DNA of 64,000 nt, from NCBI RefSeq assembly GCF_003058055.1, contig NZ_QBTZ01000001.1, positions 746,501 to 810,500 of the forward strand. Reading direction: 5' to 3'. The notes beneath the pieces are model-generated. The model saw only the letters and a program-made list of their open reading frames with translations, was not told the origin of the DNA and searched no databases. Numbering within the stretch: position 1 is the first letter of the stretch; each line of letters starts with the position of its first letter. Shown here piece after piece: positions 1 through 64,000 of this stretch. The DNA is from Acidovorax sp. 107. Its GTDB lineage: Bacteria; Pseudomonadota; Gammaproteobacteria; Burkholderiales; Burkholderiaceae_C. The position numbers and the translations under genes are program-made.

Positions 1-371
1 TGCTCACGCAGGCCAAGAAGCTGGGCGATGAGCTGGAAGCACGCAAGGCTGATCTGGCGGCCAGCACCGAGGCCGCGATTGTCGACGTGCTGGTGAAGAA
101 GACGCTGACCGCTCTGAAGCAGACGGGCCTCAAGCGCGTGGTGGTGGCCGGTGGGGTGGGAGCCAACCGGCACCTGCGCGCCCAGCTCAACGCCGCCTGC
201 GCGGCGGCCAAGGTGCGCGTGCATTACCCCGAACTGCACTTGTGCACCGACAACGGCGCCATGATCGCCATGGCTGCTGCGATGCGCCTGCAGGCCGGGC
301 AGCAGCAGGCCAGCACCGAGTACGCCTTTGACGTGAAGCCGCGCTGGCCGCTGGATGCCATCACGGTGTGA
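1..371 (+). CDS. tsaD: tRNA N6-adenosine threonylcarbamoyltransferase, C-terminal part (5' end outside window)
   Basis: TsaD transfers the threonylcarbamoyl group to A37 of ANN-decoding tRNAs, acting with TsaB and TsaE in the cytoplasm. The frame is open from base 3, so the gene starts left of the window; about 122 C-terminal residues are visible. Family hallmarks seen are [31 protein letters not shown] and the C-terminal [20 protein letters not shown], the ASKHA-fold nucleotide and metal-binding region of the Kae1/TsaD family. The reading frame ends with TGA and is followed within 22 bp by a palindromic mobile repeat. The family call is certain; the N-terminal half cannot be assessed. Confidence 0.95.
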
Positions 372-392
372 TTCTGAATAAAAAAGGCAGCG

Positions 393-559
393 AGGGACCC
401 TCTGCACGAATCAGCGCGCCGTGTGCATCAGGGGCCTCGGGCGGTCTGCCGCGTTGCAAATACTCGCAATAGCTACGGCTATTGCTGTGTTTTGCGCCTT
501 GCAGACCCTCCCGATCCGCTGCGCTCACTTGGCCAGCGAGATTCGTGCAGAGGGTCCCT
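393..559. mobile_element. MITE-like palindromic element with 20-bp terminal inverted repeats and AGCG target duplication
   Basis: The two ends are a perfect 20-bp inverted repeat: AGGGACCCTCTGCACGAATC at 393-412 and its reverse complement at 540-559. The interior is also an imperfect palindrome centred near 475, where GCAATAGC-TACG-GCTATTGC forms the tip, flanked by GGTCTGC and GCAGACC arms. The whole 167 bp could therefore fold into one long hairpin. A 4-bp direct repeat AGCG flanks it (389-392 and 560-563), as expected of a target duplication. No coding capacity is credible. Size, ends and duplication fit a miniature inverted-repeat element; the parent IS is unknown to me. Confidence 0.7.
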
Positions 560-597
560 AGCGCAGGTAAATCATGCGCTAGCTGCTATCTTTTTTG
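560..597 (-). repeat. Dispersed small intergenic repeat, copy A
   Basis: Read on the minus strand this is a poly-A stretch, then GATAGCAGCTAGCGC, a short spacer and GCGCTAG. It belongs to the same family as copies at 12902, 17857, 20171, 29291 and 53801. It lies between the MITE-like element and the stop codon of the aldehyde dehydrogenase. No terminator function is evident because no clear stem is followed by a T-run in the direction of that gene. Confidence 0.5.
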
Positions 598-601
598 ATG
601 T

Positions 602-2053
602 TTAGAACGGATAGTGGCGTGGCGTGGTCTGCACCGTCACCCAGCGTAGTTCGGTGAACTCACGCACCCCGGCCATGCCGCCAAAGCGGCCGTAGCCCGA
701 GCTCTTCACGCCCCCAAACGGCATCTGGCCTTCGTCGTGCACCGTGGGGCCGTTGACGTGGCAGATGCCTGACTCGATGCGCGCGGCCACGTTCCAGGCC
801 TTGGCCACGTCGCGGCTGAACACGGCGGATGACAGGCCGAACTCGTTGTCGTTGGCGCAGGCAATGGCTTCTTCCACACCGTTCACGCGCACCACGGGCT
901 TGACGGGGCCGAACGATTCCTCGCGGTAGATGTCCATCTCGGCCGTCACATGGTCGAGCACCGTGGCCTGCATGAGCGTGCTGTCGCTCTTGCCGCCGCA
1001 GACCAGCTTCGCGCCCTTGGCCAGTGCATCGTCGATGAGGGCGTTGCAGCGGTGCACCGTGGCCATGTCCACCACCGAACCCAGCACCACCGGGCCCTTG
1101 CGCGGGTCGCCCAGGGGCAGTGCCTTCGCGCGCGCGCCCAGCTTGGCCACAAATTCGTCGGCCACGGCGTTGTCCACGATGATGCGCTCGGTGGACATGC
1201 AGATCTGGCCCGAGTTGGCGAAGGCGCCAAACACGGTGCCCGCCGCGGCGGCGTCGATGTCCGCGTCATCCAGCACCAGCAGCGGCGCCTTGCCGCCCAG
1301 CTCCAGCACCACGGGCTTGAGGTACTTGGCGCAGGTCTGCGCAATGATGCGGCCCACCTTGGTAGAGCCGGTGAAGTTGATGCGGCGCACCGCCGGGTGG
1401 GCCACGATGGCCTCGACCACTGCACCGGCGTCGGCCGGGGCGTTGGTCACAAAGTTCACCACACCAGCGGGCAGACCGGCTTCCTGCAGTGCCTCGATGA
1501 TGAGGCCGTGCGTGGCAGGGCACAGCTCCGAGCCTTTCAGGATCACCGTGTTGCCGCAGGCCAGTGGCGTGGCGATGGCGCGCACGCCGAGGATGACCGG
1601 GGCGTTCCACGGTGCAATGCCCAGCACTACGCCCGCCGCCTGGCGCACGCCCATGGCCAGGCTGCCGGGCACGTCGGACGGAATCACCTCGCCCGCAATC
1701 TGCGTGGTCAGCGCGGCGGCTTCTTGCAGCAGGCCAGCGGCCAGGTGCACGTTGAAGCCGGCCCACATGCCGGATGCTCCGGTCTCGGCCGCCATGGCCA
1801 CCGCAAAGTCGGCCGTGCGGGCCTCCAGCGCGTGTGCGGCCTTGAGCAGCAACGCGCGGCGGGCGTTGGGGCCCAGGGCGGACCAGGCCGGGAAGGCCTT
1901 GGCAGCCGCGTCGGCAGCGGCCTTGGCATCGGCCACGCTGGCGGCGGGGGCCGTGGTGGCGACCGATCCGTCGAGCGGGTTGCGGCGCTCAAACGTGGCG
2001 CCGCCGGTGGCTTGCACGCGCTCGCCGTTGATCAGCATGGAAATGGCAGTCAT
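602..2053 (-). CDS. NAD(P)-dependent aldehyde dehydrogenase, vanillin/salicylaldehyde dehydrogenase-like
   Basis: This 483-residue enzyme oxidises an aldehyde to the carboxylic acid with NAD(P)+. Seen in order are the cofactor-binding PWNAPV region, the FTGSTKVG turn, the catalytic glutamate in ELGGKAPLLVLDDAD, the catalytic cysteine in NSGQICMSTERI, and EESFGPV near the C-terminus. The frame is open further upstream, but the ATG at 2053 has an AGGAG ribosome site about 9 bases before it and gives the usual family length. It is the last gene of a minus-strand cluster encoding a LivHMGF-type importer, and an AraC regulator resembling FeaR, a regulator of aromatic aldehyde oxidation, is divergent at the far end. 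An aromatic aldehyde substrate is therefore likely but not proven. Confidence 0.88.
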   Translation of the reverse strand: MTAISMLINGERVQATGGATFERRNPLDGSVATTAPAASVADAKAAADAAAKAFPAWSALGPNARRALLLKAAHALEARTADFAVAMAAETGASGMWAGFNVHLAAGLLQEAAALTTQIAGEVIPSDVPGSLAMGVRQAAGVVLGIAPWNAPVILGVRAIATPLACGNTVILKGSELCPATHGLIIEALQEAGLPAGVVNFVTNAPADAGAVVEAIVAHPAVRRINFTGSTKVGRIIAQTCAKYLKPVVLELGGKAPLLVLDDADIDAAAAGTVFGAFANSGQICMSTERIIVDNAVADEFVAKLGARAKALPLGDPRKGPVVLGSVVDMATVHRCNALIDDALAKGAKLVCGGKSDSTLMQATVLDHVTAEMDIYREESFGPVKPVVRVNGVEEAIACANDNEFGLSSAVFSRDVAKAWNVAARIESGICHVNGPTVHDEGQMPFGGVKSSGYGRFGGMAGVREFTELRWVTVQTTPRHYPF

Positions 2054-2103
2054 GGATGAAAGCTCCTGAAAAAGAACAGATGAAAAAGGGTCGGAAGAGG
2101 TAT

Positions 2104-2810
<707 letters not shown>

Positions 2811-2814
<4 letters not shown>

Positions 2815-3572
2815 GCCGTGGCTCCTTGTTCTTTGCCGCTGGCCATTTCGTCACCCAGATAGGCTTCGATCACCTGCGGATCGCGCACCACCTCGGCGGG
2901 TGTACCGTCGGCAATCTTGCGGCCCTGGTGCAGCACCAGCACGCGCTCCACATACTTGAGCAGCGTGGTCACCGCATGCTCGATCCACACCACCGTCAGC
3001 CCCCAGTCATCCCGCAGGCGGCGGATGCGCTGGGCCATGGCATCTACTTCGGATTCGGTCAGGCCCGCAGCCACCTCGTCGAGCAGCAGCAGGCGCGGGC
3101 GCGTGCCCAGGGCCATGCCGATCTCCAGCAAGCGCTGCTGCGACGGTGTCACGTCGGCGGCGGGGCGGTCGGCCAGGTGCGCCAGGCCCAACATGGAGAG
3201 AATTTCCTCCTCGCTACGCAGGCCTTCGGGCCCCTGGCGGTGGCGGCCTGCGAACTGCATGCCAAAGCGCACGTTGTCACGCACCGTCATGTCGGGGAAC
3301 ACGCGCGGCGTCTGGAAGGTGCGCGCAATGCCGTGGGCCGCATAGTGGTGCGGGCCCTTGCCGGTGAGGTTGTCGGCGCCGCTCACCAACGTGCCCGAGG
3401 TGGGCGGCTGCACGCCCGAGATGGCGTTGAAGAACGTGGTCTTGCCCGCGCCGTTGGGGCCGATGATGCCAATCAGCTCACCCGTGTGCAGCGTGGCGCT
3501 CACCCCATCCACAGCAGTCAGGCCGCCAAAGCGCACGGTCACGGCGTCGATGGTCAACAGGGCTTCAGCCAT
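2811..3572 (-). CDS. livG: Branched-chain amino acid-type ABC transporter, ATP-binding protein LivG
   Basis: The second ATPase of the importer, 253 residues. It has Walker [17 protein letters not shown], a Q-loop region around ARTFQTPRVFPDMTV, Walker B RLLLLDEVAAGLTESE and IEHAV as the switch histidine. The usual signature motif is modified to TPSQQRLLEIGMALG, as commonly seen in LivG proteins. It overlaps livM by 8 bases at its start and livF by 4 bases at its end, so the four transport genes form one tight translational unit. Confidence 0.92.
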
Positions 3573-4497
3573 GGCGTGCCTCCGCCGCAGGTTTGCGCCG
3601 TTGCCACAGCGTGGCCAGGCCGTTGGGCAGGTACATCACGCACAAAATCAGCAGCAGTCCCAGCACCATCATGTAGCCGTAGGGCAGCTGCAGGCGCAGC
3701 GTTTCGGCCAGCAGGCTGAACACGATGGCCGCCAGGATGGGGCCGCCCAGGCTGGTGGCGCCGCCGATCAGCGCGATCAGCACCGTTTGGAAGCCGATGA
3801 AGGGGCTGAACACGGCCGCAGGTTCGATGTACGTCCAGCGCACCGCCATGGCTGCGCCCACCGCGCCGGCAAAGGCGGCGGTGATGCCAAAGCCCGCGAT
3901 CTTGGCCAAGCGCGTGTCCACGCCCAGCGTCTGCGCGCGCTGCTCGTCGGCACCAATGCCCGAGAGCGCCAGGCCAAAGCGGCTGCGCTGGATGGCAATC
4001 GCCGTGGCAATGGCGCCCGCCGCTATCAGCAGCACCGTGAGGTACACCGTCTCGTTGCTGGGCACCACCGTGAGCACGCGGCCCACGGTGCCCGACACCT
4101 GCTTTTCGACAAAGGTCACAGCGTGGCGGATCAGCTCCGTCATGCCGAAGGTCAGCACCGCAAAGTAGGTGCCGCGCAGGTGCAGCACCGCTGCGCCCAT
4201 CACCACGGCCACGATGGTGGCGATCAGCGCGCCGCTCAGAATCACCAGCGGCCAGGGCAGCACGCCCAGCAGCATCGCGCTGGTGTACGCACCCACACCA
4301 AAGAAGGCCGAGGTGGCCAGCGACAGGTAGCGCGTGGCACCGCAGAACAAGGACCAGCTGGTCGCCAGCGCGATGTACATCAAGCAACTGAGCAGCACCG
4401 AGGCCATGAACTCGGACACCAGCCACGGCAGGGTGGCGACCACCGCCACCCCCGCAGCCAGCGCCAGCCAGGGCTTGTTGGAATGTAAGGAAGTCAT
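3565..4497 (-). CDS. livM: Branched-chain amino acid-type ABC transporter, permease LivM
   Basis: Inner-membrane permease of 310 residues with about eight to ten hydrophobic segments, such as WLALAAGVAVVATLPWLV and PLVILSGALIATIVAVVMGA. It shows the LivM-typical pattern GVGAYTSAMLL and the C-terminal coupling-region sequence IGGATSLGGPILAAIVFSLL. It pairs with LivH to form the translocation channel. Start and stop overlap the neighbouring livH and livG genes by a few bases. Confidence 0.92.
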   Translation of the reverse strand: MTSLHSNKPWLALAAGVAVVATLPWLVSEFMASVLLSCLMYIALATSWSLFCGATRYLSLATSAFFGVGAYTSAMLLGVLPWPLVILSGALIATIVAVVMGAAVLHLRGTYFAVLTFGMTELIRHAVTFVEKQVSGTVGRVLTVVPSNETVYLTVLLIAAGAIATAIAIQRSRFGLALSGIGADEQRAQTLGVDTRLAKIAGFGITAAFAGAVGAAMAVRWTYIEPAAVFSPFIGFQTVLIALIGGATSLGGPILAAIVFSLLAETLRLQLPYGYMMVLGLLLILCVMYLPNGLATLWQRRKPAAEARHG

Positions 4498-5372
4498 TTT
4501 TTCGAGAACAGTCCGTTGGGGCGCCAGATGAGCACGCCGATGAACACTGCATAGCTCAGCAGCATCTTGAGAGACGGGCTGCTGAAGTGCATGCCCAAGG
4601 CTTCGACCACGCCCAGCAGCAGGCCCCCGGCCAGGCTGCCCGCCAGGCTGCCAAAGCCGCCCAGCGTGATGACGATGAGCGCCGTGACGGTATAGGGCTC
4701 GCCCATGGATGGCGAAATCTCATACGTCATGGACAGCAGCGTCCCCGCCACGCCCGACAGGCCCAGGCCAATGCCAAACATCATGGGGTGCAGGCGCCGG
4801 GTGTTGATGCCCACCAGCTGCGCGCCCGTGGGCGACTGCATTAGCGCCCGCACGGCCTTACCCAGCAGCGTGAGCTTGAGCAGCGCGATCAACCCGGCCG
4901 ACAGCGCCAGCGCCACGCCGAACAGCACCAGCTTGTTTTCAGTAAAGCGCATGCCCGCAATCTGCACCGGGTCGGCCAGGTATTCGTACCCGCGCAGGTC
5001 GCCGCCCCAGATCAGCAGGGCGGTGTTCTGCACCAGGAACATCAGGCCAAAGCCCACCATCAGGCTGCGCGCCTCGAACACGTCCACATTGGGCGCGCGG
5101 GCGGCCAAGCGCTTGAAGCACAGCGCATGCACCACCACGCCCAGCGCAAACAGCACGATGAAGGCCAGCGGCATCAGCAGCAGCGGCGAGATGCCCCACA
5201 GGGTGTGCGCCGACCAGGTGAGGAAGGCGCCCAGCATCAGGAACTCGCCATGCGAGATGTTCATGATGCGCATCAGCCCGTACTGCAGATTCAGGCCCAT
5301 GGCCACCAGCGCGTAGATACCGCCGGTAATGAGGCCACTGGCGACCAGTTCGGCCCAGGAAGTCAGAGACAC
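4494..5372 (-). CDS. livH: Branched-chain amino acid-type ABC transporter, permease LivH
   Basis: Inner-membrane permease of 292 residues. The N-terminal ASGLITGGIYALVAMGLNL and NISHGEFLMLGAF are hallmark LivH motifs, and VITLGGFGSLAGSLAGGLLL near the C-terminus is the coupling region. It starts 4 bases after the substrate-binding-protein gene ends, consistent with one transcript reading from the binding protein to the aldehyde dehydrogenase. Confidence 0.92.
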   Translation of the reverse strand: MSLTSWAELVASGLITGGIYALVAMGLNLQYGLMRIMNISHGEFLMLGAFLTWSAHTLWGISPLLLMPLAFIVLFALGVVVHALCFKRLAARAPNVDVFEARSLMVGFGLMFLVQNTALLIWGGDLRGYEYLADPVQIAGMRFTENKLVLFGVALALSAGLIALLKLTLLGKAVRALMQSPTGAQLVGINTRRLHPMMFGIGLGLSGVAGTLLSMTYEISPSMGEPYTVTALIVITLGGFGSLAGSLAGGLLLGVVEALGMHFSSPSLKMLLSYAVFIGVLIWRPNGLFSKK

Positions 5373-5376
5373 AGTG

Positions 5377-6585
5377 TTATTTCCAGGCTGGTTTGGATGT
5401 GTTCAGCTGCGCTGTGGCACGGTCCTTAGGCCACACGACCTCGAAATCGCTGCCTTGCCACTGGCTCACGGTTCCTGGGATGGACGCGTTCTCGCTGCCC
5501 TGGAATCGAATGCCACCCAGGATGGTCTGGAACTCGTTCTTGGCGATGTGCTCGCGCAGCGCCTTGCGGTCCAGGCCCGCCTTTTCCACGGCCTGTTGCA
5601 GGATCTGCAGGCCCGCCCAGGCGTGGCCGCTGGCCCAGCGGTCGGGTTCCTTGTTGAACTTCTTCACGTGGGCGTCGAAGTACGCCTTGGCCTCGGGGCT
5701 GGTCTTCACGCTCCACGAGCCCATGCCGATCACGCCCTCGGTGTTGGCCTGCATCACGTTCTTGTAGAGCTGGAAGGCCGTGCCCACCGAGGCGTAGAAG
5801 AACTTGGGGTTCAGCCCCACTTCGCGTGCCTGGCGGCTGGCCAGGATGGTGTCGGGCGGGTAGGTGATGCCGATGAAGGCGTCGGGGTTTTGGTCCTTGA
5901 TGCCACGCAGCACGGGCGCCAGATCCTTCACGCCCAGCGGGTAGCTCTTGCGCTCCAGCACCTGGATGCTGGTCTTCTTGAGCGCGTTGTTCAGCGCGGC
6001 AAAGTTTTCGAGGCCGAACAGGTCGTCCATGTAGACGATGGCAATGGTCTTGACGTTGTTGGCCACCAGCATCTCCACCAGCGCGCCCATCATCTTGTCG
6101 GGCTGCTGCAGCAGCGAGAAGAAGTAGGGCAGGTTCATGTCGATCAGCTTGCGCGACAGCGCCGTGGGCGCCAGCAGCGGGTAGCCAAAGCGGTTCGCCA
6201 GCGGTGCAATGGCGAAGTTGGCGCCCGAACCCCAGGGCGGCAGGATCAGGTCCACCTTGTCGCTGCCCATGAGCTTTTCGTAAGTGCGCACGCAGGTTTC
6301 GGTCTCGCTGCGGTCGTCGTAGCCGATAAGTTCAATGGGGCGCTTCGTGCCCTTCACGCTCAGGCCGCCCGCTGCGTTCATCTGCTCGGCCCACAGCAGG
6401 TAGTTGGGCTCCTGGCTCACCTGCGCGCCGGCCGCCCAAGGGCCTGTGCGGGCTATGGCGTAGCCGATGCGGATGGGGGCTGCGCTGCTGCCCTGGGCCC
6501 ACAACTGGGGCGCCACGGCCAGGGTGCCGACCGTGGCGGCGGCGCCTTTGATCCACTGGCGCTTGGAGGGTTGGTGTGCTGTCAT
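5377..6585 (-). CDS. ABC transporter substrate-binding protein (Peripla_BP_6 / HAAT family)
   Basis: Periplasmic receptor of 402 residues and first gene of the liv-type operon. The N-terminus SKRQWIKGAAATVGTLAVAP is an export signal; the KR before a hydrophobic stretch resembles a relaxed Tat motif, but Sec export is equally possible, with cleavage probably after QLWA. The mature part begins PIRIGYAIARTGPWAAGAQ, the typical opening of the type I periplasmic-binding fold, followed by GGLSVKG and ELIGYDDRSE. Which ligand it binds cannot be read from the sequence. The intergenic region before it is shared with the divergent AraC regulator. Confidence 0.9.
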   Translation of the reverse strand: MTAHQPSKRQWIKGAAATVGTLAVAPQLWAQGSSAAPIRIGYAIARTGPWAAGAQVSQEPNYLLWAEQMNAAGGLSVKGTKRPIELIGYDDRSETETCVRTYEKLMGSDKVDLILPPWGSGANFAIAPLANRFGYPLLAPTALSRKLIDMNLPYFFSLLQQPDKMMGALVEMLVANNVKTIAIVYMDDLFGLENFAALNNALKKTSIQVLERKSYPLGVKDLAPVLRGIKDQNPDAFIGITYPPDTILASRQAREVGLNPKFFYASVGTAFQLYKNVMQANTEGVIGMGSWSVKTSPEAKAYFDAHVKKFNKEPDRWASGHAWAGLQILQQAVEKAGLDRKALREHIAKNEFQTILGGIRFQGSENASIPGTVSQWQGSDFEVVWPKDRATAQLNTSKPAWK

Positions 6586-6662
6586 TGTGTGTCTCCTCGG
6601 ATGGAGCCTGCGTGGTGCAGACCGTGCGGGGATCGTAGGCAGAGGGGCCGGCGCCTGCTGCG

Positions 6663-6696
6663 CTCAGCGTGCACAAAACACTTGCCTGAGCGTGCA
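6663..6696. promoter_or_regulatory. Tandem direct repeat, candidate operator for the divergent AraC-family regulator
   Basis: CTCAGCGTGCA at 6663-6673 and CTGAGCGTGCA at 6686-6696 differ at one base and are spaced 23 bp start to start, about two helical turns. That is the arrangement AraC-family proteins use for tandem monomer sites. The repeat lies between the importer operon (minus) and the regulator gene (plus). The assignment is inference from geometry. Confidence 0.45.
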
Positions 6697-6800
6697 GGCG
6701 GCAGCGGGTTTACCCGGATTTCCACAGTGGGCGCGGGACAAAGCGTGCGTCCGATAATCGCTGCACGACCAGTGGCGCCAGCCGCTGACCTGGAGACACC

Positions 6801-7796
6801 ATGGCCCACCCCCTGATGGAGGTATCCACCGATACCGTGGCACCGCGCGACCGCCTGCACCTGTGGGGCGATGCGGTATGGCGCCTCATTGGCGGGCTGG
6901 AGTCCGATGCGTTTGGTGACGATGCCTTTGCGGGCCACATCACCTCGGGCCAGGCGGGCTATGTGAACCTGTGCCAGCTGGACGTGAGCCGCCACCGCGT
7001 GGTGCGCACCCCCAGCCTCATCCGGGGCAGTGACCGGGCCTACATCAAGGTGGTGGCGCAGCTCGAAGGGCGTGCCTGCTTCGAGCAAAACGGCCGCCAG
7101 GTGTGGCTGTCACCCGGCGAGTGGAGCGTGTACGACACCACCCGCGCCTACGCCGTGAGCAACCCCGAGGCCGTGCGGCAGATGGTGCTGATGATTCCCA
7201 AGGAACAACTGCCCGAGCGCAAGCTCAAGCTCGACGACCTGATGGTGCAGCGCTTTTCGGGCACCACGGGCGTCTCGCGGCTGGCATGGGACACCATGCG
7301 CGCCGCGTTTGCCGAGCTGCCCACCATGTCCGACGCCGCCGCCGACGGCGTGGCCGACGTGATCACGCACCTGGTGCAGCTGTCGCTGCTGGAGCGCAAT
7401 GGCCAGCAAAGCCTGCTGTCGCAGCGCGAGGCGCTGCGCGACCGCATCAGCCAGTACATTGACCGCCACCTGGGTGACCCCGACCTCACCATCGACCGCA
7501 TGGCCCAGGCGCTCAACTGCAGCAAGCGGCACCTGTACAACGCGGTGGCCGACGATGAGGAAACCCTGGCCGCCATGATCCAGCGCCGCCGCCTGGAGGC
7601 CTGCCTGCGCGACCTGCGCCACCCGGCGCATGCACAGCGCTCGGTCACCGACATTGCGCTGTCCTGGGGTTTCAGCAACAGTGCGCATTTCAGCCGGGCG
7701 TTCCGCGCGCATGTGGGCTGCAGCCCCAGCGAATACCGGGCCCGGACGTGGGGGCCCTCCATGGTGTTGCTCGATCCCCCGCTGCTTGCGCATTGA
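6801..7796 (+). CDS. AraC-family transcriptional regulator with N-terminal FeaR-like ligand domain
   Basis: Cytoplasmic activator of 331 residues. The first ~200 residues fit the AraC-binding-like domain found in FeaR-type regulators (DRLHLWGDAVWRLIGGLE, GYVNLCQLDVSRHRVVRT, SVYDTTRAYAV). The last ~100 residues carry two helix-turn-helix units: LTIDRMAQALNCSKRHLYNA and VTDIALSWGFSNSAHFSRAF, ending PSEYR. A GGAG ribosome site precedes the ATG. FeaR activates aromatic amine and aldehyde oxidation in enterobacteria, so control of the divergent importer and aldehyde dehydrogenase operon is a reasonable inference. Confidence 0.88.
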   Translation: MAHPLMEVSTDTVAPRDRLHLWGDAVWRLIGGLESDAFGDDAFAGHITSGQAGYVNLCQLDVSRHRVVRTPSLIRGSDRAYIKVVAQLEGRACFEQNGRQVWLSPGEWSVYDTTRAYAVSNPEAVRQMVLMIPKEQLPERKLKLDDLMVQRFSGTTGVSRLAWDTMRAAFAELPTMSDAAADGVADVITHLVQLSLLERNGQQSLLSQREALRDRISQYIDRHLGDPDLTIDRMAQALNCSKRHLYNAVADDEETLAAMIQRRRLEACLRDLRHPAHAQRSVTDIALSWGFSNSAHFSRAFRAHVGCSPSEYRARTWGPSMVLLDPPLLAH

Positions 7797-7949
7797 GCGA
7801 TGGATGCAGGGCCGGTGGCGTAGCCGCCCGCGGGCGCGGCGCGGTGGTTGGTGCGTTGCATCATTTCTTTACGCTGGCTTGACCCACGGGGTACCTTTTG
7901 TGCGCAATCGCTGCTCACAATGGGGTTTTCCCTTGCGCCGCTACAGCCC

Positions 7950-9452
7950 ATGCGTTTTATCCACCCGGCCTCTCCAGCCGCTGCGCCCACTGCCCGGGCA
8001 GCGCGCTCCCTGCGCCCACAGCGTCCCCTGAGTCCATCGCACGCTGTGCCCTGGCGGCACATGGCCCTGACGCTGTGCGTCGTGCTGGCCGCCACCGGAT
8101 GCGCCAGCCTCGCCCCACTGGACGGGACCCCGCCCGTGGTGGCTGTTCCCGCGGCCTGGTCGGCAGCGGGCACGAGTGGTCCACAAGGCGTCGCAGCCAC
8201 CCCCCAGGGATTCAATCTTGTGCAATGGTGGCAGCGCCTGAATGACCCCTTGCTCACCACACTGGTGGAGCAGGCCTTGAAGGCCAACACCAGCGTGCGC
8301 ACCGCTCAGGCCGCGTTGCAGCAGGCGCGTGCGCAGGTAGATGTGCAATCGGCTGGGCTGCTGCCCAGCGTCGGTGCATCTGCCTCGGCACAGCGCAGCC
8401 GGGCGAACAACAGCACAGGCAACACCTTCCAGGCCGGTTTTGACGCAAGCTGGGAGCCCGATGTGTTTGGCCGCGTGCGCAGCGGCGTGAGCGCCAGCGA
8501 GGCCGATGCGCGCGCGGCAGAGGCCAGCCTGGCCGACGTGCAGGTGTCGCTGGCGGCCGAGGTGGCCGTCAACTACATCGAGCTGCGCGGGCTGCAGGAG
8601 CGTTTGGCCATTGCGCGCAGCAACCTGGCCAGCCAGCAGGAGACCCTGCAGCTCACGCAGTGGCGCCTGCAGGCGGGGCTGACCACCTCGCTCATCACTG
8701 AGCAGGCCCTCGCAGCGGCCGAGCAGACGGCCGCGCAGATTCCCTCGCTCGAAGCCAGCCTGGCGCAGTCGCGCTACAGCCTGTCCGTGCTGACCGGCCA
8801 GGTGCCCGGGGCGCTCGACGCCACCCTAGCCGCCAGCGCGCCCGTGCCGCAGCCCACGGCAGAACTGGCGCTGGCGATACCGGCCGAGACGCTGCGCCAG
8901 CGCCCCGATGTGCGCGCGGCCGAACAACGCATTGCCGCCGCCCTGGCGCGTGTGTCGCAGGCCGATGCGGCGCGCTACCCCAGCTTCTCCCTCGGCGGCT
9001 CGCTGGGCCTGCGCGCTCTCACGCTGGGGGCGTTATCGGGTGGCAGTGCCGTGACCAGTGCCTTGCTGGGCAGCGTATCCATTCCGCTGCTCGACGGTGG
9101 CGCCGCCCGCGCGCAGGTGCGTGTGCAGTCTGCCGCGCTGGAGCAGGCCCGCGTGGCCTACGAGTCCACGGTGCTCACCGCCCTGCAGGATGTGGAGAAC
9201 GCGCTGGTGGCCCTGCGCGGCGACCGCGAAAAGCTGGAACGCCTGACCGCCGCCGCAGACGCGGCCCGCAACGCCGCCCTGCTGGCGCAGCAGCGCTACA
9301 GCAGCGGGCTCATCGACTTTCAGGCGGTGCTGGAGACCCAGCGCACGCTGCTGTCCACGCAAGAGAGTGTGGCCACCACCACCGCTGCCGTCGCGGCAGA
9401 CCATGTTCGTTTGTACAAGGCGCTGGGGGGCGGCTGGCAGCCGGCCCCGTAA
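7950..9452 (+). CDS. Efflux system outer-membrane lipoprotein, NodT/OprM family
   Basis: TolC-like outer-membrane channel of a tripartite exporter, about 500 residues. A lipobox LAATGC follows a hydrophobic stretch ALTLCVVLAATGC, so the protein is probably acylated on that cysteine. The mature part has the repeated OEP domains: NDPLLTTLVEQALKANTSVR, QAGFDASWEPDVFGRVRSGV, RPDVRAAEQRIAAALARVSQ and AYESTVLTALQDVENALVAL. The start is uncertain: the frame is open from 7848, and ATGs exist at 7920, 7950 and 8061, none with a strong ribosome site. It is followed 17 bp later by the adaptor gene. Confidence 0.88.
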   Translation: MRFIHPASPAAAPTARAARSLRPQRPLSPSHAVPWRHMALTLCVVLAATGCASLAPLDGTPPVVAVPAAWSAAGTSGPQGVAATPQGFNLVQWWQRLNDPLLTTLVEQALKANTSVRTAQAALQQARAQVDVQSAGLLPSVGASASAQRSRANNSTGNTFQAGFDASWEPDVFGRVRSGVSASEADARAAEASLADVQVSLAAEVAVNYIELRGLQERLAIARSNLASQQETLQLTQWRLQAGLTTSLITEQALAAAEQTAAQIPSLEASLAQSRYSLSVLTGQVPGALDATLAASAPVPQPTAELALAIPAETLRQRPDVRAAEQRIAAALARVSQADAARYPSFSLGGSLGLRALTLGALSGGSAVTSALLGSVSIPLLDGGAARAQVRVQSAALEQARVAYESTVLTALQDVENALVALRGDREKLERLTAAADAARNAALLAQQRYSSGLIDFQAVLETQRTLLSTQESVATTTAAVAADHVRLYKALGGGWQPAP

Positions 9453-9469
9453 CCCGGTCGCCCTGTTGC

Positions 9470-10879
9470 ATGACCCCATTTTCTGATTCACGTCCCATGC
9501 CCAATACCGAAACCTCCGTGACCTCTACCGCCTCCGCGTCCGCCAAGGCAGCTCCTGCCGACCTGAGCGCCTTGCTGGGCGCCGACCGGCCCCGCCGTTG
9601 GTGGCAGCGCACCACCGTGTGGCTAGGAGTGGCGGCGTTCGTCGTGGTGGGTGGTGGCTTGTATGCCTGGCAATCTCGCCAGAGCGCCAGCACCGCACCC
9701 ACCTATGTGACCGAAGAGTTGCGCCGGGGCAACCTCACGCTCACCGTGTCGGCCAACGGCACACTGCAGCCCACGCGCTCGGTCACCATTGGCAGCGAGC
9801 TGTCGGGCACGGTGCGCAACGTGCTGGTGGATGTGAACGACAAGGTCAAGAAGGGGCAGCTGCTGGTAGAGCTGGACACTGCCAAGCTCGAAGCGCAGGT
9901 GCTGCGCTCGCGTGCCTCGCTGGCGTCGGCGCAAGCCCGCTTGGCCCAAGCCGTGGCCACCACCAAGGAGGCCATTGCCAACTTTGGTCGGCTCGAAGAA
10001 GTCGCCCGCCTGTCCGGCGGCAAGGTGCCCTCAGCCTCCGAGCTGGACGCAGGCCGCGCCACGCTGGACCGCGCCCGCGCCGACGAAACCAGTGCGCGTG
10101 CCACGGTGGAAGACGCACGCGCTGCGCTGTCCACCGACGAAACCAATTTGTCCAAGGCCTCCATCCGCTCGCCCATCGACGGCGTGGTGCTGACCCGCAC
10201 GGTAGAACCTGGCAATGCGGTGGCTGCATCACTGCAGGCAGTAACGCTGTTCACCGTGGCCGAAGACCTCACGCGGCTGCGGTTGGATGTGAGCGTGGAC
10301 GAGGCCGATGTGGGCTCGGTCAAGGTGGGGCAGGACGCGAGCTTCACGGTCAGCGCCTATCCCTCGCGCCGCTACCCGGCCCAGGTCACGCGCGTGTCGT
10401 TTGGCTCCACCAAGACGGACAACGTGGTCACCTACATCACCTGGCTGGAGGTGAACAACAGCGACATGAGCCTGCGCCCCGGCATGACAGCTGCGGCCAC
10501 CATCACCTCCACCGAGCGCAAGGACGTGCTGCTGGTGCCCAACACGGCGCTGCGTTTTACGCCCGCGCAGGCTGCCGGGGGCGATGCGAAGCCCGGGGCG
10601 GGTGGCACCAAGCCTGCTGCATCGGGCAGTGGTGGCGGCATCATGTCGCAGCTCATGCCGCGCATGCCACGCTCGGGCTCGGGTCCACGTAAACCGGGCG
10701 AGGCAGGCGATGGTGCGGGCAAGACGCGCCAGGTGTGGGTGCTGCAAGACGGCGCCGCCAAGCCTGTCACCGTGCAGGTGGGCATCAGCGATGGCCGCCA
10801 CACCGAGGTCACAGGCGAAGGCCTCACCCCCGGCATGGCCGTGATCACCGACCAGCGCGCGGCAGGGGCCAAGTCATGA
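9470..10879 (+). CDS. Efflux transporter periplasmic adaptor subunit, MacA-like (HlyD/MFP family)
   Basis: Membrane-fusion protein of 469 residues linking an inner-membrane ABC transporter to the outer-membrane channel. One transmembrane anchor lies at about residues 47-66 (TTVWLGVAAFVVVGGGLYAW). Then come the lipoyl half-motif GTVRNVLVDVNDKVKKGQLL, an alpha-helical hairpin rich in Ala, Arg and Glu, the second lipoyl half SIRSPIDGVVLTRTVEPGNA and a beta-barrel. A Gly/Pro/Ser/Lys-rich insertion near residues 365-415 interrupts the C-terminal membrane-proximal domain. The stop overlaps the ATG of the ATPase gene (ATGA). The partners resemble MacAB or PvdRT; the substrate is unknown. Confidence 0.9.
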   Translation: MTPFSDSRPMPNTETSVTSTASASAKAAPADLSALLGADRPRRWWQRTTVWLGVAAFVVVGGGLYAWQSRQSASTAPTYVTEELRRGNLTLTVSANGTLQPTRSVTIGSELSGTVRNVLVDVNDKVKKGQLLVELDTAKLEAQVLRSRASLASAQARLAQAVATTKEAIANFGRLEEVARLSGGKVPSASELDAGRATLDRARADETSARATVEDARAALSTDETNLSKASIRSPIDGVVLTRTVEPGNAVAASLQAVTLFTVAEDLTRLRLDVSVDEADVGSVKVGQDASFTVSAYPSRRYPAQVTRVSFGSTKTDNVVTYITWLEVNNSDMSLRPGMTAAATITSTERKDVLLVPNTALRFTPAQAAGGDAKPGAGGTKPAASGSGGGIMSQLMPRMPRSGSGPRKPGEAGDGAGKTRQVWVLQDGAAKPVTVQVGISDGRHTEVTGEGLTPGMAVITDQRAAGAKS

Positions 10880-11661
10880 GTGTGGCGGGCGATACCCCCA
10901 TCATCCGCCTGCGCGGCGTGACCAAGGTTTATGGCGAAGGGGCGCTGGCCTTTCAGGCGCTCAAGGGCGTGGACTTGGACATTGCGCAGGGCGACTTTGT
11001 AGCCATCATGGGCCCCAGTGGCTCGGGCAAGTCCACCGCCATGAACACGCTGGGCTGCCTGGACCGGCCCACCATGGGCGAGTACCTGTTCAAGGGCGTG
11101 CATGTGGAGGCACTCTCGCGCGACGAGCGGGCACGGCTGCGGCGGCGCTACTTTGGCTTTGTGTTCCAGGGCTTCAACCTGCTGGCGCGTACCTCGGCGC
11201 AAGAGAACGTGGAGCTGCCCCTGCTGTACCGGGGCGAGTCGGCCGCGGCGCGCCATGCGGCGGCGGCGCGTGCGCTGGATGCGGTGGGCCTCAAGGGCTG
11301 GGAGCACCACACGCCCGCCGAGCTGTCGGGCGGGCAGCAGCAGCGCGTGGCGATTGCGCGGGCCATCGTCACCGAGCCCGATGTGCTGCTGGCCGATGAG
11401 CCCACCGGCAACCTCGACACCCAGCGCAGCGTCGAGATCATGGAGCTGCTGTGGCGCCTGAACGCCGACCACGGCATCACCGTGCTGATGGTCACGCACG
11501 AGCCCGACATGGCGCAGTACGCGCGGCGCATCGTGCGGTTTGTGGATGGGGTGGTGGACAGCGATGCGGCCAACCCGCACCCCAAGGGGCTGGACGCGGA
11601 TGCGGTATCGAAGGCATCGACCGCAGCGGCTGTGGTCAGCTCGGATGCAGGAGGCCACTGA
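10876..11661 (+). CDS. ABC transporter ATP-binding protein, MacB/LolD type
   Basis: ATPase of 261 residues for the MacB-type permease that follows. Walker A is GPSGSGKST, the signature LSGGQQQRVAIARA and Walker B VLLADEPTGNLD, the last diagnostic of the LolD/MacB/FtsE class. The ATG at 10876 overlaps the adaptor stop by 4 bases; the frame is open further upstream but that extension lies within the adaptor gene. In Escherichia coli MacB the ATPase and permease are one polypeptide; here they are separate genes. Confidence 0.92.
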   Translation: MSVAGDTPIIRLRGVTKVYGEGALAFQALKGVDLDIAQGDFVAIMGPSGSGKSTAMNTLGCLDRPTMGEYLFKGVHVEALSRDERARLRRRYFGFVFQGFNLLARTSAQENVELPLLYRGESAAARHAAAARALDAVGLKGWEHHTPAELSGGQQQRVAIARAIVTEPDVLLADEPTGNLDTQRSVEIMELLWRLNADHGITVLMVTHEPDMAQYARRIVRFVDGVVDSDAANPHPKGLDADAVSKASTAAAVVSSDAGGH

Positions 11662-12866
11662 TGCTGCTCAACACCCTGCTGCTGGCGCTACGCTCCATCC
11701 GGCGCAATCTCATGCGCTCCTTCCTCACCATCCTGGGCATCGTGATCGGCGTGAGCGCCGTGATCACCATGGTCACGCTGGGCAACGGCGCCACGCTGGC
11801 CATCCAGAACCAGATCTCGGGCCTGGGCACCAACCTGCTGCAGGTGCGCCCCGGCCAGCGCATGGGGCCCGGCGGCGGCACGGGCGCCCCGGCCTTCAAG
11901 GACACCGACGCCGACGTGATCGCGCAGCAGATCGGCGGCATCTTGGCCGTGGCGCCTGAGGCGCGTGCTGCCGCCACGGCTGTGGTGGGCGGGCGCAACT
12001 GGACGACCAGTGTGATCGGCAGCACCAACGCCTGGCTGGAGACCGGCAACTGGACGGTGCGCACTGGCCGCGTCTTTACCGATGCTGAGTTGCGCGCGGG
12101 CGCTGCCGTCTGCCTGATCGGCGAGACCGTGCGGCGGGAGTTGTTTGGCACCGCCGATCCCGTGGGCGGCCAGCTGCGCGTGAAGGCGTTTTCGTGCGAA
12201 GTGGTGGGCGTGCTGGCGTCCAAAGGGCAGGGCGCGTTTGGCAACGACCAGGACGACACTGTGCTGGTGCCCCTGCGCACGCTACAGCGCCGTGTGACCG
12301 GCAACACGCGGGTGAACACGCTGCTGGTGTCGATGAAGGATGGCAGCGACCCCGAGCGGGTGAAGGCCAGCCTCACGCAACTGCTGCGCGAGCTGCGCAA
12401 ACTGTCGGACTCGGACGAAGACAACTTCAACGTGCTCGACACCAAGCAGCTGGCCGACACGCTCTCGGGCACCACCAAGGTGCTGACCACGCTGCTGGGC
12501 GCGGTGGCGGCGGTGAGCCTGCTGGTGGGCGGCATCGGCATCATGAACATCATGCTGGTGAGCGTGACCGAACGCACGCGCGAGATCGGCCTGCGCCTGG
12601 CCATTGGCGCGCTGGAGCGCGAGGTGCTGCTGCAGTTCCTGATCGAGGCCGTGGTGCTGGCCGCCTTGGGCGGGCTCATCGGCATCGTGCTGGCCACGGG
12701 CGCGTCGCTCGCGCTGTCGGGGCTGATGGGGGTGCCCTACCTGTTCAACCCGGGGGTGAACCTGCTGTCGTTCCTGTTCTCCGCCGGTATTGGTGTGGTG
12801 TTTGGCTATTTCCCGGCGCGGCGTGCGGCGCGCATGGACCCCATCGATGCGCTGCGGCATGAGTGA
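11661..12866 (+). CDS. ABC transporter permease, MacB/FtsX family
   Basis: Inner-membrane mechanotransmission permease of 401 residues. There is one N-terminal transmembrane helix (RSFLTILGIVIGVSAVITMV), a large periplasmic MacB_PCD domain (about residues 40-260), then three transmembrane helices (VAAVSLLVGGIGIMNIMLVS, FLIEAVVLAALGGLIGIVLA, LLSFLFSAGIGVVFGYFPA) ending in the conserved RAARMDPIDALRHE. The ATG at 11661 shares one base with the ATPase stop and has AGGAGG seven bases upstream, so the start is secure. Confidence 0.92.
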   Translation: MLLNTLLLALRSIRRNLMRSFLTILGIVIGVSAVITMVTLGNGATLAIQNQISGLGTNLLQVRPGQRMGPGGGTGAPAFKDTDADVIAQQIGGILAVAPEARAAATAVVGGRNWTTSVIGSTNAWLETGNWTVRTGRVFTDAELRAGAAVCLIGETVRRELFGTADPVGGQLRVKAFSCEVVGVLASKGQGAFGNDQDDTVLVPLRTLQRRVTGNTRVNTLLVSMKDGSDPERVKASLTQLLRELRKLSDSDEDNFNVLDTKQLADTLSGTTKVLTTLLGAVAAVSLLVGGIGIMNIMLVSVTERTREIGLRLAIGALEREVLLQFLIEAVVLAALGGLIGIVLATGASLALSGLMGVPYLFNPGVNLLSFLFSAGIGVVFGYFPARRAARMDPIDALRHE

Positions 12867-12901
12867 GGGCGTTTGCAGGGAGTTCTGAGCGGAAATACAA
12901 G

Positions 12902-12948
12902 CAAAAAAGGCATGAAGCGCCAGTGCATCATGCCTTGATTGCTATTGA
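12902..12948 (-). repeat. Dispersed small intergenic repeat, copy F, doubling as terminator sequence
   Basis: Read on the minus strand: CAATAGCAATCAAGGCATGA, then GCACTGGCGC and a poly-T stretch. The ATAGC and GC(A/T)GGCGC cores align with the other copies of the GATAGCTGC...CTAGCGC family. It is the most diverged copy and the only one with a perfect stem plus T-run. The family assignment is tentative. Confidence 0.35.
12903..12936 (-). terminator. Rho-independent terminator of the hsp20 gene
   Basis: On the minus strand a 9-bp perfect stem (AAGGCATGA and TCATGCCTT, 12928-12936 and 12907-12915) with a 12-base loop is followed by a run of T residues. It lies about 60 bp beyond the hsp20 stop. 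In the plus direction no T-run follows, so it serves hsp20, not the MacB permease gene. Confidence 0.75.
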
Positions 12949-12996
12949 AAATATAGCGATGGCCGTCACGCGCCATCGCTTGGGGAACGGCCAGAT

Positions 12997-13395
12997 TTAG
13001 TGAATGGTCAGCGTGGTGGCCTTGCTCACGGGCTCCAGGCGGACCAGCGTCAGGGTCAGCACACCGTTTTCCAGCTTGGCGGTGCTGGCGCTGGCATCGA
13101 TCTCGGTGGGCAGCTCCCACGCACGCTGCACCTTGCGCGGTGCGCCGTCCACGCTTTGCACCTGCACCACCTGGCCTTCAATGCTGATCGAGAGCTGTTC
13201 GCGGGCCAGGCCGGGCACGTCCAGCTGCAGGGTGGTGGCTTTTTCGTCCTGCGTCACGGTGCAGCCGGCGGCGGGTGCTGCCGCTGCGGATGCAGGCTGT
13301 GCCAGCGCGCCCATCAGAAAACGTTGCAGCGCCAGGTCGGCGGAACGGGGGGCTTGGGCATAAGCGGCGCGGCGGATCACGGGGGCGAAGATCAT
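12997..13395 (-). CDS. Hsp20/alpha-crystallin family small heat-shock protein
   Basis: ATP-independent holdase of 132 residues. The alpha-crystallin domain spans about residues 45-130: a DEKATTLQLDVPGLAREQLS opening, IEGQVVQVQS, then AWELPTEIDASASTAKLENG and VLTLTLVRL, the diagnostic G-V-L motif. The N-terminal arm is short and Ala-rich. AGGAG precedes the ATG. A CTTGAAA element lies about 75 bp upstream, suggesting sigma-32 control. The terminator at 12903-12936 closes the unit, so it is monocistronic. Confidence 0.9.
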   Translation of the reverse strand: MIFAPVIRRAAYAQAPRSADLALQRFLMGALAQPASAAAAPAAGCTVTQDEKATTLQLDVPGLAREQLSISIEGQVVQVQSVDGAPRKVQRAWELPTEIDASASTAKLENGVLTLTLVRLEPVSKATTLTIH

Positions 13396-13450
13396 GGGTA
13401 ACTCCTATACACTGCGCGGCTCTCGACGTGGTCGCCGCATGGCAGAGAGG

Positions 13451-13476
13451 TGTGTGCGGCCACGCCGCATTTCAAG
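13451..13476 (-). promoter_or_regulatory. Candidate sigma-32 (heat-shock) promoter of hsp20
   Basis: On the minus strand CCCTTGAAA (-35 core CTTGAAA, plus-strand 13470-13476) is followed after 10 bases by CCGCACACA. The -35 matches the sigma-32 consensus very well; the -10 is weak and the spacing a little short. The gene function supports the assignment. Confidence 0.4.
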
Positions 13477-13487
13477 GGAAAAATGCC

Positions 13488-14831
13488 ATGAATAAATTGC
13501 AATCCGTGGGCTTGAAATCAGGCGCTGCGGCATTACGTCACACCGTTTGGGCGGCCGCAGTGGCCCTCGCAGGCGCCGTGGCGTTGGCGCCCGCCGCGCG
13601 GGCGCAGGCCCCGGCCCCCGCCGCCGTGGCCCAGGCCAAGCCGGTCAAGCTGGCACTCATCGAAAGCCTCTCGGGCCCGTTCGCCAACACCGGCGAGGCC
13701 GTGTACCGCAACATCTACTGGGCCATGGAGCGCGTGAACACGCGCGGCGGCGTGCAGCTGCCTGCCGGTAGCGGTGGCCCCCGCCCGCTGGTGCTGGAGC
13801 GCTACGACAGCAAAGGCCAGAACGAAGAGGCTTTGTCTGCCTTGCGCGCCGCGATCGACGATGGCGCGCAGGTCATCCTGCAGGGCAACTCGTCGTCCAC
13901 GGCTGCCGTGCTGATCGAGGCCATCAACAAGCACAACGAGCGTGAGCCGAATAAGCGCGTGCTGTTCCTCAACTACTCGGCGGTGGACCCCATCCTCACC
14001 AACGAGAAGTGCAGCTTCTGGCACTTCCGCTTTGATGCCCATGCCGACATGCGCATGGCCGCGCTGATGGAGGTGATGCGTGAGGACAAGGCCTTGAAGA
14101 GCGTGTACCTCATCGGCCAGGACTACAGCTTTGGCCAGGCCGTGCTGCGCGAGGCCAAGAAGCAGCTGGCCGTCCAGCGCCCCGATGTGGCCGTGGTGGG
14201 CGAAGAGCTGCACCCCATCGGCCGCGTGAAGGACTTTGCCCCCTACGCTGTCAAGATCAAGAGCAGTGGCGCGCAGGCCGTGGTCACCGGCAACTGGGGC
14301 AACGATCTCACGCTGCTGGTCAAGGCCGCGCGGGACGTGGGCTACGAGGGCAGCTTCTACACCTTCTACGGCAACGCGCTGGGTGCGCCCGCTGCGATTG
14401 GCGACGCAGGCATCGGCAAGGTGGTGGCCGTGGCCGACTGGCTGCCCAACGTGCCGGGCGCGCAGAGCGAGGCGTTCTACCAGTCCTTTCGTACACGCTT
14501 TCCCAAGCCGCAGGACGACTATGTGCACATGCGCATGCAGCTGATGATTGAGGCACTCGCGCAGTCCATCGAGCGTGCGGGCAGCACGGATGTGGTGGCC
14601 GTTGCGCGCCAGATGGAGTCGGCCAACGTGCAGCTGGCCGGCCAGGGCGGCACCATGCGCGCGGCTGACCACCAGTTCCAGCAGGCGCTGGCGGTGGGCG
14701 TGATGGACAAGAAAGGCGCGCCCGGCGTGAAGTTCGACGTGGAAGGCTCGGGCTACGGCTTCCGCGTGGTTCGGCAGATTGCAGCGGCCAAGGCGCAGCA
14801 GCCGCACAGCTGCCAGATGCAGCGCTACTGA
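13488..14831 (+). CDS. Orphan ABC transporter substrate-binding protein (Peripla_BP_6 / HAAT family)
   Basis: Periplasmic binding protein of 447 residues. The signal peptide is about the first 40 residues (VWAAAVALAGAVALAPAARA, cleavage after ARA). The mature protein opens VKLALIESLSGPFANTGEAV and carries LVLERYDSKGQNEEALSALR and VYLIGQDYSFGQAVLREAKK, characteristic of branched-chain amino acid-type receptors. No permease or ATPase gene adjoins it: hsp20 is divergent and an ABC exporter converges. The ATG at 13488 has AAGGGA about ten bases before it. It may share permeases encoded elsewhere; the ligand is unknown. Confidence 0.88.
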   Translation: MNKLQSVGLKSGAAALRHTVWAAAVALAGAVALAPAARAQAPAPAAVAQAKPVKLALIESLSGPFANTGEAVYRNIYWAMERVNTRGGVQLPAGSGGPRPLVLERYDSKGQNEEALSALRAAIDDGAQVILQGNSSSTAAVLIEAINKHNEREPNKRVLFLNYSAVDPILTNEKCSFWHFRFDAHADMRMAALMEVMREDKALKSVYLIGQDYSFGQAVLREAKKQLAVQRPDVAVVGEELHPIGRVKDFAPYAVKIKSSGAQAVVTGNWGNDLTLLVKAARDVGYEGSFYTFYGNALGAPAAIGDAGIGKVVAVADWLPNVPGAQSEAFYQSFRTRFPKPQDDYVHMRMQLMIEALAQSIERAGSTDVVAVARQMESANVQLAGQGGTMRAADHQFQQALAVGVMDKKGAPGVKFDVEGSGYGFRVVRQIAAAKAQQPHSCQMQRY

Positions 14832-14877
14832 TACGTGGATTCGCTCCGGGCGGCCGGGGCGACCGGGGTGATCGCGC

Positions 14878-15644
14878 TCAGCGCCGGATCCGGTGGCCGG
14901 TCTTGAACACCCACCACACCACGGTGAGGCACAAGGCCATGAACACCAGCGTCATGCTGGTGCTCACCGCGATGTGCACGTCGGCGTGGCCGTAGAACGC
15001 CCACCGCAGCCCGCTGATGAGATAGACCACCGGGTTGAACAACGAGACGGTCTGCCAGAACGGCGGCAGCATGCTGATGCTGTAAAACGCTCCGCCCAGA
15101 AAGGTGAGCGGCGTGATCACCAGCAGCGGGATGACCTGCAGCTTCTGAAAGCTGTCGGCCCACAGGCCAATCAGGAAGCCGAACAGGCAGAACGTGACGG
15201 CCGTGAGCACCAGAAAGCCCACCATCCACACCGGGTGCGCCACCTCGTACGGAACGAACACCCGGGCGGTGGACAGAATGAGCACCGACACCAGCAGCGA
15301 CTTGCTGGCCGCCGCGCCCACGTAGCCCAGCAGCACCTCCACCCAGTTGACGGGTGCGCTCAGCAGCTCATAGATGGTGCCTGACCACTTGGGCATGTAG
15401 ATGCCGAAGGCTGAGTTGGAAATGCTCTCGGAGAGCAGCGACAGCATGAGCAGGCCGGGGATGATGTAGGCGCCATAGCTCACCCCGCCGATGTCGCCCA
15501 TGCGCGAGCCGATGGCGGAGCCGAAGACGATGAAGTACAGCGCGGTGGTGAGCACCGGCGCAATGAGGCTCTGCATCCAGGTGCGGAAGGCACGGTTCAT
15601 TTCAAAGCGGTAGATGGCGCGCACGCCATGCAGGTTCACACCGG

Positions 15645-15648
<4 letters not shown>
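14878..15648 (-). CDS. ABC-2 type exporter permease, YadH-like
   Basis: Inner-membrane permease of 256 residues with six hydrophobic segments, including [40 protein letters not shown] and [20 protein letters not shown]. The ABC2_membrane signature is visible in [20 protein letters not shown] and [18 protein letters not shown]. The start overlaps the stop of the ATPase gene by 4 bases. Together they form a two-gene exporter like E. coli YadGH, whose substrate is undetermined. Confidence 0.9.
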
Positions 15649-16637
<989 letters not shown>

Positions 16638-16814
16638 GGGGAGGGTTCTCTTGGAAGGCCAGGGCGCGCCGCCTTGGCCGGGCCGCTGCACAAGCGGTCG
16701 AAGCGGGGCATTGTGGACTGACTTGCGCAAGCGTGCAGCGCGGGGGCTCCGTGCCCGCAGAAACCTCCGGGTTCAGCCGGTGGGTGCGTGGTTCGCAGCG
16801 CGGGGGGGGGGCCA

Positions 16815-17927
16815 TCAGCGCGCCGCCGCCACCTCGCGCCCCAGCTCGATCACCGCCATGGCGTAGTAGCTGGACCAGTTGTAGCGCGTGATGGCGTAGA
16901 AGTTCTCGGTGCCCGCCACGTAGCTGGGCGCATCGTTGCCGTTTTGCAGTTCCACCAGCGCCAGCGGGCCGGTGTGCTGCGCACCCTGGGCATCGAGCAC
17001 GGCGCCCTTGGCCAACATGCTGGCGGCACTGAAGGTGGGCAGGATGTCGGGGGCGAGCAGGTCGTCCAGCTGTAGGCGCGCGTTGTCGAACTGCACCCCA
17101 AAGTGCGTGGGCATGCCGGGCGTCCAGCCGTGGCCGCGGAAGTAGTTGGCCACCGAGCCAATGGCGTCGGCCGGGCTCTTGAACAGGTCCACGCGGCCGT
17201 CGCCGTCGAAGTCCACCGCATAGCGCACCCAGCTCGATGGCATGAACTGGCCCAGGCCCATGGCGCCAGCGTAGCTGCCGCGTGGCTCAAAGGGGTCGGT
17301 GTTGCTGCGGTTGGTGAGGCTCAGGAACTGCTCCAGCTCGCGGCGGAAGAATTCGGTGCGCTCCTTGGCGCGCGGGTGGGCCGAGGGGAAGTCAAACGCC
17401 AGGGTGGCCAGCGCGTCCATCACGCGGAAGGTGCCCATCTGCTGGCCGTAGATGGTCTCCACCCCGATGATGCCCACGATGATCTCGGCGGGCACGCCAA
17501 ATTCGCGTTCGGCATGCTCCAGCGTGGCCTGGTTTTCCTGCCAGAAGCGCACGCCTGCACGGATGCGAATGGGGTCGATGAAACGGCTGCGGTACACACG
17601 CCAGTTCTTGGCCGTGCCCTTGGCCGGAGGCAGCATGAGGCGCGGCACCTGGGGCAGAAAATGCGCCTGGCCGATGGCCTGACGCACCCATTCGCGGTCC
17701 AGGTCGCGGCGCGCGGCCAGGTCGTCGGCAAACTCCATGGCCTCGGGCCGCGCCGCGTAGAGCACCGGGGCCTTGGCACTGGCCCGCCCCTGGTGGGCCT
17801 GGCCGGCTTTGGCATGCGCCTTCTGGGCTGCTGATTTGGGTTGGTTTTCGGGCTTTGCGCTAGCGGGTAATGCACAGGCAGCTATCAAAAAAATAGCTGC
17901 TGCGGTCCAGGGTGCTGTCTTCTTCAT
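16815..17927 (-). CDS. mltB: Lytic murein transglycosylase B
   Basis: Peptidoglycan lytic transglycosylase of 370 residues (GH103, SLT_2 domain). It cleaves the MurNAc-GlcNAc bond with 1,6-anhydro ring formation in the periplasm. The catalytic glutamate is in VGIIGVETIYGQQMG; other family motifs are SYAGAMGLGQFMPSSW, DFDGDGRVDLF, SPADAIGSVANYF and ITRYNWSSYYAMAVIELG. The signal peptide AAAIFLIAACALPASA has no lipobox at the expected position, so it looks soluble rather than lipid-anchored, unlike E. coli MltB. The codons for that signal segment coincide with a copy of the dispersed repeat (17857-17898). Confidence 0.92.
   Translation of the reverse strand: MKKTAPWTAAAIFLIAACALPASAKPENQPKSAAQKAHAKAGQAHQGRASAKAPVLYAARPEAMEFADDLAARRDLDREWVRQAIGQAHFLPQVPRLMLPPAKGTAKNWRVYRSRFIDPIRIRAGVRFWQENQATLEHAEREFGVPAEIIVGIIGVETIYGQQMGTFRVMDALATLAFDFPSAHPRAKERTEFFRRELEQFLSLTNRSNTDPFEPRGSYAGAMGLGQFMPSSWVRYAVDFDGDGRVDLFKSPADAIGSVANYFRGHGWTPGMPTHFGVQFDNARLQLDDLLAPDILPTFSAASMLAKGAVLDAQGAQHTGPLALVELQNGNDAPSYVAGTENFYAITRYNWSSYYAMAVIELGREVAAAR
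17857..17898 (-). repeat. Dispersed small repeat, copy B, embedded in the mltB signal-peptide codons
   Basis: On the minus strand AGCTATTTTTTTGATAGCTG, CCTGTGCATTACC and CGCTAGCGC match the intergenic copies at 29291 and 53801 in core and order. Here the sequence is inside the mltB reading frame and encodes most of the hydrophobic core and end of the signal peptide. Confidence 0.6.
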
Positions 17928-18027
17928 GTCAATGGTTCGTCATGTTGTGGCTCCCTCAAGCGTCCGATACCGGCGCGCTCCAAGACCAGGGATGCCAAGC
18001 AAGGGCCGCCCCGCAGCGAGGGCATCG

Positions 18028-18062
18028 TCCCCCTTCCCGCGCAAAGCGCGAGAGAAGGGGGA
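18028..18062. repeat. GC-rich hairpin repeat (TCCCCCTT...AAGGGGGA)
   Basis: TCCCCCTT at 18028-18035 pairs with AAGGGGGA at 18055-18062, and an inner CGCGC-AAA-GCGCG stem makes the tip. It lies between the 3' end of the TgpA gene and the 5' end of mltB. No T-run follows in either direction, so it is more likely a dispersed palindromic repeat or a Rho-resistant mRNA 3' structure than a classical terminator. Confidence 0.55.
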
Positions 18063-18089
18063 GGCGGCGCAGCCGCTCAGGGGGATGGT

Positions 18090-20129
18090 TCACTGCTTCG
18101 GCCAGGCGATGCTGCGGAACTCCCGCCGCAAATCGCCCAGGGCGGCCTCAGGGTGGGGGGCGTAGCGCACGCGCTCCAGCCGCAGCAGCCAGTCGGCCAC
18201 CGCCGCAGCGGGTGCGCCGAATTGTGCCTGCACCCGTTCGGCCATGGCCCGTGGCGGCAGGGTGTCGGGCACCACCAGCCCGGCACGGGCCAGGCGTTGG
18301 CGGGCGCGTGCCAGCAGACGCAGCCATGGGTCGTGCTGGCTGCGCTCCCACAGGCTCCAGCCCATGCCCCCGATGGCTGCCACGATGATCAGGATGCCTA
18401 GCACCATGGTCAGGTCCTGCCAGCTGGGCGACTCGAAGCCCAGGGACTTGAGCAGGTCCAGCTGGCGGCTTTGCGTGTAGTTGAGCACCCACTGGTTCCA
18501 GCTGTTGTTGACGGCCTCCCACACGGCGCGCAGGTTCTGCGCGACGCCCGGGCTGATGACCGTGCCCATGGCAGTGGCAAAGGCGCCCTGGGGCGCGCGC
18601 AGCCGCTGGAAGGCGCCGGTGCGACCGGGCGACACCGCGCCCGTGGGGTCCACCCGCACCCAGCCCCGGCCGGAGAGCCAGACTTCGGCCCAGGCGTGGG
18701 CGTCGCTCTGGCGCACGGTCCAGAGCTTGTCCACGGGGTTGCGGTCGCCGCCCTGGTAGCCGGTGACGATGCGGGCCGGAATGTCGAGCGCGCGCATCAG
18801 CACCACAAACGCCGAGGCGATGTGTTCGCAAAACCCCTCCTTGCGGTCAAACCAGAACTCGTCGGCCGTGTGCTGGCCGTACACGCCGGGTTCCAGCGTG
18901 TACACGTATCCGCCAGTGCGCAGGCGGGTCAGGGCGGCGTTGACCAGCGCCTCGGCGTTGTCCTGCGAAGGGTTGGGGTTGAGCTGCGGGTTGCTGCGCA
19001 GCTCCTGCGCCAGCGCCAGCGTGCGGGGGTTGAAGCCCGCAGGCAGCTCGGTGTAGACGCGCAGGGCCGCGTTGGAGGCACTGGGGCCATGCTCGAACTG
19101 CGTATAGCTTTCTGCCTTGTAGCGCACCACGTCGTTGATGGCACGGCTGGTCAGCCACTGCAGGTCCTGCGTCATGAAGGTGTCCATGCCCGCCACGGCG
19201 GGCTTGTCCACGGCGGCGTCCAGCAGCAGCAGCCAGGGGCGCTGGTGAGGCTCCAGCGTCACTTCGTAGCGCACGGGTTGGCCGCGCACGCGCAGGTTGG
19301 CCGCAGTGCTGGCGCGCGCCTGCGACAAGTCGCCCGGGCGGGGCGATACCGGGTGCCACTCGACACCGTCGAAGGTACCGAACACTGGGCCGCGGAAGTA
19401 CAGATCGCTTTGGGGCGGTGCCGCGCCGTCAGGGGTGTCAAACCGCACGCGCATGGCCACGGTGTCGTCCAGCGCCAGCTCGGCAATGTTGCCCACCTTC
19501 ATCACACCCGACAGGCCGCTGCGCCCGCTCATGGTGTCGCTGGGCATGCCCCACAACGGCGCCATGCGTGGGAACAGCATGAACAGCGCCGCCATGATGG
19601 GCGCGCCCAGCAGCGCCATGGCGCCCGCCGTGCGCAGCGCCTGCGACAGGGGAGGCCGCCCCACGGGCATGTGGGCATTGACCAGGGCCGTGAGCAGCCC
19701 CAGCAGCGCCACCAGCATGGCGGCGGCCGTGAACAGCGACTGCGAGAAGAAGAAGTTGCTGAGCATCGTGAAGAAGCCCAGGAAGAAGACCACCAGCGCA
19801 TCGCGCCGCGCGCGCAGCTCCAGCATCTTGAGTGCCAGCAGCATCACGATCAGCGTTACTCCCGCGTCGCGGCCCAGGATGGTGCGGTGCGTGTACAGCG
19901 TGCCTGCCACGGCCAGCACCAGCGGAATGGCCAGCACCCAGCGTGCGGGCAGCGGGCGGCCCTTGAAGGCCAGCCAGCCGCGCCACAGCATCAGTCCGGC
20001 CGCCAGCAGGCTCGCCCAAGCGGGCAACACGTTGACCTGCGGGGCGATGACCCACGCAATCACGACCAGCAGGAACAGCGTGTCGCGCGCGTCGCGCGGC
20101 AGTGCGTGGAGCGTCTGGCGCAGGCTCAT
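18090..20129 (-). CDS. TgpA-like membrane transglutaminase (DUF3488 + transglutaminase core)
   Basis: Inner-membrane protein of 679 residues. The first ~180 residues contain about five to six transmembrane helices (FLLVVIAWVIAPQVNVLPAW, SLFTAAAMLVALLGLLTALV). A periplasmic transglutaminase-like domain follows with cysteine in KEGFCEHIASAFVVLMRALD, histidine in QSDAHAWAEVWL and aspartate in GWVRVDPTGAV. A last transmembrane helix (LTMVLGILIIVAAIGGMGWS) and a DUF4129-like cytoplasmic tail finish it. It is third in the minus-strand set MoxR, DUF58, TgpA, an arrangement widespread in bacteria. The P. aeruginosa TgpA homologue is essential; the natural substrate is not established. Confidence 0.9.
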   Translation of the reverse strand: MSLRQTLHALPRDARDTLFLLVVIAWVIAPQVNVLPAWASLLAAGLMLWRGWLAFKGRPLPARWVLAIPLVLAVAGTLYTHRTILGRDAGVTLIVMLLALKMLELRARRDALVVFFLGFFTMLSNFFFSQSLFTAAAMLVALLGLLTALVNAHMPVGRPPLSQALRTAGAMALLGAPIMAALFMLFPRMAPLWGMPSDTMSGRSGLSGVMKVGNIAELALDDTVAMRVRFDTPDGAAPPQSDLYFRGPVFGTFDGVEWHPVSPRPGDLSQARASTAANLRVRGQPVRYEVTLEPHQRPWLLLLDAAVDKPAVAGMDTFMTQDLQWLTSRAINDVVRYKAESYTQFEHGPSASNAALRVYTELPAGFNPRTLALAQELRSNPQLNPNPSQDNAEALVNAALTRLRTGGYVYTLEPGVYGQHTADEFWFDRKEGFCEHIASAFVVLMRALDIPARIVTGYQGGDRNPVDKLWTVRQSDAHAWAEVWLSGRGWVRVDPTGAVSPGRTGAFQRLRAPQGAFATAMGTVISPGVAQNLRAVWEAVNNSWNQWVLNYTQSRQLDLLKSLGFESPSWQDLTMVLGILIIVAAIGGMGWSLWERSQHDPWLRLLARARQRLARAGLVVPDTLPPRAMAERVQAQFGAPAAAVADWLLRLERVRYAPHPEAALGDLRREFRSIAWPKQ

Positions 20130-20170
20130 GGCAGCGCGGCGGAGTGGAGGGCGACGGATTTCATTTTGCT

Positions 20171-20211
20171 ACTAACTTGATAGCTATTAAGGCAATATGA
20201 ACATGCGCTTG
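20171..20211 (+). repeat. Dispersed small intergenic repeat, copy E
   Basis: ACTTGATAGCTATTAAGGCA then CATGCGCTTGCGG resembles copy C at 29291. It occupies the 115-bp gap between the DUF58 and TgpA genes, which are otherwise expected to be tightly spaced, so it appears to be an insertion within the operon. Confidence 0.4.
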
Positions 20212-20244
20212 CGGCCAATATGGACTGAATTAAGCGGCAACGGG

Positions 20245-21288
20245 TCAACACAGGGCCAATGCCTCCAGGCAGCGGCGGCGGTGGGCCGCACCGGTGTCGG
20301 GCGCGATCTCGGTGCTGGGCAGGCGCAGGCCATAGTCCAGGCCCAGGCGGTCGGCCTGCAGCACCCAGGCCGTCAGTCGCGACACGCGTGCCTCGTGGTT
20401 GGGCAGGGCGGCGTGGGCCAGGTCCAGCCACAGCTCGTGCCGCTGCGCCTGTTGCGCGTCACGGCTCACCAGATCGTCGGTACCGGTCGCCAGCGACTTG
20501 GCGGCCTTCTTCCAGACCACCAGCTTGAGCGGGTCGCCGCGCCGGTAGGCCCGCACACCGTCGAATTCGCCAATGCCCTGCGACGGTGCATTGCCCGTGC
20601 CTCCGGCGCGGGGCTCGCCCGGCGGCAGGGGCTGCGGCGGCACTTCAGGCGCCGGGTACACCAACACCTCGGCAGCGGGGCGCCAGTAGGTCCACACGCG
20701 GAAGGTGCCGAGCGGAAACCGCGTCTCGGCCGTCAGGGTGGGCACGCGGTGCAGCCCCCGGCGACCCGGCTGGAAGGCGACCTGCACGCTGGCCTGGCCC
20801 TGGGCAGGCACGTCGGTCCAGGCCCAGTGGTGTTCGGCCTTGCCGGCGCCGTGCACCGCCAGGGCAATGCCATAGCGCGGCGACTTGCGATCACTGGACA
20901 GCTGGATCTCGAACGCCGTGCTCGTACCCAGAAAATGCGGCTCGGGCGCTTTCAGGTGCAGCGTCAGCCCGCGCAGGTTGGCGTGGCAGATGTGCATGCC
21001 CACCACAGCGCTGCCCGCCAGCAAAAAGGTCAGCAGGTAGCCCAGGTTGAGCTGGTAGTTGATGGAGGCCACCAGCAACACCACGAGCGTGAGGGCCAGC
21101 ATCCAGCCCGAGCTGGTGGGCAGGATGTAGACATTGCGCTGGGTGAGCTGCAGCGTGTCGGACAGCGGCAGGCGTGCCTGCCACCAGCGCTGGAAGCGCC
21201 TGCGAAGGCGCGCCACGGGGCTGAGCCGCGCGGCCAGGCTGCGCCAGCCCGTGGGCGTTGCGAGGGATGGGTGGGCGGCGGATTCCAT
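20245..21288 (-). CDS. DUF58 domain-containing protein
   Basis: Membrane-anchored protein of 347 residues. Two hydrophobic segments lie near the N-terminus (SSGWMLALTLVVLLVASINY and LGYLLTFLLAGSAVVGMHI). The diagnostic DUF58 motif is FDGVRAYRRGDPLKLVVWKK, with AAKS and an extended vWA-like fold. DUF58 proteins almost always sit beside MoxR ATPases, as here (3-base gap), and the MoxR protein is thought to act as a chaperone that remodels them. Specific function unknown. Confidence 0.88.
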   Translation of the reverse strand: MESAAHPSLATPTGWRSLAARLSPVARLRRRFQRWWQARLPLSDTLQLTQRNVYILPTSSGWMLALTLVVLLVASINYQLNLGYLLTFLLAGSAVVGMHICHANLRGLTLHLKAPEPHFLGTSTAFEIQLSSDRKSPRYGIALAVHGAGKAEHHWAWTDVPAQGQASVQVAFQPGRRGLHRVPTLTAETRFPLGTFRVWTYWRPAAEVLVYPAPEVPPQPLPPGEPRAGGTGNAPSQGIGEFDGVRAYRRGDPLKLVVWKKAAKSLATGTDDLVSRDAQQAQRHELWLDLAHAALPNHEARVSRLTAWVLQADRLGLDYGLRLPSTEIAPDTGAAHRRRCLEALALC

Positions 21289-21291
21289 TGG

Positions 21292-22212
<921 letters not shown>

Positions 22213-22265
22213 GGCACGACGTTATCCGAAAAACGGCAAAAAATGCGAGACGCGGGGACAAGACT

Positions 22266-23219
22266 GTGAGCAAGACGGGCTATTTCACCCACCGGGATTG
22301 TTGGAAGCACGAGATGGGCCCGGGCCACCCCGAATGCCCCGAGCGGCTGGATGCGATTGAAGACCGTTTGCTGGTCACCGGCGTGGGTGACGCGCTGGAG
22401 CGCTACGAGGCCCCTGAAGCCTCCCTGGCCGACATCGAGCTGGCCCACGGCCGCATGCACATTGCGGCACTGCGTGGCCTGTCCGACCGGCTCAACGAAG
22501 AGCTGATGGCTGGCGGCCCGAGCTACGCGCAGATCGATACCGACACCTCCATCAATGCCCATACCTGGAAGGCGTCCCTGCGTGCCGCAGGTGCCGCGCT
22601 GGCCGCCACCGATGCGGTGATGGCGGGCGAGGTAGAAAACGCGTTCTGTTCCGTGCGCCCCCCAGGGCACCATGCCTGCCGCGACAAGGCCATGGGTTTC
22701 TGCTTTTTCAACAACGTGGCGGTGGCCGTCAAATACGCCTTGCAGCGTTACAACCTGCAGCGGGTGGCGGTGGTGGACTTTGACGTGCACCACGGCAACG
22801 GCACCGAAGACATACTGGCCAATGACCCGCGGGCGCTGATGGTGAGCATCTTCCAGCACCCGTTCTACCCCTACAGCGGCGACCACGATCCCGCCCCCAA
22901 CATGGTCAACGTGCCCGTGCCGGCCTACACGCGCGGCATGGACATCCGCGAGATCATCGAAATGATGTGGATGCCCCGGCTGGAGGCTTTCAAGCCCGAG
23001 ATGATTTTTGTGAGCGCGGGCTTTGATGCCCACCGCGAGGACGACATGGGCCAGCTGGGCCTGACCGAGCAGGACTACACCTGGATCACCCAGCGCGTGA
23101 AGGACGTGGCCCGGCGCTACTCCAAAGGCCGCATCGTGTCGTGCCTGGAGGGGGGCTATGTGATGGGGCCCCTGGCGCGCAGTGTGGAAGCGCATCTGCG
23201 AGTCCTTGCGGATCTGTGA
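22266..23219 (+). CDS. Histone deacetylase family protein (zinc-dependent deacetylase / acetylpolyamine amidohydrolase-like)
   Basis: Arginase-deacetylase-fold hydrolase of 317 residues. It begins SKTGYFTHRDCWKHEMGPGH PECPERL. The zinc and catalytic residues are recognisable: the paired histidines of RPPGHHACRDKAMGFCFFNN, the DFDVHHGNGTEDIL zinc ligands, and GFDAHREDDMG. The best start is GTG at 22266, preceded by a GGGGAC stretch; longer reading frames would run into the divergent moxR start. Bacterial members deacetylate polyamines or other N-acetyl compounds. The enoyl-CoA hydratase gene follows in the same direction after about 110 bases. Confidence 0.88.
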   Translation: MSKTGYFTHRDCWKHEMGPGHPECPERLDAIEDRLLVTGVGDALERYEAPEASLADIELAHGRMHIAALRGLSDRLNEELMAGGPSYAQIDTDTSINAHTWKASLRAAGAALAATDAVMAGEVENAFCSVRPPGHHACRDKAMGFCFFNNVAVAVKYALQRYNLQRVAVVDFDVHHGNGTEDILANDPRALMVSIFQHPFYPYSGDHDPAPNMVNVPVPAYTRGMDIREIIEMMWMPRLEAFKPEMIFVSAGFDAHREDDMGQLGLTEQDYTWITQRVKDVARRYSKGRIVSCLEGGYVMGPLARSVEAHLRVLADL

Positions 23220-23331
23220 GCCCTCTGGCGGAGGGCGCCACCGGTGCTCTGGCAAGGTTGCCTCCACGGCAGCGCTGGCCCGGAGGCCTGCCGGTTTCGG
23301 CGGTGCCGGGCATGCAAAACACTGGAGAAGA

Positions 23332-24120
23332 ATGATGACGAATTCCAATGATCTGCTGCACATTGCCCGCGACACACGCGGCGTAGTCACCCTGACCCTG
23401 AACGACCCTGCCCGCTTCAACGCGCTGGGCAGCGAGATGCTCACAGCCCTGCAGCAGGCGCTGGACGGTGCTGACCGCGACGAGTCAGTGCGTGTGGTGG
23501 TGCTGGCGGCAGCCGGCAAGGCGTTTTGCGCGGGCCACAACCTCAAGGACATGGCGGCCCACCCGGAGCTGGCGTACTACCAGAAGCTGTTTGCGCAGTG
23601 CAGCCGCATGATGTTGACCATCCACAAGCTCAGCGTGCCTGTCATTGCGCGGGTGCAGGGCATGGCGACGGCTGCGGGGTGCCAGCTGGTGGCGCAGTGT
23701 GACCTGGCCGTGGCGGCCGACAGCGCGAGCTTTGCGACCAGCGGTATTCACTACGGTCTGTTCTGTGCCACGCCCAGCGTGCCGCTGGTGCGCAATGTGC
23801 CTGCCAAGCGGGCAATGGAAATGCTGCTCACCGGTGACTTCATCGATGCGCCTACCGCGCTGGCACAAGGGCTGGTGAACCGTGTGGTGCCGGCCGATGC
23901 GCTGGATGCCGAGGTCGAGCAACTGGTGCAATCCATCCTGCAAAAGCCCCGTGTGGCCGTGGCCATGGGCAAGGCGCTGGTGTACCAGCAGCGCGAGCTG
24001 GGCATCGACGCCGCCTACCAGCTGGCGGGCCAGACCATGGCCACCAACATGATGGACGATGCCGCCCAGGAGGGCGCCCGTGCGTTTGCCGAGAAGCGCC
24101 AGCCCGCCTGGAAGCGTTGA
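23332..24120 (+). CDS. Enoyl-CoA hydratase/isomerase family protein, ECHDC3-like
   Basis: Crotonase-fold protein of 262 residues. The first oxyanion-hole segment is KAFCAGHNLKDM and the second VQGMATAAGCQLVAQCDLAV, followed by SFATSGIHYGLFCATP. These segments match mitochondrial ECHDC3 better than fatty-acid-oxidation hydratases. The usual catalytic glutamates are not evident: the position in GMATAAGCQL is not acidic, so activity should not be assumed to be hydration. GGAG lies 4 bases before ATG 23332 and 7 before ATG 23335; either could be used. Confidence 0.87.
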   Translation: MMTNSNDLLHIARDTRGVVTLTLNDPARFNALGSEMLTALQQALDGADRDESVRVVVLAAAGKAFCAGHNLKDMAAHPELAYYQKLFAQCSRMMLTIHKLSVPVIARVQGMATAAGCQLVAQCDLAVAADSASFATSGIHYGLFCATPSVPLVRNVPAKRAMEMLLTGDFIDAPTALAQGLVNRVVPADALDAEVEQLVQSILQKPRVAVAMGKALVYQQRELGIDAAYQLAGQTMATNMMDDAAQEGARAFAEKRQPAWKR

Positions 24121-24131
24121 GGCACGGCACG

Positions 24132-25460
24132 ATGGACAAGCCGATGCTCGACGACGTGGGCCTGTGGGTGCAGGCCTTTCTCAGCCCCACGGTGCTGGTG
24201 GAGCTGGCCGTCCTGGCTGTCTGTGTGGGCCTGGCCTGGGGGCTGGTGGCGCTGCTGCAGCGCGGCCTGCGCCGGGGCGACCCGCGCTCGATCCTGTTTG
24301 GGGTGCGGATTGTGGACGGCGCGCTGTTCCCGCTGGTGCTGCTGAGCCTGGCCTACATCGCGCGCACCTTGCTGCACCACTGGGTGGCGCTGGCGGCTTT
24401 CAAGATTGCGATCCCCGTGCTGGTGGCGCTGGTGGTCATTCGCATCGGCGTGAAGGTGCTGCAGGTGGCCTACCCGGATGCTGCCTGGGTTCGGCCCATC
24501 GAGCGCTCCATCTCCTGGATGGCGTGGCTGGGCATGGTGCTATGGGTCACCGGGCTGCTGCCGCTGGTGCTGGACGAGTTGGACCAGATCCACTGGAAGG
24601 TAGGGGGTGCGACGCTGTCGGTGCGCACCATCATCGAAGGGGCGGTCACCGCCGCTGCGGTGCTGCTGATTGCCTTGTGGATCTCGGCGGCCATCGAGTC
24701 GCGCCTGCTGCGCTCGGCCACGGGGGCCGAGCTGTCGCTGCGCAAGGCAGTGAGCAATGCGGTGCGGGCGCTGCTGGTATTTGTGGGCTTGCTGGTGGCC
24801 TTGTCGTCGGTGGGCATCGATCTGACTGCGCTGTCGGTGCTGGGTGGTGCGGTCGGCGTGGGCATCGGCTTTGGCCTGCAGAAGCTCGCGGCCAACTATG
24901 TGAGCGGGTTTGTGATCCTGGCCGAGCGCAGCATGCGCATTGGGGACAACGTCAAGCTCGACACGTTCGAGGGGCGCATCACGCAGATCAATGCCCGCTA
25001 TACCGTCATCCGTTCGCCGTCGGGCCGCGAGTCCATCGTGCCCAACGAGCTCCTGATTACCCAGCGGGTGGAAAACCTTTCTCTGTCGGACCCGCGCGTG
25101 TGGATGTCCACCGTGGTCAGTGTGGCCTACGAGAGCGATGTGGACCAGGTGGCCCAGTTGCTGACCAACGCCGCCCTGGTCAGCCCACGGGTGCTGCGTG
25201 ACCCGGCCCCCAGTGCGGCGCTGTCAGCCTTCGGTGCTGATGGGCTGGAGTTCACCGTGGGGTTCTGGATTGCGGACCCTGAAAACGGGTCGTTGGGACT
25301 GCGCTCGGACATCAACCGGGCCATCCTGAGTGCGCTGCGGGCCCATCAGATCGAAATTCCCTATCCACAGCGGGTTATGCATGTACAGGTGGATGGAGCG
25401 CTGCCTACGGGGGTAGCCCCTGGGGCGCCCACCGCGTCTGCACCGACTGCGGCGGCATGA
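24132..25460 (+). CDS. Mechanosensitive ion channel, MscS family
   Basis: Inner-membrane channel of about 442 residues. Five to six hydrophobic helices occupy the first ~250 residues. The pore helix is LTALSVLGGAVGVGIGFGLQ, the glycine/alanine-patterned TM3 of MscS, followed by KLAANYVSGFVILAERSMRI and GRITQINARYTVIRSPSGRE of the beta domain. A C-terminal alpha/beta vestibule follows. A TTG at 24117 overlapping the previous stop is an alternative start. The channel releases solutes under hypo-osmotic shock. Confidence 0.9.
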   Translation: MDKPMLDDVGLWVQAFLSPTVLVELAVLAVCVGLAWGLVALLQRGLRRGDPRSILFGVRIVDGALFPLVLLSLAYIARTLLHHWVALAAFKIAIPVLVALVVIRIGVKVLQVAYPDAAWVRPIERSISWMAWLGMVLWVTGLLPLVLDELDQIHWKVGGATLSVRTIIEGAVTAAAVLLIALWISAAIESRLLRSATGAELSLRKAVSNAVRALLVFVGLLVALSSVGIDLTALSVLGGAVGVGIGFGLQKLAANYVSGFVILAERSMRIGDNVKLDTFEGRITQINARYTVIRSPSGRESIVPNELLITQRVENLSLSDPRVWMSTVVSVAYESDVDQVAQLLTNAALVSPRVLRDPAPSAALSAFGADGLEFTVGFWIADPENGSLGLRSDINRAILSALRAHQIEIPYPQRVMHVQVDGALPTGVAPGAPTASAPTAAA

Positions 25461-25518
25461 ACCAGGGGTGGGCGGCATGTTCCGGCAAACCTGCGGTAGC
25501 GCAGGCGACAGCAAACTC

Positions 25519-25549
25519 TAGACACCGGCCGTGCGCACTCGCCTATAAT
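25519..25549 (+). promoter_or_regulatory. Candidate sigma-70 promoter of etfBA
   Basis: TAGACA (25519-25524, one mismatch to TTGACA) and a perfect TATAAT (25544-25549) are separated by 19 bp, two longer than ideal. The start of transcription would fall near 25556, inside the ACGATCGT palindrome, leaving a leader of about 130 bases before etfB. Confidence 0.5.
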
Positions 25550-25556
25550 TCGCAAA

Positions 25557-25574
25557 AAGCACGATCGTTCTTTT
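25557..25574. promoter_or_regulatory. Imperfect palindrome with ACGATCGT core, candidate TetR-type operator
   Basis: AAAGCACGATCGTTCTTT is symmetric except for one base pair and is placed just downstream of the TATAAT box, where a bound repressor would block initiation. TetR-family regulators of fatty-acid or acyl-CoA genes use sites of this kind. No regulator gene is in the window, so the protein is unidentified. Confidence 0.4.
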
Positions 25575-25642
25575 TTGTGATTGTGCCGCCTGTGTGCTGG
25601 TTCCGTAGCGGTTTCGCTGCAGTGCGACATAGAATGTTCTAG

Positions 25643-25658
25643 TTTACGTAAACGTCAA
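25643..25658. promoter_or_regulatory. Candidate LiuR (MerR-family) operator upstream of etfBA
   Basis: TTTACGTAAACGTCAA is a palindrome of two 7-base arms (TTTACGT and TTGACGT) with a 2-base centre. It lies 29 bases before the etfB start. It fits my recollection of the LiuR site that controls branched-chain amino acid and acyl-CoA degradation genes, including etf, in proteobacteria. Confidence 0.5.
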
Positions 25659-25686
25659 TTCAACCAACTCTCTAGGAGCCGCAGCA

Positions 25687-26436
25687 ATGAAGGTCTTGGT
25701 CCCTGTCAAGCGCGTGGTGGACTACAACGTGAAGGTCCGCGTGAAGTCGGACAACACGGGTGTGGACATCGCCAACGTGAAGATGAGCATGAACCCCTTT
25801 GACGAAATCGCCGTTGAAGAGGCCGTGCGCCTGAAAGAAAAAGGCCTGGTGACCGAAGTCATCGCAGTCTCCTGCGGCGTGGCCCAATGCCAGGAAACCC
25901 TGCGCACTGCCATGGCCATCGGCGCCGACCGCGCCATCCTGGTGGAGACCGATGCCGAACTGCAGCCCCTGGCCGTGGCCAAGCTCTTGAAGGCCCTGGT
26001 GGACAAAGAGCAGCCCGGTCTCATCATCCTGGGCAAGCAAGCCATCGACGACGACGCCAACCAGACCGGCCAGATGCTGGCGGCCCTGGCCGACCTGCCC
26101 CAGGCCACGTTCGCCAACAAGGTCGAACTGGCTGCCGACAAGGTCAGCGTGACCCGCGAAGTCGACGGCGGCCTGGAAACCCTGGCCCTGACACTGCCCG
26201 CCGTCATCACCACCGACCTGCGCCTGAACGAACCCCGCTACGTCACCTTGCCCAACATCATGAAGGCCAAGAAGAAGCAGCTGGACACCGTCAAGCCCGA
26301 AGACCTCGGCGTGGACGTGACCCCGCGCCTGAAGACCCTCAAGGTGACCGAACCCGCCAAACGCGGCGCAGGCGTCAAGGTGGCGGATGTGGCCGCCCTG
26401 GTCGAGAAACTCAAGAACGAAGCGAAGGTGATCTAA
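25687..26436 (+). CDS. etfB: Electron transfer flavoprotein subunit beta
   Basis: EtfB, 249 residues, pairs with EtfA to carry electrons from acyl-CoA dehydrogenases to ETF:ubiquinone oxidoreductase. Family features are [39 protein letters not shown], the AMP-binding loop region [20 protein letters not shown], and the recognition loop [20 protein letters not shown], which docks on dehydrogenases. AGGAG precedes the ATG. Codon use is strongly biased to C-ending codons, suggesting high expression. Confidence 0.97.
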
Positions 26437-27369
26437 ATGTCGGTACTCGTTATTGCTGAACACAACAACGCGTCCATCAAGGGCGCCACGCTGAACACCG
26501 TCACGGCCGCAGTGGCCTGCGGCGGCGAAGTGCACGTGCTGGTGGCCGGCCACAACGCCGGTGCTGCTGCACAAGCCGCCGCGCAGATTGCCGGAGTTGC
26601 CAAGGTCATCCACGCAGACGCAGCAGGCCTGGAACACGGCCTGGCCGAGAACGTGGCCGCCCAGGTGCTCGCCATCGCCTCCAACTACAGCCACATCCTG
26701 TTCCCCGCCACTGCCAGCGGCAAGAACATCGCCCCCCGCGTGGCCGCCAAGCTCGATGTCGCCCAGATCAGCGACATCACCAAGGCGGTGAGCCCAGACA
26801 CCTTCGAGCGCCCCATCTACGCCGGCAACGCCATCGCCACCGTGCAAAGCCAAGATGCCGTCAAGGTCATCACCGTGCGCACCACCGGCTTTGACGCCGC
26901 AGCCGCCACCGGTGGCAGCGCAGCTGTCGAAACCGCCGCCGCCACGGCAGACGCCGGCAAGAGCAGCTTCGTGGGCAGCGAAATCGCCAAGAGCGACCGC
27001 CCCGAGCTCACGGCCGCCAAGATCATCGTCTCCGGTGGCCGGGCGCTGGGCAGCAAGGAAAAGTTCGACGAAGTCATGACCCCGCTGGCCGACAAGCTGG
27101 GTGCGGCTCTCGGTGCCAGCCGCGCGGCGGTGGACGCAGGCTACGCACCGAACGACTGGCAAGTGGGCCAGACGGGCAAGATCGTGGCACCGCAGCTGTA
27201 CATCGCGGCCGGTATCTCGGGTGCCATCCAGCACTTGGCGGGCATGAAGGATTCGAAGGTGATCGTGGCGATCAACAAGGACCCTGAGGCGCCGATCTTC
27301 AGCGTGGCGGACTATGGGCTGGAAGCGGATCTGTTCACGGCTGTGCCTGAACTGGTCAAGGCCCTGTAA
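26437..27369 (+). CDS. etfA: Electron transfer flavoprotein subunit alpha
   Basis: EtfA, 310 residues, starts directly after the etfB stop. The N-terminal domain opens [20 protein letters not shown]. The C-terminal FAD-binding domain holds the signature [60 protein letters not shown] and [20 protein letters not shown]. The unit ends at a clear terminator. Confidence 0.97.
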
Positions 27370-27387
27370 GAACGCCCCTGTGCACAC

Positions 27388-27416
27388 AAAGGCATCGCTC
27401 GCGATGCCTTTTTTTT
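27388..27416 (+). terminator. Rho-independent terminator after etfA
   Basis: AAAGGCATCG (27388-27397) pairs with CGATGCCTTT (27402-27411) around a CTCG loop, followed by a run of T residues to 27416. It separates etfBA from the acyl-CoA dehydrogenase gene, which must therefore have its own promoter or depend on read-through. Confidence 0.88.
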
Positions 27417-27445
27417 GACGAAATTTTGCTTTCCCGGAGACACCC

Positions 27446-29236
27446 ATGAGCTACACCGCCCCCGTCAAGGACATGCTGTTCGCCATCGAGCACCTGGCAA
27501 ACATTGAACAGATCGCGCAAATCCCCGGTTTTGAAGACGCCGGACTGGACACGGCCGCCGCCGTGCTGGAAGAGTGCGCCAAGTTCAATGAAGGGGTGCT
27601 GTCGCCGCTCAACTGGGAAGGCGACAAGAACCCGTCGAGCTGGAAAGACGGCGTGGTCACCACTACCCCCGGCTTCAAGGAAGCCTTCCGTCAATATGGC
27701 GAAGGCGGCTGGCAAGGCCTGCAGCACCCCGCCGACTTCGGTGGCCAGGGCCTGCCCAAGACCATCGGCGCGGCCTGCATCGAGATGACCAACAGCGCCA
27801 ACATGAGCTTCGCGCTGTGCCCGCTGCTCACCGACGGCGCCATCGAGGCGCTGCTGACGGCGGGCAGCGATGAGCTCAAGGCCACGTACCTGGAGAAGCT
27901 GGTGACTGGCGAGTGGACCGGCACCATGAACCTGACCGAACCGCAGGCGGGCTCGGACCTGGCCCTGGTGCGTACACGTGCCGAGTCGCAGCCCGATGGC
28001 ACTTACAAGATCTTCGGCACCAAGATCTTCATCACCTACGGTGAGCACGATATGGCCGAGAACATCGTGCACCTGGTGCTGGCCCGCGTGCAGGGCGCGC
28101 CCGAAGGCGTGAAGGGCATCAGCCTGTTTGTGGTGCCCAAGTTCATGGTCAACCAAGACGGCACGCTGGGCGCGCGCAACGATGCGCATTGCGTGAGCAT
28201 CGAGCACAAGCTGGGCATCAAGGCCTCGCCCACCGCCGTGCTGCAGTTTGGCGACCATGGCGGCGCCGTGGGCTACCTGGTGGGCCAGGAAAACCGCGGC
28301 CTCGAATACATGTTCATCATGATGAACGCGGCCCGCTACGCTGTGGGCATGCAGGGCATTGCGATCTCTGAGCGTGCCTACCAGAAGGCCGTTCAGTACG
28401 CCAAAGACCGCGTGCAAAGCCGCCCCGTGGACGGCAGCATCAACGCCAGCGCCGCCATCATTCACCACCCCGATGTGAAGCGCATGCTCATGACCATGCG
28501 CGCCACCGTCGAGGGTTGCCGCGCCATGGCCACGGTGGCGGCTGCGGCGTTTGACGCAGCACACCACCACCCCGATGCCGACACGCGCAAGCAGAACCAG
28601 GCGTTCTATGAATTCATGGTGCCGCTGGTCAAGGGCTACAGCACCGAGACGAGCCTCGAGGTGACCAGCCTGGGCGTGCAGGTGCACGGCGGCATGGGCT
28701 TCATTGAAGAAACTGGCGCGGCCCAGTACTACCGCGACGCCAAGATCCTGACCATCTACGAAGGCACCACGGCCATCCAGGCCAACGACCTAGTGGGTCG
28801 CAAGACGGCGCGCGATGGTGGCCAGACGGCCAAGGGCATCGCCGCGCAGATCGAGAAGACCGAGGCCGACCTGCTGGCCAGCGGCACGCCTGCTGCGCTG
28901 GCTGTGGCGAAGCGCCTCACGGCGGCGCGCAAGGCGTTGCTGGATGTGATCGACTTTGTGGCCGGGGGCACCAAGGCCCAGCCCAACGCCGTGTTTGCCG
29001 GCAGCGTGCCGTACCTGATGCTGGCGGGCAATGTGGTGGCGGGCTGGCAGCTGGCCCGCAGCCTGCTGGTGGCGCAAGACCTGTTGCAAAAGGGACAGGA
29101 CGAAGCCTTCATGCGCGCAAAAATCACCACGGCCCAGTTCTATGCCGACCACATCCTGGTGAAGGCCCCGGGCCTGCGCGACAGCATTGTGGAAGGCGCG
29201 GCCAGCGTGACCGAGCTGGCGCTGGAAGCCTTCTGA
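27446..29236 (+). CDS. Acyl-CoA dehydrogenase (long form with C-terminal extension)
   Basis: FAD flavoenzyme of 596 residues introducing the alpha-beta double bond into acyl-CoA and reducing ETF, whose genes adjoin. The N-terminal helical domain, the FAD/substrate segment EWTGTMNLTEPQAGSDLALV and the C-terminal helix domain are present. The catalytic glutamate is in KILTIYEGTTAIQANDLVGR. An extra ~120-residue C-terminal domain (acyl-CoA dehydrogenase C-terminal family) follows, typical of the long class related to the DmdC group. GGAGA precedes the ATG. The chain length of the substrate cannot be inferred. Confidence 0.93.
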   Translation: MSYTAPVKDMLFAIEHLANIEQIAQIPGFEDAGLDTAAAVLEECAKFNEGVLSPLNWEGDKNPSSWKDGVVTTTPGFKEAFRQYGEGGWQGLQHPADFGGQGLPKTIGAACIEMTNSANMSFALCPLLTDGAIEALLTAGSDELKATYLEKLVTGEWTGTMNLTEPQAGSDLALVRTRAESQPDGTYKIFGTKIFITYGEHDMAENIVHLVLARVQGAPEGVKGISLFVVPKFMVNQDGTLGARNDAHCVSIEHKLGIKASPTAVLQFGDHGGAVGYLVGQENRGLEYMFIMMNAARYAVGMQGIAISERAYQKAVQYAKDRVQSRPVDGSINASAAIIHHPDVKRMLMTMRATVEGCRAMATVAAAAFDAAHHHPDADTRKQNQAFYEFMVPLVKGYSTETSLEVTSLGVQVHGGMGFIEETGAAQYYRDAKILTIYEGTTAIQANDLVGRKTARDGGQTAKGIAAQIEKTEADLLASGTPAALAVAKRLTAARKALLDVIDFVAGGTKAQPNAVFAGSVPYLMLAGNVVAGWQLARSLLVAQDLLQKGQDEAFMRAKITTAQFYADHILVKAPGLRDSIVEGAASVTELALEAF

Positions 29237-29290
29237 AGGACTGGCGTGTTGTGAGGAGACAGGCCGCCTGCAGGGCAGGGGCCTTGATAT

Positions 29291-29326
29291 AAAAATGATA
29301 GCTGCGGACGCATAATTCACTAGCGC
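29291..29326 (+). repeat. Dispersed small intergenic repeat, copy C
   Basis: AAAAATGATAGCTGCGGACG then CATAATTCACTAGCGC. The best-preserved intergenic copy, lying between the acyl-CoA dehydrogenase and nitronate monooxygenase genes. No promoter or terminator function is evident. Confidence 0.55.
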
Positions 29327-29369
29327 ATCCGGGCTATTTCATCCCTATTTTGTTCTGGAAGTTGTAGCC

Positions 29370-30323
29370 ATGTCCAAACTGCCTCCCGTGTTGCAAAACC
29401 TGTCGCTGCCCGTCATCGGGTCGCCGCTGTTCATCATCAGCAACCCCAAGCTCGTGATCGAGCAGTGCAAGGCCGGTGTCGTGGGCTCCATGCCCGCGCT
29501 CAATGCTCGTCCTGCCGAACTGCTGGACGAATGGCTGGCCGAGATCACCGAGACCCTGGCCGCCTACAACAAGGCCAACCCCGACAAGCCCGCCGCGCCC
29601 TTCGCCATCAACCAGATCGTGCACAAGAGCAACGACCGGCTGGAGCACGACATGCAGGTCTGCGCCAAGTACAAGGTGCCGATCATCATCACCAGCCTGG
29701 GCGCGCGCGAAGATGTGAATCAGGCCGTGCACGCTTGGGGCGGCGTGGTGCTGCACGACATCATCAACAACAAGTTCGCGCACAAGGCGATCGAGAAGGG
29801 GGCTGACGGCCTGATCGCCGTGGCGGCCGGTGCCGGTGGCCATGCCGGCACCAAGAGCCCATTTGCGCTGATCCAGGAAATCCGCCAGTGGTTCGACGGC
29901 CCGCTGGCGCTCAGCGGCTCCATTGCCAGCGGCGGCGCGGTGCTGGCCGCGCAGGCCATGGGCGCGGACTTTGGCTATATCGGCTCGGCCTTCATCGCAA
30001 CGCATGAGGCGCGCGCCAGCGACGCGTACAAGCAGGCCATCGTGGAAGGCAACTCGGATGACATCGTTTACAGCAACCTGTTCACCGGGGTGCATGGCAA
30101 CTACCTGGCGCCCTCGATCCGTGCGGCAGGCATGGATCCGGACAACCTGCCCGAGTCCGACCCCAGCAAGATGAACTTTGGCGGCGATGCCAAGAAGGCC
30201 TGGAAAGACATCTGGGGCTGCGGCCAGGGCATTGGATCCATCGGCGCCGTGACCAGCACCGCCGAACTGGTTGCCAAGCTGCGCAGCGAGTACAAGGCAG
30301 CGCGCGCGCGCCTCAAGCTCTGA
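29370..30323 (+). CDS. Nitronate monooxygenase (2-nitropropane dioxygenase family)
   Basis: FMN-dependent TIM-barrel enzyme of 317 residues that oxidises nitronates such as propionate 3-nitronate. Seen are PVIGSPLFIISNPKLVIEQC, the FMN-phosphate region GADGLIAVAAGAGGHAGTKS with the conserved GGHAG, ALSGSIASGGAVLAAQAMGA and FGYIGSAFIATHEA. It is followed by a strong terminator. The ribosome site before the ATG is weak. Confidence 0.92.
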   Translation: MSKLPPVLQNLSLPVIGSPLFIISNPKLVIEQCKAGVVGSMPALNARPAELLDEWLAEITETLAAYNKANPDKPAAPFAINQIVHKSNDRLEHDMQVCAKYKVPIIITSLGAREDVNQAVHAWGGVVLHDIINNKFAHKAIEKGADGLIAVAAGAGGHAGTKSPFALIQEIRQWFDGPLALSGSIASGGAVLAAQAMGADFGYIGSAFIATHEARASDAYKQAIVEGNSDDIVYSNLFTGVHGNYLAPSIRAAGMDPDNLPESDPSKMNFGGDAKKAWKDIWGCGQGIGSIGAVTSTAELVAKLRSEYKAARARLKL

Positions 30324-30397
30324 AATGGCGCTGTGCGACGGTGAGGTGGCCCCTGTCCCCAGGGTCACTGTGCCGGACGCCGACCCTTGAAGGCTGT

Positions 30398-30441
30398 TTC
30401 GCCCGCCATGTGCTGCAGCACATGGCGGGCGAATGTTTTTT
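30398..30441 (+). terminator. Very strong terminator: 36-bp perfect palindrome plus T-run
   Basis: 18 bases from 30398 (TTCGCCCGCCATGTGCTG) are perfectly complementary to the next 18 (to 30433), and TGTTTTTT follows. It ends the nitronate monooxygenase transcript. The absence of a loop in the DNA means the RNA hairpin would close on about four bases of its own stem. Confidence 0.85.
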
Positions 30442-30580
30442 GGGTGGGCTGTGCTGCGGTGTATCCGAGGGGAAACCCCCGTGAAGTGGCGCGGGTCTCT
30501 GCAGATAATGGTGATGAAAAATAATCAAAAACCAATGTGAAATCATTGGTTTTGCCGCCGCGTTGCGAGGGAGATGGCTG

Positions 30581-31711
30581 ATGTTCCGTGCTTTTCTGTG
30601 TCTGCTGGTCATGTGCGCCACCACCTTGGTACACGCCCGCAATGAAGGCGTGTCGGCCGATGAAATCCGCCTGGGGGCCTCGGCGGTGCTGTCGGGCCCG
30701 CTGGGACCGCAGACGGCACAATATGGTGAGGGTTCGAGGCTGCTGTTCGATGCGGTGAATGCGCAGGGCGGCGTGCATGGCCGCATGATCCGCTACACCA
30801 CGCTGGATGACGCGTTTGACCCACAGAAGGCCGTGGACAACACACGCCAGCTGCTCGAGAACGACAAGGTGTTCATGATCTTCCACAGCACCGGCACCGC
30901 CCAGACGGCAGCCATCCTGCCGTTGATCAAGGAGCAGCGCACCCTGCTGTTTGGCCCCGTCACGGGCGCCTCGGTGTTCCGTGAGGCGTTCAATCCCTAT
31001 GTGTTCCATGTGCGCGCGGGTTATGCGAATGAGGCCAGCAAGATCGTGTCGCAACTGCGCCAGCAAGGCATCACCCGTGTAGCCGTGTTCTTTCAGGACG
31101 ATGGCCTGGGCAAGACACTGGCGGGCGAGCTCAAGAAAGCATCGGAAGAGGAGAAGCTGCCCTTCCTCGCCGAGATCAAGGTAGACCCCAAGCAGCCCGA
31201 CTTTGCCGCAGCCGCACAGGCCACCGAGAAGGCCCAGCCTCAGGCTGTGATCGTGGCCACGGGCGGCACCACCTTCACCAGCTACATCAAGGCCGTGCAG
31301 GCCACGGCAGCGCGGCCTGCCTACTACGGGTTCTCGGTGGCCAGCATGGACGTGATCCAGCGCGAACTCAAGGACAAGGCGCGGGGCATCATCCTCGCGC
31401 AGATCATGCCTTCGCTGCGCAACACCACCATCCCGGTGGTGGCCGAATATCTGAGCCTGCTGCGCGCCAAGTCGCCCGGCGCCCAACCCTCGGCCTCCCA
31501 GTTCGAAGGCTTTGTCCACGCCCGCTTGCTGGTGGAAGGGCTGCGCCGCACCGGGCGCAACCTGACCACCGAGTCGTTCACCAAAACGATGGAAGACGCG
31601 GGTGAAATTACCTTTGGCCGTTTCGGCGTGAAGTATTCACCGCGCAATCACAATGGCTCGACCTACGTCGAGCTGGCCATCGTCGATGCGGAAGGCAGCT
31701 TGCGCTACTGA
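30581..31711 (+). CDS. Orphan ABC transporter substrate-binding protein (Peripla_BP_6 family)
   Basis: Periplasmic receptor of about 376 residues. The signal peptide MFRAFLCLLVMCATTLVHA is followed by EIRLGASAVLSGPLGPQTAQ, GGVHGRMIRYTTLDDAFDPQ and VFFQDDGLGKTLAGELKKAS, the type I periplasmic-binding fold of leucine/amide receptors. ATG 30581 has GAGGGAGA before it; a TTG 18 bases upstream is an alternative. No transporter genes adjoin. An inverted repeat (AAACCAATG and CATTGGTTT, about 30527-30555) lies in its leader. Confidence 0.88.
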   Translation: MFRAFLCLLVMCATTLVHARNEGVSADEIRLGASAVLSGPLGPQTAQYGEGSRLLFDAVNAQGGVHGRMIRYTTLDDAFDPQKAVDNTRQLLENDKVFMIFHSTGTAQTAAILPLIKEQRTLLFGPVTGASVFREAFNPYVFHVRAGYANEASKIVSQLRQQGITRVAVFFQDDGLGKTLAGELKKASEEEKLPFLAEIKVDPKQPDFAAAAQATEKAQPQAVIVATGGTTFTSYIKAVQATAARPAYYGFSVASMDVIQRELKDKARGIILAQIMPSLRNTTIPVVAEYLSLLRAKSPGAQPSASQFEGFVHARLLVEGLRRTGRNLTTESFTKTMEDAGEITFGRFGVKYSPRNHNGSTYVELAIVDAEGSLRY

Positions 31712-31962
31712 GGGCCGAAACATGTGGAGCGGCGGAGGCGCATGCAGGCGCGGTGCGGGTCATTTGGCCCTTTGCGGCTGATGGAAGACCAGCTGGCGAC
31801 ACCACAGCCGTGCAAAAAATCCTTTGACGGAGGACAATAGCGGGTTTTGTTACTCCAATCCCGCGTGAGTCTGTCTTGGCGTTTGATGCAAAAGACGGGG
31901 CTGGCTCGGGTGGATCTGGATATCCGGCGGCGCCTTGCCTGCTGGAGTTCACACCGCATCAC

Positions 31963-33081
31963 ATGTCTTCGTTCACATCCCGCACTCCCTTGATCGACAT
32001 GGTCAAGGGCATGGCTTGCGCCACCATTGTGTGGCATCACTTGGCCTTCTACGGCCCGATGTCTGACATCGCCCATCCCCTGGCCCCCGCCCTGATGGCT
32101 TGGCTGTATGACTATGGGCGCATGGCGGTGCAGGTGTTTCTGGTGCTCGGCGGGTATTTGGCCGCCGCCAGCCTGGCGCCAAAGGGCTTGGCGCGGTTTG
32201 ATCACGCTGGTACTGCCGTGGCCAAGCGCTTTGTGCGGCTGGTGGTGCCTTATGCCGTTGCTTTGATGCTGGCGGTGTTCGTCTCCGCCCTCGTACGACC
32301 TTGGCTGGAACACCACTCGGTGCCGGACCAGCCCACCTTGTCCCAGTTGCTGGCAAACGCCCTGCTGCTGCAGGACATCGTGGGTGAGGGTGCGTTGTCT
32401 GCCGGGGTCTGGTATGTGGCCATCGACTTCCAGCTCTTTGCGCTGACCGTGCTCATGCTGGCCGGTGTGCGGGCGCTGCCTGCGCCCTGGGCGCGGCACC
32501 ATGCGGCGGCCCTGTCGCAGGGGCTGGTGCTGGCAATGGCTGCGGCCTCGTTGTGGGTGTTCAACCGGATGGCGGGGTTGGACATGTGGGCGCTGTACTT
32601 TTTTGGGGCCTACGGGCTGGGCATGCTGGCCTACTGGGCGACGCAAGCGCCACGGGCGCAGGCATGGACAGGCGTCATGGTGCTGTTGGCGGGAGGCGCG
32701 CTGGTGGTGGACTTCCGTGCCCGCATCGCCGTAGCGGCGGTCACGGCCCTGTGCATGGTGGTTGCCATGCGTTCAGCCCGCGTGCGCGCGTTGCATGGCG
32801 TGTCGCCGTTGGTCAAGCTCGGCCAGATGTCGTATTCGGTGTTCTTGGTGCACTTTGCGGTGTGCTTGCTGGTCAACGCTGTCGTCAGCCACCTCTGGCC
32901 CACTTCGCCAATACTGAATGCGGTGGGCATGCTGCTGGCATTTTTGCTGTCGTTAGCAGCTGGCCGCTTGCTGTATCTGCGGGTGGAGCGGCATGTGCCA
33001 TCCTGGTCCACGGCCTTGCGCTGGCAGCTCGGGCTGGTGGGGGCAGGCATGCTGGTCGTCATCACAAGCAACTGGGCCTGA
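31963..33081 (+). CDS. Acyltransferase 3 family integral membrane protein
   Basis: About 372 residues with ten predicted transmembrane helices. It starts SSFTSRTPLIDMVKGMACAT IVWHH; the histidine in WHHLAFYGP is the conserved acyltransferase-3 active-site region. MAVQVFLVLGGYLAAASL is the second family motif, and LGQMSYSVFLVHFAVCLLVN is the characteristic late helix. Such proteins O-acylate surface polysaccharides, glucans or lipids. The frame opens earlier at 31876, but ATG 31963 gives the usual N-terminus. No sugar-biosynthesis genes adjoin, so the acceptor is unknown. Confidence 0.85.
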   Translation: MSSFTSRTPLIDMVKGMACATIVWHHLAFYGPMSDIAHPLAPALMAWLYDYGRMAVQVFLVLGGYLAAASLAPKGLARFDHAGTAVAKRFVRLVVPYAVALMLAVFVSALVRPWLEHHSVPDQPTLSQLLANALLLQDIVGEGALSAGVWYVAIDFQLFALTVLMLAGVRALPAPWARHHAAALSQGLVLAMAAASLWVFNRMAGLDMWALYFFGAYGLGMLAYWATQAPRAQAWTGVMVLLAGGALVVDFRARIAVAAVTALCMVVAMRSARVRALHGVSPLVKLGQMSYSVFLVHFAVCLLVNAVVSHLWPTSPILNAVGMLLAFLLSLAAGRLLYLRVERHVPSWSTALRWQLGLVGAGMLVVITSNWA

Positions 33082-33146
33082 ACCTCTCGCGCTCTTCAGT
33101 GCGGTTGCCTTCGGCGGCGAGCTACGCCCTTGGGGCGAGAGCGGTA

Positions 33147-33539
33147 CTACCGCAAAAGTTTGCGCTCCCGGCGTTTGCGTTGCTTGTCCAGAAACCAAGC
33201 CATGAACGGCAGCAGCAGCATCGAACCGGGGATCACCCAGATGAAGAGATAAGGGCTGACCGAAGAAGCCGACCGCATCACATCGCGCAAATGGGCTCGC
33301 TCCTCGGCACTCCAGGTGCCCTGGCGGCGCTGTTGCACCAACCAGACCACCGAGCCCCTCATGGTGGCCATCTCGCGACGCAGGCGGCTCTTTTCCCGGC
33401 TGTTGCCCGCTAGAAAAGAGCAAAACCACTCGGGTGCGCGTTCCATCCGACGCTGAAATGCCAAGGTCGAATCCGGGTCAAATGCGTCGGCGGGGGGCGG
33501 GGTTTCAGCGGGTTGTGGCGTGGTCATGGCGAGAGCCAT
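33147..33539 (-). CDS. Small LETM1-like domain protein
   Basis: About 130 residues from the ATG at 33539; the frame is open to 33761, giving a possible 204-residue form. The upstream part lies in a lower-GC stretch and does not look like the rest of the protein, so the shorter form is preferred. The C-terminal part has APEWFCSFLAGNSREKSRL, GSVVWLVQQRRQGTWSAEER and a hydrophobic helix SPYLFIWVIPGSMLLLPFMA followed by a basic tail. The SPYL...PGS..LLP motif is typical of LETM1, a mitochondrial cation/proton exchange-associated membrane protein. A bacterial function is unknown. Confidence 0.65.
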   Translation of the reverse strand: MALAMTTPQPAETPPPADAFDPDSTLAFQRRMERAPEWFCSFLAGNSREKSRLRREMATMRGSVVWLVQQRRQGTWSAEERAHLRDVMRSASSVSPYLFIWVIPGSMLLLPFMAWFLDKQRKRRERKLLR

Positions 33540-33761
33540 TGTGTCTGTAGATGCGAACAATGCCAAACAGGCTTTCAGCCGTTGCTTCGGCAAAGCACGG
33601 GTAATAGCCCCAATGAGGTGGAGTTCGACTTCGCTTTCCGGCTGATCAAGGATGTCTTTGTTGCACACGGCAATCGTTTCGCCTCCGGGTTGTTTCCACC
33701 CTAGCTCATCCCCGATGAGCTGATTGAACAAGGCGCTGCCCAATATCGACAGACGATTCAC

Positions 33762-34055
33762 GCTATCTTCTTCGTCATACGGACAAACGAGGGTTTAGTG
33801 GAACTTCCTGCCGATCTCCAGTAAGCGAAGAGCTGGACGTTCTAGTACTGAGGCCTCCTCTTTTGAGGGTATGGGGGGAGGACGAAAAATGTGACTGCCA
33901 GGAGATGATTGATTGACTCCGACGGACTCGCCTCGAACCGTCGAGCTCGTCGTCCAGCTCGGTAAGCGCGCTATACCCACCCTCAGACAGTCGGGGTAAC
34001 TCACTACCCCTCGGGCCTCCCCATCTGTGAATCAATTCAGCCCATTATCCGAAGA
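33762..34055. other. Gene-free junction of the low-GC island
   Basis: I find no credible coding sequence, RNA gene or repeat in these ~290 bases. Base composition is clearly less GC-rich than the sequence to the left. It leads into a decayed transposase orfA, so it is probably degraded mobile DNA. Confidence 0.5.
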
Positions 34056-34256
34056 ATGATGGAGGGGAAGAAGAATAAGTGCAGCGAGGGACAGATCATT
34101 TGGTCCCTGCGGCAGGCGGAGTCGGGCATGGCTATCAGGGAACGTTGCAGCAATGGGGGTTTCCGCAACGCCACCTTCTACAAGTGGTGGTCCAAGTTCG
34201 GCGGCATGCAGATCTCTAAGGCCCAGGGCTTGCATGGGTTGGAGCCAAGACTTTGA
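34056..34256 (+). pseudogene. IS3-family transposase OrfA remnant
   Basis: 66 codons whose translation CSEGQIIWSLRQAESGMAIR ERCSNGGFRNATFYKWWSKF GGMQISKAQGL aligns with the helix-turn-helix OrfA of IS3-family elements. Those typically read EEQI...LKQAEAG..VKELCR..G.S.ATFY.WR.KYGGM. Several conserved residues are altered (for example WW for WR), the leucine-zipper end is lost, and no orfB follows. It is a dead fragment marking the left border of the pilus island. Confidence 0.8.
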
Positions 34257-34342
34257 CTTTCGCTTCCGCCGCTCAGCACCTCTTGATGGCCGCTCGTCGA
34301 ATGCCCATCGATTCTTTGGTGAGGTGTCCGTAGACTGGCACG

Positions 34343-34969
34343 ATGCGGCACATACACATGAAAGCGTCTTCAATATCGCGTGGTTCAGTCAACAGGGAAA
34401 GTGGATTCTCTTTGATTGAAATATTGGTATCCATAGTTGTTTTTGGTATCGGATTGCTGGGGGCTGCGGGTCTGCAGTTGGCGACAATGCGCAGCAATCA
34501 ATTCACTGCTCAGGCCAGTGTCGCTACTCAGCTCATCCGGGATTATGAAGAAATTACCCAGATGCTGCGCTCCGCCGACCTATCGACCTCCGAGGGGAGC
34601 AATGTGCTTAGCAGCTTGGATACCAATACTGCTGACACGACAACCGTCAATTGCCAGAGTTCCGGCGCCACATGCACGTCCAGCGAGTTGGCGGCATTCA
34701 TGCTTAAGGAGTGGAAAAGCCGCGTCACTACAGAGCTTCCAGGGGGGCGAGCCGTGATCTGTCGCGACAGTGCGCCCAAAGATACTTCTGGCGCCAGTTC
34801 AGGTCTGTATCACTGGGCTTGCGACGACCAAGGCGACATGCTGATGGTCAAGATTGGCTGGGCCGGAAAAGCTGACAAGGCTGACCAGACCCAACAAACT
34901 ATCGCTGCCGAGAACCGCCCGAGAATCGTGATGACGGTTTTCGGCAATCAAAAAGACTTCACGGATTGA
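34343..34969 (+). CDS. pilV: Type IV pilus minor pilin / modification protein PilV
   Basis: 208 residues (or 203 from the ATG at 34358). The prepilin peptidase site is ESG-FSLIEILVSIVVFGIG, with Glu at +5 of the mature protein and a hydrophobic helix. The downstream TGLLGAAGLQLATMRSNQFT-like segment is typical of PilV. First of six genes that make the minor-pilin priming complex of type IV pili. Base composition is much lower in GC than the flanking chromosome. No strong ribosome site precedes either ATG. Confidence 0.9.
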   Translation: MRHIHMKASSISRGSVNRESGFSLIEILVSIVVFGIGLLGAAGLQLATMRSNQFTAQASVATQLIRDYEEITQMLRSADLSTSEGSNVLSSLDTNTADTTTVNCQSSGATCTSSELAAFMLKEWKSRVTTELPGGRAVICRDSAPKDTSGASSGLYHWACDDQGDMLMVKIGWAGKADKADQTQQTIAAENRPRIVMTVFGNQKDFTD

Positions 34970-34973
34970 TGCG

Positions 34974-35906
34974 ATGAAATATTCTGCTCGTATCACCCAG
35001 CAAGGTCTGACCTTGGTGGAGCTGATGGTTTCGCTGGTGTTGGCCAGCTTGATCACTTTAGCTGCAGTCGGACTCTATACCGTTGGTATTTCCAGCTATC
35101 GCACCGTTGATGCGGGGCAAGAGCTCCAAGATAATGGGCGTTTTGCTCTTGAAGTTATTGGTCAGGCTGCACGCCAGGCGGGATATGAAAATTATCCTGA
35201 GGGATATGGCTTGCGCTGGACGGATACGTACGCCACCAATACTAGCTTGTTTCCCTCAGTCCGGGGTGCCAATAATGCCAAGGTAGCGAGCGTTACAAGC
35301 GTCAACGATGATGGCACCAATGACAATGGCGGCTACAACAGCAGCGACACGCTTGCCTTCAGATTTCATGGGGCGAGCCTCCAAAGTGATCGCACAAAAG
35401 CTGATGGCTCGATGATCGATTGCCAGGGGGTCGCCCAGACGGCACCACTTCTCCCTAATGATATGAGCGACGTGGCCGTGAGTCTTTTCTGGGTGAAGGT
35501 CGACAGCACAGGGGAGCCATCACTGCAGTGCATTTCACGCGGAGATCCTGCTTCACCCAGCCGGAACACTCAACCTATTATCAAAGGCGTGGAATCCTTT
35601 CAAGTGATGTACGGTCTTGATGTCAATGCCAACTCCGTACCCGAAAAGTGGGTCAGTGCAAACGACGTTACCAACTGGACGCAGGTATCTGCGGTTCGTG
35701 TGGGGTTTGTTCTGCGGGGGCCGCCTGGCAGCAGTCAAGGATACCAGGGAGCATCCGCCACAGCCAATGAAAACAAGCTGTATCCCCTTGGAGCGACATT
35801 TACTGGAAGTAGCACTGAAGCGGCGCTGATTTTCACACCGCCTGCTGATGGGCGCCTGCGGCGCACCTTCAACGCGACATTCACGCTGCGCAATCCCCAA
35901 AACTGA
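34974..35906 (+). CDS. pilW: Type IV pilus minor pilin PilW
   Basis: 310 residues. The prepilin cleavage site is QQG-LTLVELMVSLVLASLI, with Glu +5. Then RTVDAGQELQDNGRFALEVI and GQAARQAGYENY, the standard PilW pattern. The C-terminal part is a large beta-rich domain. It starts 4 bases after pilV stops. PilW works with PilV, PilX, PilE and PilY1 at the pilus tip. Confidence 0.92.
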   Translation: MKYSARITQQGLTLVELMVSLVLASLITLAAVGLYTVGISSYRTVDAGQELQDNGRFALEVIGQAARQAGYENYPEGYGLRWTDTYATNTSLFPSVRGANNAKVASVTSVNDDGTNDNGGYNSSDTLAFRFHGASLQSDRTKADGSMIDCQGVAQTAPLLPNDMSDVAVSLFWVKVDSTGEPSLQCISRGDPASPSRNTQPIIKGVESFQVMYGLDVNANSVPEKWVSANDVTNWTQVSAVRVGFVLRGPPGSSQGYQGASATANENKLYPLGATFTGSSTEAALIFTPPADGRLRRTFNATFTLRNPQN

Positions 35907-35919
35907 ACACGTGATCCCA

Positions 35920-36531
35920 ATGAAATCCAATCCTATGGGGAATCGTCCCTCCCAACATGGCGTATCACTCGTGGTGGTGCTCATTTTGATGAGCGCCATT
36001 TTTCTGATGGCAGCGTTTGGCGCACGCCTGACTTTGTTGGGCGAAAAATCGTCCCGCAATGACCGGGATAGGCAGATTGCATTCCAAGCGGCTGAAGCTG
36101 CCCTCGGCGATGCAGAAATTGATCTGATGGGCCCAAATACGGCGACCAACAGCCGGGTTTGCGCCACAGCGAGCAAACAGGTTTCACTTTTTACAGAAGG
36201 CTGTGGGAATACGGATGCAAACCGCGGGTTTTGCACCAACTCTACTAACCAACCCCTGTACAAGTCCATTGACTTTGAAGAAACCGGCAGTTCGCGCCAC
36301 TATGTCACGCTGGGTGAATACACGGGCGGACGCGAAACTGGTTTTGCAACCGATAACAGTGCACTACCCGCCCAGAAGCCGAGGTACATCATTGAGGTTA
36401 TTTCCTATCCCCGCCCCAAAGGCACGAATGAAACGGCCTTTTTGATTACTAGCCTAGGCTACGGTTTGAACAAGAAGACCCAAGTCATGTTGCAAGGTGT
36501 TGTTTACAAACCCGATGTGCCAGGATGCTGA
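35920..36531 (+). CDS. pilX: Type IV pilus assembly protein PilX
   Basis: 203 residues. The N-terminal helix QHGVSLVVVLILMSAIFLMA follows the PilX pattern, which lacks the Glu +5 of other pilins. After it comes GEKSSRNDRDRQIAFQAAEA ALGDAE, the conserved PilX_N continuation. A cysteine-containing C-terminal domain follows. A GTG nine bases upstream is an alternative start. The stop is 4 bases before the pilY1 ATG. Confidence 0.9.
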   Translation: MKSNPMGNRPSQHGVSLVVVLILMSAIFLMAAFGARLTLLGEKSSRNDRDRQIAFQAAEAALGDAEIDLMGPNTATNSRVCATASKQVSLFTEGCGNTDANRGFCTNSTNQPLYKSIDFEETGSSRHYVTLGEYTGGRETGFATDNSALPAQKPRYIIEVISYPRPKGTNETAFLITSLGYGLNKKTQVMLQGVVYKPDVPGC

Positions 36532-36535
36532 AGCC

Positions 36536-39500
36536 ATGAACAACAAACAAAAATTCGCATTGATTGGTGCAGCCGTTGTCACCATCTTTGTTGCCGGAAG
36601 CGGCGCGCAGACCACTCCCATGCCTGCCGTGGATCTCAGTGTGGGGCCTTTGGCCGTAACAACCCAGGCCGTGAATGTGGCCCTGGCGCTGTCGGTCGAG
36701 TTTCCCACCGCTGGCGCGGCCTATCGGACAAGTACATACGACCATACCCAAGAGTATTTGGGCTATTGGGATCCAAAAGGCTGCTACCAGTATGGCGATG
36801 TCTCTGACACGAGTACTTTGACTGGCAATTATTTTCGCCGCGTTGGCACGGTCGATAGCAGCAATTACTGCTCTGGTGGTGCTAGCTACAGCGGAAATGT
36901 GCTCAATTATGCAGCCACATCCTCCATTGACTTGCTGCGCTACGCGCTGACGGGGGGAAATCGTGTTCTGGATACATCCAGCCAAACCGTCCTGGGACGA
37001 GCATTTTTGCCTACAAACTTCAATGGCATTCGCAACGCGTCCTACTTCCCGCAAAAGGAGGTTCCAGCCAGCTTGGTCGGCTTGGTGACTCCCCAGTTTC
37101 TAACCCCTGGTGCGGCGACCAACTACACAGGGACGGTGTATTTCAACTCTTGTGATGATTTGCTGCTGGTTGGCAATGCTTCCACAGGTGGTACATGCGC
37201 AACACCGGGGAGCACCAACGCCTTCGGCCCCGTGATCGCAGACACCAGCAGTGCTTACACCGAGCAGGGTTTTGTAACCCCTCCGACCAACACCTCGACG
37301 ACGGTGTACGTGGTGGACCCCGCGGGCAAAAAAGAGTGGCGACGCACCCAACCACAAGCCACAACCACCGTCATGCCCAGTGGTTCAGACCCCAATGCGG
37401 GGACTTTGGTGCCAGAGGCAGTGACGCCGACCCCACGTAACACTACAGTTGTTTCGACGGGGCCGACCCCCCAATGGGCTGGGGATCCTCAAGTGGGCAC
37501 CATATATACCCTGACAGGCGCTTTGACGACCACTGTACCGCCTACCGGGGCGCCTGACACCTCACCCCAGGGATCGAGGTGGGATCCGAACGTGGCGGGT
37601 GCAGATACAAACCCCAGCAGTGCCCATGGCGTTCGCGATGGTGAAGGTTTGCTTTCTGAGTTGGCCGCCGGATCGCCGCAGACCGTTGTTCACACTTCAA
37701 ACCACAACGTCTGCCGATCAGGGACCACCAATATCCGGCTGCGGCTCAACAGTGCGGGCGACACTTGCACTGGCTCCGGCGGCTCCTCGAGTAATCGCAG
37801 CGTCACAACGTATGTGATGTACACCAAAAAGACCCTCTACAGGGAATACACCACCACTCCTGTCTATAACTATTACCAGGAGATTCCGACCTGGTATCAG
37901 ATGAGCCTGTACACCATTTATCGTGTCTACGGCACCAAACAGGTACGGATGAAGGCCAATGTACAAGTGTGCGACAGCACCGAAGCCACCACCCGGCAGG
38001 ACTCCGACGGTGTGAAACTTTGCAAGCGCTATCCAGACGACACGGCGGGGTCTGGCAACTACAAGCCCGTGGGTGAACTCCAGCGCAAAGCAGAGGGCGT
38101 CCGTGTATCAGCCTTTGGTTACGCCATGGAAGATGGCAATGGCCGCTATGGCGGCGTGCTGCGCGCACCCATGAAGTTCTTGGGCAACAAATATCGGGAT
38201 ACCAGCGGCGTCATTCAGTCAAATTCCCAGGCCGAGTGGGACGCGAGCACGGGGGTGTTCATCACCAACCCACTCAACGATGCCACCTACGGCATCAGTG
38301 GTGTCGCTAATTATCTGAACAAGTTCGGGAAGACCGGTAAATACAAAAGCAACGACCCGGTGGGTGAGCTTTATTACGAAGCACTGCGTTATTTTCAAGG
38401 CCTTCAACCTACCAGCACAGCCGTGAGCAGTTTGTCCACTGCGGGTTACGACAATTTTCCAATTTATACCTCGTGGACCGACCCTGTTCAAAATGCTTGC
38501 CAGCGGCGTAACTTCATTCTCACCATTGGTGATGTCAACACCCATTACGACAAACAACTCCCAGGGCACAAATCGCCCATAGGTGTGAATGAGACCACGA
38601 CCGACCCCGTGAGGGCAGCTGAGCCGATTCCCGGGGGGTCGTCTTCTCAAACATTCAATGCCGTGGACTGGACTAGGCTGTTGACCGGATTTGAAACCGG
38701 GACCAGCGCCAGTTACACGGATGCTCTGGGCCGGGCACAAAATACTTTGGGAAATCCCAATGTGGTGGCGGGTAACACGTCACTGGATACGAAAGCCACG
38801 GGTTCATCGTCCAGTGCATATTACTGGGCCGGCGCAGCTTATTGGGCTAACACGCAATCAATACGCCTAGATACTAAAACGGTCGATGGCACAGCCCAGA
38901 GCATGAAAGACATTCGTGTTAAGACGTTTACCATTGACGTCGACGAGGGTGGGAATGGCTCCATTGATGCCAACACCCGTGGTATCAAACCACGCAACAG
39001 CTCTTTCTTCCTTGCAGGGAAGTACGGCTGGTTTAACGACGCCAACGAAGATGGTAATCCGTTCAAAACTTCGGGCGGCTCGGTGAGCAACAAGGAGTGG
39101 GAAGACCCCGCAGCAGCGACGATCCCTGATGGCTATGTGCTGGCCAGTCAGGCGCAACGCATGATCGCAGGTATTCGCAAATTCTTCGGTGCTGTCAGCT
39201 CGCAAAGTGGCACGATCTCGGCATCCGCTGTCAGTTCTCAACGCTTTACGGCTCGCTCGCCCAACGGAGATTTTTATTCACCCAGCTTCAGCTCGGGGGA
39301 TTGGTCCGGCACGGTCATCAAGTCGGGGCTTAAACTGAATACCGCCACAAACGCCATCGAATCTCTACCCACCGTTACTTGGGATGCGGGCCAGATTTTG
39401 ACTGCCGGTTCTATTCTCACCTCAGCAGACACATCAGCCGATCCTTACCTCAAGCCTGCCGAGCGGAGGATTTTCACCTACAGGCGTGAAACAAGTGTTA

Positions 39501-41278
39501 GTCCAGGCATTGCTTTCACCTCTGCCAATCTGAGTCAGTTCGATACCGTGATGCGAAACGCTCTGAACAAGAATCCAGCCGACAACAGTACTGATAGTCT
39601 GGGCGAGCAACGGATTGACTATTTACGCGGAGTCCGCACGCAAGAGAATGCAACGACCAACGCCTTTCGTCGCCGCGCGAGTGTAATGGGCGACATCATC
39701 AACTCCGGACCTGTATTCAAGAAGGAAGTTGACGAGAACATTAAGGGGGATAGCGACTATCCGACTTTTGTGCAGTCGGTCGCCTCGCGGACCGCAACGG
39801 TTTATGTGGGCGCCAACGACGGTATGTTGCACGCACTTCGGGCTAGTGACGGGAAGGAACTGTTTGCATATGTGCCCTTGGCGGTGGCCACGACACTCAA
39901 CCGATTGACGAATCCCAGTTACCAACATACACCTTTCGTGGATGGCGTGCCAAGCGTCGGCGAGGCCAAAATTGGAACGAAATGGCGCACGGTTCTGGCC
40001 AGCGGTATGGGTGGGGGAGCCCAGGGGGTTTTTGCGCTGGATGTAACCGATCCAGACCACTTTGAAGATGGCTCAACGGATCAGAGCAAAGTGCTCTTTG
40101 AGTTTACTGACCAAGACGACCCCACGATGGGCAATGTGCTGACCCAACCCCAGTTGGTGAAGGTCAAGATTCCTGCTACGACCTCTGGAGGCTCCCCCAC
40201 CTACAAGTGGTTCATCGCTGTCAGCAGCGGATACAACAACTACGTAAATGACGGTACCGGTCGCTATCAAAGCGATGGCTCGCAAGCCATTTTCTTCCTG
40301 AGTCTCGACAAGGCTACGGGTGCTGCCTGGGCAGAAGGAACCAATTACTTCAAGATTGCCGTGCCAGCCAATAACACGACGACGGCAAATGGTTTGGCCA
40401 ACCCTGGCGTTTTGCTCGGTACCCAGGGCGAAGTCACCGCTCTGTACGCAGGCGATTTGCAAGGCCAGCTTTGGAAGCTGGATCTGAGCGAGGGGCTGAA
40501 TGCACAAAATATCACTGATGGAAAGATTCTCAGAGGCGGAACTACGCCGATGTTCACGGCCACGGCGCCTTCAGGGGCGCGCCAACCCATCACCACGCCG
40601 CCCATGATCGCCAACACCGGTCAAGGTGCCAATATGGTTGTGGTGGGCACGGGCAAGTTTATGGAAAAGACCGACGCCACCTCCACTGGGGTTCAATCCA
40701 TTTACGGCATCTGGGATGACAACGGCACAGCGACTTCGGACTTTGGCCTGACGCGCAGTGCGCTGGCCGTCAACGGTCTGTCTGAAGGCTCCACTGCAGT
40801 GGCCATTACACCGCCGACGACGAGCTATACGTTGGGGCGGGGCACTGGACAAAAGCGGGGCTGGTATTTTGATCTTGCTGCGAATCGGGAGCGGATCGCC
40901 GTGGAAGGCGCGCAGGGCTTCTCGACCATCACAATCAATTCGACAATTCCCACTGGGGATTGCTCAGGGGACGGTGATGGCCGGAGCTACACCTTGAATC
41001 CCATCACAGGTATTCCGGCGCTGCCCGTAGACCTCGGCACCGGTGGGGGCATGCTCGGTATCCCCATTTATTTGAGTGTAGAACTCGATGGGGGTAATTA
41101 TTCGACACGCTATACATCCGGCGCCAGAAGTTTCACGTCTGCAGAGCGGATCATCAGCCCTACTACGAAGCTAACGGGTGCGAATAACATCGCCAAGGTC
41201 AAATCCTCACAGCTTCTACAAGATACCGTCCGCTCTGGGCGGGTCAGCTGGCGGGAAGTGCGCGACTTTAAGGACTAA
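36536..41278 (+). CDS. pilY1: Type IV pilus tip adhesin/assembly protein PilY1
   Basis: Large secreted protein of 1580 residues. The signal peptide is about residues 1-26 (FALIGAAVVTIFVAGSGA). The N-terminal half is beta-rich and Thr/Ser/Gly-rich and retains the PilY1 core segments YYEALRYFQGLQ, NACQRRNFILTIGDVNTHYD (about residue 655) and KYGWFNDANEDGNPF (about 830). An acidic DVDEGGNGSID near 801 resembles a calcium loop. The C-terminal PilC/PilY beta-propeller starts about residue 1087 (VYVGANDGMLHALRASDGKE) and includes ASGMGGGAQGVFALDVTDPD. A classical DxSxS MIDAS motif was not found. PilY1 primes pilus assembly and mediates adhesion and surface sensing. Confidence 0.93.
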   Translation: MNNKQKFALIGAAVVTIFVAGSGAQTTPMPAVDLSVGPLAVTTQAVNVALALSVEFPTAGAAYRTSTYDHTQEYLGYWDPKGCYQYGDVSDTSTLTGNYFRRVGTVDSSNYCSGGASYSGNVLNYAATSSIDLLRYALTGGNRVLDTSSQTVLGRAFLPTNFNGIRNASYFPQKEVPASLVGLVTPQFLTPGAATNYTGTVYFNSCDDLLLVGNASTGGTCATPGSTNAFGPVIADTSSAYTEQGFVTPPTNTSTTVYVVDPAGKKEWRRTQPQATTTVMPSGSDPNAGTLVPEAVTPTPRNTTVVSTGPTPQWAGDPQVGTIYTLTGALTTTVPPTGAPDTSPQGSRWDPNVAGADTNPSSAHGVRDGEGLLSELAAGSPQTVVHTSNHNVCRSGTTNIRLRLNSAGDTCTGSGGSSSNRSVTTYVMYTKKTLYREYTTTPVYNYYQEIPTWYQMSLYTIYRVYGTKQVRMKANVQVCDSTEATTRQDSDGVKLCKRYPDDTAGSGNYKPVGELQRKAEGVRVSAFGYAMEDGNGRYGGVLRAPMKFLGNKYRDTSGVIQSNSQAEWDASTGVFITNPLNDATYGISGVANYLNKFGKTGKYKSNDPVGELYYEALRYFQGLQPTSTAVSSLSTAGYDNFPIYTSWTDPVQNACQRRNFILTIGDVNTHYDKQLPGHKSPIGVNETTTDPVRAAEPIPGGSSSQTFNAVDWTRLLTGFETGTSASYTDALGRAQNTLGNPNVVAGNTSLDTKATGSSSSAYYWAGAAYWANTQSIRLDTKTVDGTAQSMKDIRVKTFTIDVDEGGNGSIDANTRGIKPRNSSFFLAGKYGWFNDANEDGNPFKTSGGSVSNKEWEDPAAATIPDGYVLASQAQRMIAGIRKFFGAVSSQSGTISASAVSSQRFTARSPNGDFYSPSFSSGDWSGTVIKSGLKLNTATNAIESLPTVTWDAGQILTAGSILTSADTSADPYLKPAERRIFTYRRETSVSPGIAFTSANLSQFDTVMRNALNKNPADNSTDSLGEQRIDYLRGVRTQENATTNAFRRRASVMGDIINSGPVFKKEVDENIKGDSDYPTFVQSVASRTATVYVGANDGMLHALRASDGKELFAYVPLAVATTLNRLTNPSYQHTPFVDGVPSVGEAKIGTKWRTVLASGMGGGAQGVFALDVTDPDHFEDGSTDQSKVLFEFTDQDDPTMGNVLTQPQLVKVKIPATTSGGSPTYKWFIAVSSGYNNYVNDGTGRYQSDGSQAIFFLSLDKATGAAWAEGTNYFKIAVPANNTTTANGLANPGVLLGTQGEVTALYAGDLQGQLWKLDLSEGLNAQNITDGKILRGGTTPMFTATAPSGARQPITTPPMIANTGQGANMVVVGTGKFMEKTDATSTGVQSIYGIWDDNGTATSDFGLTRSALAVNGLSEGSTAVAITPPTTSYTLGRGTGQKRGWYFDLAANRERIAVEGAQGFSTITINSTIPTGDCSGDGDGRSYTLNPITGIPALPVDLGTGGGMLGIPIYLSVELDGGNYSTRYTSGARSFTSAERIISPTTKLTGANNIAKVKSSQLLQDTVRSGRVSWREVRDFKD

Positions 41279-41754
41279 TGATGCATCGATCAAAAAAAGA
41301 AACGGGATTCACCCTCATAGAGTTGATGATAACGGTGGCTATCGTCGGAATATTGGCCGCCGTCGGCTACCCTGCGTTCACCGATCAAATTCGCAAGGGA
41401 CGGCGGGCCGAGTGCCGTAGCGGATTAATGCAATCCATGCAGCAACAGGAACGATATTTCAGTCAATTCAATCAGTATGTCACTTTTGCCGACGGCGCAA
41501 CGACGGCAAAAACAAAAGCGTTCTCAGGTGATTCGCTCGCAAAGAGTGCTTGCAGTATTGCGGCAGTTCAGTGCACCAGTGGCGGAACGAACCTGCCCCT
41601 GAACCAATGTGTCGACCTGCAGGCTACGGTCCGCAGTGGTAGTGACCCTGTCAGCATGTTGTCCGTCAATAGCAATGGCGACAAAGGCTGCACTGTAGAT
41701 GGAAGCACCAAAAAAGCGCCGTCAGACACCATTCCAGAGAAATGTTGGCCATGA
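41278..41754 (+). CDS. pilE: Type IV pilin, PilE-like minor pilin
   Basis: 158 residues (157 if the second ATG is used). The prepilin peptidase site is KETG-FTLIELMITVAIVGIL, followed by AAVGYPAFTDQIRKGRRAEC, a PilE-type mature N-terminus. Several cysteines in the C-terminal half could form a D-loop disulfide (for example SACS, VQCTS, NQCVD and EKCWP). The start overlaps the pilY1 stop. Its place at the end of the pilVWXY1 cluster marks it as a minor pilin, not the main fibre subunit. Confidence 0.9.
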   Translation: MMHRSKKETGFTLIELMITVAIVGILAAVGYPAFTDQIRKGRRAECRSGLMQSMQQQERYFSQFNQYVTFADGATTAKTKAFSGDSLAKSACSIAAVQCTSGGTNLPLNQCVDLQATVRSGSDPVSMLSVNSNGDKGCTVDGSTKKAPSDTIPEKCWP

Positions 41755-42296
41755 ATCGACAACGCCTTGGCATATTAGGATTCACTCTGATCGAGTTGAT
41801 GGTTGTCATTGCCTTGATTGCCATACTGGCCAGTCTGGCTGCCCCTAGTTTTCAACGAAGTGTTGCCCAACGAAAAGTCAGTGAGGCTGCCAGTGACTTG
41901 ATGGTATCAACGTTACAGGCGCGCAGTGCGGCAATCACTAACAATCAACAAGCCATTGTTGAACCATTGGTTGTAACCGACTGGAGTAGAGGTTGGCGCA
42001 TTTATGTTGATGTAGACAAGGACAAGGCCTATACGGCGGGCACCGACACACTCGTCAGCACGGTACCTGCAAAGGCCGATAGCATAGGAACCAACGAAAT
42101 AATTCCTAGCACCCTCACGCTCATTGGGTTCAATTCCACCGGGTATTTACTAGAGAGCACTGCAGGCAGAGTCGTTTTTTCCTCTGCCGTCATCCCTTCA
42201 AGTCAATACAGGAAGGGCGTCGCTTTTTCAAGAACCGGACGAGTTCGGCTTTGTGAAAGCAATTCAATAAAAAATGAATGTTCTGGTTCTGAATGA
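41751..42296 (+). CDS. fimT: GspH/FimT family pseudopilin
   Basis: 181 residues from the ATG that overlaps the pilE stop (ATGA). The prepilin peptidase site is ILG-FTLIELMVVIALIAIL, followed by ASLAAPSFQRSVAQRKVSEA ASDL and LQARSAAITNNQQAIVEPL, the GspH/FimT pattern. The C-terminus GVAFSRTGRVRLCESNS is the usual closing beta strand. In many relatives FimT is first in the cluster; here it is last. AT content is highest in this gene and just after it. Confidence 0.88.
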   Translation: MNRQRLGILGFTLIELMVVIALIAILASLAAPSFQRSVAQRKVSEAASDLMVSTLQARSAAITNNQQAIVEPLVVTDWSRGWRIYVDVDKDKAYTAGTDTLVSTVPAKADSIGTNEIIPSTLTLIGFNSTGYLLESTAGRVVFSSAVIPSSQYRKGVAFSRTGRVRLCESNSIKNECSGSE

Positions 42297-42399
42297 TTTA
42301 ATAATAATTAAATTATTAAGATAGATGTGAAGCGTGAAGGCGGAGGCCTGTCGGTTAATGTGGTTGTGAAATTGATGATTTCTCCCCTGTTGATTATTA
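42297..42399. other. AT-rich tail behind the pilus operon
   Basis: Immediately after the fimT stop an all-A/T inverted repeat (TAATAATT and AATTATTA, 42302-42318) is followed by more A+T-rich sequence. No T-run of terminator type directly follows. It leads into the decayed IS481-type transposase on the other strand. Confidence 0.4.
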
Positions 42400-43090
42400 T
42401 TTGCAATTAATTGCAGTTTTCGTGCGATCGTGAGGCCGCGTGTGGAATGGCTCTGGGTGTTTATGAAGCAACTCTTTCATGCTTGGCATAGTCGTCTTGC
42501 TGCACAGCGCTGACTGCGGCAACTGATAGTGGTACACGGCCACAAGATTCAGAAAGGTCAGCTCCATATCTTTGGAGCGGGTTGAATCGGTGGGTATTCA
42601 AAACCTCCGCTATTCACGCTTTGAAGCGCCCCACCATGTCATTGGTTCTCAGGATGCCGGTCTGGGCCAGCCGGTGCTCGATGCCAAACTTCTTGTGCAG
42701 CCCATCGAACTCATCGTTGTCGCAGGCTCGAGTTCCCCGCTGGCAAACAGGTGATCTATGAACTCTCAGCTGTTTTGGGTCCGCAGTTTGGTGATCCTGA
42801 TCGGATAGGCCCTGTGCAGTGTTCTGGGTAAGGCTTGTTTACTGGCGGCCATCTTGTAGGACTTGAGTTATACGAGCACCCAACACATGGCCCTGTCGCT
42901 GACGATCTGTAGGCGATGCGTCGTGTGCGAGCGGTCCCCTGATGGCTCGCGCCTTTTCCGATTAAAGGCAGTCTGCTCGGTAATGCGTGAAAGTGCTGGG
43001 CCAGGACACCTGTGGTCTCGTTGCTGGCAGGAATCTCGGCACGCACTAGCCGGGTTCGCGCGGGCGTTCTTATGTGGGGCAATCAGCGTG
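42400..43090 (-). pseudogene. IS481-family transposase, decayed (frameshifts and internal deletion)
   Basis: Read on the minus strand in shifting frames, fragments of an IS481 transposase appear in the right order. From the right they are a HKNAR...P.S.AEIPASNETTGVLAQHF-like start, then an RSHT.HRLQ segment, DRAMCWVLV, CPIRITKL (as PIRITKLRT), EFIDHLFASGELEPAT, IEHRLAQTGILRTNDMVGRF, and SKDMELTFLNLVAVYHYQLP with QSALCSKTTMPSMKELLHKH. About 100 residues are missing between the RSHT and DRA segments, removing part of the catalytic core, and at least three frameshifts or stops are needed. It marks the right border of the pilus island. Confidence 0.75.
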
Positions 43091-43240
43091 GCTTCATCCC
43101 CGGTTCGATTAACAAGACTCTATTAACTGTTGCAAAACTGCTCGGACCATGAAGAGGTCATAGTGTTTGGAGTCGATGCAATCGTCTGGGATGCGGCAAC
43201 TAATCAACGACACAGGTCAATTTCCCTTCGTAGTCACTAT

Positions 43241-43265
43241 CTTGAAATTTGGTGCGTCCCGCCTC
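43241..43265 (+). promoter_or_regulatory. Candidate sigma-32 promoter of clpB
   Basis: CTTGAAA at 43241-43247, then 10 bases, then CCCGCCTC. The -35 is perfect for sigma-32 and the -10 partial. The same CTTGAAA-N10-CC arrangement is present before hsp20 in this window, and clpB is a classical heat-shock gene. Confidence 0.45.
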
Positions 43266-43295
43266 AAGTTCAGTGCAATTCGGAGGACTTAGACC

Positions 43296-45902
43296 ATGCG
43301 TCTCGACAAATTCACCACCAAATTTCAAGAAGCCTTGAGCGATGCCCAGAGCATCGCGCTGGGAAATGATCACGCCTACATTGAGCCTGTGCACGTGCTC
43401 CAGGCCATGTTGCAGCAGGACGACGGCCCCAAGGCGCTGTTGCAGCGGGCGGGCGCCAATGTGCCGGGCCTGTTGGCTGGTGCTGAGGCGGCTGTCAAGC
43501 GCCTGCCGCAGGTGCAGGGCAACGATCAGGTTCAAGGAGGCCCTGAGCTGGGCCGTGTCCTGCAGGCCACCGAAAAGGAGGCCATCAAGCGCGGCGATCA
43601 GTTCATCGCCAGCGAGCTTTTCTTGCTCGCCCTGATCGACAGCAAGGGCGATGCCGCCAAAGTTGCCAAGGACAATGGCCTCACGCGCAAGAGCCTGGAG
43701 GCCGCGATTGAGGCTGTGCGTGGCGGTCAGAAAATGGACAGTGCCGAGGCAGAGGGCCAGCGCGGCGCGCTGGCCAAATACTGCCTGGATCTCACCGAAC
43801 GGGCACGCATGGGCAAGCTCGACCCCGTGATCGGCCGCGACGACGAGATCCGCCGCGCCATCCAGGTGCTGCAGCGTCGCACCAAGAACAACCCGGTGCT
43901 GATCGGCGAGCCGGGCGTGGGAAAAACCGCCATCGTCGAAGGCCTGGCCCAGCGCATCGTCGCGGGCGAGGTGCCCGAGTCGCTCAAGGGCAAGCGCGTG
44001 CTGTCGCTCGACATGGCTGCGTTGCTGGCGGGCGCCAAGTTCCGGGGCGAATTTGAAGAGCGACTGAAAAGCGTACTCAACGAGTTGGCCAAAGACGAGG
44101 GCCAGACCATTGTCTTCATTGACGAGCTGCACACCATGGTGGGCGCAGGCAAGGGCGAGGGGGCGATGGATGCGGGCAACATGCTCAAGCCTGCCCTGGC
44201 GCGTGGCGAACTGCACTGCGTGGGCGCGACCACGCTCGACGAATACCGCAAGTACATCGAAAAGGACGCCGCGCTGGAGCGGCGCTTCCAGAAGATCCTC
44301 GTGGGAGAGCCCAGCGTGGAGGCGACGATTGCCATCTTGCGTGGCTTGCAAGAAAAGTACGAAGTGCACCATGGTGTGGACATCACCGACCCGGCCATCG
44401 TGGCTGCGGCGGAGCTGTCCAACCGCTACATCACGGATCGTTTCTTGCCCGACAAGGCGATTGATTTGATCGACGAGGCGGCGTCCAAGATCAAGATCGA
44501 GATGGACTCCAAGCCCGAGGTGATGGATAAGCTTGACCGTCGCCTGATCCAGCTGCAGATCGAGCGCGAGGCCGTGCGCCGCGAGAAGGACGAGTCCTCG
44601 CAAAAACGCTTTGCGCTCATCGAAGAAGAGATCGCCAAGCTGCAAAAGGAAATTGCCGACTACGACGAGATCTGGCAGTCCGAAAAGGCCCAGGCACAAG
44701 GCAGCGCCCATGTGCGCGAAGCCATCGACAAGCTCAAGTTCCAGATCGAAGAATTCACCCGCAAGGGCGACTTCAACAAGGTGGCCGAGCTGCAATACGG
44801 CAAGCTGCCCGACCTGGAAAAACAACTGAAAGAAGCGCAGGCACAAGAGGCCGGCAAGGATGGTGCGCCCGCCACGCGCCGCCTGCTGCGCACGCAAGTG
44901 GGCGCCGAAGAGATCGCCGAGGTGGTGAGCCGCGCCACGGGCATACCTGTGGCCAAGATGATGCAGGGTGAGAAAGACAAGCTCTTGCAGATGGAGGCCA
45001 AACTGCACGAGCGTGTGGTGGGTCAGCAAGAGGCGATTGCCGCCGTGGCCAATGCCATCCGCCGCTCGCGTTCGGGCCTGTCGGACCCGAACCGCCCCAC
45101 CGGCTCGTTCCTGTTCCTCGGCCCCACCGGCGTGGGCAAGACCGAGCTGTGCAAGGCGCTGGCGGGCTTTCTGTTCGACAGCGAGGACCACTTGATCCGC
45201 ATCGACATGAGCGAGTTCATGGAGAAGCACTCCGTGGCCCGCCTGATCGGGGCACCGCCCGGGTACGTAGGGTATGAAGAGGGCGGCTACTTGACCGAGG
45301 CCGTGCGCCGCAAGCCCTACAGCGTGCTGCTGCTCGACGAGGTGGAAAAGGCCCACCCCGATGTGTTCAACGTGTTGCTGCAAGTGCTCGACGATGGCCG
45401 CCTGACCGATGGCCAGGGCCGCACCGTGGACTTCAAGAACACGGTGATCGTGATGACGAGCAACATCGGCTCCCACCTGATCCAGGCCATGGTGGGGCAA
45501 GACACGGACGACATCAAGGAAGCGGTGTGGGGCGAGCTCAAGAACCACTTCCGGCCGGAGTTCCTCAACCGCATTGACGAGACGGTAGTGTTCCACGCGC
45601 TCGATGCGCAGCACATTGCCTCGATTGCCAAGATCCAGCTGCAGTTGTTGCAATCCCGGTTGGCCAAGATGGATTTGGAATTGCAGGTGTCCGACGCCGC
45701 CTTGGCAGAATTGGCCAAGGTGGGGTTTGACCCGGTGTTTGGTGCACGGCCGCTCAAGCGCGCGATCCAGCAGCGCATCGAGAACCCGCTGTCCAAGCTG
45801 TTGCTGGAAGGGCGCTTCCCGCCCAAGAGTGTGATTCCGGTGACCGTGAACCCTGTGCTGGAACCGGGTGTGTTCCAGTTTGGTGTCGCTGCGCAAGAGT
45901 GA
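43296..45902 (+). CDS. clpB: ATP-dependent disaggregase chaperone ClpB
   Basis: Hexameric Hsp100 of 868 residues that extracts proteins from aggregates with DnaK. The N-terminal Clp repeats cover about residues 1-145. NBD1 has Walker [19 protein letters not shown] and Walker [15 protein letters not shown]. The ClpB-specific coiled-coil middle domain (about 400-525) is rich in Lys, Glu and Gln. NBD2 has Walker [18 protein letters not shown] and Walker [15 protein letters not shown], and the C-terminal domain includes [20 protein letters not shown]. Length is normal for the family. GGAGG precedes the ATG. Confidence 0.97.
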
Positions 45903-45977
45903 TTCGGGCTCGGGAAGGGGGGTGGCGAGGGGTAGCGCTGCAATCCCCTTCCTGAAGATGTGAAGGAGAGGTGTCGT

Positions 45978-46328
45978 TTGGATGAATTTGTTGCGGGCGT
46001 TGTGCGCCTGTTGCTGCGGGTCGTGGTCATCGCCATGGGGCTGGTGCTCTTTGCCAGCCTGCTGGTTGCGGCCGTGTTGCTGGCACTGGTGTGGGCGCTG
46101 CGTGCAGGCTGGGCGCGCCTCACGGGGCGGCCGGTGACGCCGTGGGTGATGCGCGTGGACCCTCGCAAGGGCGTCAATACCGTTTTTCGTTCTACTGAGC
46201 GTTGGTCCTCCGCGCGACGTGGCGAAGCGCCTGTCGACGCTGCAGGAGACGCCTCTACATCGCGCCGTGGGGGCGTTCTGCCGGGGGCGGCCCAGGTCAC
46301 CGATGTGGAAGCGCGTGAAGTCCGGTGA
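45978..46328 (+). CDS. Hypothetical small membrane protein
   Basis: About 116 residues. One long hydrophobic segment or two helices fill residues 3-40 (VVVIAMGLVLFASLLVAAVL and LALVWALRAGW), followed by a basic, polar C-terminus without recognisable motifs. The likely start is TTG 45978, which has AAGGAGAGG six bases upstream; a GTG at 45960 in the same frame lacks one. It follows clpB by 75 bp in the same direction and could be co-transcribed. I do not recognise the family. Confidence 0.6.
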   Translation: MDEFVAGVVRLLLRVVVIAMGLVLFASLLVAAVLLALVWALRAGWARLTGRPVTPWVMRVDPRKGVNTVFRSTERWSSARRGEAPVDAAGDASTSRRGGVLPGAAQVTDVEAREVR

Positions 46329-46456
46329 TGTGTCGATGACAGTCCCTGCGCCATAGTCCGCCCACACACGCACGGGTTGTTCGCCAGCGGATTCCAACCT
46401 GGGCTGGTCAGCCTTTTTTTGGACGCGCCCATCGGGGTGTCTTCTATCATCCGACC

Positions 46457-47896
46457 ATGACACCCGCCGACATCCACGCTCATTTCGATCTTCAATTCCA
46501 GGCCAGTCGCGCGCATGTGGATGTGCCTCTGCTGGTGCGCCGTGAGCGGCTGCTGCGTCTTCGCAAGATGCTGGATGAGAATGGTTCTGTGCTGGCGGCT
46601 GCCGTGCAGGCGGACTTTGGCATGCGTTCACCCCGCCTGACCGAGGTGGCCGACTTCTTTGTACTGCGCACCCTGCTTTCGCACACGCTGCGCCACTTGG
46701 CAAAGTGGATGAAGCCGCGAAAGGTGCATACGCCGATTTATCTGCAGCCGGCCCATGCCTTCATCCAGCGCCAGCCCATGGGAGTGGTGGGGGTGATTGC
46801 CCCTTGGAACTACCCTGTGCAACTGGCCCTGGCGCCAGCCATCACCGCGCTGGCGGCGGGTAACCGCGTGATGCTCAAGCCCAGCGAGCTGACGCCGCAC
46901 ACCTCGGCCCAACTGGCGTTGTTGGTGGCGCAGTTCTTCTCTCCCGATGAATTCTGTGTGGTTCAGGGCGACGCCAACCTGTCAGCCCTATTTGCCTCAT
47001 TGCCGTTCGACCACTTGGTGTTCACCGGCTCCACCGCCGTGGGCCGCAAGGTGGCCCAGGCGGCAGCGCAGAACCTGACACCGACCACGCTCGAGCTGGG
47101 CGGCAAGTCGCCCTGCATCATTGACGGCCATTGCGACATGCAGGATGCGGCGCTCAAGATCGCGCACGGCAAGCTGATCAACGCTGGGCAGACCTGCATC
47201 GCTCCCGACTACGTGCTGCTGCCGCGCGGTCGTGAGGGCGAGTTCGCGCAGGCCTACCGGGCCGCGGTGGCGCGCCTGTTCCCCACCATTGAGGGCAACG
47301 CCGACTACGCCTCCATCATCACTCCCCGCCACCATGCCCGCCTGCGCACCATGCTGCAGCAGGCGCAAACGCAAGGGGCCGAGGTGCATACCGTCGACCC
47401 CACGGACGGCAAGCAGGTGGCCCCCACGGTGGGTACGCTGGGTGACGGTGCGAGCCGCCAGATGCTGCCCACGCTGGTGTTTGGTGCCACTTCCCAGATG
47501 CAGCTCATGCAGGAGGAGATTTTTGGTCCCATCCTGCCGGTGATCTCCTATGAGCTGTTGGACGACGCCATTGCCCACATCAATGCCGGGCCTCGCCCGC
47601 TCGCGTTGTACTGGTTCGGCCAGAGCGAGGCCGTGCGCGACGATGTGCTGCGCCGCACCGTCAGTGGCGGCGTGACGGTGAACGACACGCTGATGCACAT
47701 CGCGCACGACAACCTGCCGTTTGGGGGAGTGGGTGATAGCGGCTGGGGCGCCTACCACGGCGAGCAGGGCTTTTTGCGCTTTTGCCACCAAAAGTCGGTG
47801 CTGGTTCAGTCGCTCTGGGCGATGGGCTCGCTGTTCTACCCGCCCTATGGTGCCAAGTTCGACCAGGTCATGGGGCTGCTGAGGCGCTGGTTGTAG
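46457..47896 (+). CDS. calB: Coniferyl aldehyde dehydrogenase-like NAD(P)+ aldehyde dehydrogenase
   Basis: Class-3 type aldehyde dehydrogenase of 479 residues. Cofactor region PWNYPVQLALAPAITALAAG, turn VFTGSTAVGRKVAQAAAQNL, catalytic glutamate TLELGGKSPCIID, catalytic cysteine INAGQTCIAPDYVLLPR, and EEIFGPILPV. The compact length without an N-terminal extension and the terminal SLFYPPYGAKFDQVMG resemble CalB, which oxidises coniferyl aldehyde to ferulate. Related enzymes act on fatty aldehydes, so the gene name is tentative. The last 29 bases overlap the 3' end of the convergent kinase gene. Confidence 0.85.
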   Translation: MTPADIHAHFDLQFQASRAHVDVPLLVRRERLLRLRKMLDENGSVLAAAVQADFGMRSPRLTEVADFFVLRTLLSHTLRHLAKWMKPRKVHTPIYLQPAHAFIQRQPMGVVGVIAPWNYPVQLALAPAITALAAGNRVMLKPSELTPHTSAQLALLVAQFFSPDEFCVVQGDANLSALFASLPFDHLVFTGSTAVGRKVAQAAAQNLTPTTLELGGKSPCIIDGHCDMQDAALKIAHGKLINAGQTCIAPDYVLLPRGREGEFAQAYRAAVARLFPTIEGNADYASIITPRHHARLRTMLQQAQTQGAEVHTVDPTDGKQVAPTVGTLGDGASRQMLPTLVFGATSQMQLMQEEIFGPILPVISYELLDDAIAHINAGPRPLALYWFGQSEAVRDDVLRRTVSGGVTVNDTLMHIAHDNLPFGGVGDSGWGAYHGEQGFLRFCHQKSVLVQSLWAMGSLFYPPYGAKFDQVMGLLRRWL

Positions 47897-49769
47897 TGCT
47901 GCGCGGAGCCTCTGCGGGCCCCTCCTGAACGTCATCATCGTGCTCGTCGTCGGCCCCGATGGTGGGAAGGGGCGGCTGGGTGATGAGCTGCACCATTGCA
48001 TCGCGCAACTGGCCGGTGGATACCGGCTTGTGCAGCAGTAGCGCCGAGGTGGACTGCGCGTCGCGCAGTCGCTGGGGCGAAGTGTCACCCGTCATGATGA
48101 TTGCGGGCACGTTGGCGCCCAGGTAGGCGCGCAGCGCCTGCAGCACCTGCTTGCCGGTCTCTTCATGGCGCAGGCGGAAGTCTGTGATGATGATGTCGGG
48201 CGTCACATCGTCCAGCGCTTCCAGGGCATCCGCGCTGGACTCTGCCGTCATGCACAGGCAGCCCCAGCTTTGCAGCAGTGACTGCATGCCCAGGCGCACG
48301 GCTTCGTCATCGTCGATGGCCAGCACCTTCAGGCCGCGCAGACTGCGGGCGTCCTGGGGCACTATGACATCGTCTTCCAGCGCGCCCTGCCACCGGTCCA
48401 GCCACAGCCTGAAGACCGAGCCCCTGCCCGGTTGCGAGCGCAACTCCACGGAGGTGCGCATTTCACGCGCGAGACGCTGCACGATGGCCAGGCCCAGGCC
48501 CAGTCCTTTACGGCGGTCACGCTCCGGATTGCCGAGCTGATGAAATTCTTTGAAGATGTCTTCCCACTGGTGCTCGGGGATGCCTGCACCGGTGTCCCAC
48601 ACTTCCAGCGCCAGCCGCTTGCCGCGCGTGCGGCAGGCAATCAGCACACCGCCTTTGGCGGTGTAGCGCAGTGCGTTGGAGATGAAGTTGTGCATCACCA
48701 GGCCTACCAGCGAGCGGTCGGCAAACGCGGCGGCGGAGGTCTCGCGGGTGCGGTACACCAGCCCGGCTGTGTCCGCCTGTGCGCCAAACTCCTGCTCCAG
48801 GGCCGTGAGCAGGGGCTGCACCGCGAAGGCGCCGGGCCGCACCTTGACCACGCCGGCCTCCAGCCGGGAGTAGTCGAGCAGGGTGGTGAGCATTTCAGCC
48901 GCGGCGCCTGATGCGGCATGTGCGTGCTTCAATACGGTGCGCTGATGCTCGTTGAGCGGGCTGCGATGCAGCGATTCCAGAAACAGGCCCATGGCATGCA
49001 GGGGCTGGCGCAGGTCATGGCTGGCGGCTGCCAGAAAGCGTGATTTGTCGCGGTCGGCCTGCTCGGCGGCCTCTTGCGCCGCAAGTGCCCGCTGCGACTC
49101 GGCCCGCAGCTGGCTGACCAGGCGCTCGTTTTCCAACTTGAGGGCGATGCTGCGCCGCGTGGCCCGGTCGGCCGTGCGTGCCTGCAGGCAGGTCAGCGCG
49201 TAGTACACGCCGGTCAGGAACAAGGCGGGCCACATCACAGGCCCGCCCGCCAGCGCCACGGACAGCATCACGCCTCCGATGGCGCTGGTGAGGTAGGTCA
49301 CGTAGGCCCGGTACAGCGGTGCGCCCAGCCCCAGCGCCCCCGAAGACACTGTGCTGATGATGCCGATGGCATAGATGACGCTGTCGGACGTGCCCCAGTA
49401 CAACACCACATAACCCAGGCTGCCCCAGCTCAGGCCCATGGCAGCCATGCAGCCGATGAGCTTGCGCGCTGCGCGCGGTGCGGGGTCTACAAAAGGGGCA
49501 ATGCTGCGCAGCGTGAGGTACACCCCGGCCACCACCAGCGTGTGTGACACCAGCCACACCGTGATGGCCTGCGTGTCTGCCACGCGGGCCATGACCCACA
49601 GGGTGCCCAGGGCCGTGGCCAGCGATGCCAGCAACGTCATCGGAAAGTTCTGCCGCAGCAGGGCCACTTGTTCGCGCAGCACCTCGTCGCGCTCCCACAC
49701 CGGCCAGCCCCAGCGCGTGGGCGGAATCACCGGTTCGAGGGGCAGCGGACTGGTCTCAGAGGGGGTCAT
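47868..49769 (-). CDS. Hybrid sensor histidine kinase / response regulator
   Basis: 633 residues. About six transmembrane helices occupy residues 42-195. A short coiled coil precedes the HisKA domain, with the phospho-accepting His at about 251 in FLAAASHDLRQPLHAMGLF. HATPase_c motifs include NFISNALRYTAKGG (N box), EVWDTGAGIPEHQWEDIFKE (G1) and KGLGLGLAIVQRLA (G2). A C-terminal receiver (about 475-600) begins LKVLAIDDDEAV, has its phospho-acceptor aspartate in DIIITDFRL and its lysine in LLLHKPVST. No periplasmic sensor domain exists, so the stimulus may be sensed in the membrane. It overlaps the upstream regulator gene by 14 bases and forms a two-gene operon. Confidence 0.92.
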   Translation of the reverse strand: MTPSETSPLPLEPVIPPTRWGWPVWERDEVLREQVALLRQNFPMTLLASLATALGTLWVMARVADTQAITVWLVSHTLVVAGVYLTLRSIAPFVDPAPRAARKLIGCMAAMGLSWGSLGYVVLYWGTSDSVIYAIGIISTVSSGALGLGAPLYRAYVTYLTSAIGGVMLSVALAGGPVMWPALFLTGVYYALTCLQARTADRATRRSIALKLENERLVSQLRAESQRALAAQEAAEQADRDKSRFLAAASHDLRQPLHAMGLFLESLHRSPLNEHQRTVLKHAHAASGAAAEMLTTLLDYSRLEAGVVKVRPGAFAVQPLLTALEQEFGAQADTAGLVYRTRETSAAAFADRSLVGLVMHNFISNALRYTAKGGVLIACRTRGKRLALEVWDTGAGIPEHQWEDIFKEFHQLGNPERDRRKGLGLGLAIVQRLAREMRTSVELRSQPGRGSVFRLWLDRWQGALEDDVIVPQDARSLRGLKVLAIDDDEAVRLGMQSLLQSWGCLCMTAESSADALEALDDVTPDIIITDFRLRHEETGKQVLQALRAYLGANVPAIIMTGDTSPQRLRDAQSTSALLLHKPVSTGQLRDAMVQLITQPPLPTIGADDEHDDDVQEGPAEAPRSTTTSASAAP

Positions 49770-50391
49770 GGAGCTGCGGGGTGGACAGGCCCAGGCGCTG
49801 GGCCGCCAGCAGCGCGGCGCTGCGGCTGTTCACGCCCAGCTGCGCAAAGATGGCGGCCACATGCACACGCACCGTGTTCTCGCTCAGCCCCAGGTCGCGG
49901 GCAATCACCTTGTTGGGGCGGCCTGTGCACAGCAGCGACAACACATCCAGCTGGCGCGCCGTGAGCGACGGCGTGTCGGGCCCACGCACCGTGGCGCTGT
50001 TGCCGCTGTTGATCGGAAAACAGGGCCGGCCCGACAAAGCGCAGCTGATGGCCTCAAGAATGTCCTCTGCACTGGCGGACTTGGGCAAAAAGCCGTCAGC
50101 GCCTCGCGCGCGCGCTTCGTGAATGGCATCGGGCGCAACGCTGGCCGACACCAGCACGATGCGCGCCCGCGGGCAGGCCTGCCGCAGCAGCCGCAGGCCG
50201 TCCAGGCCACTCATCCCGGGCAGCTGGATGTCCAGCAGCACCAGATCGGTGTCGGCCTGCTGCAGCGCGCAGGCATCGGCAATCGAGCCGGCCTCGGCAA
50301 TGCTGCCCACGCTGGGGTGGTCCTGCACGATCAGGCGCAGCCCTGTGCGGAACAAGGTGTGGTCATCCACAAGCAAAAGACGGGCAGTCAT
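49756..50391 (-). CDS. NarL/FixJ-type response regulator with LuxR helix-turn-helix
   Basis: 211 residues. The receiver opens TARLLLVDDHTLFRTGLRLI, with the phospho-acceptor aspartate in VLLDIQLPGMSGLDGLRLL and the lysine in ADGFLPKSASAEDI. The GerE/LuxR output domain contains TARQLDVLSLLCTGRPNKVI and ARDLGLSENTVRVHVAAIFA. The reading frame is open further upstream, but the ATG at 50391 begins the receiver directly. It precedes and overlaps the kinase gene, its likely partner. The small adhesin-like gene is divergent, so that promoter is a candidate target. Confidence 0.92.
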   Translation of the reverse strand: MTARLLLVDDHTLFRTGLRLIVQDHPSVGSIAEAGSIADACALQQADTDLVLLDIQLPGMSGLDGLRLLRQACPRARIVLVSASVAPDAIHEARARGADGFLPKSASAEDILEAISCALSGRPCFPINSGNSATVRGPDTPSLTARQLDVLSLLCTGRPNKVIARDLGLSENTVRVHVAAIFAQLGVNSRSAALLAAQRLGLSTPQLHDPL

Positions 50392-50554
50392 ACAGGCAAG
50401 TATTGCGCACAACCGGGTGTTGCGGGCTAGTCCATTTGTGCGATGGACGCACGGATGTGCACTTTCTAGACTTTCCGTCAAGCATTGAAAAGCACCTTGG
50501 GTGCGCACCAATGCGCAAACCTTCGTAACCACATTCCGTTTTCAAGGGTTCTCC

Positions 50555-51163
50555 ATGACGATCAATGCACACACCCGTGGCGTCAGCACCACCGAAGCAG
50601 GCTTGCATCACAGCGAACGAAGACCGGCGGCCACCCCTGGCGCAGGCCACGCGGCCTCGGGCCTGGGAGGCAATGCCGTGGCGCACATCGTTCAGGAGCA
50701 TTGCCCCGACCTGCTCGCTGCTGCGGGGGTGGTGATCGAGCACCTGGACGCTCAGGCCGGCACCTGGCAGTTCTCGGCCGATGAAGGGCAGACCTGGCGG
50801 GCCATCCGCACCGATCTCATCAACCGGCCCGGCAACATGGGCCTGGCACTGGATCGCGATGCACGACTGCGGGTGCTGCCCTTTGGTGGGCACCGGGTGA
50901 CCGGTGCACGGGTGGCTTTTCATACCGTGCAAAGGAGCCATGGACAGGGCAGCGGCAGCTACCGTGCGTATGCCAGCGAAGACCGCGATGGCGGTTCGCG
51001 CACCGTCACGTTGGTGCTCAGCCTTGCGGCCATCAACGGTGCACCGCCTGCCGTGCACGTGCCGCGCCCGCGCAACAAGCGCGCGATGGTGCAGCGCGCC
51101 GCTGCTGCGGCCGCAGTATCGGCGGCGGGCAGCGGGCTGTCGGGTGCCATGGTGATGGCCTGA
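50555..51163 (+). CDS. Hypothetical protein with one adhesin-type GTWQFS-DEGQTW module
   Basis: 202 residues with no obvious signal peptide. Residues ~70-125 contain AGTWQFSADEGQTWRAI and RDARLRVLPFGGHR, a pattern found repeatedly in giant RTX/T1SS cadherin-like adhesins (G-WQYS-DGG-TW ... LRF-P). Here it occurs once. The C-terminal ~30 residues are basic and then Ala/Gly-rich (RAMVQRAAAAAAVSAAGSGL). The frame opens at 50501, but ATG 50555 is the better start. It is divergent from a two-component system. Function unknown. Confidence 0.6.
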   Translation: MTINAHTRGVSTTEAGLHHSERRPAATPGAGHAASGLGGNAVAHIVQEHCPDLLAAAGVVIEHLDAQAGTWQFSADEGQTWRAIRTDLINRPGNMGLALDRDARLRVLPFGGHRVTGARVAFHTVQRSHGQGSGSYRAYASEDRDGGSRTVTLVLSLAAINGAPPAVHVPRPRNKRAMVQRAAAAAAVSAAGSGLSGAMVMA

Positions 51164-51351
51164 GAAGGTGCGAGTGGCTGGCGGGCTGCTTGCACCTCAG
51201 CGGGTGCAGGGACCCCGACTGGGGTGAAAAGCGGGGCCGGAAGGCGTGGTCCACGGGACCGCGCTAACCGTCTGTCAGGGTGGAAAAACCGTTTGCGGCG
51301 ACAATGCCGGTCCTTTTGTTTTTTCATTCCCCGTTTTCGTTCGGTTTTTTC

Positions 51352-51873
51352 ATGTCAAGTATCCAGGTTCGTCCCGCTACGCTTCGCGATGCCAAAGCCA
51401 TTGCCCAGATCCACACTGTCTCTGCCCAAGAGGCTTACAAAGGGCTGGTGCCAGACGAGCAGTTGAAATCCATGTCGGTCGAAAAGCGCCAGGCCTACTG
51501 GCGCGAGGCCATTGAATATTGCGAGCCCCAGGTCCAGGTGGCGGTCGATGGCGAGAAGATCGTCGGCTTTGTCGGCTACGACCGCTCACGCGATGAAAAG
51601 TCCCGGCCCACCACCGGTGAAATCTGGGCCATCTACGCTGCCCCCACCCACTGGAACCAAGGCGTTGGCCTGGCGCTGTGGGACGCCGCACGTGACGGCC
51701 TGCACGAAGAAGGCTGCACCAACGTCACCGCCTGGGTGCCGCTGCGCAACGAACGCGCGCTGCGCTTTCATGAGCTGGCTGGCTTCAAGCGCGAGCTGTC
51801 CACCGCCAAGACGGCGGTGATCGGTGGTGTGAAGATTGAAGAAGTGCGGCTGAAGCGCCCCATCAACGCATAA
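51352..51873 (+). CDS. GNAT family N-acetyltransferase
   Basis: Cytoplasmic acetyl-CoA-dependent acyltransferase of 173 residues. It begins SSIQVRPATLRDAKAIAQIH, with core strands VAVDGEKIVGFVGYDRS and GEIWAIYAAPTHWNQGVGLA, where the Q/R-x-x-G-x-G/A acetyl-CoA loop is QGVGLAL, and the closing motif VPLRNERALRFHELAGFK. The ATG at 51352 follows a T-rich leader; an in-frame ATG at 51280 would add an unusual hydrophobic extension. The substrate is not predictable. Confidence 0.88.
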   Translation: MSSIQVRPATLRDAKAIAQIHTVSAQEAYKGLVPDEQLKSMSVEKRQAYWREAIEYCEPQVQVAVDGEKIVGFVGYDRSRDEKSRPTTGEIWAIYAAPTHWNQGVGLALWDAARDGLHEEGCTNVTAWVPLRNERALRFHELAGFKRELSTAKTAVIGGVKIEEVRLKRPINA

Positions 51874-51942
51874 AGTGCCGCGATACCCCGCTGCATCGCT
51901 GCGCCCCTTTCCAACCCCACGGGCTGTGCGCAGCACTGTCAG

Positions 51943-53115
51943 ATGCTGATACCAACGACTCCTCCCACGATCCACTGGACCCACCAGGGCCAAGCTCAGC
52001 AAGCCCTGTGGCGCTCCGAGAGTGGCGCCTCTGCGCCGCGCCGGGTGGAGACGGCTGACGACACGCTGGCTGCTGACACGGCCTACCGCATGGCCTGCGA
52101 GGGTACGGGGTTGTTGTGGCAGGGCGATTTTCAGAACGCGCGGCATCTGCTGCAGGCGCTGATGCGCCGGGTCGACAAGAAGCCACGCAAGGCGGCTGCG
52201 AAGGCGTCTCAAAAGCTGGCGACCGCCACGGCGGCCGAGGCCTTCCATCTGCACCGGCAGGCGCAAGCGCAGCGTGCGCGGGTGCTGGCGTCGGTGCTGA
52301 TTCCTCTGGAGGGTGACTACAGCATCGCGCTGCGCCGTGCGCCCCATTGGCGCCAGGCCTGCACCGAGGCCTGGGGGCCAGCGACCGGCGAGCGCTCAGT
52401 GGCCACGCTGCGTGAGCTGCTGGGGCTGGTGGGCGCGCACGAGTGGCGCAAGAAGGGGGTCGAAATCCCTGCGCTCGGTGCCCCGCCGCTTAACCGCATT
52501 CACCCTCACTACGGTGTGTTCTCGCCCGTGCGTGGCGAATATGTGGGCCTGGTGGCAGCGGCCCCGCTGCCCGGCAAGGCCCTGGCGTTTGACATCGGTG
52601 TGGGCACTGGGGTGTTGTCTGCCGTGCTGGCGCGCCGGGGCGTGCAACGTGTGGTGGCCACCGACCAGGATCCACGCGCACTGGCCTGTGCGCGTGAGAA
52701 CCTGCAGCGCCTTCAGCTGCTGGACCGCGTGGAGCTGCTGCAAGCAGACCTGTTTCCATCGGGCCGTGCGCCGCTGGTGGTATGCAACCCGCCCTGGGTG
52801 CCTGCGCGGGCCAACTCTCCCATCGAACACGCCGTGTACGACGAAGGCAGCCGCATGCTCAAGGGCTTTCTGGCGGGGTTGTCTGCACACCTGGAGCCCG
52901 GCGGCGAGGGCTGGTTGATTCTCTCGGACCTGGCTGAGCACCTGGGCCTGCGCCCGCGCGAGCAGCTGCTGGCCTGGATCGCCGAGGCGGGCCTGGTGGT
53001 ACGCGGCCGCAACGATGTGAAACCGGTGCATGCCAAGGCCGCCGACGCGCAGGACGCGCTGCATGCGGCGCGCTCGGCCGAGGTCACGTCCCTGTGGCGG
53101 CTGGCCGCAGCCTGA
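51943..53115 (+). CDS. Class I SAM-dependent methyltransferase (HemK/RlmG-like NPPW type)
   Basis: 390 residues. The C-terminal Rossmann domain has motif I ALAFDIGVGTGVLSAVLARR, an acidic loop VVATDQDPRALACARENLQR, and motif IV VVCNPPWVPA. N-PP-W/Y marks N-methyltransferases acting on glutamine or on base amino groups. The N-terminal ~190 residues are basic and helical, including a Lys/Arg-rich stretch (MRRVDKKPRKAAAKASQK), and could bind RNA. Target (rRNA, tRNA or protein) not determined. Confidence 0.82.
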   Translation: MLIPTTPPTIHWTHQGQAQQALWRSESGASAPRRVETADDTLAADTAYRMACEGTGLLWQGDFQNARHLLQALMRRVDKKPRKAAAKASQKLATATAAEAFHLHRQAQAQRARVLASVLIPLEGDYSIALRRAPHWRQACTEAWGPATGERSVATLRELLGLVGAHEWRKKGVEIPALGAPPLNRIHPHYGVFSPVRGEYVGLVAAAPLPGKALAFDIGVGTGVLSAVLARRGVQRVVATDQDPRALACARENLQRLQLLDRVELLQADLFPSGRAPLVVCNPPWVPARANSPIEHAVYDEGSRMLKGFLAGLSAHLEPGGEGWLILSDLAEHLGLRPREQLLAWIAEAGLVVRGRNDVKPVHAKAADAQDALHAARSAEVTSLWRLAAA

Positions 53116-53130
53116 ACCGAGCCGATCTGC

Positions 53131-53664
53131 TCACTCCAGCAGCGCGGGCTGCGTCGCGACAAAGGCTTCGGTGACCGGGCTTGCGGGCAGCAGCTGATCC
53201 AGCCGCTCGCGCAGGCTGGCGGCACGTTCTGCACCTGCAGCGAGCGCCACTTCCTCGAACATGGCGTCGCCCACATCCAACATGCTGGAACGGTCCTTGG
53301 CGGCGCGCAGTGCTTCGCGAAAGTGTTGCGCCAGCACCGGGTCACGGCGCGCAAACAGGCGCTCGCAGGTGTCGAACAGGTACATGCGGGCACCGGCCAG
53401 CGACCGCAGGGACTCGCCGGGTGCCGGGCGTTCGATGGAGGGCGCGGCGGGCTCTGGCGCGGGCGGCAGGTCTGCCGGTCCGGTCAGGTAGCCCTGGCGC
53501 ATCAGGTTCTCGACAATCTGCGCGCCAATGCCGTTGTACATGGCCTGCAGGTCTGACAACGGCTTGCCGTCGACCAGCAGGAGCAGCGAGCGCTCGCGCA
53601 GACTCAGGGTGCGCACACCTGGCGAGAGTTCCAGGCGGGCTTTTTCGGTTTTCTGCAGCAGCAT
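53131..53664 (-). CDS. Conserved hypothetical protein
   Basis: 177 residues from the ATG at 53664, which has CGGAG seven bases upstream; the frame is open to 54054 but that part overlaps dusC. Residues ~10-60 (LSPGVRTLSLRERSLLLLVD, GKPLSDLQAMYNGIGAQIVE, NLMRQGYL) look like a small winged-helix-like domain that I have seen in Burkholderiales proteins of unknown function. A Pro-rich linker and a helical domain follow. No signal peptide or membrane segment. It is convergent with the methyltransferase gene and divergent from dusC. Confidence 0.7.
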   Translation of the reverse strand: MLLQKTEKARLELSPGVRTLSLRERSLLLLVDGKPLSDLQAMYNGIGAQIVENLMRQGYLTGPADLPPAPEPAAPSIERPAPGESLRSLAGARMYLFDTCERLFARRDPVLAQHFREALRAAKDRSSMLDVGDAMFEEVALAAGAERAASLRERLDQLLPASPVTEAFVATQPALLE

Positions 53665-53800
53665 GGGGATCTCCGGGGTGGTCGGTCTCTGGATCGGAGA
53701 TTGCACCAGCCGGGCGTGACGCCGTGATGACCCCTTGCCGCACAATCGTGGGTTGGTTCGGTACCCGCGCTGGCACGGCGTACCTGTCTGTATGCTCCTT

Positions 53801-53834
53801 ATTTGATAGCTGCTGGGGTATGTTGCACTAGCAC
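53801..53834 (+). repeat. Dispersed small intergenic repeat, copy D
   Basis: ATTTGATAGCTGCTGGGGTA then TGTTGCACTAGCAC. Same order of GATAGCTGC and CTAGC cores as copies B and C. It sits in the divergent region between the hypothetical gene and dusC, about 90 bases before the dusC start. Confidence 0.5.
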
Positions 53835-53923
53835 TTGGTTCAGGTTTTGTTTGATTTTTGCTGCTGCGTGCCTGTGCTGGCCCTCTTGGGGAGGGTGCGC
53901 ATCGCGCCATCAGTCCCTCTGTG

Positions 53924-54901
53924 ATGACCTTGCTGCTCGCCCCGATGGAGGGGCTTCTTGATTTTGTGCTGCGCGACGTGCTGACCCGCGTGGGCGGCGT
54001 GGACCGTTGCGTGTCGGAGTTCATCCGCATCACCGGCACCCTGCTGCCCGACAAGGTGTTCCTGCGTTATGTGCCCGAGTTGCAGCACGGTAGCCGTACG
54101 CTGGCGGGCGTGCCGGTGCGGGCGCAACTGCTCGGGTCGGACCCGGTATGCATGGCCGAGAACGCTGCAAGGCTGGCCGCGCTGGGCCCGGAGGGGATCG
54201 ATCTGAACTTCGGCTGCCCGGCCAAGGTGGTCAACCGACACGGCGGCGGCGCGGCGCTGCTGCAGGAGCCAGAGCGCATCGCGGCCGTGGTGGCCGCCGT
54301 GCGCCGCGCCGTGCCCGCGCACCTGCCGGTGTCGGCCAAGATGCGCCTGGGCTTCAACGATACGGGGCTGATGCGTGAATGTGCCCAGGCCATGCAGGCG
54401 GGCGGCGCGGCTGAACTGGTGGTGCACGCGCGCACCAAGGCCGACGGCTACCGCCCACCGGCGTACTGGGAGCACATTCCCTCCATCCGCATGGCGGTCT
54501 CGATTCCGGTGGTGGCCAACGGCGAGATCTGGACGGTGGCCGACGCCCGGCGCTGCCGCGAGGTGTCAGGCTGCGACGCACTGATGCTCGGGCGCGGCAT
54601 CGTGGCGGACCCCGGCCTGGCACGCGCCATTCGGGCTGCCGATGCTGGGCGTCCGGACTCGGACACCGTGGTGTGGGCCGATCTGGTGCCACACCTGGCC
54701 GCCTTTTGGCAGCTGGTGTGTGACGACCTGGAGCCGCGTCAGCGCGCAGGGCGCCTCAAGCAATGGCTCAACCTGCTGCGCCGCCGGTTTGCCGAGGCGG
54801 AAGTGGCCTACCAGCATGTACGCACCATGACGGACCAGCGGGCCATCACCGTGTGGGTGGCAGAACTGCAGGCCCGGGCTGACTGCGCCCAAGGGGCTTA
54901 A
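53924..54901 (+). CDS. dusC: tRNA-dihydrouridine(16) synthase DusC
   Basis: FMN-dependent TIM-barrel enzyme of 325 residues that reduces uridine in the tRNA D-loop. It starts TLLLAPMEGLLDFVLRDVLT. The catalytic cysteine is in GIDLNFGCPAKVVNRHGGGA ALL, FMN contacts lie in SAKMRLGFND, VVHARTKADGY, PVVANGEI and DALMLGRGIVADP. The MEGLLD start and the C-terminal RRRFAEAEVAYQHVRTM fit the DusC subgroup. The frame opens at 53858; ATG 53924 is the family start. Confidence 0.9.
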   Translation: MTLLLAPMEGLLDFVLRDVLTRVGGVDRCVSEFIRITGTLLPDKVFLRYVPELQHGSRTLAGVPVRAQLLGSDPVCMAENAARLAALGPEGIDLNFGCPAKVVNRHGGGAALLQEPERIAAVVAAVRRAVPAHLPVSAKMRLGFNDTGLMRECAQAMQAGGAAELVVHARTKADGYRPPAYWEHIPSIRMAVSIPVVANGEIWTVADARRCREVSGCDALMLGRGIVADPGLARAIRAADAGRPDSDTVVWADLVPHLAAFWQLVCDDLEPRQRAGRLKQWLNLLRRRFAEAEVAYQHVRTMTDQRAITVWVAELQARADCAQGA

Positions 54902-54906
54902 GCGGG

Positions 54907-56853
54907 CTACAGCAGGTGGTCCGGTGCCAAAGGGCCCAGCAGCTGCAGCATCAGCCGCAGCGGGGCACTGGCGTCGGGCTCGGTCGTGGCATCAGACAGT
55001 CCGCTGCCCTCGGGGGCGCGCCAGCGCAGTCCCTGGTCGGTGGTCTGCACCTGCCAGGCGGCTTCTTTCAGCGCCGTCTCAATCTGCGTGGTGGCGCGGC
55101 GCGACAGCTCCGTGCTGCGAATCAGCAGCGCCACTTCGGTGTTCTGCCGTTGCGAACGCATGTCCAGGTTCATCGATCCCACCGCGAGCAGCCGGCCGTC
55201 CACGATCAGCAGCTTGGAGTGCAGCATGGCGCGCGAGCCGCCTTGCGAACCCACAACACCCGCGCTGTGGTTGCCCATGCTGCCCGACACGCCCAGAGCT
55301 CCCCGCAGCACGCCGGGCAGTTCGCTGTGCATCTCGTACAGCTCAACCCCCATGGCTAGCAGCTGCGGCCGGTGGCGTGCGTAGCCGGCGTGGGCAATGG
55401 GCGCGTCGTTGGAGGCCAGCGAGTTGGTCAGCACCCGCACCCGCACGCCACGTGCCCGCGCGGCGGCAAAGGCGGCTTCCATGTCCGGCCCGGGCACAAA
55501 GTAGGGCGAGATGATGAGCAGGTCGCGCCGCGCCTGGCCCATGAGCTGCAGCAGCCCGTCCACCACGGTATCGGTCTGCGCTTCGGTGGCTTCGGGGCCT
55601 GTGCGGGGGTTGTCCGGGGACGCGCTGGCTAAAGAAGGGGCGGGGGGGCTGACGGCCACGGGGGGGGCTGTGGATGCCGCCGCGCGGCTTGCCACCGGTG
55701 CTGTGCGCGAGCCCGAGACCAGGGCGGCGGCAGCGGCCTTGGGGCCATTGCTGGTGCCTGTTGCGGCACCAACGGCGCCCGGGCCTGGCGGCGGCAGCGT
55801 TGCACCGGGGGCGGGGGAAGCCCCGTTGCCCGCACCGACGCCTTCGGCCGGTATCTTGGCCGGCTGGTCCACCAGCACCGCCGCTGCGGCCCACACGAAG
55901 GGCGTGCGCTCCAGGTCCATGGGCTCGTAGTTCCAGATGCGTGCGCGCTGCGCAGCGCTGGTGCCCGGGTCCACAGGGGGCGGCTGGCGGTCAGGGGCCG
56001 TGGTGCCGCCCTGGCCTGCGACGCGACGTCTTCGGCCTTCGTCAGCCGCACGAATGCTGTCGCGCAGGTGGTCGAGCTCGCTTTGGGTGATGAGCGACTG
56101 CACGGGATAGGCGCGCTCGTTGTTCCAGTAGCTGTCAAAGCTGCGGGACAGGTCCCGCACGATGGGGCCTGCGGCCAGCACATCCAGGTCCACGAAATTG
56201 CCCGAATCGGCGTTGCCAAAATAGGCATCGCCCAGGTTGCGCCCCCCGGTCACGGCCATGGCGTTGTCGGCAATGAAGAGCTTGTTGTGCATGCGCTGCT
56301 GCACGCGCGAGAAGTCGCCCAGCAGGCCCAGCATGCGGCCGATGGGTGACCCCCTGGCTCCCGTGACGGGGTTGAACATGCGCATCTCGATGTTGGGTAC
56401 AAAGGCCAGCCGCATCACCTGCGCGTCGCGTCCCGTGCTGTGGAAGTCGTCCAGCAGCACGCGCACACGCACGCCGCGCTGGGCGGCAGCCACCACGCTG
56501 AGCAGCAAGCGCTCGCTGCTGGCGTCTGCATGGATGGCGTAGTACTGCAGGTCCAGGGTTTTCTGGGCCGCGTCCACCAGGGCCAGGCGGCTGCTGTAGG
56601 CGGCTTGCGGGCCGCTGAGCAGTGCAAACCCCGAAGCGTGCCGCGCCCCCTCGGCGGTCCTGCGGGCAGCCACTAGCTGGCCCAGCGGGGTATCGGCGGG
56701 GGTCACCCAGGCTGTCGACACCGGGCGATCTACATCCTTGGGCAGGCCCGCGCAGCCCGCAAGGGCCATGGCGACCACCACCATGACCATACCCAGCCAG
56801 CCGGGGCGGGCCCGCTGGGGCAGGGTGGAGGACGGGGAAGGCAAAGACAACAT
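54907..56853 (-). CDS. Phospholipase D / cardiolipin synthase-family lipoprotein
   Basis: 648 residues with a lipobox signal peptide (MVMVVVAMALAGC). Two HKD motifs are seen: HNKLFIADNAMAVTGGRNLG and HSKLLIVDGRLLAVGSMNLD. Upstream AAYSSRLALVDAAQKTLDLQ and RVRVLLDDFHSTG belong to the first PLD domain. The two halves are separated by a long Ala/Pro/Gly-rich insertion (about residues 325-425), probably a flexible linker. The family includes cardiolipin synthase C-like phosphatidyltransferases. It converges on dusC with a 5-base gap. Whether it makes cardiolipin or hydrolyses lipid is not settled by sequence. Confidence 0.87.
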   Translation of the reverse strand: MLSLPSPSSTLPQRARPGWLGMVMVVVAMALAGCAGLPKDVDRPVSTAWVTPADTPLGQLVAARRTAEGARHASGFALLSGPQAAYSSRLALVDAAQKTLDLQYYAIHADASSERLLLSVVAAAQRGVRVRVLLDDFHSTGRDAQVMRLAFVPNIEMRMFNPVTGARGSPIGRMLGLLGDFSRVQQRMHNKLFIADNAMAVTGGRNLGDAYFGNADSGNFVDLDVLAAGPIVRDLSRSFDSYWNNERAYPVQSLITQSELDHLRDSIRAADEGRRRRVAGQGGTTAPDRQPPPVDPGTSAAQRARIWNYEPMDLERTPFVWAAAAVLVDQPAKIPAEGVGAGNGASPAPGATLPPPGPGAVGAATGTSNGPKAAAAALVSGSRTAPVASRAAASTAPPVAVSPPAPSLASASPDNPRTGPEATEAQTDTVVDGLLQLMGQARRDLLIISPYFVPGPDMEAAFAAARARGVRVRVLTNSLASNDAPIAHAGYARHRPQLLAMGVELYEMHSELPGVLRGALGVSGSMGNHSAGVVGSQGGSRAMLHSKLLIVDGRLLAVGSMNLDMRSQRQNTEVALLIRSTELSRRATTQIETALKEAAWQVQTTDQGLRWRAPEGSGLSDATTEPDASAPLRLMLQLLGPLAPDHLL

Positions 56854-56983
56854 GGCGCGATTGTGACCGTGGAGCCGCTGGGCTCAGGTATAGCCGCACG
56901 CCGGTCGATGCGCTGTCGGACAGGGCGCCAAGGCGACGGCCAGGGGCCCCGTCTCGGGGTAAAGCCGTCGCAGGGGTGGGCTG

Positions 56984-58186
56984 CTACCAGCTCACTTCGC
57001 GGTCTGGCGTGGCACTGATCTTGTGGATGCTCAGGTCGGCGCCGTCAAACTCTTCTTCCTGCGTCAGTCGGATGCCCACCGTCTGCTTGAGGATGCCGTA
57101 CACCACCACGCCGCCGAAAAGGGCCCACACCACGCCCAGGCCTGTGCCGATGAGTTGTGCCGACAGGCTGACCCCGCCCAGCCCGCCCAATGCCTTGCTG
57201 CCAAACAGGCCGGCAGCCAAGCCGCCCCAGGTACCGCACAGCCCGTGCAGCGGCCACACGCCCAGCACATCGTCGATCTTCCATTTGTTCTGGGTCAGGG
57301 TGAACATCAGCACAAAAATGGCCCCGGCCACCGCGCCGACCACCAGCGCACCCAGCGGGTGCATGAGGTCCGAGCCCGCACACACGGCCACCAGACCCGC
57401 CAGCGGGCCGTTGTGCACAAAGCCGGGGTCGTTCTTGCCCAGCACCAGGGCGGCCAGCGTGCCGCCTACCATGGCCATCAGCGAGTTCACTGCCACCAGG
57501 CCTGAGAGCTTGTCCACGGTTTGCGCGCTCATCACATTGAAGCCAAACCAGCCCACCACCAGCACCCAGGCGCCCAGTGCCAGGAACGGAATGTTGGACG
57601 GCGGGTGGGCCGAGATCGCGCCATCCTTGCGGTAGCGGTTGGCGCGCGAGCCCAGCAAGATCACCGCCGGCAGTGCAATCCAGCCGCCCATGGCGTGCAC
57701 CACCACCGAGCCGGCAAAGTCGTGAAACTCCTCACCCGTGATGGCCTTGATCCAGCCCTGCACGCCAAAATGCTGGTTCCATGCAATGCCCTCAAAAAAC
57801 GGGTACACAAAGCCCACGATGACCGCCGTTGCCAGCAGTTGAGGCCAGAACTTGGCGCGCTCTGCAATGCCGCCCGACACGATGGCCGGAATGGCCGCCG
57901 CAAAGGTGAGCAAAAAGAAGAACTTGACCAGCGCATAGCCGCTTTGCTGCACCAGCGACTCTGCGCCGATGAAAAAATGCGTGCCGTAGGCCACGGTGTA
58001 GCCCACCACAAAATAAACCACGGTGGACACCGAGAAGTCCACCAGGATCTTGACCAGCGCATTTACCTGGTTCTTTTTGCGGACCGTACCCAGTTCCAAA
58101 AACGCAAACCCGGCGTGCATGGCCAACACCATGATCGCCCCGAGCAAGATGAACAAGGCATCCGTGCCCTGTTTGAGTGCTTCCAT
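56984..58186 (-). CDS. amt: Ammonium transporter Amt
   Basis: Trimeric ammonium channel of 400 residues with eleven transmembrane helices. Hallmarks are GTDALFILLGAIMVLAMHAG FAFLELG, GGIAERAKFW, the pore-histidine helix EFHDFAGSVVVHAMGGWIAL, LALGAWVLVVGWFGFNVMS and HPLGALVVGAVAG. The start at 58186 has GAGGACG before it and begins directly with the first periplasmic segment. A sigma-54 promoter and an NtrC-like site lie upstream. No glnK gene adjoins it inside the window, unlike the usual glnK-amtB pair. Confidence 0.94.
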   Translation of the reverse strand: MEALKQGTDALFILLGAIMVLAMHAGFAFLELGTVRKKNQVNALVKILVDFSVSTVVYFVVGYTVAYGTHFFIGAESLVQQSGYALVKFFFLLTFAAAIPAIVSGGIAERAKFWPQLLATAVIVGFVYPFFEGIAWNQHFGVQGWIKAITGEEFHDFAGSVVVHAMGGWIALPAVILLGSRANRYRKDGAISAHPPSNIPFLALGAWVLVVGWFGFNVMSAQTVDKLSGLVAVNSLMAMVGGTLAALVLGKNDPGFVHNGPLAGLVAVCAGSDLMHPLGALVVGAVAGAIFVLMFTLTQNKWKIDDVLGVWPLHGLCGTWGGLAAGLFGSKALGGLGGVSLSAQLIGTGLGVVWALFGGVVVYGILKQTVGIRLTQEEEFDGADLSIHKISATPDREVSW

Positions 58187-58259
58187 AACGTCCTCGCGAT
58201 AGTGATTGATCGACTCTGGTGCGTTTTCGTCGGACGCCACAGATTTGCACCAAGTTGAA

Positions 58260-58275
58260 GCAAGAAGCGCGCCAA
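58260..58275 (-). promoter_or_regulatory. Sigma-54 (RpoN) promoter of amt
   Basis: On the minus strand TTGGCGCGCTTCTTGC matches the -24/-12 consensus TGGCACG-N4-TTGC with one difference, with the invariant GG and GC ten bases apart. Transcription would begin near 58247, about 60 bases before the amt start. Nitrogen control of amt by RpoN and NtrC is established in proteobacteria. Confidence 0.75.
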
Positions 58276-58286
58276 GAGTTGGTGCA
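58268..58286 (-). promoter_or_regulatory. NtrC-like site overlapping the amt promoter
   Basis: On the minus strand TGCACCA-ACTCT-TGGCGCG resembles the NtrC consensus TGCACYA-N5-TRGTGCA with two mismatches. A further GGTGCA half-site lies just upstream. Its overlap with the -24 element is unusual for an activator site, so it may instead fine-tune, or only the upstream half-sites may be used. Confidence 0.4.
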
Positions 58287-58344
58287 GCACTTTGCACCGA
58301 ATTGGGGCTCTGCGCGCACCCATGGGTTTGCCGGTGGTTGATAA

Positions 58345-58359
58345 ATACTGTATAAATAA
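58345..58359. promoter_or_regulatory. Left half of a LexA box split by IS insertion
   Basis: ATACTGT followed by the target-duplication copy ATAAATAA (58352-58359). Joined to the right half at 59456 it would read TACTGTATAAATAAACAGTA, a perfect CTGT-N8-ACAG SOS box. The right arm here is replaced by IS sequence. Confidence 0.7.
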
Positions 58360-59447
58360 AAGGGGTATCTATTTAGCTCCAGTGGCATCAGAATAGCTGG
58401 ATGGAAACCCAGATGCTAACGCCAACTCCTGGACAGGACTACCCTCGCACCTGGAACGAATTTCTTGACTGGTTTGCCACCGAAGAGGCCTGCCAGGCGT
58501 TCCTGGAGAAGCTTCGCTGGCCCCAAGGCTTCGTCTGCCCGCGTTGCGGCAACGCTGGTGATGTGTACCGCGCCAGCCGCACTCGCCTGATGTGCCGCTC
58601 ATGCCAGTATCAAGGCACAGTGACCTCTGGGACCATCTTTGACAAGACGCGCACACCGCTGCGTGTCTGGCTGGCTGCAGCTTGGTACCTGACCAATCAG
58701 AAACAAGGCGTGAGCGCCCTGGGGCTGCAGCGCGTATTGGGCTTGGGGAGTTACCAGACGGCCTGGACCATGCTGCACCGGTTCCGACGCGCCATGGTTC
58801 GCCCGGGCCGGGACAAGCTCAAGGGGCTTGTGGAGGTGGATGAAACGTACCTGTCCATTACGGATCGCAAAAATCCCGCCACCCTTGCAGGGCGCAAGAG
58901 CAGCACCACCAAAGTGTTGATGGTCATGGCGGTGGAGATCGTGGAGCCCAAGGGGTTCGGGCGCATCCGGTTGCGCCGCATCGACCGAGACTCCGCCACC
59001 CACGTCATCCCCTTTGTGCAGGAAGTGGTCGAGCCCGGAGCCCAGGTCCGCACGGATGGTTCGGCGGCATACCGCGCTCTGGGAGAGCTGGGTTACACCC
59101 ACCAGCGCACCGTCATGCTCGGCTCGGGCGTACCTGCCCATGTCTGCATGGCGGGAGTGCACCGGGTCGCCTCGCTGGTACAGCGCTGGGTGCTGGGAAC
59201 GCACCACGGTTCTGTGCAGCCAGAGCACCTGGATGCCTACCTCGATGAATTCGTGTTCCGCTTCAACCGGCGCACATCCAGCTCGCGCGGGATGCTGTTT
59301 TACCGCTTGCTGCAGCAAGCGGTGGTCACGCCGCCAGTGACGTATGGGGATGTCGTGAGCAAGAATACCGGGGAGAGGCAATCGGATACCATTGCTGGAT
59401 GAAATCACAGTATCAACGGAGCTACTGGAGCTAAGCAGATACCCCTT
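58360..59447 (+). mobile_element. IS1595-family insertion sequence, intact, 1088 bp
   Basis: Terminal inverted repeats: AAGGGGTATCTATTTAGCTC on the left and the reverse complement of the right end, AAGGGGTATCTGCTTAGCTC, match at 18 of the first 20 positions and continue CAGT. The element is flanked by a perfect 8-bp direct repeat ATAAATAA (58352-58359 and 59448-59455), the target-duplication length of the IS1595 family. A single full-length transposase gene fills it, so it is probably active or recent. Confidence 0.92.
58401..59402 (+). CDS. IS1595-family transposase (ISXO2-like DDE)
   Basis: 333 residues. An N-terminal zinc ribbon has cysteine pairs FVCPRCGNAG and LMCRSCQYQG. The ISXO2-like transposase domain begins near KLKGLVEVDETYLSITDRKN (first acidic catalytic residue), continues with VRTDGSAAYRALGELGYTHQ (second) and ends with the PEHLDAYLDEFVFRFNRR segment. 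The frame is intact. Histidine and glutamate positions near HRVASLVQRW correspond to the region where some members carry the third catalytic residue. Confidence 0.93.
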   Translation: METQMLTPTPGQDYPRTWNEFLDWFATEEACQAFLEKLRWPQGFVCPRCGNAGDVYRASRTRLMCRSCQYQGTVTSGTIFDKTRTPLRVWLAAAWYLTNQKQGVSALGLQRVLGLGSYQTAWTMLHRFRRAMVRPGRDKLKGLVEVDETYLSITDRKNPATLAGRKSSTTKVLMVMAVEIVEPKGFGRIRLRRIDRDSATHVIPFVQEVVEPGAQVRTDGSAAYRALGELGYTHQRTVMLGSGVPAHVCMAGVHRVASLVQRWVLGTHHGSVQPEHLDAYLDEFVFRFNRRTSSSRGMLFYRLLQQAVVTPPVTYGDVVSKNTGERQSDTIAG

Positions 59448-59462
59448 ATAAATAAACAGTAT
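59448..59462. promoter_or_regulatory. Right half of the split LexA box
   Basis: Target-duplication copy ATAAATAA (59448-59455) followed by ACAGTAT (59456-59462). The left arm is now CCTT from the insertion sequence instead of CTGT. It lies 34 bases before the radical SAM start codon, a position where a bound repressor would block transcription. Confidence 0.7.
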
Positions 59463-59495
59463 CATCAACCGATCTCAACCCATTTGTTGCTCGCC

Positions 59496-60761
59496 ATGAG
59501 CCCATCCCCCGTCCCCGACGACGACCTGCCTGCACCGCCGCAGGAGATCCGCATCCCGCTGCAAGCCATTCGGGGGCGGGGTGCGGCCACGGCCATGGCG
59601 CACCGTTTTGCCAAAGACCAGCGCGAACGGGCGGACGATGGGTGGGGCCCTCTGCGGCCCCTTGGCGAGGCGCTGGGCCTGGAGCATGGCGGCGCGGAGC
59701 AAGCGGGTGCGCTGAACGGCGCGGTGGCTGGGGGTGGTGATGGATGGAGCGATGGATGGGATGGGGGTGACGGGGACAGTCGCTCCAGCCCCTCACCCGC
59801 CACCCGGGTGCATTTTGAGACCGCGCGCAGCGCCTTGTGTGCCAATGACTCGCCGGACATCTTCTTCGAGCTTTCGGTCAATCCCTACCGGGGCTGCGAG
59901 CACGGCTGCATCTACTGCTACGCCCGACCCACGCACAGCTACCTCAATTTTTCACCCGGGCTCGACTTTGAGACGCAGATCGTGGCCAAGCACAATATTG
60001 CGCAGGTGCTGCGTCAAGAGCTTGCGCAGCCGCGCTATGTACCGCGCCTGCTCAATATCGGCTCGGCCACCGACTGCTACCAGCCCGTGGAGCGTGACCT
60101 GAAGCTCACGCGCAGCGTGATCGAGGTGATGCGCGAGGCCCGGCACCCGTTCTCGCTGATCACAAAATCCAGCGGTGTGGAGCGCGATCTCGATTTGCTC
60201 GCCCCGCTGGCCGCACAGCGCCTGGCAGCGGTGTACGTCACCATCACCACACTCGACGCCACGCTGGCCCGGCGCATGGAGCCCCGTGCTGCTGCGCCCC
60301 ACCGGCGGCTGCGCACCATCCGTGCCCTGGCTGAGGCAGGAGTGCCGGTGGGCGTGAGCGTGGCGCCCCAGATACCCTTCATCACCGAAGACATGGAACA
60401 CGTGCTGGAGGCCGCGCGCGACGCTGGAGCGCGCACCGCGTTCTACACCGTGCTGCGGCTGCCGTGGGAGCTGGATGCGTTGTTTCGCGAATGGCTCACG
60501 GTGCACTACCCCCAGCGCGCGACGCGCGTCATGGCGCGGGTGCAAGACCTGCACCACCTCACCGAAGCCCAACGCGCCGCGGGCAAGGCCTATGACAGCG
60601 ACTTTGTGACCCGCATGAAGGGCAGCGGGCTGTGGGCCGACCTGCTGCGCCAGCGCTTTGCCAACACCTGCCGCCGCCTGGGTCTCAACCGCGAGCGTGA
60701 GGGGCTGGACCTGGGGCAGTTCAGGCCGGGGCTGCTGAAGGGGCAGGACAGCCTCTTCTAG
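59496..60761 (+). CDS. PA0069/Rv2578c-family radical SAM protein (SplB-related)
   Basis: About 421 residues. The radical SAM cluster motif is CEHGCIYCYARPTH, with the C-x3-C-x2-C spacing, preceded by FFELSVNPYRG. Further family segments are LNIGSATDCYQPVERDLKLT, FSLITKSSGVERDLDLL, YVTITTLDATLARRMEPRAA and GVSVAPQIPFITEDMEHVLE. The family is related to spore photoproduct lyase, a DNA repair enzyme, but has no proven reaction. The N-terminal ~110 residues include a Gly/Asp/Trp-rich low-complexity stretch. ATG 59496 is chosen; a TTG at 59484 is possible. An IS1595-type element interrupts what looks like its SOS operator. Confidence 0.88.
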   Translation: MSPSPVPDDDLPAPPQEIRIPLQAIRGRGAATAMAHRFAKDQRERADDGWGPLRPLGEALGLEHGGAEQAGALNGAVAGGGDGWSDGWDGGDGDSRSSPSPATRVHFETARSALCANDSPDIFFELSVNPYRGCEHGCIYCYARPTHSYLNFSPGLDFETQIVAKHNIAQVLRQELAQPRYVPRLLNIGSATDCYQPVERDLKLTRSVIEVMREARHPFSLITKSSGVERDLDLLAPLAAQRLAAVYVTITTLDATLARRMEPRAAAPHRRLRTIRALAEAGVPVGVSVAPQIPFITEDMEHVLEAARDAGARTAFYTVLRLPWELDALFREWLTVHYPQRATRVMARVQDLHHLTEAQRAAGKAYDSDFVTRMKGSGLWADLLRQRFANTCRRLGLNREREGLDLGQFRPGLLKGQDSLF

Positions 60762-60822
60762 ATCCCGTGCCTTTCTATGTGCACTGTGGACTGCCCGCCG
60801 CAGGCCGCAATGCGTTGCCTCG

Positions 60823-61911
60823 TCAGCCCCCCCACACCCGCTGCACCACCTGCGTGTACAGCGGAATGCCCACCAGGATGTTCAGCGGAAACGTCACCCC
60901 CAGCGAGAGGCTCACGTACAGCGACGGGTCGGCTTCGGGGATGGCATAGCGCACCACCGCAGGCACCGCGATGTACGACGCGCTGGCGGCCAACACCATG
61001 AGCAGCACTGCATCCCCCGTGGGCACCTGCAGCAGCCAGGCCAGCGCCAGGGCCAGGCAGGCGTGCGTCAGCGGCCCCAGCACCGCGTAGGCCAGCAGCC
61101 AGGGTGACTGCTTGCGCACCGCAGGCAGGTTGCGCGCGGTGGACAAGCCCATGTCCAGCAAGAACAGGCACAGCATGCCCTTGAACAGGTCGCCCGAGAA
61201 CGGTTGCATGGCCGCCTTGCCGGCATCGCCAGTCACCATGCCGATTACCATGGCGCCCAGCAGCAGCAACTGGGTGCCGTCGGTGAACGACTCGTGCAGG
61301 ATCTTGCCCACCGACAGGTGAGTCCCTGGCTTGCCAGGTGCGCCGCCTGCGCTGCCGCCAGCCAGTGCTGGGCCCCCTGCCGACGCCATGGTGACCACCG
61401 GTTGCACGCGCAGGAGGGGGCTTGAGGCGTTGACTTCCAACGACTGAGCCACCGACTGCCGCTGCCGCATCGCATTGGCCAGCATCACCGCCAGGATGAT
61501 GGCGGGCGACTCCATCAGCGCCATGGCTGCCGCCATGTAGCCGCCGTAGGCAATGTGCTGTGACTCCAGGTACTGTGTGGCCGTCACAAAGGTCACGGCG
61601 CTGACCGATCCGTAGGTGGCTGCGACCGCTGCTGCGTTAAAGCCCGACAGCACACGCCGCAGCAGCGCATAGCCCACCAGCGGCACCACCACGGCCAACA
61701 GCACCGCCAGCCCCAGACTGCTGGCCACACTGGGTGTCAGGCCCGAGGCCGCTAATGCAAACCCGCCTTTCAGGCCTAGCGCCATTAGCAGGTAGATGGA
61801 CAAGAACTTCGAGATCGCCGCCGGCATCTCCAAGTTGGATCGGACCAGGCCCGCAAACACTCCCAGGGCAAAAAACAAAATCGCAGGGTCCAGCAAGCTT
61901 TGCATCATCAA
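60823..61911 (-). CDS. Sodium-dependent bicarbonate transporter family permease, SbtA-like
   Basis: 362 residues, about ten transmembrane helices in two inverted halves. It begins LLDPAILFFALGVFAGLVRS and has YGSVSAVTFVTATQYLESQ, MALMESPAIILAVMLANAMR and AASASYIAVPAVVRYAIPEA, all conserved in SbtA/DUF897. A Gly/Ala-rich cytoplasmic loop separates the halves. SbtA imports bicarbonate in cyanobacteria; in heterotrophic proteobacteria its role is not established and other anions are possible. It is divergent from a LysR gene whose product resembles CbbR/CmpR regulators, matching the usual carbon-concentration context. Confidence 0.87.
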   Translation of the reverse strand: MMMQSLLDPAILFFALGVFAGLVRSNLEMPAAISKFLSIYLLMALGLKGGFALAASGLTPSVASSLGLAVLLAVVVPLVGYALLRRVLSGFNAAAVAATYGSVSAVTFVTATQYLESQHIAYGGYMAAAMALMESPAIILAVMLANAMRQRQSVAQSLEVNASSPLLRVQPVVTMASAGGPALAGGSAGGAPGKPGTHLSVGKILHESFTDGTQLLLLGAMVIGMVTGDAGKAAMQPFSGDLFKGMLCLFLLDMGLSTARNLPAVRKQSPWLLAYAVLGPLTHACLALALAWLLQVPTGDAVLLMVLAASASYIAVPAVVRYAIPEADPSLYVSLSLGVTFPLNILVGIPLYTQVVQRVWGG

Positions 61912-61955
61912 CTCCTTGTTGGGGGCCGATGCTAGGGGTGTGCGGGTGCAAAGTA

Positions 61956-61965
61956 AAATCGATTT
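61956..61965. promoter_or_regulatory. AAATCGATTT palindrome in the sbtA-lysR intergenic region
   Basis: A 10-base perfect palindrome midway between the two divergent starts. It could be part of a LysR-type site together with the palindrome at 61980, which is 24 bases away, but no T-N11-A spacing check was decisive. Confidence 0.3.
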
Positions 61966-61979
61966 GAATGCGGTTATCT

Positions 61980-61995
61980 ATAGATAAAAATCTAT
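61980..61995. promoter_or_regulatory. Candidate LysR-type operator overlapping its own start codon
   Basis: ATAGAT-AAAA-ATCTAT, a perfect 6+6 palindrome with a 4-base centre, contains the T-N11-A form expected for LysR regulators and ends in the ATG of the lysR gene. Binding here would explain negative autoregulation and, through the 68-base gap, control of the divergent transporter. Confidence 0.5.
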
Positions 61996-62893
61996 GAACA
62001 TCACCTTTCGCCAGTTGCGGCTGTTCCTGGCGCTGGCCGAGACGGGCAGCGTCAGCGCCGCTGCCAAGGTCATGCATGTCACGCAGCCCACGGCCTCCAT
62101 GCAGTTGCGTGAGGTGACCCAGGCCGTGGGCCTGCCGCTGTACGAGGTGGTCTCACGCCGTGTACACCTGACCGAGGCGGGACAGGCCCTGGCCCGCACT
62201 GCGCGTGCCATTGCGGGCGAGTGGGATGCGTTCGAGCAGCGCGTGTCGGGCGCCAAGGGCCTCACCAGCGGGCGCCTCAAGGTCGCCGTGGTCAGCACCG
62301 CCAAATACTTTGTGCCCCGCCTGCTGGGCAGCTTCTGCAAGCTGCACCCGCAGATCGATATCTCGCTGGAGGTCCTCAACCGCGACCACGTCATTTCCCG
62401 CCTGCGCAGCAACCTGGACGACCTCTACGTCATGTCCATGCCGCCTGCGGATTTGCCGCTGGAGGACCAGATCCTCATGCCCAACCCGCTGGTTGTCATC
62501 GCCCCCGCCGGCCACCCCCTGGCCGCCAAAAAACGCATCAAGCTCGCGCAATTGCAGACGGAGCGTTTCATCCTGCGCGAAAAAGGCTCCGGCACCCGCA
62601 TGGCCACTGACGCCCACCTGCGCCAACTGGGCTTTGCGCCCAGCGCATTGCTGGAGCTGGGCAGCAACGAAGCCATCAAGGAGTCGGTGGAGGGCCAGCT
62701 GGGCGTCTCCATCGTCTCCCACCACGCCCTGGGGCCGCACCACGAGGGGCTTGCCGTGCTCAACGTGCAGGGCTTTCCCATCCAGTCGCAGTGGCACCTG
62801 GTTTGGCCCAAGGGCAAGCAGCTGTCACCCATTGCCGAGGTGTTCCGGGCGCATCTGGTGGGAGAGGTGGAGGGCTGGATGGCATTGCGGTAA
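61994..62893 (+). CDS. LysR-family regulator, CbbR/CmpR-like
   Basis: 299 residues. The N-terminal helix-turn-helix is FRQLRLFLALAETGSVSAAA KVMHVTQPTASMQLREV. The effector-binding domain contains LKVAVVSTAKYFVPRLLGSF, SLEVLNRDHVISRLRSNLDD LYVM and SNEAIKESVEGQLGVSIVSH. The N(R/D)-x-V-I-x-R-L pattern is characteristic of CbbR/CmpR/RbcR. Divergent from the SbtA-like gene with an 82-base gap, so it probably controls it. Confidence 0.9.
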   Translation: MNITFRQLRLFLALAETGSVSAAAKVMHVTQPTASMQLREVTQAVGLPLYEVVSRRVHLTEAGQALARTARAIAGEWDAFEQRVSGAKGLTSGRLKVAVVSTAKYFVPRLLGSFCKLHPQIDISLEVLNRDHVISRLRSNLDDLYVMSMPPADLPLEDQILMPNPLVVIAPAGHPLAAKKRIKLAQLQTERFILREKGSGTRMATDAHLRQLGFAPSALLELGSNEAIKESVEGQLGVSIVSHHALGPHHEGLAVLNVQGFPIQSQWHLVWPKGKQLSPIAEVFRAHLVGEVEGWMALR

Positions 62894-63011
62894 TTGCGCA
62901 CCCTGCGGGCTCGCCGACGGAGGGGCCCTTGGTGATGACTGTGGGGGCACTTAACGCCAAATGCCGTGCTGCCAGCAAAGGGACGGCGCCGCCACAAGCC
63001 GGTGTTCGGTC

Positions 63012-64000
63012 TCAATGGACATGCCGGTGGTGAATGTCCGGGTAGTGTGGGTGCGTGTGCTTCAGGGGTTGGTGTGTGTGGCGGTGGCTGTGTTTGCCGC
63101 TGCCGCGATGCTCAACGCCATGCGCGTGCTGGTGGTGCTCGTCATGTTCGTGTTCGTGCTCGTGTTCCAGCGCTTCGTGCTGGTGCTCATGGCTGTGGTG
63201 CTCCGTGAGGTGCAACCACACCCCCAGGCCCATCAGCGCAGCGGCCATCCAAAACACCCATGACGTTGGCTCCGAGAACACCAACAAGGACACAACCACC
63301 CCCATGAAGGTCGCGGTAGAGAAGTAGGCTCCCGTGCGGGCTGTGCCGAGCCCGCGCAATGCCAGCACAAACAGCGCAAGGCTGATGCCGTATCCCAACA
63401 GGCCCACAGCCATCGTTGCAGACAGTGTGGCCCATGAGGGCCAGGCAGCGCCCATGCTGATAGCCAGCGCGGTGTTGACCGACCCCGCAATCAGGCCCTT
63501 GATACCGGCAACAAAGAGCGCGTCGGAGGCAGAAACCTTGCGTGTGAGGTTGTTGTCGATGGCCCAGCACAAGCAGGCAAGGCCCACCAGCCAAGAGCCC
63601 GTGCCGCTGGGTGGCCACGAAGAGTCGGTCTGCCAGCCCAATGCAATGCCTCCCGCCACGATGGCAACCATGCCCCCCACGATGCGCCGGTCGGCGTTTT
63701 CTTTGAACACCCACCAGGCAATGACTGCGGTCAGCACTGCTTCCAGATTCAACAGCAGCGAAGCCGTGGCGCCGCTGGTGGAGTGCAGTCCAAACATCAG
63801 CGCCACAGGCCCCATCACGCCTCCAAACAGCACGGCGCCCAGGAGCCAGGGCCACTCATTCAAGGGAACGCCAGAGGGTTTGAGCCCGCCATCGCGGACC
63901 ACACGCACCAGGGCCAGCCCGAGGCCGCTGCCCAGATACAGAAGGCCTGCCAGCAGCACCGGTGGCAGGTCGCCCGTCAGGAGCTTGGCAAAAGGGGTGC
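63012..64000 (-). CDS. EamA/DMT-family transporter with histidine-rich C-terminal tail (5' end outside window)
   Basis: Drug/metabolite transporter superfamily membrane protein. The frame stays open through the right edge (preceded by TPFAKLLTGDLPPVLLAG), so the first helices are missing. Visible are eight or so helices of two EamA repeats (GLALVRVVRDGG, ALMFGLHSTSGATASLLLNL EAVLTAVIAWWVFKENADRR, CWAIDNNLTRKVSASDALF, GTARTGAYFSTATFMGVVVS). The last ~62 residues are a His/Glu-rich tail with more than 25 histidines, which should bind Zn, Ni, Co or Cu in the cytoplasm. Most DMT proteins lack such a tail, so a metal-related role is possible. Confidence 0.85.
   Translation of the reverse strand, partial: TPFAKLLTGDLPPVLLAGLLYLGSGLGLALVRVVRDGGLKPSGVPLNEWPWLLGAVLFGGVMGPVALMFGLHSTSGATASLLLNLEAVLTAVIAWWVFKENADRRIVGGMVAIVAGGIALGWQTDSSWPPSGTGSWLVGLACLCWAIDNNLTRKVSASDALFVAGIKGLIAGSVNTALAISMGAAWPSWATLSATMAVGLLGYGISLALFVLALRGLGTARTGAYFSTATFMGVVVSLLVFSEPTSWVFWMAAALMGLGVWLHLTEHHSHEHQHEALEHEHEHEHDEHHQHAHGVEHRGSGKHSHRHTHQPLKHTHPHYPDIHHRHVH

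Follow-up and report, generated by a model that had tools for sequence, protein, structure and literature searches.

Insertion sequences of the IS1595 family have been described as users of AT-rich sites, and the available sections of the reports on ISEc69 (PMC7835479) and ISApl4 (PMC12561309) give AT-rich 8-mers as their targets. A connection between insertion sequences and LexA is found elsewhere, as ISCR1, ISCR2 and ISCR8 carry LexA boxes to which LexA binds in vitro, according to the accessible portion of the source (PMC13393415). The LexA motif usual in beta- and gamma-proteobacteria, in the part of its description at hand (PMC3323433), was the reference for comparison with Acidovorax. 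Here we describe an IS1595-family element in Acidovorax sp. 107 that splits such a box, and the target sites of its relatives.

The split LexA box of Acidovorax sp. 107

The window, by which we mean the whole 64,000-nt stretch of DNA that was analysed, contains an ISCsp2-type insertion sequence of the IS1595 family (58360..59447, forward strand), which is 1088 bp long and the sole copy in the genome. Reading of the sequence gives a left terminal inverted repeat AAGGGGTATCTATTTAGCTCC (58360..58380, forward strand) and a right one AAGGGGTATCTGCTTAGCTCC (59427..59447, reverse strand) that are identical at 18 of the 20 outer bases, and the target duplication is identical in 8/8 positions. The transposase (58401..59402, forward strand, 333 aa) has a zinc ribbon and an ISXO2-like DDE domain by profile matches. 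It matches the IS1595 Pfam models PF12762 (127 bits) and PF12760 (57 bits) and reaches 190 bits against NF033547 (IS1595; cut-off 75), which bears out the IS1595-type assignment of the original prediction. The name ISCsp2 was taken from plasmid proteins annotated as ISCsp2 family by RefSeq, to which the transposase is 98.2% identical in amino acids.

The original prediction had further placed the element at the exact centre of a perfect LexA box, with the duplicated 8 bp as the N8 spacer, and the coordinates confirm this. The left copy of the duplication, ATAAATAA (58352..58359), is the spacer of the box and follows the left arm TACTGT (58346..58351), which is supported by the intact box in relatives; the right copy (59448..59455) is followed by the right arm ACAGTA (59456..59461). 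Without the element and one copy of the duplication the site reads TACTGTATAAATAAACAGTA, that is TACTGT-ATAAATAA-ACAGTA. Each box copy has indeed lost one arm, with AAGG or CCTT in its place, and each side of the element retains a single arm. The right arm ends 34 bases before the ATG (59496) of the downstream PA0069-family radical SAM gene (59496..60761, forward strand, 421 aa, NF033668), and a divergent ammonium transporter gene (amt; 56984..58297, reverse strand, by Pfam) flanks the box on its opposite side.

The empty site is intact in relatives. The two nearest IS-free relatives (genomes G005 and G002, loci L018 and L019; radical SAM protein 86-89% identical in amino acids) have an identical 16-mer, CTGTATAAATAAACAG, in the corresponding position, likewise next to amt. 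The radical SAM gene is present in 43/47 genomes of the genus, with a readable upstream region in 41. Among these 41 loci, 30 have an intact CTG[TG]-N8-[AC]CAG box, seven have an IS inside the box and four are without a box, one of which (L220) was matched only from residue 137 of the gene, so that the match falls short of the true start. The orthologous locus of IS-free strains had been proposed as a check on the reconstructed box, and the box is kept in 30/34 genus loci without the element, two of them with the identical 16-mer.

The host motif is of the expected form. The 5.1 Mb genome of Acidovorax sp. 107 has 26 occurrences of perfect CTGT-N8-ACAG, against 15 of a control pattern, and no intact one falls within the 64,000-nt window. 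A perfect box precedes umuD/umuC and an SRAP gene, two CTGG-N8-ACAG boxes precede lexA and a CTGT-N8-CCAG box precedes recA. The boxes before umuD/umuC, lexA and recA indicate that Acidovorax sp. 107 uses the usual beta/gamma LexA motif. In the same genome, a perfect box stands just upstream of a 102-aa gene that has no Pfam or NCBIfam match (L014 1172-1474), and the same gene is parted from its box by the element in A. temperans (L084 4081-4386); it is a candidate for a novel SOS gene. In genome G000, a pair of perfect boxes spaced by 2662 bp recurs three times, as repeated operons would (C1:3638, 6300, 2553876, 2556538, 2833320 and 2835982). These are perhaps chance boxes in rRNA operons.

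The downstream gene had been assigned to an Rv2578c/PA0069 family. The PA0069 part of this assignment stands, with 419.3 bits against NF033668 (PA0069 family; cut-off 360), but the Rv2578c part does not: the score against NF038135 (Rv2578c family) is 208.6 bits, far below the cut-off of 430, and the family name therefore needs correction. M. tuberculosis Rv2578c is reportedly among the DNA-damage-responsive genes, and PA0069 is said to be an entry of the P. aeruginosa LexA regulon. Our literature search found no publication linking PA0069 with LexA. For the beta-Proteobacteria, splB was predicted as an SOS gene in the portion of the article available (PMC3323433), and although this may be another family than PA0069, the prediction fits a radical SAM gene behind a LexA box. 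The radical SAM gene is likely a DNA-repair gene and, judged from its sequence context, LexA control over it would be lost by splitting the box, after which the gene could be on or off. As the original prediction proposed, the insertion may have made it constitutive or replaced its promoter. A consensus scan found no sigma-70-type promoter at the split site and none at the intact L018 site.

The box of the radical SAM gene has been split more than once. In the seven genus genomes the element occurs in both orientations, four towards the gene and three away, with no clear orientation bias. In other genera, the box is split by elements with a 72-84% identical transposase (L090, L096, L107, L110, L123 and L131), and at L123 the arms are weaker (TTGT and CCAG) and the duplication is 7/8. 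Since two orientations and different elements are involved, these insertions were independent events. At L152/L032, two element pieces with an N gap between them lie upstream of the radical SAM gene. Their inner flank on the right matches the dinG box found in the Acidovorax sp. 107 genome at C1:3224564; this arrangement is likely a scaffolding mix of two copies.

Target sites across the transposase clade

A scan of one genome per species (84,980 species) gave 365 transposase-relative loci, of which the best 80 of 365 were kept; loci from the genus, the family and plasmids were added to these. Element ends were called from terminal repeats and duplication alone, without use of the box. The scored set consisted of 88 de-duplicated relatives with 63-100% amino acid identity, and 23 locus ids were left out as same-site duplicates, plasmid passengers or fragments. 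Sites with an 8/8 duplication and at least 14/18 matching positions in the inverted repeats were called exact, which applied to 49/88.

Listing the target sites of other copies had been suggested as a check, and at 49/49 exact sites the element is centred to the base on CTGT-N8-ACAG; the arms are perfect in 39 and have one mismatch in 10. They represent 48 distinct sites. In the flanking background of the same loci, 62/264,406 positions reach 7/8 arm bases. While Acidovorax sp. 107 has one copy, A. temperans DSM 7270 contributes eight copies among the loci kept (L077 and L079-L085), all within the 49 and at eight different sites. The 39/88 loci without an exact 8/8 duplication or both ends were used only in a tally of half-sites, which includes the 49. 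Over all readable ends the left arm is CTGT in 63/74 and the right arm ACAG in 60/72; six of the 11/74 other left arms are CTGG and six of the 12/72 other right arms are CCAG. Six loci with mirrored flanks or unsure ends stood outside this tally (L098, L139, L154, L116, L102 and L115). At L098 and L139 the element flanks mirror each other, which is probably an assembly artefact.

When the terminal-repeat pattern instead of the protein served as query, 18/399 genomes of the family yielded 57 ends, which belong in part to copies of the protein-based set. CTGT stood at the expected place in 42/57 of these, three of its four bases in 12, and it was absent in three. Of the loci found later, outside the 88, L207 and L209 also fit with 7 and 8 of 8 arm bases, the flanks of L199 and L206 are the same as those of the already counted L146 and L121, and some fragments were not readable on both sides. 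One locus (L239, G073 C216) has two terminal repeats about 185 bp apart in CTGT-CATTAATT-ACAG, with no room for a transposase; it is likely a MITE of the same IS family with the same target. At L089 (3001-3999) lies the transposase of an 88% relative with one stop near its end.

The insertions recur beside SOS genes. A DNA-damage gene that points away, with an estimated start at most 400 bp from the element, was found at 27/49 exact sites, a count that describes the sites and does not test them, since the query genes were taken from neighbours of the same loci. The radical SAM gene PA0069 stands beside nine exact sites and ImuA beside four. Further neighbours are UmuD, SRAP, RecA, LexA, a DinB-type polymerase, DinG, DnaE2, PolB, UvrA, UvrD, a FAN1-type nuclease, an integron integrase and rSAM_link_UDG (TIGR03916 radical SAM). 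No gene of the tested set is nearby at 14/49 exact sites; these include L130, which is beside dinG by clustering, in addition to the 27. Five more exact sites face IS91-type transposases (ISPps1-like). We take ISPps1 to be close to ISCR8 and to belong to the same wider IS91-type group as ISCR1, ISCR2 and ISCR8.

Boxes of these IS91-type (ISPps1-like) transposases are split repeatedly, in several hosts and on plasmids and in both orientations (L082, L085, L089, L180, L078 and L171). At L120 and L121 the element is in the box directly before lexA (only the lexA side is readable at L120), and at L094 it is in the box before recA of Thiomonas delicata.

The use of LexA boxes is limited to one clade. 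In a tree of 108 transposases, which was a quick build with long outgroup branches, the 46 scored box users fall into one 86-row clade (SH-aLRT 99) that contains 0/15 outgroup rows, and the trait needs one change among the scored rows. The 15 sites of distant IS1595 elements (31-54% identical), which are the outgroup sites with an 8/8 duplication, other outgroup loci being unscored, match 0-4 of the 8 arm bases. Four loci with 52% amino acid identity (L208 and L210-L212) have nearly the same terminal repeats, yet unrelated 8-mers as sites. Compared with the outgroup, the clade has a longer stretch between the first two strands of the catalytic domain (about residues 155-168). This stretch is a candidate for contact with the arms, in a part of the structural model that has modest confidence. 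The predicted structure as a whole (pLDDT 80, 25-row alignment) gave weak matches to DDE transposases and integrases, with no LexA among the 50 matches listed in the fold search, and a sequence search with the transposase found no solved structures.

Among the best 80 of 365 loci, every named host of the clade belongs to the beta- or gamma-proteobacteria, passenger copies on a Sphingobium plasmid being the exception. A search of the class brought in two more genomes of the clade and one of the outgroup. A search of the phylum matched 13/398 genomes in all, and the best matches outside this class were at most 53% identical. The phage records gave no match to the element and the E. coli genomes no near-identical copy. 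The Sphingobium megaplasmid copies were considered for testing the targeting where the host's LexA motif differs and rejected, as they are passengers in a catabolic module. Their left flank also occurs on IncP plasmids, and for both reasons these copies decide nothing on targeting.

Probable recognition of the box and its possible consequences

The ISCsp2-type clade inserts at the exact centre of LexA boxes, in our judgement probably because its transposase reads the palindrome, and the split would free the neighbouring gene from LexA. Since the duplication corresponds base for base to the box spacer, the transposase would cut where each arm, CTGT and ACAG, borders on the spacer, with 8 bp between the two cuts. 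It may contact both arms, so that arm recognition would have been added to the AT-rich 8-bp preference of IS1595. The pay-off would be a target that is present many times in each beta- or gamma-proteobacterium, is mostly intergenic and, as is partly said of SOS biology in general, is rarely essential in its intact form.

Direct reading is favoured by two observations. Firstly, a 64% relative on an Enterobacter plasmid lies at CTGG-ACGAGAAG-ACAG with its left flank inside the ISPpu12 transposase gene, where there is no SOS promoter and a frame of 288 codons runs across the site. The sole match in the E. coli genomes was 64 bp of the left flank of this plasmid copy, within ISPpu12. Secondly, GC-rich spacers occur in a few box sites. 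The spacers are mostly AT-rich, with at least six A/T in 28/39 perfect-arm sites against 3/26 perfect boxes of the Acidovorax sp. 107 genome (Fisher p 2e-6), a rough comparison as the insertion sites come from many genomes. The target thus resembles a true LexA operator more than it does bare arms, and the AT-rich spacers could stem from LexA binding or from counter-selection of insertions within genes.

The main alternative is that operator-bound LexA recruits the transposase by protein contact, in which case the element would follow LexA occupancy and not DNA sequence. This would agree with targets that are in most cases SOS promoters and have AT-rich spacers like those of operators, and with a target degeneracy (CTGG, CCAG) that equals the host's own lexA and recA boxes. 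There is a precedent in ISAjo2, the transposase of which may contact XerC at dif-like sites according to the available part of that report (PMC10132070). However, a LexA dimer would occupy both half-sites, and the insertion falls between them to the base. Moreover, some sites accept GC-rich spacers, and the left flank of one relative is in transposase coding sequence, at a weak box. The hosts do not separate direct reading from LexA recruitment since all named ones are beta- or gamma-proteobacteria apart from the passengers, and with the hosts so distributed we regard recruitment as rather unlikely.

The original prediction had also guessed that IS1595-type elements may prefer short AT-rich palindromes such as operators. 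For this clade the preference for operators holds and is near absolute (49/49), but it does not extend to AT-rich palindromes generally, as the CTG...CAG arms are kept. A simple preference for AT-rich palindromes, of which LexA boxes would be the commonest, could be derived from the AT-rich 8-mers that ISEc69 and ISApl4 duplicate in the sections of their reports available (PMC7835479; PMC12561309). It is highly improbable given CTGT/ACAG arms with 7 or 8 of 8 bases in 49/49 sites and spacers that are poorly palindromic, with a maximum of three of four pairs and only 0 or 1 pair in 19/49. Even less credible is random insertion followed by selection that retains only copies derepressing SOS genes, for although derepression of a repair gene could conceivably be selected under damage, this leaves unexplained both the base-exact centring at 49/49 sites and the copies beside IS91-type transposases and in ISPpu12.

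The element itself carries LexA-box-like palindromes near its ends. In Acidovorax sp. 107 the left one, CTGGATGGAAACCCAG (58397..58412), lies over the transposase start codon at position 38 from the left end, and the right one is CTGGATGAAATCACAG (59395..59410). CTG-N10-CAG starting 36-39 from an end was found at 46/80 left ends and 47/78 right ends, counts that include many near-identical copies. The sequence of these palindromes varies between elements but their geometry is constant. They were considered as a general cause of targeting and rejected, since a branch with 64-70% identity (e.g. L128, L132, L136, L143-L147 and L173) lacks them, yet still targets boxes. As sequence motifs, they could bind the transposase, or they could bind LexA and put transposition under SOS control. 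In a wider scheme, which we regard as rather unlikely, LexA operators became the homing site of the clade, and its elements have this palindrome close to their termini as well. Damage would then release the transposase and open its targets, and the element would move through the SOS genes one after another, lexA and recA among them, and rewire the damage response.

If the transposase does target the operator of one global regulator, each jump would remove one gene from the SOS network. The copies would then form a natural collection in which lexA, recA, umuD, imuA, dinG, uvrA and other SOS promoters are split at the same base. The transposase is compact, and its target choice could be dissected against relatives with about 50% identity that lack box targeting. 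SOS regulons could also be extended, as the empty sites are predicted LexA boxes, some of them before genes that are not known as SOS genes.

Comparison with described insertion sequences

The element shares its transposase (98.2% amino acid identity), its terminal repeats and the 8-bp duplication with ISCsp2 and the IS1595 family. It differs from other IS1595 members, which are credited with AT-rich 8-bp targets only; the sections of their reports available to us contain no description of centring on LexA boxes. Targeting of LexA boxes by IS1595 or ISCsp2 elements was unreported among the literature matches listed, in a search that took in neither ISfinder pages nor subscription journals. IS elements that target REP sequences reportedly use palindromic extragenic targets. 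Targets of this kind are common to both, but REPs are repeats, whereas each LexA box is a single operator whose regulator is known.

In its fixed position relative to the binding site of a host protein, the element resembles ISAjo2 of the IS1202 family, which inserts next to the site of XerC at pdif/dif according to the part of the report available (PMC10132070). ISAjo2 belongs to another family and, in the same part of that report, has a 5-bp duplication and inserts in one orientation and beside the site (PMC10132070). The 5-bp duplication beside dif that marks IS1202-type elements is not seen in our element, which has an 8-bp duplication in LexA boxes. Unlike ISAjo2, the ISCsp2-type elements split the centre of the site in either orientation, and the site is the repressor operator of a whole regulon. 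With ISCR1, ISCR2 and ISCR8 they share a link between insertion sequences and LexA boxes, and boxes before ISPps1-like transposases are among their targets. Yet the link differs in kind: in ISCR1, ISCR2 and ISCR8 LexA controls the element's own transposase, as stated in the available portion of the source (PMC13393415), whereas ISCsp2-type elements insert into LexA boxes.
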